A DNA stretch of 38,482 nt from a virus, in IMG/VR virus record IMGVR_UViG_3300042806_000067, positions 1-38,482 of that record; one strand, given 5' to 3'. Positions 1 to 38,482 of this stretch are shown here, piece by piece. The notes under the pieces were generated by a model. The model searched no databases, was not told where the DNA came from, and saw only the letters and a list, made by a program, of their open reading frames with translations. The translations under genes were made by a program, and so were the position numbers. Every line of letters begins with the position of its first letter. Position 1 is the stretch's first letter.

Positions 1-12
1 GGTGAAATTAGG

Positions 13-279
13 ATGATTAAATTTACAAAACCAGATAATCTAAATGGCGCAGAACTAATTGAAGAATTGCAAGCAAATGGCGTTGCCACCACAGGAGTGC
101 CAGTTGTAGATGGCAATAACGATTTATGGCTAGATATTGCTAAAAAAGATCAAACTAAAGCGCAAGTTGTAGTTGATGCTCACAATGGCACAACTGTTGC
201 ACCTGAGCCAACTATTGAACAAAAACTTGCAAGCGTTGGCTTAAATCTTGAGGATTTAAAAACGGCTTTAGGGCTTTAG
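13..279 (+). CDS. XkdW-like small tail-module protein
   Basis: This 88-aa protein has a short beta-rich first half (pattern VVDGNNDLWLDI) followed by QVVVDAHNG and a helical C-terminus, IEQKLASVGLNLEDLKTALGL-like, ending in the KL...Gl..dLK.aLgL pattern seen in XkdW-like proteins of phage tail modules. No enzymatic residues are visible. It is the first gene of the window and would directly follow a fibre gene, consistent with a role near the tail tip or fibre. The only Shine-Dalgarno-like sequence is a weak AGG before the ATG. An upstream gene could end in an ATGA overlap at 13-16. The family match is from recalled pattern, so the exact role is unknown. Confidence 0.6.
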   Translation: MIKFTKPDNLNGAELIEELQANGVATTGVPVVDGNNDLWLDIAKKDQTKAQVVVDAHNGTTVAPEPTIEQKLASVGLNLEDLKTALGL

Positions 280-335
280 CATAATTTTGAGGGATTGTGC
301 TGTTATAGTTAGTAACTAAATAATAAGGGGACACA

Positions 336-1082
336 ATGATAAGACCAAAAGAAACAGTAACCATTGCCTGGTGTGACAATGGAATGGTTGATGGTAAGTT
401 TGCCGAAGGTTTAGCCTACGTAATACTTACAGCACCACAACTTGGCATGCATATTAACAATGCTATGCGAGTACAGGGTAATCAGATTGGTAGACAAAGA
501 CAGATAGCCTTTGATAAATGGGCTAACGATGTTAAGACAGACTGGATACTGTGGGTAGATTCAGACATCTACCTAACTACAGATGTACTTAAGAAGGTAT
601 GGGATGCAGCAGATAAAGACTTACGCCCAATAGTTAGTGGTGTTTACTTTATCTCAAAGGAGAATGAGTCCTCAGTAATGAGACCATTCCCTTGTATCTT
701 TAAGAACATATCTGAGTATGAAATTCAGTACATACATCCACTACCTAAAGATAAATTACTAGAGGTTGACTCTGCTGGTATGGGGTTTGTGCTAATGCAC
801 AAATCTATTGTGCCAAAATTACGTGCTAAGTATCCTGACCAGTCTATGTTTGCAGAACAAGAAGGTCTAGGCGAGAAGTTTATTGGAGAAGATATTGTTT
901 TCTTCCGCAAAGTTAGGGCTGCTGGTATACCAGTACACGCCCATACAGGTGCATTAGTAAAGCATATGAAACGATTTAGTTTAGATATTGATTATTATGC
1001 ATTGTATTGGAATATGGTAGGGATGCAGAAGGCTGCATTAGAATTAAAAGAAGAAGCAAAAAAACTAAAACCTAAGGAGTAA
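336..1082 (+). CDS. GT-A-type glycosyltransferase-like protein
   Basis: This 248-aa protein looks like a phage GT-A glycosyltransferase. It has an N-terminal strand (TVTIAWCDNG), a conserved NQIGRQRQIAF segment at 49-59, and a metal/nucleotide-sugar motif WVDSDI with DSD at 75-77. SAGMGFVLMHKSIV follows around 146-159, then GEDIVFFRKV at 184-193 with the acidic pair expected of an acceptor/catalytic loop, and a His-rich HAHTG...KH stretch at 201-210. The C-terminus is a Lys-rich helix. AAGGGG lies before the ATG. It sits between tail genes, so it may modify virion proteins or host-surface glycans; the acceptor cannot be deduced. The next gene starts one base after its stop. Confidence 0.75.
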   Translation: MIRPKETVTIAWCDNGMVDGKFAEGLAYVILTAPQLGMHINNAMRVQGNQIGRQRQIAFDKWANDVKTDWILWVDSDIYLTTDVLKKVWDAADKDLRPIVSGVYFISKENESSVMRPFPCIFKNISEYEIQYIHPLPKDKLLEVDSAGMGFVLMHKSIVPKLRAKYPDQSMFAEQEGLGEKFIGEDIVFFRKVRAAGIPVHAHTGALVKHMKRFSLDIDYYALYWNMVGMQKAALELKEEAKKLKPKE

Positions 1083-1083
1083 C

Positions 1084-3009
1084 GTGGCTGGTCGTGATAT
1101 TACCGAAGGTCGTGCTGAACGTGCTATTGCTGTTGATATTGGTATCCTATCTTCATCTTCAACATGGCAAAACTCAGGTGAGTCATATGATGTAGCCTTA
1201 GGTGGGCAACCATTTTTCTATGCTATTGGTGATGAACGACCATACATTAGACAGACTGCGCCATACCGCAAAGAACAATTTGATAATAACCAAGAGCCAG
1301 GTGAGCAATCACTTACAGGCTGGTGGCTAAGAAGCCAATCATCCTTTCATAATGGTACTGGTATTAAGTTCTATGACCCATCTGCTGGCGAGATAGTTGC
1401 ACATAGGTTTACAGATAGTAACAATGTAGATGTTTGGACTAAAGGTGAGGTTACCTTACTTAAAGAAACAGCCAACCTTAGCGGTGTAACTAGCGGTGTA
1501 TATAAATCTTTATCTATTGTAGATGGTTCTACAGATAAACTGCTTGGCTGGATTCCAGCAAGTACAACTATTAATAATTACACATCTGCTGGTACTGCAG
1601 TTGAGTATACAAATGCAGTTACTGCTGGATTAGATACTGCAATACTTGATATTGCAACTGATGGTTCTTATCTTTTTATAGCAGACAATGACCATATATA
1701 CACTGGTCTTATTACCACACCAACTACGGGCTATACAGCATATTATAATACTGATAGTGAAAAGGTAGTTCTTAACTGGGTTAAACAACGTTTAGTTGGT
1801 GGTATTGGTGCATCTATTTATGAATTAACTGCATCTAAAAGTTCTTCTCATACCTTACCTACTGCTGCATACACTCATCCCAATGCTAACTGGACTTGGA
1901 CATCTATATCAGAGGGTGGCTCTGCTATTTATGCTGCTGGTTACTCTGGTACTAGTGGTGCTATTTATAAGTTTACTTTAAGTACTGCTGGCGTTATGCC
2001 AACTCTTACATCAGGTATAGTTGCAGCACAACTACCTAGCGGTGAGTATCCCCATAAAATTGAATCTTATTTAGGATATCTATTAATCGGTACCAACAAA
2101 GGTGTCCGTGTTGCTACGATATCAGATACTAATGGAGACCTATCTTATGGTCCATTAATTATTGAAGCAGCCAATACTGGGTTAGATTTTGCATTTAGAG
2201 ATAGGTTTGCGTGGGTAACTGGTTCTATTAATGGTTATGCTGGGCTATATAGAATTGATTTAGGTAACGAACTTGAGACATTACGATTTGCTTACGCCAA
2301 AGATACCTACCTAGATGGGGCTACTGGCTACGCTACTACTGTAAATTTTGTAGGTAACTCAAATCAGATAGCATTTACTACATCAGGTAGCAATGGTATT
2401 GCTATTCAATCAACCTCAGTTTTAGCCACAACTGGTTATATAACTACAGGTTATATCAGATACGGCACCCTTGAGCCTAAGAATTTTAAGCGTCTATTAG
2501 CACGTGGTGACTTTACTAAAGGTTCATTAACGCTAGCAACTATAGATAAGAATGATGTTCCATACGACCACATTACCTATGAAGCAGGAGTAACTGCTGT
2601 TGAGGTAACTACATCTCAGCCTCAAACTGCACAAGAATATGTAGCATATAAATTTACATTTAATCGTGACTCAAGTACTACATCAACTGGTCCTATATTT
2701 AAAGGTTATCAAGCCAAGGCTACTATTGCTACTCCTAGACAAAGAAACTTAAAGTTTCCTGTTTACTGCTTTGATATAGAGACAGATAGATACAATGTAA
2801 TATCTGGCTATGAAGGTTCAGCCTTACAAAGATTACAAATATTAGAAAACATAGAAGAAGGTGGCGATGTTGTTACCTGGCAAGACCTAACTACTGGCGA
2901 AACTCGTCAAGTAATTATCGAGCAAATCTCATTTACTCGCATGACTCCACCAGACAGAAGGTTTGATGGATTCGGAGGCGTAATTGAGATTACGATTAGG
3001 ACCGTATAA
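1084..3009 (+). CDS. large tail protein, propeller-like (nozzle or minor tail protein)
   Basis: A 641-aa beta-rich protein starting at GTG after a strong AAGGAGT. The N-terminal ~110 residues contain GEQSLTGWWLRSQSSFH and IKFYDPSAGE, a pattern I associate with actinophage tail proteins. The middle (~110-430) holds repeated strand blocks such as YLFIADNDHIYTG, GLYRIDLGN and YLLIGTNKGVRVA, typical of a beta-propeller. The C-terminal ~100 residues (QRNLKFPVYCFDIE, then ...FGGVIEITIRTV) look like a conserved domain of minor tail proteins. In a podovirus-like virion a propeller protein could be the nozzle, analogous to T7 gp12; in a siphovirus it would be a minor tail protein. Its stop overlaps the next ATG. 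Confidence 0.65.
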   Translation: MAGRDITEGRAERAIAVDIGILSSSSTWQNSGESYDVALGGQPFFYAIGDERPYIRQTAPYRKEQFDNNQEPGEQSLTGWWLRSQSSFHNGTGIKFYDPSAGEIVAHRFTDSNNVDVWTKGEVTLLKETANLSGVTSGVYKSLSIVDGSTDKLLGWIPASTTINNYTSAGTAVEYTNAVTAGLDTAILDIATDGSYLFIADNDHIYTGLITTPTTGYTAYYNTDSEKVVLNWVKQRLVGGIGASIYELTASKSSSHTLPTAAYTHPNANWTWTSISEGGSAIYAAGYSGTSGAIYKFTLSTAGVMPTLTSGIVAAQLPSGEYPHKIESYLGYLLIGTNKGVRVATISDTNGDLSYGPLIIEAANTGLDFAFRDRFAWVTGSINGYAGLYRIDLGNELETLRFAYAKDTYLDGATGYATTVNFVGNSNQIAFTTSGSNGIAIQSTSVLATTGYITTGYIRYGTLEPKNFKRLLARGDFTKGSLTLATIDKNDVPYDHITYEAGVTAVEVTTSQPQTAQEYVAYKFTFNRDSSTTSTGPIFKGYQAKATIATPRQRNLKFPVYCFDIETDRYNVISGYEGSALQRLQILENIEEGGDVVTWQDLTTGETRQVIIEQISFTRMTPPDRRFDGFGGVIEITIRTV

Positions 3010-3215
3010 TGACACCGAATGAATGGGCTGGACTGGCAGTAGCGGCAACTACTTTAGTGGGAACGCTGGCTATAACAGTAAGACACTTAGTTAAATACTA
3101 TCTGTCTGAACTTCGCCCGAATGGTGGCTCAAGTCTAAAAGATAAAGTTAATCAATTAGATGAGAAGGTGGAATTTTTAACAGAGTTAGTATTACAATCT
3201 TTTAAAAAACAATGA
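3009..3215 (+). CDS. small membrane protein with coiled coil (possible holin or spanin-like component)
   Basis: This 68-aa protein has one N-terminal hydrophobic segment (about residues 7-25, WAGLAVAATTLVGTLAITV), a basic/aromatic boundary RHLVKYY, and a C-terminal heptad-like stretch KDKVNQLDEKVEFLTELV. That topology resembles small lysis-cassette membrane proteins. It overlaps the previous stop by one base and the next small ORF by ATGA, and lies upstream of the endolysin. No sequence motif proves holin activity. Confidence 0.55.
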   Translation: MTPNEWAGLAVAATTLVGTLAITVRHLVKYYLSELRPNGGSSLKDKVNQLDEKVEFLTELVLQSFKKQ

Positions 3216-3310
3216 GTAATGATATTGATTGGGAATACCAAAATAAATTAAGAGAACAATGGTTAAAGGATAATCCGAATGCTGAATACGAGGGATGGAT
3301 GTCAATATGA
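3212..3310 (+). CDS. 32-aa acidic small protein linking the lysis genes
   Basis: This short ORF starts in an ATGA overlap with the preceding stop (3212-3215) and ends in an ATGA overlap with the endolysin start (3307-3310). The product is hydrophilic, rich in Asp, Glu, Asn and Trp, and ends NAEYEGWMSI. There is no Shine-Dalgarno, which fits translational coupling. It contains GAGGGA at 3290-3295, the ribosome-binding site of the endolysin, so its translation may also expose that site. No function recognised. Confidence 0.5.
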   Translation: MSNDIDWEYQNKLREQWLKDNPNAEYEGWMSI

Positions 3311-3711
3311 CAACTGTTGTCAAGAGAGCCACACCTGCTGCGATTGCTGTATTGCGCCAAGCGACAGCGCTTTGGCCCAAGAGAAAGAAAGCAAGCGATG
3401 GTCTGCTACCATCTGCTGCTCATTTAAGTCAGAGTCCTAACTCAGACCACAATACTGGATTAGCAGTTGACTTAACAGATGACCCAGCCAACGGGGTAGA
3501 CTGCAAAGATATTTACCAAAGGTTACAAAATGATATTAGAGTTAAGTATTTAATATTTAAAGGTAAGATTTGGAGCAAAGAAAAAGGGGAGCATACCTAT
3601 AAAGGTGGCAACCCACATAATAAACACTTGCATATTTCAATTAAAACGCAGTATGCTAAAGACGATTCTAACTGGTTCAGTTGGATGGGTGTACCACCTA
3701 AAAAAAAATAG
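3307..3711 (+). CDS. endolysin, peptidase M15 (D-Ala-D-Ala carboxypeptidase/endopeptidase-like)
   Basis: A 134-aa single-domain cell-wall peptidase. It carries the M15 zinc-site signature SDHNTGLAVDLT, with His48 and Asp55 as ligands, and a C-terminal HNKHLHISI with the third ligand His at about 107-109. It should cleave peptide bonds in peptidoglycan stems or cross-bridges at lysis. No wall-binding domain or signal peptide is visible, so it should depend on a holin. I chose the ATG at 3307, which overlaps the 32-aa ORF by ATGA and has GAGGGA 11 bases upstream; an in-frame ATG at 3295 lies inside that Shine-Dalgarno. It is followed by the holin-like gene. Confidence 0.85.
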   Translation: MTTVVKRATPAAIAVLRQATALWPKRKKASDGLLPSAAHLSQSPNSDHNTGLAVDLTDDPANGVDCKDIYQRLQNDIRVKYLIFKGKIWSKEKGEHTYKGGNPHNKHLHISIKTQYAKDDSNWFSWMGVPPKKK

Positions 3712-3719
3712 GAGAAACA

Positions 3720-3932
3720 ATGAAAAACCTAATCGCTAAACTAAAAGACCCACAGACTAAGGCTGCATTTAAGTCTTATCTTCGGGCAGTACTAGCATCT
3801 GCAGTAACAATGGGACTTGCCCTTGCTGCTGACCTTGCCCCTGAGCAAGCAATCTTAATTGGCGCATTGGCCGCTCCATTGGCTAAATGGGCTGATAAGA
3901 CTGAAAAAGAATACGGTATAGGCTCTAATTAA
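3720..3932 (+). CDS. holin-like small membrane protein
   Basis: This 70-aa protein has a basic N-terminus (MKNLIAKLKDPQTK), a hydrophobic segment around residues 23-42 (AVLASAVTMGLALAADL), a second around 43-56 (AILIGALAAPLAKWA), and a charged tail. The two-segment hairpin with charged ends is typical of small class II holins. It sits right after the M15 endolysin with a good AGGAGAAACA ribosome-binding site and is the last gene before the terminator. Function is inferred from topology and position. Confidence 0.7.
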   Translation: MKNLIAKLKDPQTKAAFKSYLRAVLASAVTMGLALAADLAPEQAILIGALAAPLAKWADKTEKEYGIGSN

Positions 3933-3938
3933 ATACCC

Positions 3939-3964
3939 CTAATCGGGCTTTAAAGGCCCATTAG
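3939..3964 (+). other. stem-loop in the late-operon 3' end
   Basis: CTAAT and ATTAG flank a GGGC/GCCC inner stem with a small AT-rich loop and one bulged C. It lies between the holin-like stop and the terminator. No U-run follows, so it is probably a 3' mRNA-stabilising or processing hairpin. Confidence 0.4.
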
Positions 3965-3975
3965 AGACAAGAAGA

Positions 3976-4019
3976 ACCCCCTGACTAGTAGTTATACTAG
4001 AAACAGGGGGTCTTTTTTT
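3976..4019 (+). terminator. intrinsic terminator of the plus-strand late operon (convergent junction)
   Basis: ACCCCCTG (3976-3983) pairs with CAGGGGGT (4004-4011), followed at once by a seven-T run (4013-4019). The loop holds an ACTAGT/ACTAG element. It lies between convergent transcription units. On the minus strand the hairpin is followed by TTCTTCTT, so it may work weakly in both directions. Confidence 0.85.
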
Positions 4020-4043
4020 GTTTTCTAAGCAGTTCCCCTCTAC

Positions 4044-4541
4044 TTAGACAACTCCAGTTACGTACTCTTTAAACAAAGTTAAGGGTACTCGCCAACCATT
4101 GATGTAATTATCATAGTACTCATCAGTCATATACTCTTCAGGTTTAATATAACCGTATACCTCTACAGAAGAATAGTATTCTGTATCTAAACACTTAGCC
4201 CCAACTATAATTCTTCCCTTGTCTTTCTCCCAAAATGGAATACTTGTTTGTGTTCTAACTGACCTTACTTCTATATTGTTTCCAACATCTGATAAGGGAT
4301 GACGCCTAGTATGTAAACCATTGGGATACCAGGGTGTATTCCAGGCTAAGTTATATTGTTTTGCAACTGCCCATTCACATACATTAGCCCTTATGTTTGC
4401 ATTAATTTCTGGCTCTAACTTACCATCTGCTTTGCCTTGTGCATAGTTAGGTCTATCTGTTGAACCAAATTTAGTAAGCCATCGTTCTACTGCTAACAAA
4501 GTACATACTCTAACTTCTTCTTGACTTAAATTAACTATCAT
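4044..4541 (-). CDS. putative PD-(D/E)XK-like protein, last gene of the leftward operon
   Basis: A 165-aa protein. The ATG at 4541 (MIVNLSQEE) overlaps the WhiB stop by 11 bases; an in-frame start at 4583 lies deeper inside whiB. The middle reads NVCEWAVAKQYNLAWN (Glu56), then SDVGNNIEVRSVR (Asp85, Glu91, Arg93), then strands GRIIVGAK and VEVYGYI. The order E...D...(I)EV(R/K) followed by two strands matches the restriction-endonuclease-like fold. The usual catalytic Lys is Arg here, so it may be inactive or a variant. No confident family match. It precedes the convergent terminator. Confidence 0.5.
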   Translation of the reverse strand: MIVNLSQEEVRVCTLLAVERWLTKFGSTDRPNYAQGKADGKLEPEINANIRANVCEWAVAKQYNLAWNTPWYPNGLHTRRHPLSDVGNNIEVRSVRTQTSIPFWEKDKGRIIVGAKCLDTEYYSSVEVYGYIKPEEYMTDEYYDNYINGWRVPLTLFKEYVTGVV

Positions 4542-4818
4542 AGTTACTGTTAAATACAGATATAGGAACAACTGTTTTACCAACTATCCCATGTTTACTT
4601 CTGTATTTATTCCTTTCTTTCATGGTAGTTCCTCCCCATATTCCTTGCACTAGATTGTCTATTGCATAGGTATGGCATTGGACTTGTACAGGGCAAGTGT
4701 TGCACATCTTTTTAATATAATCAAGGTGTGGATAATTACCTCTTTCTTCAGTAAAAAATATCTCTACATCAATACCAGTGCATGCTGGTATATCTTTCCA
4801 TGTTGGATAATCAATCAA
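4531..4818 (-). CDS. whiB: WhiB-like iron-sulfur transcription factor
   Basis: A 95-aa protein with the full WhiB signature: Cys13, then C-x2-C-x5-C (Cys39, Cys42, Cys48) for a 4Fe-4S cluster, and the GIWGG turn at 59-63, followed by a basic DNA-binding segment MKERNKYRSKHG. WhiB proteins are restricted to actinobacteria and their phages and act on transcription by contacting region 4 of the primary sigma factor. The start is TTG at 4818, supported by AGAGGTGAT eight bases upstream. Its neighbours are Cys-rich proteins and a phage sigma factor, which suggests a transcription-takeover module. Confidence 0.93.
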   Translation of the reverse strand: MIDYPTWKDIPACTGIDVEIFFTEERGNYPHLDYIKKMCNTCPVQVQCHTYAIDNLVQGIWGGTTMKERNKYRSKHGIVGKTVVPISVFNSNYDS

Positions 4819-4960
4819 GATTAATCACCTCTTGATAACCACACTTAGTACACTTGAGATGCCATAAAGATTTACTTGGGTCTATTACTCTCCACATATA
4901 ATTAAAACAAAATAGATGACGTAGTCTTTTAATCTTATCCCCCTGTTGAGTAGAAGCCAC
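4811..4960 (-). CDS. 49-aa CxxC small protein
   Basis: The reading frame between the FmdB-like gene and whiB encodes a basic protein with Cys18 and a KCTKCG pair (Cys37, Cys40) in a HLKCTKCGYQEV context, typical of a zinc knuckle. The GTG start at 4960 lies inside the FmdB-like gene (26-base overlap) and its stop overlaps whiB by 8 bases. AAGGA is only one base before this GTG, so a shorter form from the internal ATG (28 aa) is possible. The aromatic/Cys pattern looks coding, but the start is uncertain. Confidence 0.45.
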   Translation of the reverse strand: MASTQQGDKIKRLRHLFCFNYMWRVIDPSKSLWHLKCTKCGYQEVINLD

Positions 4961-5096
4961 TTCCTTTAAAATGTACTGGTGTAGAGGACCATATACGAGT
5001 CATAAGATTTCCGCAAGAGCCACAGAATGGTGCAGCAGAATCATTTGTTTCTTCTACTTTAGTACATATCTTGCACTCAAAATCATAGTAGGGCAT
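4935..5096 (-). CDS. FmdB-family zinc-ribbon protein
   Basis: A 53-aa protein matching the FmdB pattern: it begins MPYYDFECKIC, has CGSCGN near residues 25-30, and ends HFKGSGFYSTGG. In this family the two CxxC pairs bind zinc; members are called putative regulatory proteins and their biochemistry is unclear. The ATG overlaps the upstream stop as TAATG (5094-5098). It belongs to a run of consecutive Cys-rich genes that includes WhiB. Confidence 0.8.
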   Translation of the reverse strand: MPYYDFECKICTKVEETNDSAAPFCGSCGNLMTRIWSSTPVHFKGSGFYSTGG

Positions 5097-5350
5097 TACA
5101 TACAATCCATTCCTATATCATCTATTGGTGTGGGTAAAGTTACCAATGAACCACAGTCTACACACTCACCATCTAAAAAGTAAAACGCTATCTCGCCAGA
5201 TTCAAAGGCTACTATTGCTGTAAATAATTGTGAACCACATACACAGATATCTCCAATAGGATGGCCACGTAGGTCCATAGCATTAGCATAATCTTTTTTA
5301 AACAAATCTTTTATTTCTTTAGGCTCTTGTGTCATCTTCTTCTTCTTCAT
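5096..5350 (-). CDS. Cys-rich small protein (CxC...CxxC)
   Basis: An 84-aa protein with ICVCGSQLF and GECVDCGSLV, two Cys pairs flanking a beta segment (FTAIVAFESGEIAFYFLDG), consistent with a small zinc ribbon. The ATG at 5350 has GAGG six bases upstream, inside the end of the sigma gene; an in-frame ATG at 5335 is an alternative. It overlaps the sigma gene by 32 bases and the FmdB-like gene by one base, so expression is probably coupled. No known family recognised. Confidence 0.6.
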   Translation of the reverse strand: MKKKKMTQEPKEIKDLFKKDYANAMDLRGHPIGDICVCGSQLFTAIVAFESGEIAFYFLDGECVDCGSLVTLPTPIDDIGMDCM

Positions 5351-5984
5351 CTTTAGCCTCTAAGTTATCTGTATCGTTGTAAGTACGCCATCCACCCAGT
5401 ACTCTAATCAAAGAGTTAATTGCACGGCTAACTCTCATACGTGCACCATCAGCAGATATATTTAATTCTTTGGCTAAGTCATTCCACTCATAGTTATCCG
5501 TTGTAAATCTTAGTCTTAAAATATTTTGTTTAGCCTCTGCTAACTTGTTGAATGCTTTTTCTATGTCTGACCTGAGAACTAACCAATTGTTTCCGTCTGT
5601 TACTTCTCCTGATTTACCAAACTTAAAGTTAAGGTCTTGTATTTTACTAGGTATCTCATAACTATCTGCCAGGATAGATGGCAAAAATGCTTCAATAACT
5701 GATGGGTCGTAGTAGTAGAGGTCAACCATATCGTAACCAAACTTACGGGCTTTCTCTTGCTCACAATATTTAAGAGCAGCATTACGCAATGACTTTGCAA
5801 TTAGTTTTTCTTTATCTTTGGGTGGTAACTTAGACCACTCTGTATATTTATTTGGATGGGTAACAAACCACATCCATAAAATTTGTTTTATATCTGAAGG
5901 TTCAACTATAGAATATTTTCTGGAATATTCCATGCCAAGCGTAGACACAAGCAAATCATACTCTTGTACCCACTCTTGATTCAT
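5319..5984 (-). CDS. phage RNA polymerase sigma factor-like protein
   Basis: A 221-aa protein. The C-terminal half has a sigma region-4-like helix-turn-helix: a helix AFNKLAEAKQNILRLRF (144-160), then EWNDLAKELNISADGARMRVSRAI (about 166-189), which resembles the LA..L..S...V..R..RA pattern of sigma-70 region 4. The N-terminal ~90 residues are helical and aromatic (IKQILWMWFV) and could be a divergent region 2. The C-terminus is very acidic (DEEEEDD). Sigma-like proteins of this size are common in actinophages, where they are thought to direct host polymerase to later promoters. It is co-transcribed with whiB. Confidence 0.75.
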   Translation of the reverse strand: MNQEWVQEYDLLVSTLGMEYSRKYSIVEPSDIKQILWMWFVTHPNKYTEWSKLPPKDKEKLIAKSLRNAALKYCEQEKARKFGYDMVDLYYYDPSVIEAFLPSILADSYEIPSKIQDLNFKFGKSGEVTDGNNWLVLRSDIEKAFNKLAEAKQNILRLRFTTDNYEWNDLAKELNISADGARMRVSRAINSLIRVLGGWRTYNDTDNLEAKDEEEEDDTRA

Positions 5985-5987
5985 TCG

Positions 5988-6269
5988 TTAGTTAATGCCT
6001 TCCCACTGTCCTCTTTGTACCAATAGTCCTATTATCGCATAGTTAGCCAGGTCTATAAGGGTATCTTCTATTGATTCAAAATTGGGCGTGGCGTCCTTAC
6101 CAGCCATGTTATTTAGCCTAGCCAGTTTGTCATACATCCTAACCCTTAGCCCATTCATAGCACCGCCAGGGGCAAGGGCTATATTTAAAGGTCCGTAATC
6201 TTCCTGCTTCTTCATCATAATACTACGCAGTTCGTTGAGTATTACATCAACATCATTTGGATTCTTCAT
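5988..6269 (-). CDS. DUF1599 / nucleotide-modification-associated domain 1 protein
   Basis: A 93-aa protein with the pattern KKQEDYGPLNIAL...GLRVRMYDKLARLNN...ESIEDTLIDLANYAIIG. That is the DUF1599 core, a MazG-like all-alpha fold associated with nucleotide metabolism or DNA-base modification in phages. The acidic cluster in IEDTLIDLANY would provide metal ligands. Its start overlaps the upstream gene by 17 bases. No partner hypermodification enzymes are visible in the window, so the substrate is unknown. Confidence 0.8.
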   Translation of the reverse strand: MKNPNDVDVILNELRSIMMKKQEDYGPLNIALAPGGAMNGLRVRMYDKLARLNNMAGKDATPNFESIEDTLIDLANYAIIGLLVQRGQWEGIN

Positions 6270-6564
6270 CTAAAATCTCCTTCATACTGCTATCGAATTG
6301 TTCCATTGCTGATACTACTTGTATCTCATCTGTAAATTGTTTACCTTCACCTATGCTGCTGGCATATATAACTGTACCAAGTAGTGTAAGCATACGCATA
6401 GCACTCTCTGGTTCTTTTTCTATTGTAGTATAGATATCTTTAAGTGCATTAAGAATATCTAGTCCTTGACCATTTGATATTGCTATGCCAACTAACTTTC
6501 TATTGTCTCCAACAAACTCCCAAAAATCTTCGTCAGTTGCCCAAGCATTTTCGAATTCGCTCAT
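6253..6564 (-). CDS. acidic hypothetical protein following the primase
   Basis: A 103-aa acidic helical protein (MSEFENAWATDEDFWEFV..., then LDILNALKDIYTTIEKEPESAM). No family recognised. AAGGAG lies about 7 bases before the ATG. It overlaps the TOPRIM gene by 32 bases and the DUF1599 gene by 17, so it is embedded in the replication operon and probably co-translated. Confidence 0.6.
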   Translation of the reverse strand: MSEFENAWATDEDFWEFVGDNRKLVGIAISNGQGLDILNALKDIYTTIEKEPESAMRMLTLLGTVIYASSIGEGKQFTDEIQVVSAMEQFDSSMKEILDEESK

Positions 6565-7165
6565 CTATCCACTCCTTTCCTTCTTGCACAATGATACTGT
6601 TAACATCGTGTCCTTCTGGCATTTGTAATAGATTAACATTGTGTAGTTCTCTACTTAATCTTTTGCCAAACTCTAAGCCAGCGTTGTCACCATCTGCTAA
6701 TACAATTACTGTTTCAAAATCATCTAGTATCTTTGCATAGTATGGCCTCCAGTTATTAACTCCAGGTATACCAACTGATGGATGACCTGTCTTAACTGAT
6801 AGCACTACTGTATCTAACTCACCTTCAGTTACACATACATAACTACCTGCTGTTAATACTATTTGTGCATTAAACATTGTAGTTTTAGCCCCAGGTACAC
6901 CCATATACTTGGGGTCTTCGTGATTGTTCATGCTTCTAAACCTGATATCAACCACACCTGATGGTGTTATATAAGGGATTGCTAATCTATTTTTATATAC
7001 CTCGTGACCTGGCAATGGGTCTGCTACTACACCTAGGCTAAAACTTCTGCCCTCTTCTACCGATAGATGCCGAGTTGAAAGATACTCTGTTGCTAGATGC
7101 AGGTCCTTTGCGTACTGGTCTGTTGCCTGCAAGAGATATGCTCTCTGCGAATTTGATAGCCTCAA
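6533..7165 (-). CDS. DnaG-type primase, TOPRIM (catalytic) subunit
   Basis: A 210-aa protein. The TOPRIM pattern is clear: YVCVTEGELDTVVL (strand plus catalytic Glu) at about 109-122, then ETVIVLADGDNAGLEFGKRL (about 151-170) with the DxD-type metal site and AG. RLAIPYITPSGVVDIRFR upstream matches the primase N-terminal RNA-polymerase domain. The start is TTG at 7165 with a strong AGGGGGT seven bases upstream, which supports independent initiation. It overlaps the zinc-finger gene by 128 bases in the +1 frame. Together the two genes equal one DnaG-like primase that should make RNA primers for the DnaB-like helicase. Confidence 0.88.
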   Translation of the reverse strand: MRLSNSQRAYLLQATDQYAKDLHLATEYLSTRHLSVEEGRSFSLGVVADPLPGHEVYKNRLAIPYITPSGVVDIRFRSMNNHEDPKYMGVPGAKTTMFNAQIVLTAGSYVCVTEGELDTVVLSVKTGHPSVGIPGVNNWRPYYAKILDDFETVIVLADGDNAGLEFGKRLSRELHNVNLLQMPEGHDVNSIIVQEGKEWIDERIRKCLGN

Positions 7166-7379
7166 TATAATTACCCCCTTCTTTATACATTATTAAATCA
7201 TATACATCACCTTGTGCTTCACAACCAAAACATTTGAATCTATTTTGTTCATAGTTAACGGCTGATGATGCGTGTTTATCTCCGTGGAATGGGCACTTCA
7301 TCTTGCGCCAACCATGCCCCACTGCTGGCAGGGTGGCGCCTACGTGTGCTAAGTAGGCAGATACATCATGTTTGTCCAT
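7038..7379 (-). CDS. DnaG-type primase, CHC2 zinc-finger subunit
   Basis: A 113-aa protein with a primase zinc finger: KMKCPFHGDKHASSAVN (Cys29, His32) and FKCFGCEAQGDVYDLIM, giving C-H...C-x2-C. It ends EAIKFAES and a basic, low-complexity tail. It carries only the template-recognition domain; TOPRIM is on the next, overlapping gene. AGGAAGATTA precedes the ATG, which overlaps the resolvase stop by 14 bases. Joining the two frames would need a +1 shift. Split primases occur in some actinophages. Confidence 0.88.
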   Translation of the reverse strand: MDKHDVSAYLAHVGATLPAVGHGWRKMKCPFHGDKHASSAVNYEQNRFKCFGCEAQGDVYDLIMYKEGGNYIEAIKFAESISLAGNRPVRKGPASSNRVSFNSASIGRRGQKF

Positions 7380-7707
7380 TAATCTTCCTAATTAATTCTA
7401 TCCATATTTTTGCTGGCATCGTTGCATACCATTCTCCTACATCTCCTTTACCTGTTCGTTTGTGTATAACTACACCTGTCCATGCTTTATCATTTTGAAT
7501 TTCTACTTCTAGTTCTTTTACCCATGCGGATAGGTCTAACTTTCTGTGGTTCTTTACCTCTATAACTACACCATTAACTCCTGCTATGTCTCCTTTATCT
7601 AAGTGTGCACCTGCAATCCTACGCTCTACATATGGGTACCATTTCTTTAACCAATTAACTACATCTCTTTCTGCGCTGGAACCCTTTGCTTTGCGTGGAT
7701 TGCTCAT
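7366..7707 (-). CDS. Holliday-junction resolvase-like PD-(D/E)XK nuclease
   Basis: A 113-aa protein with KGSSAERDVVNWLKK (Glu13), HLDKGDIAG (Asp40) and GVVIEVKNHRKLDLSAW (Glu50, Lys52). The E...D...ExK order with the following NH is typical of archaeal-type Hjc/phage resolvases, which cut four-way junctions. Its size is normal for the family. The start overlaps the helicase stop by ATGA (7704-7707). It probably resolves replication or recombination intermediates before packaging. Confidence 0.82.
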   Translation of the reverse strand: MSNPRKAKGSSAERDVVNWLKKWYPYVERRIAGAHLDKGDIAGVNGVVIEVKNHRKLDLSAWVKELEVEIQNDKAWTGVVIHKRTGKGDVGEWYATMPAKIWIELIRKINGQT

Positions 7708-8522
7708 TCAAACTCCTGTTGCTGTGGCATATAACGAATCATAACATCATCTAGATACATAGATTCTGGGTTGAATGCAAGAGTAACATAGTTGTTACCT
7801 GTTTGGTCAGCCTTGCCATAGCGATTCTTAACTGCGGCAACGCATAGGTAATTCATATCTGCTTGTTTCATCTGACCAATAGTTAATACCATTGCTGGTA
7901 TCTGATTGACTAGCCCTTGGATTGACGACCTTGGCTGACACGGACTACCTTCATATCCTTCTTTGGTATGGTGCAATACAAGTAGTGCTGCGTTTGTATC
8001 TCTGGCTAGATACTTAAGTTCTTTCATGGCTGCACGCATACCACCGAACTCATCGTGTCCATCCATTGCTATGTCCATAAGATTATCTACAACTATAAGT
8101 GCTGGGCTCTTGCCCCAAATGGTTTCAAATGCTGATACTTCTTCATCTAAATCTTTTAGTGTTGGGCTGGATTCAAAGCACCAAAACAAATGATTACCAT
8201 TGGCTAATACTTCTTTTGCTTTTTCTGGTTGACGTTTGATTAGTTGTTCTGCTTGTTGTTGGCTGATGTTACCAGTCATAGCAATCAATCTCATTGCCAT
8301 TGTATGTGCGTTGGTATCCGCACTAAAGTAAAGAGTTGGCAGTTTAGTTTTGGCTGCAATTGCTAATGCAATTGATGACTTGCCTGCACCTGGGGTGCCT
8401 GCTATTACTGTTACCTCTGCTCTACGTAATATCATTCCTGCATTTTCAAATACTTTAAAGACGGCAGGTAAAGGTTCGCCACCTACATTTGTATTGTTAA
8501 CACTTCTAATTAATGTTTTCAT
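7704..8522 (-). CDS. DnaB-like replicative helicase (RecA-fold ATPase)
   Basis: A 272-aa RecA-fold ATPase: Walker A GTPGAGKSS at 42-50, a Glu-less YFSADTNAHTMAMRL (65-79) as in SF4 helicases, Walker B ALIVVDNLMD (141-150), and sensor-like LLVLHHTKEG around 180-189. SSIQGLVNQIPAMVLTI and AAVKNRYGKAD match the DnaB motif-4/arginine-finger zone. It lacks the DnaB N-terminal domain, so it is a short phage form. It pairs with the primase genes downstream. AAAGGAG (8527-8533) is preceded by a perfect 10-bp hairpin. Confidence 0.82.
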   Translation of the reverse strand: MKTLIRSVNNTNVGGEPLPAVFKVFENAGMILRRAEVTVIAGTPGAGKSSIALAIAAKTKLPTLYFSADTNAHTMAMRLIAMTGNISQQQAEQLIKRQPEKAKEVLANGNHLFWCFESSPTLKDLDEEVSAFETIWGKSPALIVVDNLMDIAMDGHDEFGGMRAAMKELKYLARDTNAALLVLHHTKEGYEGSPCQPRSSIQGLVNQIPAMVLTIGQMKQADMNYLCVAAVKNRYGKADQTGNNYVTLAFNPESMYLDDVMIRYMPQQQEFE

Positions 8523-8540
8523 TGTTCTCCTTTACTGTAG

Positions 8541-8571
8541 ATGGGGGCTGGCACCACGACTCAGCCCCCAT
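8541..8571 (-). promoter_or_regulatory. perfect 10-bp stem-loop upstream of the helicase ribosome-binding site
   Basis: ATGGGGGCTG (8541-8550) and CAGCCCCCAT (8562-8571) form a perfect stem with an 11-base loop. On the transcript it ends 7 bases before the AAAGGAG of the helicase gene and follows the preceding stop (8585). No U-tract follows, so termination is unlikely; mRNA processing, stability or translation control are options. Confidence 0.6.
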
Positions 8572-8584
8572 TTACTATAAAATA

Positions 8585-9037
8585 CTAAGCAAAGATTGGC
8601 TTAGTACGTAGTTCTGTTGGAACTTTTGGCCCAGTCCAACGAGGACCTGCTGCTGGGTCATAGAATGCTTTGTATGGTTTGCCAGTTGCCTGTGCTTTGC
8701 CATACTTAAGAACCATGACACCACGTTCACATGATGGTGCACCTGGCTTGTTATATACCCAAGTGTTACCCCATTTATCTTCTACTGTTTCTTCTCCACC
8801 TGATTCTGTGGATGCTATGTTTGCATTGAAACTAGAGGCAATGTCTGCTACTGACATCGGCTTGTTTGCTGATGTCCCTTTGACTGCTAGTTCTACTTCA
8901 GTAACTGCATCGGTTATAACATGTATACCTTGTGCAATCATGTCAGCAAACTGGTCTGCTGTTTCTGCACGCAGAGTTATCTGTGTGCCTCCTGCTGTTT
9001 TGAGATTGATACTGATTGGTGCTTCAGTGCTACTCAT
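8585..9037 (-). CDS. hypothetical replication-operon protein
   Basis: A 150-aa protein starting at ATG 9037 with AGGAG five bases upstream. The N-terminal half is mixed alpha/beta (ISINLKTAGGTQITLRA). A low-complexity linker (SSFNANIASTESGGEE) leads to a conserved-looking C-terminal domain with WGNTWVYNKPGAP, a single Cys and RGVMVLKYGKA...YKAFYDPAAGPRWTGPKVP. That last domain suggests a nucleic-acid or partner-binding module. It lies between the Cas4-like nuclease and the helicase. Function unknown. Confidence 0.6.
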   Translation of the reverse strand: MSSTEAPISINLKTAGGTQITLRAETADQFADMIAQGIHVITDAVTEVELAVKGTSANKPMSVADIASSFNANIASTESGGEETVEDKWGNTWVYNKPGAPSCERGVMVLKYGKAQATGKPYKAFYDPAAGPRWTGPKVPTELRTKPIFA

Positions 9038-9044
9038 TTTTCTC

Positions 9045-9809
9045 CTATTCAAATGAAGTGGTTAAACCTTTTTGGTCTCTCCACTTTCTTGCTTTCATGG
9101 CTAATTGTAAACCTTTCCAGCCTTCTTTAATATCTATCCACACTAACTTGCATGTGCCTGTTCCTGCGGGTAGATGTATAATGATTGCCTTATCTTTGTT
9201 TACTTCGCCCCATGTACCACGGGTTGCCGTGGCACCATCATACGGCAAGCCGTTAGCATAGATTGCTAACTGTATTGCAATATTACTTGGATGGTCTATG
9301 CGACCAGTCTTAATATCTGCAATAAATAACTCGCCTTTATACTCAACAAGTCTGTCTGGTGTGCCAGCAATATTGTATTTGTCTAACACACTAAACTGTT
9401 CGATGAACTTATTGTTGAGAATCTTAGTTGCATGTTCATATGCTTTTATATCTGGTGCCCATTCATCTGGTACTACACCTAAGTCTTGTCCTAAATCTAA
9501 TCGTTCAGCAAATGAATGGATTGCTGTACCTATGTTGGCTGCTTTGTTTGCGCCTGCTACTTGCATAGCATCTTCAATCAAAGAGTTAACTGCCATCTTA
9601 TCTTCTTGTGCTGCAGTAATAGATAATAATATATCTGGTCTGGTTGTTAAACCTATCGCAGCCATCCGCATTTTCCATGCTACTAATGCTGATGCATCAT
9701 CTAATGAATTGGCTATTGTAGTTGCTCGTGTATAGGCCACTGGTTTGCCACCTTTGGGTGGCACTATCAATGGTCTGCCGTACCTATCTCTATCTATTTC
9801 TTGTGTCAT
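9045..9809 (-). CDS. Cas4/RecB-like PD-(D/E)XK exonuclease
   Basis: A 254-aa nuclease: GTAIHSFAERL (His98), IAGTPDRLV (Asp152), LFIADIKTG (Asp165, Lys167) and AIQLAIYANGL (Gln180/Tyr184) form the H...D...DxK...QxxxY set of the RecB/Cas4 family. No four-Cys iron-sulfur cluster is visible, unlike true Cas4. It probably acts as a DNA-end exonuclease in recombination. There is no CRISPR array or other cas gene. AAAAGGAG lies at 9813-9820, and the leader can fold so that a hairpin loop pairs with this Shine-Dalgarno. Confidence 0.82.
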   Translation of the reverse strand: MTQEIDRDRYGRPLIVPPKGGKPVAYTRATTIANSLDDASALVAWKMRMAAIGLTTRPDILLSITAAQEDKMAVNSLIEDAMQVAGANKAANIGTAIHSFAERLDLGQDLGVVPDEWAPDIKAYEHATKILNNKFIEQFSVLDKYNIAGTPDRLVEYKGELFIADIKTGRIDHPSNIAIQLAIYANGLPYDGATATRGTWGEVNKDKAIIIHLPAGTGTCKLVWIDIKEGWKGLQLAMKARKWRDQKGLTTSFE

Positions 9810-9811
9810 GT

Positions 9812-9863
9812 TCTCCTTTTATGGGTTGCCCTGAGAAAGGAGATAGCCGAAACCAGGGCACCC
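9812..9863 (-). promoter_or_regulatory. leader hairpin whose loop is complementary to the Shine-Dalgarno of the exonuclease gene
   Basis: A 10-bp stem (9823-9833 with 9854-9863, one bulge) has a 20-base loop. On the transcript the loop carries TCTCCTTT (9843-9836), perfectly complementary over 8 bases to the Shine-Dalgarno AAAGGAGA (9819-9812) just downstream. Loop-to-Shine-Dalgarno pairing would form a pseudoknot and block ribosome binding. Seen directly; the regulatory role is inference. Confidence 0.5.
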
Positions 9864-9882
9864 AAGATTAGTATATCACATA

Positions 9883-10335
9883 CTAGGATTCAGGATGAAC
9901 CGACTCTACTGAGATGTCGTCTACCCATATATCACCATCTGAGGTAAAGTTAACATCAATACTATCCTTGATGATTTCTTCTGCTGCCTCAGCATTAGGT
10001 GCTTCTAGACCTGTAACTGTAACTGAAATGTTTACTGTTGCTGACCAAGACTTAGTTAACTCTTCGCTGCCTATATTTACAAGCAGGCTGTTAACATCAT
10101 CTATATCAGCCACAATTTCATTGCTGTCTGTTTCATATCTAGCCTGAAAGAACTCCCGTACATCAAACTTAGCACTCTTAAACTTACGTTCTACTTGTGC
10201 TAGTTCTATTTTGAGGTTTTCTTTTTCTTCTATTAATCTGGTAAGTGATTCATTGGTAAAGGTATACTTAGTATCTTTTACCTGGATAGATACTGTTGGT
10301 TCAGCACCATCTAGTTCTGTGTAGTACATTGTCAT
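9883..10335 (-). CDS. hypothetical protein with coiled coil
   Basis: A 150-aa acidic protein starting at ATG 10335 (AGGAGATAGA upstream); an in-frame start at 10362 is less likely. It has an N-terminal beta region (YYTELDGAEPTVSIQV), a coiled coil LTRLIEEKENLKIELAQVER (about 36-55), and a C-terminal beta domain (SATVNISVTVTGLEAP...DGDIWVDDISVESV). No family recognised. It follows the 88-aa gene by 8 bases and precedes the exonuclease gene, with a hairpin in between. Confidence 0.6.
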   Translation of the reverse strand: MTMYYTELDGAEPTVSIQVKDTKYTFTNESLTRLIEEKENLKIELAQVERKFKSAKFDVREFFQARYETDSNEIVADIDDVNSLLVNIGSEELTKSWSATVNISVTVTGLEAPNAEAAEEIIKDSIDVNFTSDGDIWVDDISVESVHPES

Positions 10336-10343
10336 TCTATCTC

Positions 10344-10610
10344 CTATTCTTGTAGTAACCACGGTTGAAGGTGGTGCCCTTCCACGATGGCGTGGGCAGG
10401 CGCTGAACTCTGGCCACGCCAGAGAACACCTTCTGGAAGTTCTATCATTCTATTGTAGCACTCTTCATTACACGCTGCAATAGCGGATATGCAAGGTTCT
10501 ACCATAGATACTGGAACCATTGGGTAATGGTTGTGTTGTAAGTGTAGTTTAATTTGCCACTCTAAATCTGTATTAGAACTGGCTAGTTCTGTAGCAAAAT
10601 TTCTACCCAT
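10344..10610 (-). CDS. hypothetical 88-aa protein with Cys/His residues
   Basis: It has a short charged N-terminus (MGRNFATELASSNTDLEW) and a His-rich middle (LHLQHNHYP), then CISAIAACNEECYNRM and GHHLQPWLLQE. The three Cys and several His are not in a standard zinc-finger spacing. The ATG overlaps the preceding stop by one base (TAATG at 10608-10612). No family recognised. Confidence 0.55.
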   Translation of the reverse strand: MGRNFATELASSNTDLEWQIKLHLQHNHYPMVPVSMVEPCISAIAACNEECYNRMIELPEGVLWRGQSSAPAHAIVEGHHLQPWLLQE

Positions 10611-10774
10611 TACTTAACCTTTATAGATGTTTGTGAATGAGTAGCACCCCCTGCTTTGTCGCAGTCATCACACCAATAGCCATACAAACCATTAGCAAAT
10701 AATGATTCTGATACTACTATTTTATTTTGTCTGCATACATTACATTCTTTATAGTTTGATATTCTACCCATCAT
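10610..10774 (-). CDS. 54-aa four-cysteine zinc-ribbon protein
   Basis: This short gene has ECNVC (Cys11, Cys14) and YWCDDCDKAGG (Cys35, Cys38), a classic zinc ribbon of two CxxC knuckles 20 residues apart, followed by a Ser/Thr/Lys tail. The ATG is in an ATGA overlap with the DUF932 stop (10771-10774), and its stop overlaps the next ATG, so all three are coupled. Precise role unknown; such ribbons usually bind nucleic acid or partner proteins. Confidence 0.65.
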   Translation of the reverse strand: MMGRISNYKECNVCRQNKIVVSESLFANGLYGYWCDDCDKAGGATHSQTSIKVK

Positions 10775-11769
10775 ACACCTAGCAATTCTAATGCTCTGGT
10801 TTTAACACCATCATTACGACCAGCCATTGTGCTAACTGCTAGGTTCTTACCCTTAGCATTGTAGTCAGCCCACTCTATAACTGCATGCCACATACCAAAC
10901 TCTGTGTTCCGTATGTTCTCCTGTGTAGGAGAGGTAGCATAGATATCAAATGATTTAGTTCTAGCATTGATTGCATTGGTAAATTGTTTTTTCTCACCTG
11001 TTGATAACAAATGATACGGTGCTTCCTCTATCTTACTAGGTAGTGGGAACACACGCTTGAAATAATTTTTGGCATGCTCATGACTTGCTTTTCTATCAAG
11101 TAATGTATCTGCCAATGCGGTGTAATCATTAGCCATATCATAAGTTAATCGTATGATGTTGGCAATCTCTGACACTGATAGCATTGCATTGCTTGTATGA
11201 TTTAAACTGTAAGTATACTTGTTATTGTTCTTGTATATCTTATTGATTTGATTCATACAAAACAAACGCTCAATCACTGGTTTAATTATGACTGAACTGC
11301 TGCCATCGTGGCTAGTCCTGGCTAGTAAGAAGGCTGAGTGCGGGTCATCTGCAATGGTCATCTCCATTGGAGTTTCCATTAACATCCAGACTTTTGCACC
11401 ACCATCATATTCACCTGCTGCTGCATATCTAAGTCCACTAGAATCAATTAAGTTATCTAATGCACCAAAGATTTCTGCATTCTGAAATACTTTATAGCGA
11501 TTACCTACTACACCAATGGCTGATGTCTGACCATATGGGTCTGTTTTAATAACCGCTTTCTTGTTTTCTATTGGGATATAATCTTTAACCATATTAGTTC
11601 CGTTCTCACCTGGAACTGTATAGGTTGCAGTTATATCATGCAATGATACTGACCAATCTAATCCTGCTTGACTGGCTACCTCACTGGCTGATGTAGCCTC
11701 TACTGCTACGCCTGCTTTGTGCCATGCGCTTTTGCGTACGGCTCCGTGTATGAGAGTATCAGTTGTCAT
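10771..11769 (-). CDS. DUF932 family protein (phage/plasmid-like TIGR03299 type)
   Basis: A 332-aa protein with the family features: an N-terminal SAWHKAGVAV, then GNRYKVFQNAEIFGALDNLIDSSGL (split here by eye; about 88-113), AKVWMLMETP, TSHDGSSSVIIKPVIERLFCMNQI (about 152-174), and a helical C-terminal region (KRVFPLPSK, then RNTEFGMWHAVIEWADY). DUF932 proteins are common on phages and plasmids. Their molecular role is not established, and they often sit with replication genes, as here. The start overlaps the DUF4192-like stop by 11 bases. Confidence 0.85.
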   Translation of the reverse strand: MTTDTLIHGAVRKSAWHKAGVAVEATSASEVASQAGLDWSVSLHDITATYTVPGENGTNMVKDYIPIENKKAVIKTDPYGQTSAIGVVGNRYKVFQNAEIFGALDNLIDSSGLRYAAAGEYDGGAKVWMLMETPMEMTIADDPHSAFLLARTSHDGSSSVIIKPVIERLFCMNQINKIYKNNNKYTYSLNHTSNAMLSVSEIANIIRLTYDMANDYTALADTLLDRKASHEHAKNYFKRVFPLPSKIEEAPYHLLSTGEKKQFTNAINARTKSFDIYATSPTQENIRNTEFGMWHAVIEWADYNAKGKNLAVSTMAGRNDGVKTRALELLGV

Positions 11770-12307
11770 TAGTTACTTCCTCAGTATCTATTGCGTAGAT
11801 AGTATCAACAACTTTAGAGTGTAGTTGTTGTGCCATTTTAGCAAACTCATTTGCTGGCCACTCAGCCAAGAATACTCGGCTTAATAGTTTTGCTAATGGA
11901 TACTCTGGGTCAAGAGTTAGTATATCAACCAACATTTCTTTGGCTAGTTCTGTGTCTTCAGTTTGATATAGGTATCCACAAAATACTGTGGCTAATGGGA
12001 TTGCTTTGTCTTTGACAATAACATTACCAAGTAATGATATGTATTCACCTACATAGTTGATATCTTTTTCTTGTTGAACACCCATGATAAAGTCACGGAT
12101 TTGTAGGTTCTCGTTGGTTGCAATTGCTACCTCTGCTATGTGTGTGGCTGATGGTATAACACCATCTGCTATACCGTCAATTGCTTTACGAATGTCCTCA
12201 ACAATACGAACATTAGTATCACGGTCACTTGGATTGTACTTACCTTCTTGATTAATTAACTCGGACTTTACTTCACTGCGAAGTAAGGCATAGTCTGTAT
12301 CTATCAC
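11759..12307 (-). CDS. DUF4192-like protein
   Basis: A 182-aa helical protein. The segment ATVFCGYLYQTEDTELA, then EMLVDILTLDPEYPLAKLLS (about 104-145), resembles the C-terminal repeat-like region of actinobacterial DUF4192 proteins (Y...D..LA...l...L..dP.y.LA.LL). The start is GTG at 12307 with AAAGGAG upstream, preceded by a strong hairpin. Function is unknown in the family; the actinobacterial bias supports the host call. It is coupled to DUF932 by an 11-base overlap. Confidence 0.6.
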   Translation of the reverse strand: MIDTDYALLRSEVKSELINQEGKYNPSDRDTNVRIVEDIRKAIDGIADGVIPSATHIAEVAIATNENLQIRDFIMGVQQEKDINYVGEYISLLGNVIVKDKAIPLATVFCGYLYQTEDTELAKEMLVDILTLDPEYPLAKLLSRVFLAEWPANEFAKMAQQLHSKVVDTIYAIDTEEVTNDN

Positions 12308-12325
12308 TTTATCTCCTTTGTTAGA

Positions 12326-12354
12326 GGGCGTCCTGCCCCTGTCGGCAGACGCCC
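12326..12354 (-). promoter_or_regulatory. GC-rich stem-loop upstream of the DUF4192-like gene
   Basis: GGGCGTC (12326-12332) pairs with GACGCCC (12348-12354), and an inner TGCC pairs with GGCA across one bulged base, leaving a 6-base loop. It fills most of the gap between the preceding stop (12361) and the AAAGGAG (about 12313-12319). No U-tract follows. Confidence 0.6.
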
Positions 12355-12360
12355 GACCTG

Positions 12361-12789
12361 TTACAAATACCTGGCTATTGAATTGTAAGTAGATGTTGAT
12401 ACTGTTTCTTCATCAGTAAGTTGAAGGATACGAATAGCATTGCTTATCTCTTCTTTCATCTCACGATAACTATGAACATTCATTGTTTCAAAGTCACGCT
12501 CTGGTTCAGCAGGAAAGTTTCCTTCTTGTGTCATAATATCGAAGTCAACATTAAGAGTATTACTCCATGAACGATAGTTAGTTCTAACATTTTCTGCTTT
12601 AGAAAAGTTATCTATAGCCCACTTCTGAATATCTTTTTTCCATTTTTCTGTAGCCTCTTGATACTTTGCTTCGGCTTGGTCTTGTGATGTGTAGTCAAGT
12701 TCTAACTTGGCTAACGCTTGTTGCAATGCAGTAATTACCTTTGCTGTGGGTAATTTTACATTGATTGTTCTGCCATTTCCTCTTGCCAT
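12361..12789 (-). CDS. hypothetical helical protein
   Basis: A 142-aa protein with a basic N-terminus (MARGNGRTINVKLPTAKV), a long charged helix (QDQAEAKYQEATEKWKKDIQ, about 36-55) and an acidic C-terminal half. The mostly helical composition suggests a DNA- or protein-binding accessory factor. AAAGGAG (12796-12802) precedes the ATG. No family recognised. Confidence 0.6.
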   Translation of the reverse strand: MARGNGRTINVKLPTAKVITALQQALAKLELDYTSQDQAEAKYQEATEKWKKDIQKWAIDNFSKAENVRTNYRSWSNTLNVDFDIMTQEGNFPAEPERDFETMNVHSYREMKEEISNAIRILQLTDEETVSTSTYNSIARYL

Positions 12790-12815
12790 TTGTATCTCCT
12801 TTGTTAGTTGGTTAG

Positions 12816-12903
12816 TGAGCAGTTTGACTTCATGCTCAGGAAGTTGGCATAAACTACGCTGCTTTTCAGACTGTAATGTCCTTACGCTGGTTCACTATGC
12901 CAA
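12816..12903 (-). promoter_or_regulatory. structured leader between the transglycosylase and the 142-aa gene
   Basis: TGAGCA (12816-12821) pairs with TGCTCA (12833-12838), forming a hairpin about 13 bases before the AAAGGAG. Further upstream TTGGCATA (12844-12851) and TATGCCAA (12896-12903) can close a larger structure. The segment between contains CAGCGTA twice on the transcript. No coding frame of note. Structured RNA or a promoter with repeats are both possible. Confidence 0.4.
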
Positions 12904-12905
12904 AC

Positions 12906-13325
12906 TTAGTACCATCCATTTGCACGCCAATGTGCCCATGCAACTGATGGTTTTTTGTAGCGGTGTTGGATATACTCCAGCCCACGCTCAATCTGGAGCG
13001 GGGCTGGGGTGTTAGGGTCAAGCCCTAAAATTTGTGGGATTCCACCAGCAGTAGACTCAGGGTTATCTGCCGTATGTTTCCAGGCAGATTCTTTACCCCA
13101 AAGTTTTGCTAGTGCTGTGTATTCAGACCTGTTCCAATGTGGGTATTCCCATTTCATCAAGGCTTTGGCGTACGCCTTGGCTACTCGTGGTGTCCAGGTA
13201 GATGTGTCTATGCAGTTGTTCTGCAATTGTGTTGCTACTGCTACTGCGTATGCTGGACTGGGAAAGAATGGTATTGATAAGAAGGCTAGTAGCCAACTTA
13301 AATACCCTGCTAACAATCTTTTCAT
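12906..13325 (-). CDS. secreted transglycosylase/lysozyme-like protein
   Basis: A 139-aa protein with a clear signal peptide (MKRLLAGYLSWLLAFLSIPF, cleavage after AYA at 25-27) and an SLT/Rpf-like domain: ALAKLWGKESAW with catalytic Glu79, NPESTAGGIPQILG (88-101), then GLEYIQHRYKKPSVAWAHW and NGWY at the end. Such proteins cut the glycan strand of peptidoglycan. Unlike the cytoplasmic M15 endolysin, this one should be exported by Sec. It sits in the early leftward operon right after three short ORFs, two of them membrane proteins. Possible roles are lysis assistance or wall remodelling. Confidence 0.8.
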   Translation of the reverse strand: MKRLLAGYLSWLLAFLSIPFFPSPAYAVAVATQLQNNCIDTSTWTPRVAKAYAKALMKWEYPHWNRSEYTALAKLWGKESAWKHTADNPESTAGGIPQILGLDPNTPAPLQIERGLEYIQHRYKKPSVAWAHWRANGWY

Positions 13326-13420
13326 CTAATAAACCTCCATGTGATATATCCAAAGAGTAGTAAGAATGTCCAAGATTGTGTTGTTGTGAGGTATGAATTT
13401 GCAAAGATTTGTTCAATCAT
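13322..13420 (-). CDS. 32-aa single-span membrane protein
   Basis: The ORF starts in an ATGA overlap with the preceding stop (13417-13420) with AAGGGTGAA just upstream. The product has a hydrophilic N-terminus and one hydrophobic span, TFLLLFGYITWRFI, at the C-terminus. Its stop overlaps the transglycosylase ATG (13322-13325). This coupling suggests a membrane partner of the secreted wall enzyme. Too short for family assignment. Confidence 0.55.
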   Translation of the reverse strand: MIEQIFANSYLTTTQSWTFLLLFGYITWRFIR

Positions 13421-13611
13421 TTCACCCTTACAATCTCTTGGCTGTGCTTAACACCCTTATCAAACTCTAACACATGCCATTCTGATGGGTCATCAAGGGC
13501 TTCATCACCTGCTGTATCTATATTTATATGTGTGGTTCGGCATCTAACTTTGGCTAGAATCCACACGGTGTGCTCCCATTGGGGAGTATCTTCGTCAAGC
13601 ATTGGACTCAT
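13417..13611 (-). CDS. hypothetical 64-aa protein
   Basis: The chosen ATG at 13611 overlaps the preceding gene by 17 bases; in-frame starts at 13647 and 13602 are also possible, and none has a strong Shine-Dalgarno. The product has a beta-like core (HTVWILAKVRCRTTHINI) and an acidic middle (DTAGDEALDDPSEW). No family recognised. The tight overlaps on both sides support it as a real gene. Confidence 0.5.
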   Translation of the reverse strand: MSPMLDEDTPQWEHTVWILAKVRCRTTHINIDTAGDEALDDPSEWHVLEFDKGVKHSQEIVRVK

Positions 13612-13759
13612 CCTGATTTTTGGCGAGGTCATTAACGGTTGGCTCATCGTTTACATATAGCCTGCCTGTTGCAAGCAACTCGTCAAACACATCAAGCATG
13701 TCCATTGTTGATAGAGCAAATGCTTCCTTGATTTTAAGTAGTTCTTGTTCTGTTCTCAT
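13595..13759 (-). CDS. hypothetical 54-aa acidic protein
   Basis: A short ORF starting at ATG 13759, seven bases after the previous stop, with AAGGTAGATAG upstream. The product is helical and acidic (EQELLKIKEAFALSTMDMLD, then NDEPTVNDLAKNQDE). Codon use looks like its neighbours. No family recognised. Confidence 0.5.
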   Translation of the reverse strand: MRTEQELLKIKEAFALSTMDMLDVFDELLATGRLYVNDEPTVNDLAKNQDESNA

Positions 13760-13765
13760 TGCTAT

Positions 13766-13921
13766 CTACCTTTCCATCTTACGTCTGGTTGCAGATACAT
13801 CACTCATGCGCTGAATGATTTCGTTCTGTGTCTTGATTATATAGATGCTATATCCAATGGTCAAGATGCTAGCAATAAGGGCTATCATAATACCTATCAT
13901 TGTTCCTGTATCTAGATACAT
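13766..13921 (-). CDS. 51-aa single-span membrane protein
   Basis: The ATG at 13921 is preceded by AAGGAG with five-base spacing; an in-frame-unrelated ATG at 13925 is closer to the Shine-Dalgarno. The product has one hydrophobic span (MIGIMIALIASILTIGYSIY, about 8-27) and a basic C-terminal tail (RRKMER). It lies four genes before the transglycosylase and resembles small phage holin- or anchor-like proteins. Confidence 0.6.
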   Translation of the reverse strand: MYLDTGTMIGIMIALIASILTIGYSIYIIKTQNEIIQRMSDVSATRRKMER

Positions 13922-13975
13922 ACATACTCCTTGTTCGACTCGTAGTTATCCAATGAACCTACTTTGTGGTCCCGC

Positions 13976-14025
13976 AAAATAAAAAAAATTTTGGTGGCAA
14001 GGTGAGGCAAAATCCCCACCTTGCC
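13976..14025 (-). terminator. intrinsic terminator (leftward) after the SSB pair
   Basis: GGCAAGGTG (13996-14004) pairs perfectly with CACCTTGCC (14017-14025). On the minus strand the stem is followed by ACC, four A and then an eight-T run (13988-13981). The T-run starts a few bases late, so termination may be partial, which would let some transcripts continue into the 13766-13921 gene. Confidence 0.65.
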
Positions 14026-14031
14026 TGTTGC

Positions 14032-14463
14032 TCAATGTTCTAAGCAACCCATGTATTTATTGATTTGAAAATGGCATGTGCTACAAATCGTAGCCCATGA
14101 TGGAAGAGCCAGATAAGCATTCATCTCATCTGGTTCAAACATAGGGAAGACATGTTTGCCAAGGAATAACCAACCTGGTGCACGGTCAGTTATATCGTAA
14201 GCACCTTCTAGGTATTCGCCATCACGGTTAGTCCATTGATGGCCATACCCTCTCTCATCAGGTGTGTTAACGGATTGAGCAGGTTCTGACTCCTGCTCAC
14301 TCCTATTAATCTGCTGAAAGTTTAGTGCGTATTCGGCACTAGAACCTTCTTGAAGTAGATTACATTCTACGCAATACTCATCACGAGTATCCAACCAAGT
14401 GGCTGGATTCTCGTGTGAGCATGAGAAGGACTGCGTAGAAGATGACAAAGCAAATGATGTCAT
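14032..14463 (-). CDS. hypothetical Cys-containing protein
   Basis: A 143-aa protein with an N-terminal SCSHENPATW and EYCVECNL (Cys31, Cys34), and a C-terminal TICSTCHFQINKYMGCLEH. The Cys/His pairs at both ends could form one zinc site. The middle is polar with DGEYLEGAYDI and GWLFLGKHVFPMF. It follows the SSB-like gene by 12 bases without an obvious Shine-Dalgarno and ends just before a terminator, so the two form a short operon. No family recognised. Confidence 0.55.
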   Translation of the reverse strand: MTSFALSSSTQSFSCSHENPATWLDTRDEYCVECNLLQEGSSAEYALNFQQINRSEQESEPAQSVNTPDERGYGHQWTNRDGEYLEGAYDITDRAPGWLFLGKHVFPMFEPDEMNAYLALPSWATICSTCHFQINKYMGCLEH

Positions 14464-14475
14464 CAGGCTGGTTTA

Positions 14476-14778
14476 TTAGGCCAGTGCGATGTCAGTGATT
14501 ACAAGGTTGTCATACCAAGTGCCAGCCTTTTTGCCAGCCTTGGTTTCCATGTAACCATTGATGTTGACCACTGCGTCTGAGGTATCCACAAGATTTTTGC
14601 GGATGAACTCAAGGTGGTCAGGGTTAGCAGTAGTCACGATGCGGGAAGCAACGAAGACGGATTGGTAGGAACCGTCTGGTTGAGCAACTGCTCTGGTGTC
14701 AAGGATACCAAGATTAAAACGGTTCTTGTTATCCCAGACCTTGTTAACACGGGCATTCTCAAATGAGAACTTATTCAT
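14476..14778 (-). CDS. putative single-stranded DNA-binding protein (OB-fold)
   Basis: A 100-aa protein starting at ATG 14778 with AAAGGAG seven bases upstream. The pattern resembles a short SSB OB-fold: FSFENARVNKVW at the N-terminus, YQSVFVASRIV (strand), HLEFIRKNLVDTSDAVVNIN (helix then strand) and MET..GKKAGTWYDNLVITDI at the C-terminus. It lacks the acidic SSB tail, so interaction with helicase or primase would be different. As the first gene of the leftward unit it should be made early and strongly. Match is by pattern, not by signature residues. Confidence 0.6.
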   Translation of the reverse strand: MNKFSFENARVNKVWDNKNRFNLGILDTRAVAQPDGSYQSVFVASRIVTTANPDHLEFIRKNLVDTSDAVVNINGYMETKAGKKAGTWYDNLVITDIALA

Positions 14779-14794
14779 GATTATCTCCTTTACA

Positions 14795-14842
14795 CTAGGG
14801 GACTTTTCCCCTAGCACTAAGCGCAGGGGAAAATCCCATGCG
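14795..14842 (-). promoter_or_regulatory. two stem-loops just upstream of the SSB-like ribosome-binding site
   Basis: CTAGGGG (14795-14801) pairs with CCCCTAG (14808-14814) and ends 3 bases before the AAAGGAG. Next to it, CGCA..GGG (14822-14829) pairs with CCC..TGCG (14835-14842). Both lack U-tracts and lie in the 5' leader. Confidence 0.55.
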
Positions 14843-14877
14843 GTTATTAGTTATTTACTAACAACAAGTCCCACATT

Positions 14878-15024
14878 ACATGGCTGTCAAGCCCAGTCTT
14901 TTCATGGGCTTTACTGCCATGTCAGCACGAAATTTATTATTAACTGAGGCGCCCATTTACTAATGGCCTGCGCCGAAGACTGCTATCCGCTCAGCGTCTC
15001 TCTAATCAGGACAACCAGGTCCTG
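14878..15024 (-). ncRNA. highly structured 5' leader / candidate noncoding RNA
   Basis: Consecutive helices: ACATGGC (14878-14884) with GCCATGT (14916-14922) enclosing AGCCCA/TGGGCT with a 5x5 internal loop; GGCGC..CCATT (14948-14957) with AATGG..GCGCC (14962-14974); CTGAG (14944-14948) with CTCAG (14990-14994); CAGGAC (15007-15012) with GTCCTG (15019-15024). No long coding frame covers 14820-15000. It could be a leader regulating the SSB gene, a separate RNA, or an origin structure. Confidence 0.5.
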
Positions 15025-15130
15025 TATGTGATGTAGGCTGAGTCGTATTGACCCCAGAGTGATTAATGGAGAGTAGAAGTAGTATATGTATCAGCAATAA
15101 AGATTTTCCCGTACAAAGTATATCCCCCAT
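15002..15130 (-). CDS. 42-aa possible leader peptide with hydrophobic segment
   Basis: The ATG at 15130 has AAAAGGA seven bases upstream. The product is MGDILCTGKS, then LLLIHILLLLSI (hydrophobic), then a polar Thr/Pro-rich tail. It lies in the leader of the leftward transcript and covers the CAGGAC hairpin. It may be a small membrane peptide or a translated leader; coding status is uncertain. Confidence 0.3.
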   Translation of the reverse strand: MGDILCTGKSLLLIHILLLLSINHSGVNTTQPTSHTGPGCPD

Positions 15131-15165
15131 ACTAGTATCCTTTTGTCCTATTTTGTACTGATTTT

Positions 15166-15194
15166 TTGGCTAATAAAAAAATACTTTGTTTAAA
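15166..15194 (+). promoter_or_regulatory. weak rightward promoter candidate
   Basis: TTGGCT (15166-15171) and TTTAAA (15189-15194) with a 17-base AT-rich spacer. It would drive the terminase operon. The match is moderate and the AT-richness makes chance likely. Confidence 0.25.
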
Positions 15195-15227
15195 AGTGTT
15201 CGTTTTGGGCTGTTGAACGGATTAAAC

Positions 15228-15256
15228 AGTATAGAGACTGTTTCTATTTTTAACAG
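15228..15256 (-). promoter_or_regulatory. leftward early promoter candidate
   Basis: On the minus strand CTGTTA (15256-15251) and TATACT (15233-15228) are separated by exactly 17 bases. The -10 matches five of six consensus bases, the -35 three of six. It lies in the divergent region upstream of the SSB-like gene and both boxes overlap AACAGT half-sites. Confidence 0.4.
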
Positions 15257-15258
15257 TA

Positions 15259-15279
15259 GCAAGTCCTTGGGGGACTTGC
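15259..15279 (+). other. perfect 8-bp stem-loop upstream of terminase
   Basis: GCAAGTCC (15259-15266) and GGACTTGC (15272-15279) with loop TTGGG. No T-run follows. It lies about 50 bases before the terminase start and could be a leader hairpin or part of a packaging (cos/pac) site. Confidence 0.4.
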
Positions 15280-15331
15280 GTTACAGGATGTACTGAATGA
15301 CTGTTACAACTAATGAAAACGGGACAGGACT

Positions 15332-17224
15332 ATGAGTTTTGAAAAGGGGGGTACTAACCCCAAATCTCTTGCTATGGCAGGAGCAAAGGCTAAAGTTCTA
15401 GCCTTGGTGGCCGAAGGCCACTCTGTCCATAAGGCTATGGAGAAGTGCGGCAAAAAACCTGACACTGTAAGAATATGGATGCTCAGGGATAAGAAGTTTG
15501 CTGCTGACCTAACGGAGGCTAAAGCCACCGCAAAGGATGCTTCCCTTGCCTCGCTGGGTATCCCAAAAGAGGAAATAGATTTCCCCCAGTTTTCGCAAAT
15601 TTTTTTAAATCAAAGATTATTTCCACACCATCAAGATTGGATTGACTTACTAGAGGATAGAGAGCCTTCGTGGCTCCACCCTAGTATGGTTTACGAAAAG
15701 GGTGACCCAGCCCGTCTATTGGTTAACGTGCCACCTGAGCACGCCAAGAGTACCGTAGTCACCGTAAACTACTCCACATACCGTATCGCTCTCAATCCAA
15801 ATATCCGCATTATCGTGGTTTCTAAAACGCTGGTCAAGGCACGTGAATTCGTGTACGCCATCAAGCAGAGACTCTCCCATCCACGCTGGTTAAAGTTGCA
15901 AACAACTTTTGGCCCCGAAGGTGGTTGGAAAGAAGATTCAGACACTTGGCGAGTTGACACCGTTTACCTTGGGAGCGATGCTAGAAATTCTAGCGAGAAG
16001 GACCCCACCATCCAAGCACTTGGTATGGGTGGGCAAATTTATGGAGCACGTGCTGACCTCATCATTCTTGATGACTGTATTACAACAGCCAACGCCCATG
16101 AATGGGAAAAACAAATCAACTGGCTACAAAAAGAAGTTATTACCCGTCTGGGTAAAAATGGTAAGTTACTAATCGTAGGGACACGAATTGCAGCGCAAGA
16201 CTTCTACAAAGAACTCCGTGAGACCAAGCACTGGTCTGGTGGTAAAAGCCCTTTTACTTATATGGGCATGCCTGCTGTTCTTGAGTATTCGGAAGACCCT
16301 AAAGACTGGAAGACGCTCTGGCCTAAGTCGGACCTTCCTTGGGATGGGGATTCTGAAGAACCTGACGAAGAAGGACTCTTCCCGAAATGGGATGGCTTAG
16401 CATTAAAGAGAAGACGTAGCGAGGTAACACCATCAACATGGGCCTTGGTATATCAGCAGGAGGATGTCGAAGAAGATTCCATCTTCCCACCCGCTTTGGT
16501 GCAAGGTAGTACCAACGGTCAACGCAGAAAAGGTCCATTGCGCCAAGGCGGCGTGGGACATCCGACTGCGGTAGAAGGTTACACAATTATTGGATTTGAC
16601 CCAGCGATGGGAGACAAGGCTCATGCAGCCTTCGTTGTGATTACTTACAACAGAATAGATTCTAGAATATATGTTTTAGATTGTATTAACATGGGTGAAC
16701 CGAACCCGCAAAAGATTAGAAGTACAATAGAAGAACTTGTATTGAAATACAAGCCACAAGAATTTAGAGTAGAAATCAACGCCCACCAGAAGGCATACTC
16801 ATTAGATGATGACTTGCGGCAATGGCTTGGTATGTATGGTGTAAGACTTGAATCTCATGTTACTAACAAAAATAAGTGGGACGCAGCATTTGGTGTAGCA
16901 TCTATGTCTACCTTATTTGGAACCATGCGAGAAGAGAAGTTCCAAAAGAATAATATGATTGAACTACCATCTACTACTGACTCTGAAGGACTTAAGTCCC
17001 TTACTCAGCAGTTGATAACTTGGAAACCTAATAGCAGGGGCAAGACTGACTGCGTTATGGCGTTATGGTTTGCTGTGCTTAGAGCACGGGAGTTCATGCA
17101 ACAAACAAATCATTTGCAAAAGTTTTCATCTAATAGATGGACAACTAGAGCACAGTCAGCACAAAGATACACAATCAACCTAGACGAAGCCTTTTCAGAA
17201 CAATGGGCCGAACAATACGGATAA
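15332..17224 (+). CDS. terL: terminase large subunit with N-terminal small-subunit-like domain
   Basis: A 630-aa packaging motor. Residues ~14-65 form a helix-turn-helix-like domain (ALVAEGHSVHKAMEKCGKK, then TVRIWMLRDKKFAADL) of the kind found in small terminase subunits. The ATPase follows with Walker A VNVPPEHAKST (131-141) and Walker B LIILDD (243-248). The nuclease has GFDPAMG (Asp423), FRVEINAHQ (Glu481) and GKTDCVMALW (Asp573). No separate small subunit gene is visible, so this single chain may do recognition, translocation and cutting. ACAGGAC precedes the ATG. Confidence 0.92.
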   Translation: MSFEKGGTNPKSLAMAGAKAKVLALVAEGHSVHKAMEKCGKKPDTVRIWMLRDKKFAADLTEAKATAKDASLASLGIPKEEIDFPQFSQIFLNQRLFPHHQDWIDLLEDREPSWLHPSMVYEKGDPARLLVNVPPEHAKSTVVTVNYSTYRIALNPNIRIIVVSKTLVKAREFVYAIKQRLSHPRWLKLQTTFGPEGGWKEDSDTWRVDTVYLGSDARNSSEKDPTIQALGMGGQIYGARADLIILDDCITTANAHEWEKQINWLQKEVITRLGKNGKLLIVGTRIAAQDFYKELRETKHWSGGKSPFTYMGMPAVLEYSEDPKDWKTLWPKSDLPWDGDSEEPDEEGLFPKWDGLALKRRRSEVTPSTWALVYQQEDVEEDSIFPPALVQGSTNGQRRKGPLRQGGVGHPTAVEGYTIIGFDPAMGDKAHAAFVVITYNRIDSRIYVLDCINMGEPNPQKIRSTIEELVLKYKPQEFRVEINAHQKAYSLDDDLRQWLGMYGVRLESHVTNKNKWDAAFGVASMSTLFGTMREEKFQKNNMIELPSTTDSEGLKSLTQQLITWKPNSRGKTDCVMALWFAVLRAREFMQQTNHLQKFSSNRWTTRAQSAQRYTINLDEAFSEQWAEQYG

Positions 17225-17233
17225 GGACAAGAT

Positions 17234-17653
17234 ATGCCAAACCCAATCAAAGCAGTTAAAGCAATAGGTCGTGCCGTTGGTGGTATTACTGGTAAGGGTG
17301 CTAAACAAGTAAACCCTATTTATCGTCAATCATATAGACAAAAAGAAGTAAGAATTAAAGGTGAAGGCGAAAAAATAGAAATTTTAAGAGCCAAACAAAT
17401 TTTACGTCAAGCCACAGATGAAGGTTATTTAAAAAAACCTGCAGACACTGCTAAAGGAAACAAGCGTGGACTTAAGGCTGCTAACAAACCTGTATCAAAA
17501 AATAATGAAAAAGTTTATTCTACAGATATAAAACTAAAAAAAATGGGTAGTTTAAAACCTGGTCAAACAAGTGAATACACTAGAAGTACATTAAAGAAAA
17601 TGCGACCTGCTCGTCCTAACCGTGTTCGTGGTGGAAATCTTAGGGGCGAGTAA
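17234..17653 (+). CDS. very basic hypothetical protein 1 (terminase-portal interval)
   Basis: A 139-aa Lys/Arg/Gly-rich protein (AIGRAVGGITGKGAKQ near the N-terminus, MRPARPNRVRGGNLRGE at the C-terminus) with few acidic residues outside a short middle helix. No family recognised. It is the first of four consecutive basic proteins between terminase and portal. The stop overlaps the next ATG by one base. Virion DNA binding is a possible role. Confidence 0.6.
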   Translation: MPNPIKAVKAIGRAVGGITGKGAKQVNPIYRQSYRQKEVRIKGEGEKIEILRAKQILRQATDEGYLKKPADTAKGNKRGLKAANKPVSKNNEKVYSTDIKLKKMGSLKPGQTSEYTRSTLKKMRPARPNRVRGGNLRGE

Positions 17654-17865
17654 TGGCTAAGTCTAAGAAGATGGCACCTGGTGCTTTTAAAAAATCTAAA
17701 ACATCTTCAGTTACCCCAGTACTTTCCGATTTGTTTATTCCTAAAACCATAGGAGATGCTGCTATGTATGCAGTGCCATGGGCTAAAGCCACTCGTGCAG
17801 TAGGTGGTATTGTTAAAAAGGGTTCAAGGTTTGTAGGTAAGACTTACAAGAACATGGGTAGATAA
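17653..17865 (+). CDS. very basic hypothetical protein 2
   Basis: A 70-aa basic protein (MAKSKKMAPGAFKKSK at the start) with a mildly hydrophobic middle (DAAMYAVPWAKATRAVGG) and a basic C-terminus (VGKTYKNMGR). It overlaps both neighbours by one base (TAATG). The short amphipathic middle could touch a membrane or a partner. Function unknown. Confidence 0.6.
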   Translation: MAKSKKMAPGAFKKSKTSSVTPVLSDLFIPKTIGDAAMYAVPWAKATRAVGGIVKKGSRFVGKTYKNMGR

Positions 17866-18458
17866 TGGCTGTCTCAAAGATTGCAAGCATCATTGCTAAG
17901 AAACGTCTTGCTGATATTGCTAAGAAAAAAGTAGCAAAGATTCCTCGTGGAGAAGCCCGTGAGGTTGCTAGAGAAGCACGTAAACCTATTGGTGGTATGA
18001 GTGCTCTTAAACGTTCTGGCGGAACTATTCCAACCAGACCAACAAAAGTTCCTAGAGACCTTTCTGTTAAAAAAATTACACCACCACCTGGCAAGCGTAG
18101 CGTTTATCAAGAAAGAATTAATAGAGCGGTTAGAGAAGGAACTGGTGTTCCTGCACGTAAAGGTAAAAAATATACTGGACCAATTAATCCACCTGGACCT
18201 AAGAATCGTCCAGCAGGTTTAAAATCTATTTCTAAGATAGAAGAGCGTGAGCCACGTCCAAAACCTTTATCAAAATTAGAAACTAGTATTTTACGTGAAG
18301 TAGGTAAGCGTGATTATAATACTGGTGGAGTAAATCCACTTGCTTTTAAAGTGCAACAACAAGAAGCAGACCGTAGAGTTATTAAAGCATTACGAGAAAT
18401 TAAAACAGCAGAAAAGAAAGTTAAGCAAGTAGAAAAAAGAAATAGACGTAGTAGATAA
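17865..18458 (+). CDS. very basic hypothetical protein 3
   Basis: A 197-aa protein rich in Lys, Arg and Pro. The N-terminus is a basic helix (KIASIIAKKRLADIAKKKVA), the middle is Pro/Gly/Arg-rich and probably disordered (KKITPPPGKRS, then INPPGPKNRPAGLK), and the C-terminus is a basic helix (IKTAEKKVKQVEKRNRRSR). No family recognised. One-base overlaps with both neighbours. Confidence 0.6.
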   Translation: MAVSKIASIIAKKRLADIAKKKVAKIPRGEAREVAREARKPIGGMSALKRSGGTIPTRPTKVPRDLSVKKITPPPGKRSVYQERINRAVREGTGVPARKGKKYTGPINPPGPKNRPAGLKSISKIEEREPRPKPLSKLETSILREVGKRDYNTGGVNPLAFKVQQQEADRRVIKALREIKTAEKKVKQVEKRNRRSR

Positions 18459-18685
18459 TGGCTAATCCTAAAAAAATAATCAAGGGTGTTAAGAAATTAA
18501 CTAACAAACAAAAGACTTATCAAATTCGTGGTGCTGAGGCTAAAAGAGAAAAAGAATTAGCAGAGCGTGGTGGTAGAGCCTCTCCTGAATTTATTGCAAA
18601 ACTTAAGAAAAAAACATTTAAAGAAATTGAAAGAAAAACTGGAAAGCCGATAGATACAAATAAGTATCTTAAGAAAGGCAAATAA
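18458..18685 (+). CDS. very basic hypothetical protein 4
   Basis: A 75-aa basic protein (NPKKIIKGVKKLTNKQK at the start, KLKKKTFKEIERKTGKP in the second half). It abuts the portal TTG directly. Predicted to be helical. With the preceding three it forms a cassette of small nucleic-acid-binding-like proteins. Confidence 0.6.
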   Translation: MANPKKIIKGVKKLTNKQKTYQIRGAEAKREKELAERGGRASPEFIAKLKKKTFKEIERKTGKPIDTNKYLKKGK

Positions 18686-20434
18686 TTGTTATCAGTAAGC
18701 CAAATATCTGCAAGAGTAGAATCTTTACGTAGTCGTTCATCAGAGCGAGACCGTAGACAACTAGATGTACTTGCTGTGCGTAAAGGACAGATATCACAGG
18801 TATACCCTGAGTTTTTTCCAGAGGGTGTAGACGCTAACGTAGTAGCAAACTTTATTGACATTGTTGCTCGTGACTTGTCCGAGGTAATGGCTCCACTGCC
18901 AGCAGTTAATTGTTCTGCAGCCAATCAGGTATCAGATAGAGCAAGAGTCTTTGCTGACAAGCGCACACGTATTGCAACAAATTATTTTAGTAATTCAGAT
19001 TTACAAGTACAGATGTATCAAGGTGCAGACCAATACATCACATTTGGTTTCGTCCCATTCATTGTTGAATTAGACGAAGAAGCAGGGCTACCACGTATCC
19101 GAATAGAAAGTCCGATTGGGGCTTACCCAGAGTTTGACCGCTACGGACGTTGTATTGCCTTTGCAAAGAAATACTCACTTACACTTGCGGAACTGGTTGC
19201 ACAGTATCCTGAGTTTGAGATTCAACTATTAGGTGCTGACCGTTATGAGCAGAACCTAGATGCACGTATTGACCTTATTCGTTATTACGATAAAGACCAA
19301 TCAACCATCTTTATTCCATCACGGAATAACTTAGTTTTATCTCAAGTCAAAAACCCACTTGGTAAAATGCAAGTTGTGGTGGCAAAGCGTCCATCACTAG
19401 ACGGTGAGATGCGTGGTCAATTTGATGACGTACTAGGTATCCAACTGCTTCGTAATAGGTTCGCATTACTTGCGATGGAAGCAGCGGAGAAATCAGTACA
19501 GGCACCAATTGTTGTACCAGGCGATGTTCAAGAACTACAGTTGGGTGGAGATGCAATCATCCGCACCAACTCACCAGCAGGTGTGCGCCGTGTAGATTTA
19601 AATATTCCACCAGGTGCGTTCACTGAGCAACAAGTATTACTTAATGAGTTGCGTACTGGTACACGTTATCCAGAATCAAGAACTGGAAACATAGATGCAT
19701 CAATAGTCACGGGACAAGGCGTTCAAGCGCTTATGGGTGGCTTTGATACACAGGTTAAATCAGCCCAAGCAATCTTTGCTTCTGCTCTTAAAGATGTTAT
19801 CTCTATCTGTTTTGAGATGGATGAAACATTATTTAATTTTGTTAAAACAATTCGTGGTGTTGATGCTGGTTCTCCGTACTCTTTAGAGTACACACCTTCA
19901 AAAGATATTAAGGGTGACTACTCAGCCGATGTTCGTTATGGCATGCTTGCTGGTCTTAACCCAGCACAGGGACTTATTTTCATGCTACAAGCACTTGGTG
20001 GTAAATTAATATCTAAAGATATGGCTATGCGTGAATTACCATTTGGTATTAACGTAACCCAAGAACAAGAAAAGATTGAAGTGGAAGAAATGCGTAATGC
20101 ATTAGTGGGTTCACTACAGGCATACACACAAGCAATTCCACAACTAGCAGCATCAGGTGGGGATGCATCTGATATCGTAAAGAAAATCGCACAAGTAATT
20201 AAAGCCCGTCAAAAGGGAATATCAATTGAAGATGCGATTGAAAATATCTTTACCCCAGAATTACCTCCTGCTGGTACCGAACAAATGGTTGAGCAAACGT
20301 CCCCTGCTCCCGCAGGTCCAGTAGGAGGCTTACCTTCACAACCACCACAAGGTGGTGGATTGCAAAGTCTTTTATCTAGTCTAAGTGCAGGTGGTAGGGC
20401 AAGTGCTAGTGCAAGGACAGTAGTAAGAAGATAA
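18686..20434 (+). CDS. portal protein
   Basis: A 582-aa protein starting at TTG with AAAGGCAA upstream. It is placed after terminase, as portals are, and has the expected make-up: helical N-terminus with basic/acidic residues, VVANFIDIVARDLSEVMAPL (about 51-70), a beta-rich clip region (FGFVPFIVELDEEAGLPRI), and the long helix region QVLLNELRTGTRYPESRTGN followed by SIVTGQGVQALMGG. The C-terminal ~60 residues are Pro/Gly/Gln-rich and probably disordered. It forms the DNA-entry ring of the capsid. Confidence 0.85.
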   Translation: MLSVSQISARVESLRSRSSERDRRQLDVLAVRKGQISQVYPEFFPEGVDANVVANFIDIVARDLSEVMAPLPAVNCSAANQVSDRARVFADKRTRIATNYFSNSDLQVQMYQGADQYITFGFVPFIVELDEEAGLPRIRIESPIGAYPEFDRYGRCIAFAKKYSLTLAELVAQYPEFEIQLLGADRYEQNLDARIDLIRYYDKDQSTIFIPSRNNLVLSQVKNPLGKMQVVVAKRPSLDGEMRGQFDDVLGIQLLRNRFALLAMEAAEKSVQAPIVVPGDVQELQLGGDAIIRTNSPAGVRRVDLNIPPGAFTEQQVLLNELRTGTRYPESRTGNIDASIVTGQGVQALMGGFDTQVKSAQAIFASALKDVISICFEMDETLFNFVKTIRGVDAGSPYSLEYTPSKDIKGDYSADVRYGMLAGLNPAQGLIFMLQALGGKLISKDMAMRELPFGINVTQEQEKIEVEEMRNALVGSLQAYTQAIPQLAASGGDASDIVKKIAQVIKARQKGISIEDAIENIFTPELPPAGTEQMVEQTSPAPAGPVGGLPSQPPQGGGLQSLLSSLSAGGRASASARTVVRR

Positions 20435-20449
20435 CTAAGGTGGGGGACA

Positions 20450-21019
20450 ATGACAGCAATAGTTGGAATACAAGGTAAAGGCTGGGCTGTATTAGGTGCA
20501 GATACTGTAACCTCATATCAAGACAGACCATATGTAGCCAAGGGATGCGACAAGATAGTCAAGATTGGTGAGTATCTAATTGCAGTTGCAGGTGATGCAA
20601 TTGTAGGAGATATTCTTAATAACTTATGGCAACCACCAAAGGTAATCAAGACGCAAGACCCAGATAGATTTATGATGATTAGAGTATTACCATCTATGAA
20701 ACAAACCATAATAGATGGCGGATACGACCCAACACCTAAAACAAAGAATGATGATGACTCAGGTTGGGATGCATTAGTTTGTTTTAATGGTAGGTTATAT
20801 CAAGTTAGTGATGACTATGGATATATGCGAGATGATAAAGGTTTATATGCAATAGGTTCTGGTGGAACCTTAGCCCTTGGTGCGTTAGTAGCACTAGAGT
20901 CTGAAACTAAAACTCATGCTAAAGCATCTGGTGCAGTAAAGAAAGCAATTAATATAGCAATTGAATACAATGTGTGGTGCGGTGGTACTGCAAATGTTAA
21001 AACACAATTTACTAAGTAG
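20450..21019 (+). CDS. proteasome beta/HslV-like Ntn-hydrolase protease (candidate prohead protease)
   Basis: A 189-aa protein with the proteasome/HslV core. After Met removal Thr1 would be the N-terminal nucleophile (MTAIVGIQGKG), LGADT places Asp17 correctly, CDKIVKIGEYLIAVAGD provides the catalytic Lys near 34, and LYAIGSGGTLALGALVAL matches the conserved GSGG loop before the helix. These are the Thr1/Asp17/Lys33/GSG residues of the family. It sits between portal and other head genes, where a prohead protease is normally found, and no serine-type prohead protease is visible. Target and oligomeric state are unknown. Confidence 0.82.
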   Translation: MTAIVGIQGKGWAVLGADTVTSYQDRPYVAKGCDKIVKIGEYLIAVAGDAIVGDILNNLWQPPKVIKTQDPDRFMMIRVLPSMKQTIIDGGYDPTPKTKNDDDSGWDALVCFNGRLYQVSDDYGYMRDDKGLYAIGSGGTLALGALVALESETKTHAKASGAVKKAINIAIEYNVWCGGTANVKTQFTK

Positions 21020-21027
21020 GAGATATT

Positions 21028-21441
21028 ATGTCAATGATGGAGCAAGGTGGATATAGAAAACCGAATAACCCAGCCCCAGTATCAGGCCCTGGCGCTCTTA
21101 GTCAACGTACTGACGGGGGTCCAACACAGCCCGCAACCTACATGGCAGGACTACCATACGGACAAGGACAACAGAATTACGACAACCAAGTAGCAGCACC
21201 TATGGCTGGCAATCCTGTACCACAAATGGAGATGCCAACACCATTGTTAGCCCCTACTGCACGTCCTTCAGAACCTATTACTACTGGAGTTGATATAGGT
21301 GCTGGTGCTGGCTCAGAGGTAAAGCCAAGACTACCTAATTCATCATATACAATTCAAGAAGTAATTAGAAATTTAATTCAATATGACCCATCTGGTGAGG
21401 CTGAGTTAATATACAGAAGTCTAACTGACGAAGGATACTAA
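21028..21441 (+). CDS. Pro/Gly/Gln-rich hypothetical virion protein
   Basis: A 137-aa protein. The first ~95 residues are low complexity (Pro, Gly, Gln, Ala, Met), probably disordered. The last ~35 form a helix-rich domain (YTIQEVIRNLIQYDPSGEAE, then LIYRSLTDEGY). AGGAGATATT precedes the ATG. It lies between the protease and the giant protein. It could be an internal-virion or assembly factor and a possible protease substrate. No family recognised. Confidence 0.55.
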   Translation: MSMMEQGGYRKPNNPAPVSGPGALSQRTDGGPTQPATYMAGLPYGQGQQNYDNQVAAPMAGNPVPQMEMPTPLLAPTARPSEPITTGVDIGAGAGSEVKPRLPNSSYTIQEVIRNLIQYDPSGEAELIYRSLTDEGY

Positions 21442-24400
21442 TGGCATATCGTCTTAATCCAATAGTAGCCAAGGCTAGCCCAAATCTTTATGCTGCTGCT
21501 AAAGCAGCAAATATACCTATGGACCAAGGTGGGCAACTAGAGCAGTTTAGTTGGACTGTTGAAAAAAACAAAAAATTAAATACATTAAGAATTGATGATG
21601 CCCGTAAAGAGTTTAATAACTTAGACCCTAGTGCACAAGAAAAATTAAAGTTTTTATTTCCAGAATCAGATTATCAACTAGCAGAACCAGGGGCTAGCAA
21701 TTATCTTACTGGAGCAATTAAGACTGGATTTAATGTTCTTAAGAGTCCATTAGTTTTATTATTTAAAACTGCTGGTGTTTTTAATAGAGTAATCAATACA
21801 CCTTATTTGCTAGCACGTCAGGCTTCACAGGGTGAAGGTTTATTTACCAAAGAGTCATTTAGTGATGCTTGGGATGGCCGTAGAGTCTATGACCAAGGTG
21901 CATTAAATGAGGCTTCAGATTATTTTGGTGTTGAAAAAGTAGAGATAGCAAAAGGTTTAATTGCTGGTAAAAAACCAGGTGAGATTATTGCCAGTGCTGG
22001 TGGTCAAATAAATGAAAAATTATTAGATGCTTTAGAAGAAGCATACAATAATCCAGAGTCATTCCAACAAGTAATGGATGGCGTTAAGAATGCACAAGTA
22101 TCTCCAGGTAGAGATGTAGCACGTGCAACTGGAGTTCAAGGCGTTTCTGGTCCTATAGATTTTATATATCAAATTGCTGCCGACCCATTAACTTGGGTAA
22201 CTGGTGGAGCAACTGCCGTTCTTAAAGCAGCAGCGTTTGGTCTTAAGAATCAAACTGGTACTCAAATGCGTAAAACTATTGAGCAGTTTGGTATTGCTGG
22301 AGTTAGAGATATATTCCGTGATAACAAAGATGTAGTTAAATTATGGGATGACCAACTTGGTCCTGCTATTAAAAAACTTAATGATGAGCCAGATGCGATT
22401 GCTAAAATTGGAATTCGAAATGATATTAAAAGACGTTTTCCTGGGTACAACAATGATGAAGCAATTGATTTCTTAGAAAGAAAAAATGTTATTAACGCTA
22501 GTGTTGCCCAAACAGTTTTTACAAATGTCGATAATTTATCTATGTTTATGGCTGGTAGGGTTAGCGGTGCTCAATTCTTCCGCAATGGTATAGCAACCGC
22601 ACGTAATCAACGTAGACTAACTGTTGGTGCTCAAAAGGCATTAAGTAATTTCTTAAATCCTTCATCTGGTACTACCAAAGAAATTGCTCAGTCAGTTGAG
22701 GAAATATCTAAGTCCCTTGTTAAGGCAGGCTCTACTCGTGAGGCTGATTTAATAGGTTCAGAAATAATAGACTTTACAAAATTTAGTCGTAAGAACCTTA
22801 AAGAACGTGTTTCTCTTCTTTTGGCACGTACTCCGCAAAATAAAGAGATTAAACTTAATGTTGTTGATAAAAACCAATCTATTAAGAGTGCAGATGTTTT
22901 TAGAGATACAGCACGTCAAGTATTACCAAAGGATTTATCAGAGGCTTTAACTATTAAGTTTATTAACTCTGATGCAAATGACCAAGTTGCTATGCTTCGC
23001 AGCCTTGATGTTGCAATTATGCAACGTTTGGGAATTGAAGGAACTGAAAAGGGTGCTCTATATATAAAGAATACTCTTGATGCAAAGTATGGTACTTCAG
23101 TTGGTGTTGCAGTAACTGAAAAATTAAATGTTCCAATAGGGTTTGAAGATATTGTATCTAAGTCTGGCATTAAATTAGAAGATAATGTAACAAAATTTGA
23201 TTCAATGGGCATTATTCATCCATCGCAAGAACGTGGTGCGATATCTACCCTTGATTATCAAGAGTTAGCACAGTATGCCTACGAAGCAAACAAGGGTAAA
23301 TTAATCTCTGGTCTATTTCAGGGTGCTACTAGCAGTGCATTGTCAACTGGAATAGTTAATTTTTGGTCTATCTTTACACTCTTCCCACGTTTGGGTATAC
23401 GAAGCGCTATTGATGAAGGTTTTATTTACTACCTTACAGCCCCTGCTAAGGATTTATTCCAATACCTAGACCGCAAAGGTCATAGAATGGGTAGGATTGC
23501 AGCAGCATACTCAGGTTCTAAGAGTGGTGAGCAGTTAAGAGTAAAAATTGCTAGAAAATTAGGCAGACCTACTCCTGCAGATATGTATGATAAAGACGCA
23601 AGATTAAAAATAATTGCTGATTATGCTAAAAGAAATGAAAAACTACCCGAAGAGTTATCATCTTTAGAGCGTAAACTAGCCCAAGCCGAATACATTACAG
23701 AAGCAATGAACAAAAAAGGTGTATTGGGTAAACTAAATGACAATGAAGTTCAGTTATTAATTCAAGCATTAACTTTAAACTCACAATATTTAACAGCAGG
23801 TACTAGGTCTATTGCTGCAGGTGCAAGTCTTGTTGGAAGACAGTCTACTGAAGTAGCCGAGCAATTAGTTGACATGAGTAATTTAGATGTAGCCATAGGT
23901 CTTTTCCCAGATTTGGTTCAAGGTAAAACTGGTAGAAGAATAGACACAGAAAAGTTAGATTCACTTCAAGCCCTTGCTGGTCGTGGTGTATCTTTAGTCC
24001 ACTTTGAAAACTTTGTTCAACGTTTCTATGGTAACACTAGAAACAATAAGGGTATTGCCGAAGATTTTTATTTTAATCCAGTTGGTAGTTTTGTATTAAG
24101 TAATGGATTAAGAACAGCAAGAGATTATTCTGGTGCTAAAATCTCTTTACTAGAACAAGTAGGTCTATCAAAAAATACAGATTTATTAACTAGATTTGAT
24201 GAAGATATTATACCTACATTGGGTGTAAAAATTACACACTCAGTTAAAGACCCAGAAGCATTAAAGAGTTTCTTGGGTATGACTGCCCATACTAGTGCCC
24301 TACGTCTACAGGGACTAGATGATATGGAAATTGCTGAAGTTTTAATAGACCGTATTCTTTTAGATATGCGTCAGACTTTTCATGGTAGTGCAGATAACTT

Positions 24401-26564
24401 TAACGAAGCATTATTCAATAGGTTTAAATCTGGTTATGATGATTTAGCAAGACAAGAAATTGAGTCTGGAAAAACTATAGGTAGTAAAGCCCAAACAGCA
24501 GCACAGGGTATAACCTTTGAAGAGTTTGAAGAATTAACTAAAGGATTCCAACCTAAAGGTAAACTATTTACCACCCTTGAAGGACCAGGAATTTCTGATA
24601 TGGAAAATGCTTATCAAAAACTTGGTAATAATATGATGGAATTAATGGATAACCAAGTAACTGGTATCTTACGTCAGCCAATAGTAATGATTAAATACTT
24701 AGATGTTCGCAAGAAGTATGCTGAAGCAGAAACACAAATGGCTAGAAAACTTTATCTTGATAAATTAGCGCAATATAAAGATGAAGGTAAGGTCATTGGA
24801 GAAAGAGTTAAGAGCGAGATTCTTGAAGACACAAGACAGCATGCTCAGAAACTTATAACAGAAATATCTGTTCAAGAAGCAGCAGATGAAATATTAAAGT
24901 TTGTTGATAACCCCAATATTAGAACTAATTTTGCTGTAGCCGTTCGTAATACTGGTCGTTACTACCGTGCTACTGAGGATTTTTGGCGCAGAGTTTATCG
25001 TCTAAAAGATGTAGCACCAAGAGTTCTATACCGTATGCGATTGATGCATCTTGGTCTAGAGGCTGCTGGCGGTGTATATAAAGATAACAATGGCGAACCA
25101 TATATCATGATGCCAACAGATAATGTTATATTTGGTGTTGTAGATAAAGCGGTTCGTGCTTTAGGACCAGGCGAAGAAAGTTTTAAACAACCAAAGTTTA
25201 ATGAATTTACATTTAGATTAACTTTGGCTAACCCTTCATTCAGCCCAGATGCTGGTATGCCTACTCTTTCAGGACCAATTGGTGCATTAAGCGTACTTAC
25301 TATGAAGGCTTTACTAGGTAAAGTACCAGCAACAAAAGAGTTATCTGAAGAATTAGATAACTATGCATTGGGTGATATAGGCGATGGTATGACGGTAATG
25401 CGTGCTTTAGTTCCCTCATCATTACAGAAGTTATATTCCTTTGTACCTAAAGATGAAAAGGATAGGCAAGAATCAACTGCAGCAATGCAGGCTATTGCTT
25501 ATAATCAAGCCTTTAATACCGATGAGCAAATGGCTAAGTACTTAGGTCCTAATGCAACAGCAGAAGACAAGTATAACTACCTAAAACAAATTAGAATATC
25601 TGCTCACAATGTGGTTGTAATGCGTTCTATTATTGGATTGTTCTCTCCAATAGCACCATCTATGCAGGAGAGTATTAACGTTCCAGACTACCTTAAAGAG
25701 GTGGGTATAACTGGATTGCGTCCAGAGTTTTATGACTTAGTAAATGCAGTAACTCAGAAATATAAGGGTGATATTCAAGACCCATATGAGTTAGCAGTTG
25801 CTACATTTGTTGGTAAGAATCCAGGTAAGTTAATCTATACCGTTGCTCGTAATGAAAAGCAAACCAATGTAGTTATTCAAAAGACTAAGGCTGTCAAATC
25901 ATGGGCTATACAAAATTCAACCAATGTTAAAAAGTATGGCGAAGCAGCATGGATATTTGCACCACATACAGGAGAGTTTGATGCTCCTACATATGCATAT
26001 CTAGAAGCAGCAGGACTACTTCAGGATAAGTCTTTAGAAAGATACTATCTAGATGTTTTGGTGGCTAAAGATAAACAGGCTTACTATGATATTGGTAAAG
26101 AAGAAAAAGAATTCTTAAAGTCAACACCTAGTATTAGTGCTCGTCAAGCAAAGATTGCTGACTCAACAAGAAGACGTGCATTACTTAAAGCATCTAATCC
26201 ATTACTAGAAGCAGCCCTTGTGGCTGGTGGTAATGAGGTAGCAACAGAATTAAATATGTTGTCTAACCTTGAAGAGATGATTAAAGATTCATCTATTAGT
26301 ATGCCAGTTGGAACACGTCAAAGACTAGCAATGGCTACATCAAGAATTCGTCAGTTTGTTTCTTTATCTAATGATGCCTCACTTCGTGAAGCAGATAACT
26401 TTGCTGATATTAAAAGAAGTTTTAGGAATGAATTAGAAAACTTAATTGTAAGTTTAAGTTCTGGAGATGCTATCTTAACCGAAGCAAGCAGAGCAATCTT
26501 TAAATCAATTCTTGGTTACTACTCCCGTGATACCTATACCGCTAAAGCATACAAAGGATACTAA
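21441..26564 (+). CDS. giant 1707-aa probable internal virion protein
   Basis: This gene takes up 13% of the window. The N-terminal ~85 residues look soluble and helical; 90-125 contain a hydrophobic segment (LKSPLVLLFKTAGVFNRVI); 238-268 contain FIYQIAADPLTWVTGG; a second hydrophobic region (STGIVNFWSIFTLFPRLGI) lies near residues 635-655. The rest is charged and mostly helical. Long proteins of this sort in short-tailed phages form the inner core and are ejected ahead of the DNA (compare T7 gp16); tape measures are the other option, but no tail tube genes are present. No peptidase or lysozyme motif is evident. Stop overlaps the next ATG by one base. Confidence 0.7.
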   Translation: MAYRLNPIVAKASPNLYAAAKAANIPMDQGGQLEQFSWTVEKNKKLNTLRIDDARKEFNNLDPSAQEKLKFLFPESDYQLAEPGASNYLTGAIKTGFNVLKSPLVLLFKTAGVFNRVINTPYLLARQASQGEGLFTKESFSDAWDGRRVYDQGALNEASDYFGVEKVEIAKGLIAGKKPGEIIASAGGQINEKLLDALEEAYNNPESFQQVMDGVKNAQVSPGRDVARATGVQGVSGPIDFIYQIAADPLTWVTGGATAVLKAAAFGLKNQTGTQMRKTIEQFGIAGVRDIFRDNKDVVKLWDDQLGPAIKKLNDEPDAIAKIGIRNDIKRRFPGYNNDEAIDFLERKNVINASVAQTVFTNVDNLSMFMAGRVSGAQFFRNGIATARNQRRLTVGAQKALSNFLNPSSGTTKEIAQSVEEISKSLVKAGSTREADLIGSEIIDFTKFSRKNLKERVSLLLARTPQNKEIKLNVVDKNQSIKSADVFRDTARQVLPKDLSEALTIKFINSDANDQVAMLRSLDVAIMQRLGIEGTEKGALYIKNTLDAKYGTSVGVAVTEKLNVPIGFEDIVSKSGIKLEDNVTKFDSMGIIHPSQERGAISTLDYQELAQYAYEANKGKLISGLFQGATSSALSTGIVNFWSIFTLFPRLGIRSAIDEGFIYYLTAPAKDLFQYLDRKGHRMGRIAAAYSGSKSGEQLRVKIARKLGRPTPADMYDKDARLKIIADYAKRNEKLPEELSSLERKLAQAEYITEAMNKKGVLGKLNDNEVQLLIQALTLNSQYLTAGTRSIAAGASLVGRQSTEVAEQLVDMSNLDVAIGLFPDLVQGKTGRRIDTEKLDSLQALAGRGVSLVHFENFVQRFYGNTRNNKGIAEDFYFNPVGSFVLSNGLRTARDYSGAKISLLEQVGLSKNTDLLTRFDEDIIPTLGVKITHSVKDPEALKSFLGMTAHTSALRLQGLDDMEIAEVLIDRILLDMRQTFHGSADNFNEALFNRFKSGYDDLARQEIESGKTIGSKAQTAAQGITFEEFEELTKGFQPKGKLFTTLEGPGISDMENAYQKLGNNMMELMDNQVTGILRQPIVMIKYLDVRKKYAEAETQMARKLYLDKLAQYKDEGKVIGERVKSEILEDTRQHAQKLITEISVQEAADEILKFVDNPNIRTNFAVAVRNTGRYYRATEDFWRRVYRLKDVAPRVLYRMRLMHLGLEAAGGVYKDNNGEPYIMMPTDNVIFGVVDKAVRALGPGEESFKQPKFNEFTFRLTLANPSFSPDAGMPTLSGPIGALSVLTMKALLGKVPATKELSEELDNYALGDIGDGMTVMRALVPSSLQKLYSFVPKDEKDRQESTAAMQAIAYNQAFNTDEQMAKYLGPNATAEDKYNYLKQIRISAHNVVVMRSIIGLFSPIAPSMQESINVPDYLKEVGITGLRPEFYDLVNAVTQKYKGDIQDPYELAVATFVGKNPGKLIYTVARNEKQTNVVIQKTKAVKSWAIQNSTNVKKYGEAAWIFAPHTGEFDAPTYAYLEAAGLLQDKSLERYYLDVLVAKDKQAYYDIGKEEKEFLKSTPSISARQAKIADSTRRRALLKASNPLLEAALVAGGNEVATELNMLSNLEEMIKDSSISMPVGTRQRLAMATSRIRQFVSLSNDASLREADNFADIKRSFRNELENLIVSLSSGDAILTEASRAIFKSILGYYSRDTYTAKAYKGY

Positions 26565-27031
26565 TGGCTGAATTAACAGAACGTGATTTAAGAGACAAAC
26601 AAAGAGGTCTTAAAGCATTAAATTCCCGTGATGCTGCAAGTATGGATTTACAACGTAGGGATATGGCTATTTGGGATGACGATGATAGACCAACTGCTGT
26701 TAAAAGATACAACGTAGCAAAGGCTGAACTAAGCAGATTAGATGCTCAAGTTACCGCACGTCTTGCTGAAATAAAATTAATTGATACTCAGTTGTCTACT
26801 ATAGCAGATACTAAAGCAAAAGAAAAAAGAACTAAAGAAATTGAAGATAAGAAAAAAGAACAAGCAAGAGCGGAAGAAACTCTTCAGAGAGATAAAGCCG
26901 CAAAACTAAAAGCAGAGATTGAAACCTTAGAAGCGGCACAGATAACTGCAGATGGTGGTACTCCTGGCATTAAGCCATATGAGGGTGATAATGAGTTTGT
27001 AAAAGATGTTAATGCTAAGGGTTTAAGGTAA
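26564..27031 (+). CDS. coiled-coil protein, zero-frame product of a -1 frameshift gene
   Basis: A 155-aa charged coiled-coil protein (KAELSRLDAQVTARLAEIKL, then EIEDKKKEQARAEETLQRDK) that ends NAKGLR just after the slippery heptamer G-GGT-TTA. The TAA is four bases beyond the heptamer. The next frame continues with good coding character for 37 codons before its first start codon. It is therefore probably the short form of a frameshifted pair and shares its first 154 residues with the 556-aa product. Virion-internal or assembly role is inferred from context. Confidence 0.75.
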   Translation: MAELTERDLRDKQRGLKALNSRDAASMDLQRRDMAIWDDDDRPTAVKRYNVAKAELSRLDAQVTARLAEIKLIDTQLSTIADTKAKEKRTKEIEDKKKEQARAEETLQRDKAAKLKAEIETLEAAQITADGGTPGIKPYEGDNEFVKDVNAKGLR

Positions 27032-27065
27032 CAGTTAACCCAGATAATGGTGGTAGTTGGGTTAG
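27019..27065 (+). promoter_or_regulatory. programmed -1 ribosomal frameshift site (GGGTTTA plus stem-loop)
   Basis: GGGTTTA lies at 27019-27025 in the phase G-GGT-TTA, the X-XXY-YYZ form for simultaneous -1 slippage. After a slip the codons are GGG TTT AAG GTA, which is exactly the frame of the downstream ORF. TAACCCA (27036-27042) pairs with TGGGTTA (27058-27064), a 7-bp stem starting 10 bases after the heptamer. The zero-frame stop is at 27029-27031. Confidence 0.75.
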
Positions 27066-28233
27066 TGGCACCGAAGGTGATGCTCAAGTCCAACAATACA
27101 TTTACATAGGACCTCAAACTAAAGTTCCATTATTTATGAAAGATAAGCCTGGCCAACTTGTTAATGATTATGCGCCCTCTACATCTAATTTTGATGGAGT
27201 AAGAAAAAGAGTTATAGAAGATTCTATTAAATCTCCACGTGGATTAAAAGGTTTATTTGATGACCTAAGAGGTGCTGGTCTTAGAATTCCTCAAGTTGAT
27301 TATGACAGACTTGATACTACTAGTACTAGTTTTGGCCAAGCCTTGGCTTATGCTTTGCAAAAACATACCAAAACAATGGTAAATGATTTAGAACAAAATA
27401 AAAATATTAACCCAAAATCTTTCTTTAAATTTGTACAAGAAGACCTTAAAGATTCAAGCATAACTGGACCTAAAGTATCTTACGATGAATTTGTAACTAA
27501 AGTAGATGAAGCAGAATCTGACCTAAATAGATTCTTTATAGAGTATGTAGGTAGAGGCGCTACAGATGAAGAACAGAAAAAATATTACAAACAACTAAGA
27601 GCATTAGAAAAGAAGAATGCTCAAGTTACTACTACTAAAGAGACAGATTCTGGTGGTACTTCACAAGTAACTACTGGAGAATTTCGATTAGATGCTGAAG
27701 ATATACTTCAACTACAACGTAATATTGCTGGTAAGGCACTTGATGGTTCTGACATTGATGTAATATTAAAAGGTGGTAGCAAGGCTGCTCAAGATGTTAA
27801 TAACGTATTAGCCTATGCTAAGAGTTACGGAGTAACCTTATCTAATAAAGATGCTTTGCGGTATGTATCAAGTGGATTAAAGAATAATGAAAAAGATACT
27901 AAAGCAATTCAGGCAAAACTACTTGCTGTATCTAAGGCTACTTATTCTAACCTATCAGATGTTTTATCTGAGAATGTTGACTTAGATGACCTATCTGCTA
28001 ACTATAAATATACAATGAGGCAGATATTAGAAATACCTGAAGCACAGATTGATACATTAAATCCAACTATTCAATTAGCACTTAAGAATAACGGGAACAA
28101 AGGAGCGATGAACTTGACCGATTTTGAACGTGTCCTTAAACAAGACCCACGCTGGGGCAATACTTCAAATGCTTTAGAAACTGCTGCTGGGTATGCTAAT
28201 AGTATTCTTCGTAACTTTGGATTGATAGCATAA
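27025..28233 (+). CDS. -1 frame extension of the coiled-coil gene (fusion product 26564-28233, 556 aa)
   Basis: The frame is open from 27018 and reads KVTVNPDNGGSWVSGTEGDA, then YIYIGPQTKVPLFM before its first ATG at 27136; there is no start codon or Shine-Dalgarno in the interval, so independent initiation at 27136 (365 aa) is poorly supported. Fused through the -1 shift the product is 556 aa: N-terminal coiled coil, a short beta domain, then helical regions (EADLNRFFIEY-like; DAEDILQLQRNIAGK; YTMRQILEIPEAQIDTLN) ending DPRWGNTSNALETAAGY. Probably a virion-internal or assembly protein. Family not recognised. Confidence 0.7.
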   Translation, partial: KVTVNPDNGGSWVSGTEGDAQVQQYIYIGPQTKVPLFMKDKPGQLVNDYAPSTSNFDGVRKRVIEDSIKSPRGLKGLFDDLRGAGLRIPQVDYDRLDTTSTSFGQALAYALQKHTKTMVNDLEQNKNINPKSFFKFVQEDLKDSSITGPKVSYDEFVTKVDEAESDLNRFFIEYVGRGATDEEQKKYYKQLRALEKKNAQVTTTKETDSGGTSQVTTGEFRLDAEDILQLQRNIAGKALDGSDIDVILKGGSKAAQDVNNVLAYAKSYGVTLSNKDALRYVSSGLKNNEKDTKAIQAKLLAVSKATYSNLSDVLSENVDLDDLSANYKYTMRQILEIPEAQIDTLNPTIQLALKNNGNKGAMNLTDFERVLKQDPRWGNTSNALETAAGYANSILRNFGLIA

Positions 28234-29510
28234 TGGCAACTAAAAAATCAACACCTACCGCTAATCAAAGAGAAGATAGAGTTCCGCCATCTAGGACAGC
28301 ACCTGCTCCAGCGCCTAAACCAGCACAAACTTTAAATCTTTATGGTTCTCCTGCTCCAGCGCCAGCACAAACTTTAAATCTTTATGGTTCTCCTTCTACT
28401 AACACTAGACCAGTAACTAAAACGGTTACAACAAAAACTAGTGGCAGTACTAAAATACCAGAACCTAAAACATCTACTCAAATTGCATCAGATGCACAAA
28501 AAATATTAGACCAACTAAGTGCTATGGGTCAAAGATTAGATGCTTTATCTTCAGGAGACAAAAAACTTCAAGATGATACTGAGGATAATGTTGTTACTGG
28601 AGATGACCCTAGTCTTTCCTATGCTAAAGCACAGGATGAAAAAAATAAAAGAAATGCATTTGCTCTTCTTAAAAATGTTTTTACTCAATATGGTTTAGGT
28701 GATTTAAGTTCAGTTATAGAAACTTTAATGAAGGAAGGGTATGAGCCAGAAGAGGCAACCCTTGCCTTAAAGACTGACCCAAGATATAACAAGGCTTATA
28801 TTACAAGATTTAGAGGAAATGAATTAAGGCGTTCTGCTGGTTTAAATGTATTGACTGAGGCTGAATACCTAACCCTAGAAGATGATTATACTAAAACTCT
28901 TAAATCATATGGTCTTGAAAGTTATTTTGGTGTAGATAAAAGTATTAAACAATCAGCAATGGCTGATGTTATTGGTGCTGATATATCTGCTGTTGAATTT
29001 ACTGAAAGAGTATCTACCGCAGTAGATAGAGTTAAGATGGCTGACCCAGCAACTAAGAGTGCATTCCAACAATTCTATGGCATTGGTGAAGCAGACCTTG
29101 TTCAGTATTTCCTAGACCCTAAGAAGGCTTTAGTAAATCTTAAAGAGAAGGCAACCGCTGCTGAAATAGGTGGTGCTGCAATAGGACAAGGATTAGCAGC
29201 CACTATGACAAGCGCTGAAGACCTTGCTAGATTTGGTATTAATAGACAACAAGCACAGGTAGGTTATGAAACCATTGCTGGTGAGTTACCTACTGCTACT
29301 AAGTTAGGTAATATTTACTCTGAAACTGGTATTACTTACGGACAAGCAGATGCAGAATCCGCAACCTTTAAAGGTTTAGCATCTGCTAAACGAAAGAAAG
29401 AAAAATTAGTTGCTACTGAAGAAGCACAATTCCAGGGTTCATCTGGTGTAGGTGCAGCAGGATTGTCAACTACATACTTGCGTAGAGGTTCCTCAGCAGG
29501 TCAGTTCTAA
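28233..29510 (+). CDS. 425-aa probable internal virion protein with Pro/Ala repeats
   Basis: The N-terminal ~130 residues are low complexity, with PAQTLNLYGSP twice among Pro/Ala linkers. The helical core contains FALLKNVFTQYGLGDLSS, then VIETLMKEGYEPEEATLALK and DPRYNKAYITRFRGNELRR (about 180-200). The C-terminus is rich in Gly, Ala and Ser. The start overlaps the previous stop by one base. It precedes the scaffold and capsid genes, so I infer an internal or capsid-associated protein. No enzymatic motif. Confidence 0.55.
   Translation: MATKKSTPTANQREDRVPPSRTAPAPAPKPAQTLNLYGSPAPAPAQTLNLYGSPSTNTRPVTKTVTTKTSGSTKIPEPKTSTQIASDAQKILDQLSAMGQRLDALSSGDKKLQDDTEDNVVTGDDPSLSYAKAQDEKNKRNAFALLKNVFTQYGLGDLSSVIETLMKEGYEPEEATLALKTDPRYNKAYITRFRGNELRRSAGLNVLTEAEYLTLEDDYTKTLKSYGLESYFGVDKSIKQSAMADVIGADISAVEFTERVSTAVDRVKMADPATKSAFQQFYGIGEADLVQYFLDPKKALVNLKEKATAAEIGGAAIGQGLAATMTSAEDLARFGINRQQAQVGYETIAGELPTATKLGNIYSETGITYGQADAESATFKGLASAKRKKEKLVATEEAQFQGSSGVGAAGLSTTYLRRGSSAGQF
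28321..28394 (+). repeat. 42-bp tandem duplication inside the 425-aa gene
   Basis: A 32-base stretch at 28321-28352 recurs identically at 28363-28394 (period 42). It encodes AQTLNLYGSP plus a Pro/Ala linker twice. The nucleotide identity suggests a recent duplication. Confidence 0.85.
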
Positions 29511-29517
29511 ATAGATT

Positions 29518-29546
29518 CCCCACACGGATAGACCAGCCCCGTGGGG
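29518..29546 (+). other. stem-loop between the 425-aa gene and the scaffold
   Basis: CCCCAC (29518-29523) pairs with GTGGGG (29541-29546) around a 17-base loop; an alternative CACGG/CCGTG pairing exists. No T-run follows. The 123-base gap 29511-29633 otherwise holds no clear gene, so this may be a leader element for the capsid genes. Confidence 0.4.
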
Positions 29547-29633
29547 TGTATAAGTCTGGTAGCAAGAGCCAACCAATTTCCCCGAATTGACTTGTGGCTT
29601 GCGACTAATCAACGAATAGAAGGGTGGGTTGCT

Positions 29634-30104
29634 ATGAGCAACAACTACTGGGAAGACGAAGACGAAGACCAAGATAACGACATGCCTCTGCAAGGCGATG
29701 ACTTAGTTAAGAAACTAAGAAAAGCCAAACGTGCAGATGAGAAACGTATCAAGGAACTGACTGAGCAACTTGAGGGATTGTCCAAGGTGCAGCGTGAGAG
29801 AGTCGTCAAGGAAGTCCTAGAAAAGAAGGGCGTTAATCTAAAGGCACAACGTTTAATTATGAAAGACTTAGAAGACATTAATGAAGAGTCAGTTAATACC
29901 TGGCTTGACGAGAATGCTGATTTGTTTGGATTAAAAAGCGCAGAGTCTGCAAATCCTGAACAAGAACTTAATCGAGCAGCCTTACGGCAGCAAGATGTTC
30001 TTACTCAGAATGCATTAACCCCTGAACGCACAGAAGATTTGGAAATGAGATTATCTAATGCACAATCTGCAGATGAAATTCTTGCCATTCTACGTGCAGA
30101 ATAA
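29634..30104 (+). CDS. scaffolding-like protein
   Basis: A 156-aa protein starting at ATG 29634 (AGAAGGGTGGG upstream); an in-frame start at 29541 would add an implausible extension. It begins with an acidic stretch (WEDEDEDQDNDMP), followed by a long charged coiled coil (LVKKLRKAKRADEKRIKELT, then EQLEGLSKVQRER), and a helical C-terminus. Acidic and coiled-coil proteins encoded immediately before the capsid gene are typically scaffolds. No scaffold-specific motif. Confidence 0.7.
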   Translation: MSNNYWEDEDEDQDNDMPLQGDDLVKKLRKAKRADEKRIKELTEQLEGLSKVQRERVVKEVLEKKGVNLKAQRLIMKDLEDINEESVNTWLDENADLFGLKSAESANPEQELNRAALRQQDVLTQNALTPERTEDLEMRLSNAQSADEILAILRAE

Positions 30105-30146
30105 TAATTAATCCATAGTAATTCTTAATCACCTTGGAGGTGACAA

Positions 30147-31349
30147 ATGGCTAATGCCTATACAGGTACAGGTTCCGCTACACTTGGCGGTACCTCTGGT
30201 GGCGCAGGTCTAGTCCAGCAAGCGTATGACCGCTTATTGGAGTTCGCTCTCCGTTCTGAACCACTAATTCGTTCAGTCGCAGATAAAACACCTGCCCGTC
30301 AATCAATCCCAGGTTCAACCGTAGTTCTACAGAAGTACGTTGACTTGGCAAAAAATACTACTGCTCTGACAGAAACAACTGACCCAGACGCAGTAGCACT
30401 ATCAACACCAACAACAGTTTCTATTACTCTTAACGAGTACGGTAACTCAGTGTTGGTAACACGTGCGTTGGAACTATTCAGCCTTGCTGATGTAGACCCA
30501 GCAATCGCAAACATTATCGCTTACAACCTAGCAGATTCTATTGATGAAGTAGCAATGACAACATTGCGTGGCGGAACCAATAAAATTTTTGGTGGAACTC
30601 GTACATCAACTGCAACTCTTACAGCATCAGATACAATTGACTCAGCAGATATCCGTAAGGCTATTGCTAAGTTACGTTCTGCTAAGGCTGTAGCACGCAA
30701 GGGTTCACTATACTGGGCTGGTATCCACCCAGAAGTATCACATGACCTACGTGCAGAGTCATCATCTGGCCAAGGCTGGCTACTTCCTAACCAATACGGT
30801 TCTTCACAGGACCGCATCTGGGCTGGAGAAATTGGTAACTACGAAGGTGCATTCTATATTGAATCACCACGTCTTTACTCAGCCAAAGATGGTGCTGACC
30901 AATCAACATTAGCAACAACAGCAGTAACAGTAGCAGGAACATCAGCAGGATTTACATTCGGCGTTGCTTCTTCTGCAGTAATTGCTAGCCGTGCTGAGGT
31001 TGGAGATAAGATTTCAGGAACAGGTATTGCAAGTTCTGCAAAGATTACTGCTATTAGCACCACAGGTTCAACAACTACAATTACTGTAGATGTTGCTAAC
31101 ACTGCTGCTGTAACAGCAACAACAGTTGTAACCGTAACTCCTGTAACTCGTGTATTTAACACAATTATCTGTGGACAGCAAGCAATGGCACAAGCCGTTG
31201 CCGAAGAGCCACATGTAGTTATTGGACCAGTAGTTGACAAGTTAATGCGTCATCGCCCAATGGGTTGGTATGGCGTTCTTGGCTTTGCTCGCTACCGTGA
31301 AGAAGCACTGTATCGAATCGAAACAGGTTCATCAATCGCTGCTCTTTAG
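30147..31349 (+). CDS. major capsid protein, N4-gp56 family, with an inserted beta domain
   Basis: A 400-aa protein preceded by GGAGGTG. It shows the N4-gp56 family layout: GLVQQAYDRLLEFALRSEPL (21-40), the IPGSTVVLQKYVDLAKN strand (54-70), VSITLNEYGNSVLVTRALEL (91-110), HPEVSHDLRAE (194-204) and a C-terminal VFNTIICGQQAMAQAV (336-351) then PMGWYGVLGFARYREEALYR. Residues about 247-335 are a Thr/Ser/Val-rich insertion (VGDKISGTGIASSAKITAIS, then TTITVDVANTAAV) that looks like an added beta-sandwich, probably on the capsid surface. It makes the shell. Confidence 0.9.
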   Translation: MANAYTGTGSATLGGTSGGAGLVQQAYDRLLEFALRSEPLIRSVADKTPARQSIPGSTVVLQKYVDLAKNTTALTETTDPDAVALSTPTTVSITLNEYGNSVLVTRALELFSLADVDPAIANIIAYNLADSIDEVAMTTLRGGTNKIFGGTRTSTATLTASDTIDSADIRKAIAKLRSAKAVARKGSLYWAGIHPEVSHDLRAESSSGQGWLLPNQYGSSQDRIWAGEIGNYEGAFYIESPRLYSAKDGADQSTLATTAVTVAGTSAGFTFGVASSAVIASRAEVGDKISGTGIASSAKITAISTTGSTTTITVDVANTAAVTATTVVTVTPVTRVFNTIICGQQAMAQAVAEEPHVVIGPVVDKLMRHRPMGWYGVLGFARYREEALYRIETGSSIAAL

Positions 31350-31356
31350 TAGCAAT

Positions 31357-31384
31357 GAGGGGTGGGGCTTATACCCTACCCCTC
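31357..31384 (+). terminator. strong hairpin after the capsid gene (partial terminator candidate)
   Basis: GAGGGGT (31357-31363) with ACCCCTC (31378-31384), extended by an inner GGGG/CCCT helix (11 bp in total) and a 6-base loop. The following sequence TCTTAATAAAGG has only a weak U-tract. It may lower expression of downstream genes relative to capsid. Confidence 0.45.
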
Positions 31385-31402
31385 TCTTAATAAAGGACTT
31401 AA

Positions 31403-31672
31403 ATGACTACATACGTTTTTGATACACCAATAGTTAGAGAAGGTCCAGCGGGTGGACACCGCTTGTTTTACTTTTATAAATTAAATCGTGGTATAACTAT
31501 TATTCGTGATAATGGTACATACAAGCAAGTACGTTATCTAGTAGATGAAGACTTAAAGAGTTACCAAGAAGTTTATCTTGGAGGACATCGTCACATAGTT
31601 GACGAAGATGCTAAAACAAGATTAATTGCAGGCAATGTTGGAGTTACAGAGGCTAACTTTACAGCACAGTAG
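31403..31672 (+). CDS. hypothetical small head protein
   Basis: An 89-aa beta-rich protein (MTTYVFDTPIVREGPAGGHR, then YKLNRGITIIRDNGTYKQV). The strand pattern FYKLNRGITIIRDNG...RYLVDEDLKSYQEVYLGGH resembles small structural proteins next to N4-gp56 capsids. It lies just after the capsid gene with an AAAGGAC ribosome-binding site. A head-decoration or completion role is inferred from position only. Confidence 0.55.
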   Translation: MTTYVFDTPIVREGPAGGHRLFYFYKLNRGITIIRDNGTYKQVRYLVDEDLKSYQEVYLGGHRHIVDEDAKTRLIAGNVGVTEANFTAQ

Positions 31673-31680
31673 GGGGCAAT

Positions 31681-32130
31681 ATGGAGTGCGACCACAAGAG
31701 CAAAGTTCTTGGTTGGGCTTATGAATTAAAAGATGGTCAGATGAATCAGTATGTATCCTTATATGGATGCACTGAGTGTGATGCTACATCACCTAAACCA
31801 TTTGTAAGTAAAGAAGAAGTTTATGTAACAGACCATAGTAATTGTCATCTTGACCCTTGCTTTGGATGCAAGGCTAAAGGATTACAGTTGAGCACAGGCG
31901 ATGCTAATGGAAGAGCGGCTATGCCAAAGCGTAAGTGGGAAGGCGAACTACAAGCCTATAGAGATGCCCGTAGACAAGGTATCCAACCAGCAGGAACCAC
32001 TATGGCTAAGATAGAAGCAGCACATAAAGCATCAGAGAATTTGGGAAGGGCTTACAACGCTGAGAAGGACCCAAATGCTAAACATATAGATAAAAAAACC
32101 GCTAAAACAATCAACGAACTAGGAGCATAA
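31681..32130 (+). CDS. zinc-ribbon-like hypothetical protein
   Basis: A 149-aa protein with YGCTECDAT and HLDPCFGCKAKGL, that is two CxxC pairs, plus CDH near the N-terminus (Cys3), all in the first 65 residues. The C-terminal half is basic and helical (MPKRKWEGELQAYRDARRQG, then NAKHIDKKTAKTINEL). AGGGGGCAAT precedes the ATG. The layout, zinc domain plus charged tail, recurs near small basic proteins. No family recognised. Confidence 0.55.
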   Translation: MECDHKSKVLGWAYELKDGQMNQYVSLYGCTECDATSPKPFVSKEEVYVTDHSNCHLDPCFGCKAKGLQLSTGDANGRAAMPKRKWEGELQAYRDARRQGIQPAGTTMAKIEAAHKASENLGRAYNAEKDPNAKHIDKKTAKTINELGA

Positions 32131-32131
32131 T

Positions 32132-32278
32132 ATGCCAATGGTAAACGGAAAAGAATATTCATACGGTCCAAAAGGAATGGCTATGGCAAAGAAAGCAGCC
32201 AAGAAGTCAGGCAAGAAGATGGTTATGAAAAAAGGTGTAAAGAAAATGACCATGAAAAAAATGGGTAAGAAGAAGTAA
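32132..32278 (+). CDS. 48-aa Lys-rich protein
   Basis: A very basic peptide with 17 Lys in 48 residues, including MAKKAAKKSGKKMVMKK and a C-terminal MKKMGKKK. It begins PMVNGKEYSYGPKG. AGGAGCATAAT precedes the ATG at 32132 and its stop overlaps the next ATG. It looks like a histone-like nucleic-acid binder. First of six consecutive small basic proteins. Confidence 0.65.
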   Translation: MPMVNGKEYSYGPKGMAMAKKAAKKSGKKMVMKKGVKKMTMKKMGKKK

Positions 32279-32514
32279 TGAAAGGTAAGCCTAAGGCAAG
32301 ACCAACAATGGTAAATTCAGGTCGTAAAAAGCCAGGTGTTGGGCCTAGAAAAAAACTTACAGGCAATGATGCTATCAAGGAGTTTCAAAAACAGATATCT
32401 CCTAAAGGCATGGCAGGGGCCGAGGCTTCTGCTAAAAAAGCAATTGAGAAAAAGTATCCAGGATTGTTTATACCTGAAACTAAAATTTCACCACCTAGAC
32501 TTAAGCGTAAGTAA
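32278..32514 (+). CDS. basic 78-aa hypothetical protein
   Basis: A Lys/Arg/Pro-rich protein (MKGKPKARPTMVNSGRKKPG at the start, TKISPPRLKRK at the end) with a helical middle (NDAIKEFQKQISPKGMAGAE). One-base overlaps with both neighbours. No family recognised. Confidence 0.6.
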   Translation: MKGKPKARPTMVNSGRKKPGVGPRKKLTGNDAIKEFQKQISPKGMAGAEASAKKAIEKKYPGLFIPETKISPPRLKRK

Positions 32515-32675
32515 TGGCATCATCTGGTAGTTATAAACGCCATGATGGTTTTAACTCAATTCAAATTAAAGATGGCCTAGTGGTTCGTATGGGCAAAAAT
32601 GGAATCATTAGGTCTGTTCTTGGAAGGTACGGGGAGTATGGCAAAGACAGCAGCATGGCAAAGAAAAGAAGGTAA
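32514..32675 (+). CDS. 53-aa basic hypothetical protein
   Basis: A short ORF starting in TAATG with the preceding stop. The product (SGSYKRHDGFNSIQIKDGLV, then RMGKNGIIRSVLGRYGEYGK) is basic and mixed alpha/beta, ending MAKKRR. It overlaps the start of the next gene by 38 bases. Ordered codon use and TAATG coupling support it. Confidence 0.5.
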   Translation: MASSGSYKRHDGFNSIQIKDGLVVRMGKNGIIRSVLGRYGEYGKDSSMAKKRR

Positions 32676-32934
32676 AAACCCTAAGGGTGGGCTTAATGCC
32701 AAGGGCAGAGCATCCTATAAGGGTGGAACCCTCAAGGCACCTGTAAAGAGCGGGGATAACCCCCGTAGAGCCTCATTCTTGGCCCGTATGGGCGGGATGC
32801 CAGGACCTGAACGTAAGCCTGATGGGTCACCAACAAGATTACTACTATCTCTGCAAGCCTGGGGTGCTAGTTCAAAGGCTGATGCTAAGGCTAAGGCAGC
32901 AGCAATCTCTAAAAGAAATAAGAGTAAAAAATAA
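32638..32934 (+). CDS. basic DUF6321-like protein
   Basis: A 98-aa protein starting at ATG 32638 (GGGGAG immediately upstream); an in-frame start at 32599 is less likely. It has the conserved string WQRKEGKNPKGGLNAKGRAS, then LKAPVKSGDNPRRASFLARM and RLLLSLQAWGASSKADAKAK, which I associate with DUF6321 in aquatic phages. It is strongly basic and ends in Lys-rich sequence. Role unknown; nucleic-acid binding in the capsid is a reasonable idea. Confidence 0.65.
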   Translation: MAKTAAWQRKEGKNPKGGLNAKGRASYKGGTLKAPVKSGDNPRRASFLARMGGMPGPERKPDGSPTRLLLSLQAWGASSKADAKAKAAAISKRNKSKK

Positions 32935-33119
32935 TGCCAACAAAAAAGGTTAAATCTAAAGTTAATCAGGCTGGTAACTATACCAAGCCTGGCATGAGAG
33001 CATCATTGTTTAAGAAAATTAAGGCTGGTTCTAAGGGCGGAGACCCAGGGGAATGGTCAGCACGTAAGGCGCAATTACTTGCTGTGCAATACAAGAAGGC
33101 TGGCGGAGGATACAAGTAA
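32934..33119 (+). CDS. basic 61-aa protein (SARKAQLLA type)
   Basis: A Lys/Gly-rich protein with MRASLFKKIKAGSKGGDPGE followed by WSARKAQLLAVQYKKAGGGYK. The KGGDPGEWSARKAQLLA motif is familiar from small conserved proteins of many aquatic phages and bacteria (DUF5872-like). One-base overlaps with both neighbours. Function unknown. Confidence 0.6.
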   Translation: MPTKKVKSKVNQAGNYTKPGMRASLFKKIKAGSKGGDPGEWSARKAQLLAVQYKKAGGGYK

Positions 33120-33355
33120 TGGCACTTGCTAAATCTCAGAAGTCTTTAAAAGATTGGACTGCACAGAAGTGGAAAACTTCTGACGGTAAACCATCTAAGG
33201 GCAAGAAAAGATATCTACCTGAGAAAGCGTGGGCTGCATTAAGTCCTGCCGAAAAGGCTGCAACCAATAAGGCTAAGGCTGCGGGTAATAAACGGGGCAA
33301 ACAATTTGTTAAGCAACCAAAACCAATAGCCAAAAAAACATCTAAGTACAGATAA
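33119..33355 (+). CDS. basic 78-aa hypothetical protein (KSLKDWTAQKW type)
   Basis: A Lys-rich protein: KSLKDWTAQKWKTSDGKPSK, then RYLPEKAWAALSPAEKAATN and a basic tail ending PKPIAKKTSKYR. This organisation, a WT.QKW..SDGKPS motif followed by RYLPEKA, is widely conserved in small phage proteins. Last of the basic cluster, 11 bases before the adaptor gene. Confidence 0.6.
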   Translation: MALAKSQKSLKDWTAQKWKTSDGKPSKGKKRYLPEKAWAALSPAEKAATNKAKAAGNKRGKQFVKQPKPIAKKTSKYR

Positions 33356-33366
33356 GGTAAATTATA

Positions 33367-34281
33367 GTGTCTACTCTAAATAATATGGTTGATGAAGTTC
33401 TTATTAACCTTGCTGGCTATACCCTACAGCAGGATAAGTCTACACATCTTACTGCAACATTAGCCACTACAACATCTACCATTGCTAGCCCTACAATTTT
33501 ACAACTTGCAAGTACAGACCTTGGTAAAGGTACTATTGAAATTGGTGAAGAATTATTATGGGTTGATTCATTTGACCGTATTGCTAGTACGGCAACTATA
33601 TCCCCGTATGGTCGTGGCTATCTAGGTACCACACCATCTACCGCTGCTGCTGGAAGCAGGGTTGTTATTAGCCCAACTTTCCCACGCTACGTAGTAAAGC
33701 GTGCCATCAATGACACAGTTCGAGCATTAGGTTCATCTATCTTTGCAGTTAAGCAGACAACCTTTACATATAATGCAGCAGTTAGTACCTATGAATTAGA
33801 GAATTTAAATATTAGAAACATATTGACAATGCACTGGGAAAGCATTGGTCCATCTAAAGAATGGATTCGTGTTAAAAGATTTGACTTTGATGCACTACCA
33901 GAGATTACTACTTGGGGTGCTACATCACAAACAGTAACCATTGGAGATATTATTACTCCTGGTAGAACTGTAAAGGTTGTATATGCAACTGAACCAACAG
34001 CACTATCTACTAACTCAGATGTATTTACAACAACAACTGGATTACCTGAGTCTGTTAGAGACGTGGTAATTCTTGGTGCTGCATATAGATTACTTACCTA
34101 TCTTGACCCAGCCCGTGCTGCAATGGTTAGCCCACAAGCAGATGAGACAGATTCAAAGCGTCCATTTGGTTCATCTGGAAATGCAACACGACAACTCTTC
34201 GCACTATACACACAGCGCTTGGCCGAGGAAACAAAAGCACAACAGCAACAGTACCCAGCCCGAGTTCACTACAGCCGATAG
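33367..34281 (+). CDS. head-tail adaptor / tail tubular protein A-like
   Basis: A 304-aa protein starting at GTG with AAGGTAA upstream. The N-terminal helix MVDEVLINLAGYTLQQDKS, the helix YVVKRAINDTVRALGSSIFA, and the C-terminal LPESVRDVVILGAAYRLLTY with helix RQLFALYTQRLAEETKAQQQ match podoviral adaptors (T7 gp11-like). Residues about 28-115 form an inserted beta domain (GTIEIGEELLWVDSFDRIAS, then ISPYGRGYLGTT) similar to the N-terminal domain of the 734-aa fibre. It should connect portal and tail. Confidence 0.7.
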   Translation: MSTLNNMVDEVLINLAGYTLQQDKSTHLTATLATTTSTIASPTILQLASTDLGKGTIEIGEELLWVDSFDRIASTATISPYGRGYLGTTPSTAAAGSRVVISPTFPRYVVKRAINDTVRALGSSIFAVKQTTFTYNAAVSTYELENLNIRNILTMHWESIGPSKEWIRVKRFDFDALPEITTWGATSQTVTIGDIITPGRTVKVVYATEPTALSTNSDVFTTTTGLPESVRDVVILGAAYRLLTYLDPARAAMVSPQADETDSKRPFGSSGNATRQLFALYTQRLAEETKAQQQQYPARVHYSR

Positions 34282-34289
34282 GAACATAA

Positions 34290-36494
34290 ATGACAACACG
34301 CAAATACTCATCCCGTTCACAACAGACTACATTAACATCAGCCATTACGGCTGGTGCTACTACTATGGTTGTTGGTTCTGGTACATCACTACTAGGTGGT
34401 GCAACAGTAACTGGAGCCGAAAGATTCACAGTAGTAATTGACCCAGATACAGCCCTTGAAGAAATTGTAGATGTCAGCGGGGTATCAACTAATACCCTAA
34501 CCATAGTACGTGGTATTGAAGTTGGTGGTACAGGTCAGGCTCACTCTGCTGGTGCAGTGGTTAGACACATGGCTATTGGCCGTGACTATCGTGAGGCCAA
34601 CCTACATATTGAAGCATCGGCTGCTTACAATGATGGAACTGCTACCCACACTTTACATGGTATTGATTCTGCTGAAGGTGATGTAGTAGGTACAGATAAG
34701 ACTCAAACTCTTACAAACAAAACTTTAACAAGCCCTAAGATTAATGAGAACGTAGCATTAACTGCAACCTCTACAGAACTTAATATCTTAGATGGTGTTA
34801 CCGCAAGTGCTGCTGAACTTAACATACTAGACGGAGTAACCGCTTCTGCTGCAGAACTTAATATCCTTGATGGAGTTACTGCTTCTGCTGCTGAGTTAAA
34901 TATTCTTGATGGTGCTACTTTATCAGTAACCGAACTTAACTATGTAGATGGCGTAACTTCTGCAATCCAAACACAAATAGATGCTAAGGCTCCTATTGCT
35001 AGCCCTACATTTACTGGCACAGTTACCCTACCTACCAGCACAGTAACTAGTGCTATGATTTCTGATGGTACTATTGAAAACGTAGACATTAGTGCATCTG
35101 CTGGTATTACTTATGGTAAATTAAGCCTTAACAGTTCTATTACTTCTGCTGACTTAGTAGATGGAACTATCGTCAATGCTGATATTAATGCTAGTGCTGC
35201 TATTGCACTTAGCAAGTTAGCAACTGACCCACTAGCCCGTGCTAACCATACAGGTACACAGACAGCCTCAACTATCTCAGACTTTGATACACAGGTACGT
35301 ACATCTCGTTTAGACCAGATGGCTGCGCCTACTGCTGCCGTACCATTAAATGCTCAAAAGATTACAGGACTTGCAGACCCAACTAATGCTCAAGATGCAG
35401 TAACTCTTAATTACATTACAACTCAAAAGGGTGCAGTAAATGGTATCGCATCTCTAGATGGTTCTGGATTAATTCCTACTAATCAGTTGCCTGCATTAGC
35501 AATTACCGAAACATCAGTAGTTGTTTCACAGGCTGCAATGCTTGCACTTACCGCACAGGTTGGTGATGTTGCAGTTCGAACAGATGTTAACAAATCATTT
35601 ATCCTTACAGCATCTCCTGCTACCACATTAGGTAACTGGCAAGAGTTATTAACTCCAACAGATGCAGTTCTTTCTGTTGATGGTAATACTGGTGCAGTTA
35701 GCCTTTCAGGTACATATCTAAATAGAACTACTGGAACATTATTAGGTAACCTTGCTGCAGGTGGATTTAAAGTAACTGGTCTTGGTACTCCAACATCAGA
35801 TGCTGATGCAGCAACTAAGGTCTATGTAGACGCCGTTGCTGGTTCTGCTACTGCTGCTGCAGCCTCTGCTTCTGCCGCTGCTACAACCTATGATAACTTT
35901 GATGATAGATACCTAGGTGCTAAGTCAACTGCCCCTACACTAGACAATGATGGCAATGCGCTTTTAACTGGTGCTCTATATTGGAACTCAGTATCTAATA
36001 CTATGTTTGCTTGGTCAGGTTCTGCTTGGGGTTCTATTTCCTCTACTGCAGAAATCTTCCGTTATAAGTATGTAGCAACTGGCGGAGAGACCTCAGTGTC
36101 TGGAGCAGATGCTAATGGTCTAACACTTTCATACCTAGCAGGTAAAGAGCAGGTATATCTAAATGGTGTTCTATTAGTTCGTGGTACAGATTACACAGCA
36201 TCTAATGGAACTAGCATTACATCTTTAGCAGCATTGGCTGCATCTGATATACTTGAGGTAATTACATTTACCGCATTTGATTTGGCTACAGCAATTTCTA
36301 ATACAGTCTTTGATGCTAAAGGCGATTTGATTGTAGGAACTGCTGCAGATACACCAGGCAAATTAACTGTTGGGGTAGATGGATATTACTTAAAGGCTAA
36401 CTCAGGAACTGCAACAGGACTTGAGTGGGCAGCATTAACAGTACCACCAGCAGACGATGACCAACCAATACTAGCCGCACAAATATTCGGATAA
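34290..36494 (+). CDS. tail fibre/tail spike-like protein
   Basis: A 734-aa beta-rich protein. The N-terminal ~100 residues form a virion-attachment-like domain (RFTVVIDPDTALEEIVDVSG, then LTIVRGIEVGGTGQAHSAGA). Then follow HTLHGIDSAEGDVVGTDKTQ, five 13-residue repeats of the type TELNILDGVTASA (34773-34967), and shaft segments such as ISDFDTQVRTSRLDQMAAPT and KVTGLGTPTSDADAATKVYV. The C-terminus has DAKGDLIVGTAADTPG, also found in the fibre at the right edge. It should bind the host surface. Confidence 0.8.
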   Translation: MTTRKYSSRSQQTTLTSAITAGATTMVVGSGTSLLGGATVTGAERFTVVIDPDTALEEIVDVSGVSTNTLTIVRGIEVGGTGQAHSAGAVVRHMAIGRDYREANLHIEASAAYNDGTATHTLHGIDSAEGDVVGTDKTQTLTNKTLTSPKINENVALTATSTELNILDGVTASAAELNILDGVTASAAELNILDGVTASAAELNILDGATLSVTELNYVDGVTSAIQTQIDAKAPIASPTFTGTVTLPTSTVTSAMISDGTIENVDISASAGITYGKLSLNSSITSADLVDGTIVNADINASAAIALSKLATDPLARANHTGTQTASTISDFDTQVRTSRLDQMAAPTAAVPLNAQKITGLADPTNAQDAVTLNYITTQKGAVNGIASLDGSGLIPTNQLPALAITETSVVVSQAAMLALTAQVGDVAVRTDVNKSFILTASPATTLGNWQELLTPTDAVLSVDGNTGAVSLSGTYLNRTTGTLLGNLAAGGFKVTGLGTPTSDADAATKVYVDAVAGSATAAAASASAAATTYDNFDDRYLGAKSTAPTLDNDGNALLTGALYWNSVSNTMFAWSGSAWGSISSTAEIFRYKYVATGGETSVSGADANGLTLSYLAGKEQVYLNGVLLVRGTDYTASNGTSITSLAALAASDILEVITFTAFDLATAISNTVFDAKGDLIVGTAADTPGKLTVGVDGYYLKANSGTATGLEWAALTVPPADDDQPILAAQIFG
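34773..34967 (+). repeat. five 39-bp repeats in the tail fibre gene
   Basis: The units at 34773, 34812, 34851, 34890 and 34929 encode TELNILDGVTASA, two copies of AELNILDGVTASA, AELNILDGATLSV and TELNYVDGVTSAI. They differ mostly at synonymous positions, so the protein repeat is kept while the DNA has diverged. Confidence 0.85.
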
Positions 36495-36504
36495 GGAAAA
36501 TACA

Positions 36505-36852
36505 ATGGCAACATTTACAAAACTAAAACTTAGTGGTTCAACAGATGGTAAAGCCATCAAGGTTGTTCAAACTGCTACAGCAGGAACAACTATTCATACA
36601 GCACACGCAACAGCCCTTGATGAGATTTGGCTATACGCACATAACTCATCTGCTGCAACAGTAAAACTTACCCTTGAGTGGGGTGAGGCTGCTGCTCCAG
36701 ATGGCAACATTGAGATTAATATTGGTGCTGAAGGTACAGGACTTGTCCTTGTATCTCCTGGACTTTTACTAACAAACTCACTTGTAGTTAAAGCATTTGC
36801 TGCAACTGCTAACGTAATTACTCTTACAGGTTATGTGAACAGGATTGCTTAA
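36505..36852 (+). CDS. small beta-rich tail-module protein
   Basis: A 115-aa protein with a jelly-roll-like strand pattern (TKLKLSGSTDGKAIKVVQTA, then IWLYAHNSSAATVKLTLEWG and VVKAFAATANVITLTGYVNR). AAGGAAAATACA precedes the ATG. It lies between a fibre and a Gly-rich adhesin, so it may be a fibre tip or collar protein. No family recognised beyond the fold-like pattern. Confidence 0.6.
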   Translation: MATFTKLKLSGSTDGKAIKVVQTATAGTTIHTAHATALDEIWLYAHNSSAATVKLTLEWGEAAAPDGNIEINIGAEGTGLVLVSPGLLLTNSLVVKAFAATANVITLTGYVNRIA

Positions 36853-37796
36853 TGTCAAGATATGGACAAAGAAGTAGATTAACTGGTGCTGCACAAGCCA
36901 ACTCTATTAACTCTTGGTTTGGTGGTGGATTTAATGCCCTACCATTAATTGCTGAGTTATTAGTAATCGCAGGTGGCGGTGGTGGTGGTGCAGATAAAGG
37001 AGGCGGCGGTGGTGCTGGCGGACTTTCATATCATTCAAGTAAAGTTCTTTCATTTACAAACACATACACAGTTACAGTCGGCTCAGGTGGTAGTGGTGGT
37101 ATTAGTGCTAGTAATAAATTAGGCGGAAACGGAAACAACTCAGTATTTGACACAATAATTTCCAACGGAGGCGGAGGCGGTGGTGGTGAAGCACCATATC
37201 GTAATTCATCAGCAGGTGGTTCATCGGGTGGTCCATCTCGTGATGGAACAATAGGTGCTGCAAATCAAGGAAATACTGGTGGTGCTACTGGTTTTGGCAA
37301 TTCAGGTGGTTCAGGTGCAGAGGGAATAACATTTAATTATTATGTTGGCGGAGGCGGTGGTGGTGCAGGTGCTGTTGGCGGAAATGCTAACGCTAACCCT
37401 GCTCCTTCTGGCGGTGCTGGAGTAAATACTTATTCATCTTGGGCATCTGCAACATCAACTGGTGCTAGTGGTTATTACGCAGGCGGTGGCGGCGCAGGTG
37501 GTTATTATGGTTCAGGTTCAATGTCAGGTGGCTCAGGCGGTGCTGGTGGTGGCGGAGCAGGCGGAGGCGGTGGCTCAGGCGGTGCTGGTGCTGGCTCGTC
37601 TGCAACTGCTACAACAGGCTCAGGCGGTGGCGGAGGTGGTGATTCTTCTAATGCTGGCTCTGGCGCAGGTGGAATTGTTATTTTTAGGACTGCTGGAACT
37701 TACACAGCAAGTGCTACAACAGGTTCACCTACTCGTGTAGAGAGTGGTGGATATACATATTATACCTGGACTGGAAATGGGAGTATAACAATATAA
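36852..37796 (+). CDS. glycine-rich receptor-binding adhesin-like protein
   Basis: A 314-aa protein. After a short N-terminus (MSRYGQRSRLTG) and the strand LIAELLVIAGGGGGG, it has many poly-Gly blocks (GGGGG, GGAGAVGG) separated by Ser/Ala/Asn-rich segments, and ends in IVIFRTAGTYTASATTG and YTYYTWTGNGSITI. The repeated Gly-rich strands fit a polyglycine-helix adhesin like the tail-tip adhesins of T-even phages, with variable loops contacting the receptor. One-base overlaps with both neighbours. Confidence 0.7.
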   Translation: MSRYGQRSRLTGAAQANSINSWFGGGFNALPLIAELLVIAGGGGGGADKGGGGGAGGLSYHSSKVLSFTNTYTVTVGSGGSGGISASNKLGGNGNNSVFDTIISNGGGGGGGEAPYRNSSAGGSSGGPSRDGTIGAANQGNTGGATGFGNSGGSGAEGITFNYYVGGGGGGAGAVGGNANANPAPSGGAGVNTYSSWASATSTGASGYYAGGGGAGGYYGSGSMSGGSGGAGGGGAGGGGGSGGAGAGSSATATTGSGGGGGGDSSNAGSGAGGIVIFRTAGTYTASATTGSPTRVESGGYTYYTWTGNGSITI

Positions 37797-38158
37797 TGGC
37801 ACACTTTGCTAAATTAGATGAGAACAACATAGTCCTTGAAGTTAATGTTGTAAACAATAATGCACTTGATGCATCTAATGAAGAAGCATCTGGTATTGAG
37901 TTCTTAACTCAATGGTCAGGTGGTTACTCTAATTGGAAACAAACCTCTTACAATGGCAACATACGTAAAAACTATGCAGGTATTGGTTATACCTATGATG
38001 CTACACGGGATGCTTTTATCCCACCTAAACCTTTTAACTCTTGGGTATTAGATGAAGATACTTGCCAATGGCAAGCACCTACACCTTATCCAACAGATGG
38101 TAAATCTTACTACTGGTCAGAGGATGACCTATCTTGGAGGGAAATAACAAATGACTAA
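37796..38158 (+). CDS. conserved tail-fibre-associated protein
   Basis: A 120-aa protein: MAHFAKLDENNIVLEVNVVN, then WKQTSYNGNIRKNYAGIGYT, YDATRDAFIPPKPFNSWVLD and QWQAPTPYPTDGKSYYWSED. This W/Y/P-rich arrangement is common in small proteins adjacent to fibres in aquatic phages. Probably a small fibre or chaperone. It overlaps the next ATG by 8 bases. Confidence 0.65.
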   Translation: MAHFAKLDENNIVLEVNVVNNNALDASNEEASGIEFLTQWSGGYSNWKQTSYNGNIRKNYAGIGYTYDATRDAFIPPKPFNSWVLDEDTCQWQAPTPYPTDGKSYYWSEDDLSWREITND

Positions 38159-38482
38159 AGCAAGAGATATAGCGAGTGCAGCCCCTGCACCCTCTACCGT
38201 ATCTGCAACAGAGTTAGGCTACCTAGATGGAGTTACCTCTGCATTACAGACACAGTTAGATGGTAAAGTTGCTGCATCTATTATAGCCGCTAAGGGTGAC
38301 CTTATCGTTGGTACTGCTAATGACACCCCAGGTATCCTTACCGTTGCTTCAACAGCAGGGTACACACTTGTAGCGGATAGTGCGGAAACCACTGGCTTAA
38401 AGTGGGCTGCTCCTGCCGCTGCACCATTCGTGGGAGTGCTTTTAACAAAAAGTGCAAACCAATCAATTTCTAACTCTACAGC
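38151..38482 (+). CDS. tail fibre protein, truncated by the window edge
   Basis: The ATG at 38151 has GGAGG upstream. The reading frame stays open to the end (110 codons). It encodes SATELGYLDGVTSALQTQLD, then AAKGDLIVGTANDTPGILTV and GYTLVADSAETTGLKWAAPA, and at the edge KSANQSISNSTA. The first two segments are homologous to parts of the 734-aa fibre. The last resembles the start of a C1q-like jelly-roll tip, so a C-terminal domain is presumably missing. No stop is visible. Confidence 0.75.
   Translation, partial: MTKARDIASAAPAPSTVSATELGYLDGVTSALQTQLDGKVAASIIAAKGDLIVGTANDTPGILTVASTAGYTLVADSAETTGLKWAAPAAAPFVGVLLTKSANQSISNST

Follow-up and report, generated by a model that had tools for sequence, protein, structure and literature searches.

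The stretch of DNA analysed here (the window) is a virus contig of 38,482 nucleotides (IMG/VR record IMGVR_UViG_3300042806_000067), whose gene content includes WhiB, a sigma-like factor, a glycosyltransferase, a toprim protein, a DnaB-like helicase and TerL. The terL gene (15332-17224) is read rightward and encodes a terminase large subunit resembling the T7 type, with an N-terminal helix-turn-helix (phrog_38, E 4e-71; HTH_23), which scored 74 bits against NF033889 (termin_lrg_T7; E 8e-21), below the model cut-off of 150. The helix-turn-helix resembles a terminase small subunit, as if both subunits were fused. In the terL leader, a hairpin formed by GCAAGTCC and GGACTTGC (15260-15281) shows compensatory changes in relatives. 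The window TerL shares 59% identity with the TerL of OX376640, which according to its record description is Planktophila phage LanE43AprE7 (E7), isolated like phage F5 on Ca. Planktophila (PMC10202952). Both isolates have whiB and a sigma factor in common with the window, and E7 carries TTTAAACACTCTGGGGTCA upstream of terL; the hairpins described below for the ssb leader were not found in E7. The putative host of the window phage is a freshwater actinobacterium.

The first leftward gene (14476-14778) encodes a protein of 100 amino acids that matched no model in Pfam, PHROGs or NCBIfam. The name ssb was nearly discarded for want of family matches, but the predicted fold then backed it: single-strand-binding proteins (SSBs) are the best PDB matches of the AlphaFold2 model (pLDDT 93.5; Foldseek E 2e-5, VIA Z about 12). 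An earlier note, made from the sequence alone, had already called this gene product an SSB, and its identity as an SSB-type OB-fold protein is thus confirmed by predicted fold, not by sequence families. The Shine-Dalgarno sequence of ssb, AAAGGAG (14785-14791), is invariant in relatives.

A chain of hairpins upstream of ssb

The same note had reported a dense set of RNA helices at 14795-15024, and all the stems that it named were found where it had placed them. Read leftward, as all hairpins are given here, the first is H1 (15038-15057), a weak form in the window, whose 5' arm CTGGGGTC finds a partner, not always the same one, in about 90% of 125 diverse sequences. Relatives such as L225, L259, L290 and L234 have the partner of this invariant arm upstream of it and not downstream. 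The hairpin CAGGAC/GTCCTG (15007-15024) occurs only in the nearest relatives of the window. It is followed by H3 (GGCGC-CCATT/AATGG-GCGCC, 14948-14974), which is present across relatives, among which a G-C pair has changed on both sides to C-G. Hairpin P4 (14878-14922) consists in the window of ACATGGC/GCCATGT enclosing AAGCCCA/TGGGCTT, with arms of 18 nt that are 89% complementary; this is its type A form, which in relatives is swapped for type B or for a three-way junction. P5 (GTTGTTAGT/AACTAATAAC, 14843-14865) displays the strongest covariation of the leader. Last come H5 (CGCATGGGATTTTCCCCTGCG, 14822-14842) and H6 (CTAGGGGA-AAAG-TCCCCTAG, 14795-14814), the latter directly 5' of the Shine-Dalgarno sequence and ending 3 bases before AAAGGAG (5 before the GGAG-proximal core as aligned). 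H6 pairs in 99-100% of cells, its substitutions being G-C to G-U or A-U to G-U. According to fold energies, H5 and H6 can merge into one long hairpin (-26.6 kcal/mol) that differs by 0.8 kcal/mol from the separate hairpins (-25.8 kcal/mol).

The leftward strand of 14795-15024 folds with -92.2 kcal/mol, compared with -64.8 +/- 4.5 kcal/mol for 200 dinucleotide shuffles, none of which was as good (z -6.16). A good fold is obtained for the complementary strand too (z -5.59), which is what perfect inverted repeats would lead one to expect.

Conservation, strand and novelty of the leader

Relatives were collected by searches with SSB (46 loci) and TerL (80 loci), and motif scans added many more. 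About 40 related phages retain the helices from 14974 leftward, with paired changes. Two main types of ssb leader can be told apart by their middle hairpin: type A is that of the window, and type B carries TTGTCAAGC/GCTTGACAA. When all 66 cores were placed in one alignment, a strict, R-scape-like test returned no significant pairs; the upstream part, which includes the terminal repeat, aligns poorly and stems have been exchanged between groups, which accounts for this result. Covariation was therefore tested within leader types, and one core structure common to all is not claimed. In the 13 type A leaders 100% of cells pair. In the 23 type B leaders the figure is 98.4%, with ten pairs changed on both sides versus 4.9 in shuffles (0 of 500), and sliding the partners by 1-3 columns left only 31-44% of cells paired. 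When P5, H5 and H6 were aligned across both types (alignment A5), 98.4% of cells paired and 36 were double-changed versus 13.5 after shuffling. Five of the nine P5 pairs change on both sides in A5, and under a null that keeps the phylogeny the two best-scoring column pairs both lie in P5 (E 0 and 0.01). Structure is conserved by compensatory change in type A, in type B and in the joint alignment. Long-range pairing of GUCUUC or UCUCC with the Shine-Dalgarno sequence was also considered and dropped, these elements being invariant or absent in some relatives.

The non-Watson-Crick pairs tell the two strands apart. In the leftward sense, 22 G-U stand against 6 A-C pairs in type B (alignment A2) and 8 against none in type A (alignment A1), which sums to 30 versus 6; A5, whose sequences overlap with these, gave 18 versus 2. 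Note that these counts are cells and not independent events; by distinct types, the ratio is 15 to 6. The predominance of G-U points to RNA read leftward, or to the leftward single strand, as the functional form. Furthermore, among the relatives' loci the P5-H5-H6 unit was seen only directly before ssb. Compensatory structure and a fixed place before one gene family, two of the features expected of a conserved cis-regulatory leader RNA, were both found.

A match to a known RNA family, named in the earlier note as counterevidence to a novel structured RNA, was not obtained: Rfam yielded no hit at the gathering score in the window and seven relatives, and nothing credible at relaxed thresholds. 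GOLLD and ROOL, large ornate noncoding RNAs of which some reside in phages (PMC12286853), did not match either, and the window element differs from them in measuring only about 200 nt and in appearing to act in cis. Given conserved structure, covariation, the G-U bias of the leftward strand and the absence of an Rfam match, the proposal of a novel structured RNA stands, and the hairpin chain before ssb most likely represents a new regulatory leader RNA.

A probable DNA end within the region

The earlier note overlooked that the region it reported contains a probable physical DNA end. This end, on the terL side, was placed at 14980/14981 from contig ends (in leftward sense ...GATAGCA, cut, GTCTTCGG) and lies 6 bases from H3. 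Contigs bearing terL often stop within the leader. The reference point for these ends is the conserved motif TTAATCACTCTGGGGTCA of the TTAANCAnnCTGGGGTCA family (15049-15066, leftward strand), which precedes terL in phage E7 and in well over 100 contigs; GGCGCCTCAGTTAA alone proved too short to be specific as a search motif. Thirteen distinct contigs of related phages end 65-76 nt after TTAANCAnnCTGGGGTCA, while about one would be expected if roughly 38 distinct ends were spread uniformly over 440 nt. Several of the 13 carry short C/T-rich untemplated tails (TCTCT, TTTCCT, CCTTCTTC, TTTTCC). A second, smaller group of contig ends lies 98-113 nt after TTAANCAnnCTGGGGTCA, on the far side of H3. 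On the ssb side, contigs begin at or near GATAC or GTTAC (L035, with the tail GAGAG, L484, L200, L219 and L299), which maps the opposite end to 15092. Just outside this second end, TGTACGGGAAAATCTTT (15099-15115, leftward strand) is conserved in relatives and may be a terminase site, and possibly belongs to a promoter. In genome contigs, a TerL search returned no relatives, and the motif gave scattered matches in unrelated bacteria, among them one in a freshwater MAG (L409) that showed no TerL.

In the window, 112 bp separate the two end positions, and the simplest reading is that 14981-15092 is probably a direct terminal repeat. Besides the two ends, the T7-like TerL and the genome of Streptomyces phage Zeigle (MT684596.1; Beephvirinae, Manuelvirus) agree with this assignment. 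An exact 264-bp terminal repeat lies between terL and the early operon of Zeigle. As in the window, the two are divergent, and a long noncoding leader separates them together with the repeat, which is a probable one in the window. A cos site was rejected on account of the distance of about 112 bp between the ends and the Zeigle repeat in the same place. It is possible that the contig ends are assembly breaks at variable junctions. With T7-type repeats the window would have in common a TerL resembling the T7 type, a short direct repeat and a hairpin beside the cut, but its repeat is deduced from contig ends instead of virion DNA and is unrelated in sequence.

These findings alter the extent of the reported region. 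Its conserved part holds as leader, which in fact reaches down to 14779, while CAGGAC/GTCCTG falls into the probable terminal repeat and outside the conserved leader; the portion within the repeat (14981-15024) probably serves packaging. They also raise the question of whether the hairpins next to the end act as DNA, in packaging or in duplication of the terminal repeat, and are merely carried along by the mRNA. Hairpins are thought to take part in T7 concatemer processing, and the closeness of the probable end to H3, the few contigs ending on the far side of H3, the retention of H3 in phages with quite different downstream genes and the T7-like TerL would fit such a role. On the other hand, the G-U bias favours one strand, phages whose TerL proteins are closely related can differ completely from P4 to H6, and the distribution of P5-H6 goes with ssb and not with terL. 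We therefore regard a purely DNA-based function as rather unlikely.

What follows the DNA end also varies among phages. Where a related TerL is combined with a different first gene, another structured sequence of roughly 270-520 nt takes the place of this segment (fold z -2.4 to -13). A three-way junction, in which the arms covary and the junction bases GTCAAAT, TTGTCGCCC and GGGCAAGAGTGAC are invariant, recurs as a module; in L012 it replaces P4, and P5-H5-H6 before ssb are retained. The junction (GTCAAAT..ATTGTCGCCC..GGGCAAGAGTGAC) was seen in the leaders of L012, L052, L054, L064, L068, L073, L075, L094, L107, L214, L222 and L291, and Rfam had no match at any of these loci that was scanned. 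The genome end could be the site at which members of a new class of phage structured RNAs are exchanged; the modules, which lie between the packaging end and the first early gene and range in size from a single hairpin up to about 520 nt, would share one job in the early operon, a generalization that we put forward only tentatively and consider doubtful.

Another conceivable role of the leader is processive antitermination, in which it would be read by RNA polymerase early in the leftward operon in the manner of HK022 put RNA or rrn leaders. All relatives have the leader where the early operon begins, and in the same position the early leader of Zeigle (43.3-44.6 kb) contains two copies of a sequence resembling CTTGAGAACTC. 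In two actinobacterial genomes this element precedes the 16S rRNA by about 180-210 nt, beside TTGACA-like sequences, and the Zeigle leader may mimic a host rrn leader. However, Zeigle has its own leader of about 1.28 kb with these rrn-like elements, hairpins shared with the window were not found in it, and no rrn-like element is present in the window or in near relatives. Together with the exchange of whole modules instead of conservation of one element, this makes antitermination improbable in our judgement.

A model for the ssb leader

We hold with moderate confidence that 14779-14980 forms the structured 5' leader of the leftward early operon and most likely sets ssb expression in cis, while 14981-15024 belongs to a probable terminal repeat used for packaging. 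A cis-acting leader that controls ssb is favoured by the link between P5-H5-H6 and this gene, by the location of these hairpins just ahead of the ribosome site and by the nearly equal energy of the merged H5/H6 form. Structure, conservation, covariation, strand preference, position and the SSB fold were established; for transcription, switching and trigger, we infer the following course. The leftward early transcript would carry H3, P4, P5, H5 and H6 up to the ribosome site of ssb, and fusion of H5 with H6 would alter access to this site or to an RNase. The last two hairpins are a possible switch, as judged from predicted energies, although the ribosome site is masked only partly in the merged and in the separate state. 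Not all relatives can adopt the merged form equally well (L030 and L039 have A instead of T), and such a switch is consequently not strictly conserved. The likeliest single trigger would be SSB itself, which would then repress its own gene.

An autoregulatory leader bound by SSB, one of the options raised in the earlier note, is plausible, given the SSB fold of the next gene product and the occurrence of P5-H5-H6 only before ssb. The T4 gene 32 leader is structured, autoregulatory and situated directly upstream of a single-strand-binding protein gene, and its ribosome site is A/U-rich. The window resembles it in having a structured 5' leader directly before the gene and an A/U-rich ribosome site, and the next gene encodes a protein with the predicted fold of a single-strand-binding protein, as in a gp32-type arrangement. 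In contrast to the T4 pseudoknot, the window leader consists of serial hairpins and is without an Rfam match.

The start of transcription is the weakest point of the model, since a promoter search recognised none for the leftward transcript and the only conserved candidate (15081-15115) is a stretch that would be split by the probable terminal cut in linear DNA.

The earlier note had also offered a replication origin, to which a source of replication primers may be added. A toprim protein and a DnaB-like helicase are among the window proteins, no DNA polymerase was noticed among the translated leftward genes, and AT-rich sequence with repeated AGGACA-like words (15127-15200) is conserved among relatives. 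This AT-rich tract is a possible origin, but it lies outside the reported region, and the hairpins themselves bear the marks of an mRNA leader, so that an origin or primer function for them seems very improbable.

In the cis-acting leader reading, the leader of a phage SSB gene here contains an unnamed, well-supported RNA structure, and the region also yields a candidate map of genome ends. Its source phages are related to those of the abundant freshwater Nanopelagicales, and related phages have been isolated in culture. Where conserved sequence and RNA-like structure occur in such regions, packaging signals can mix with mRNA leaders.
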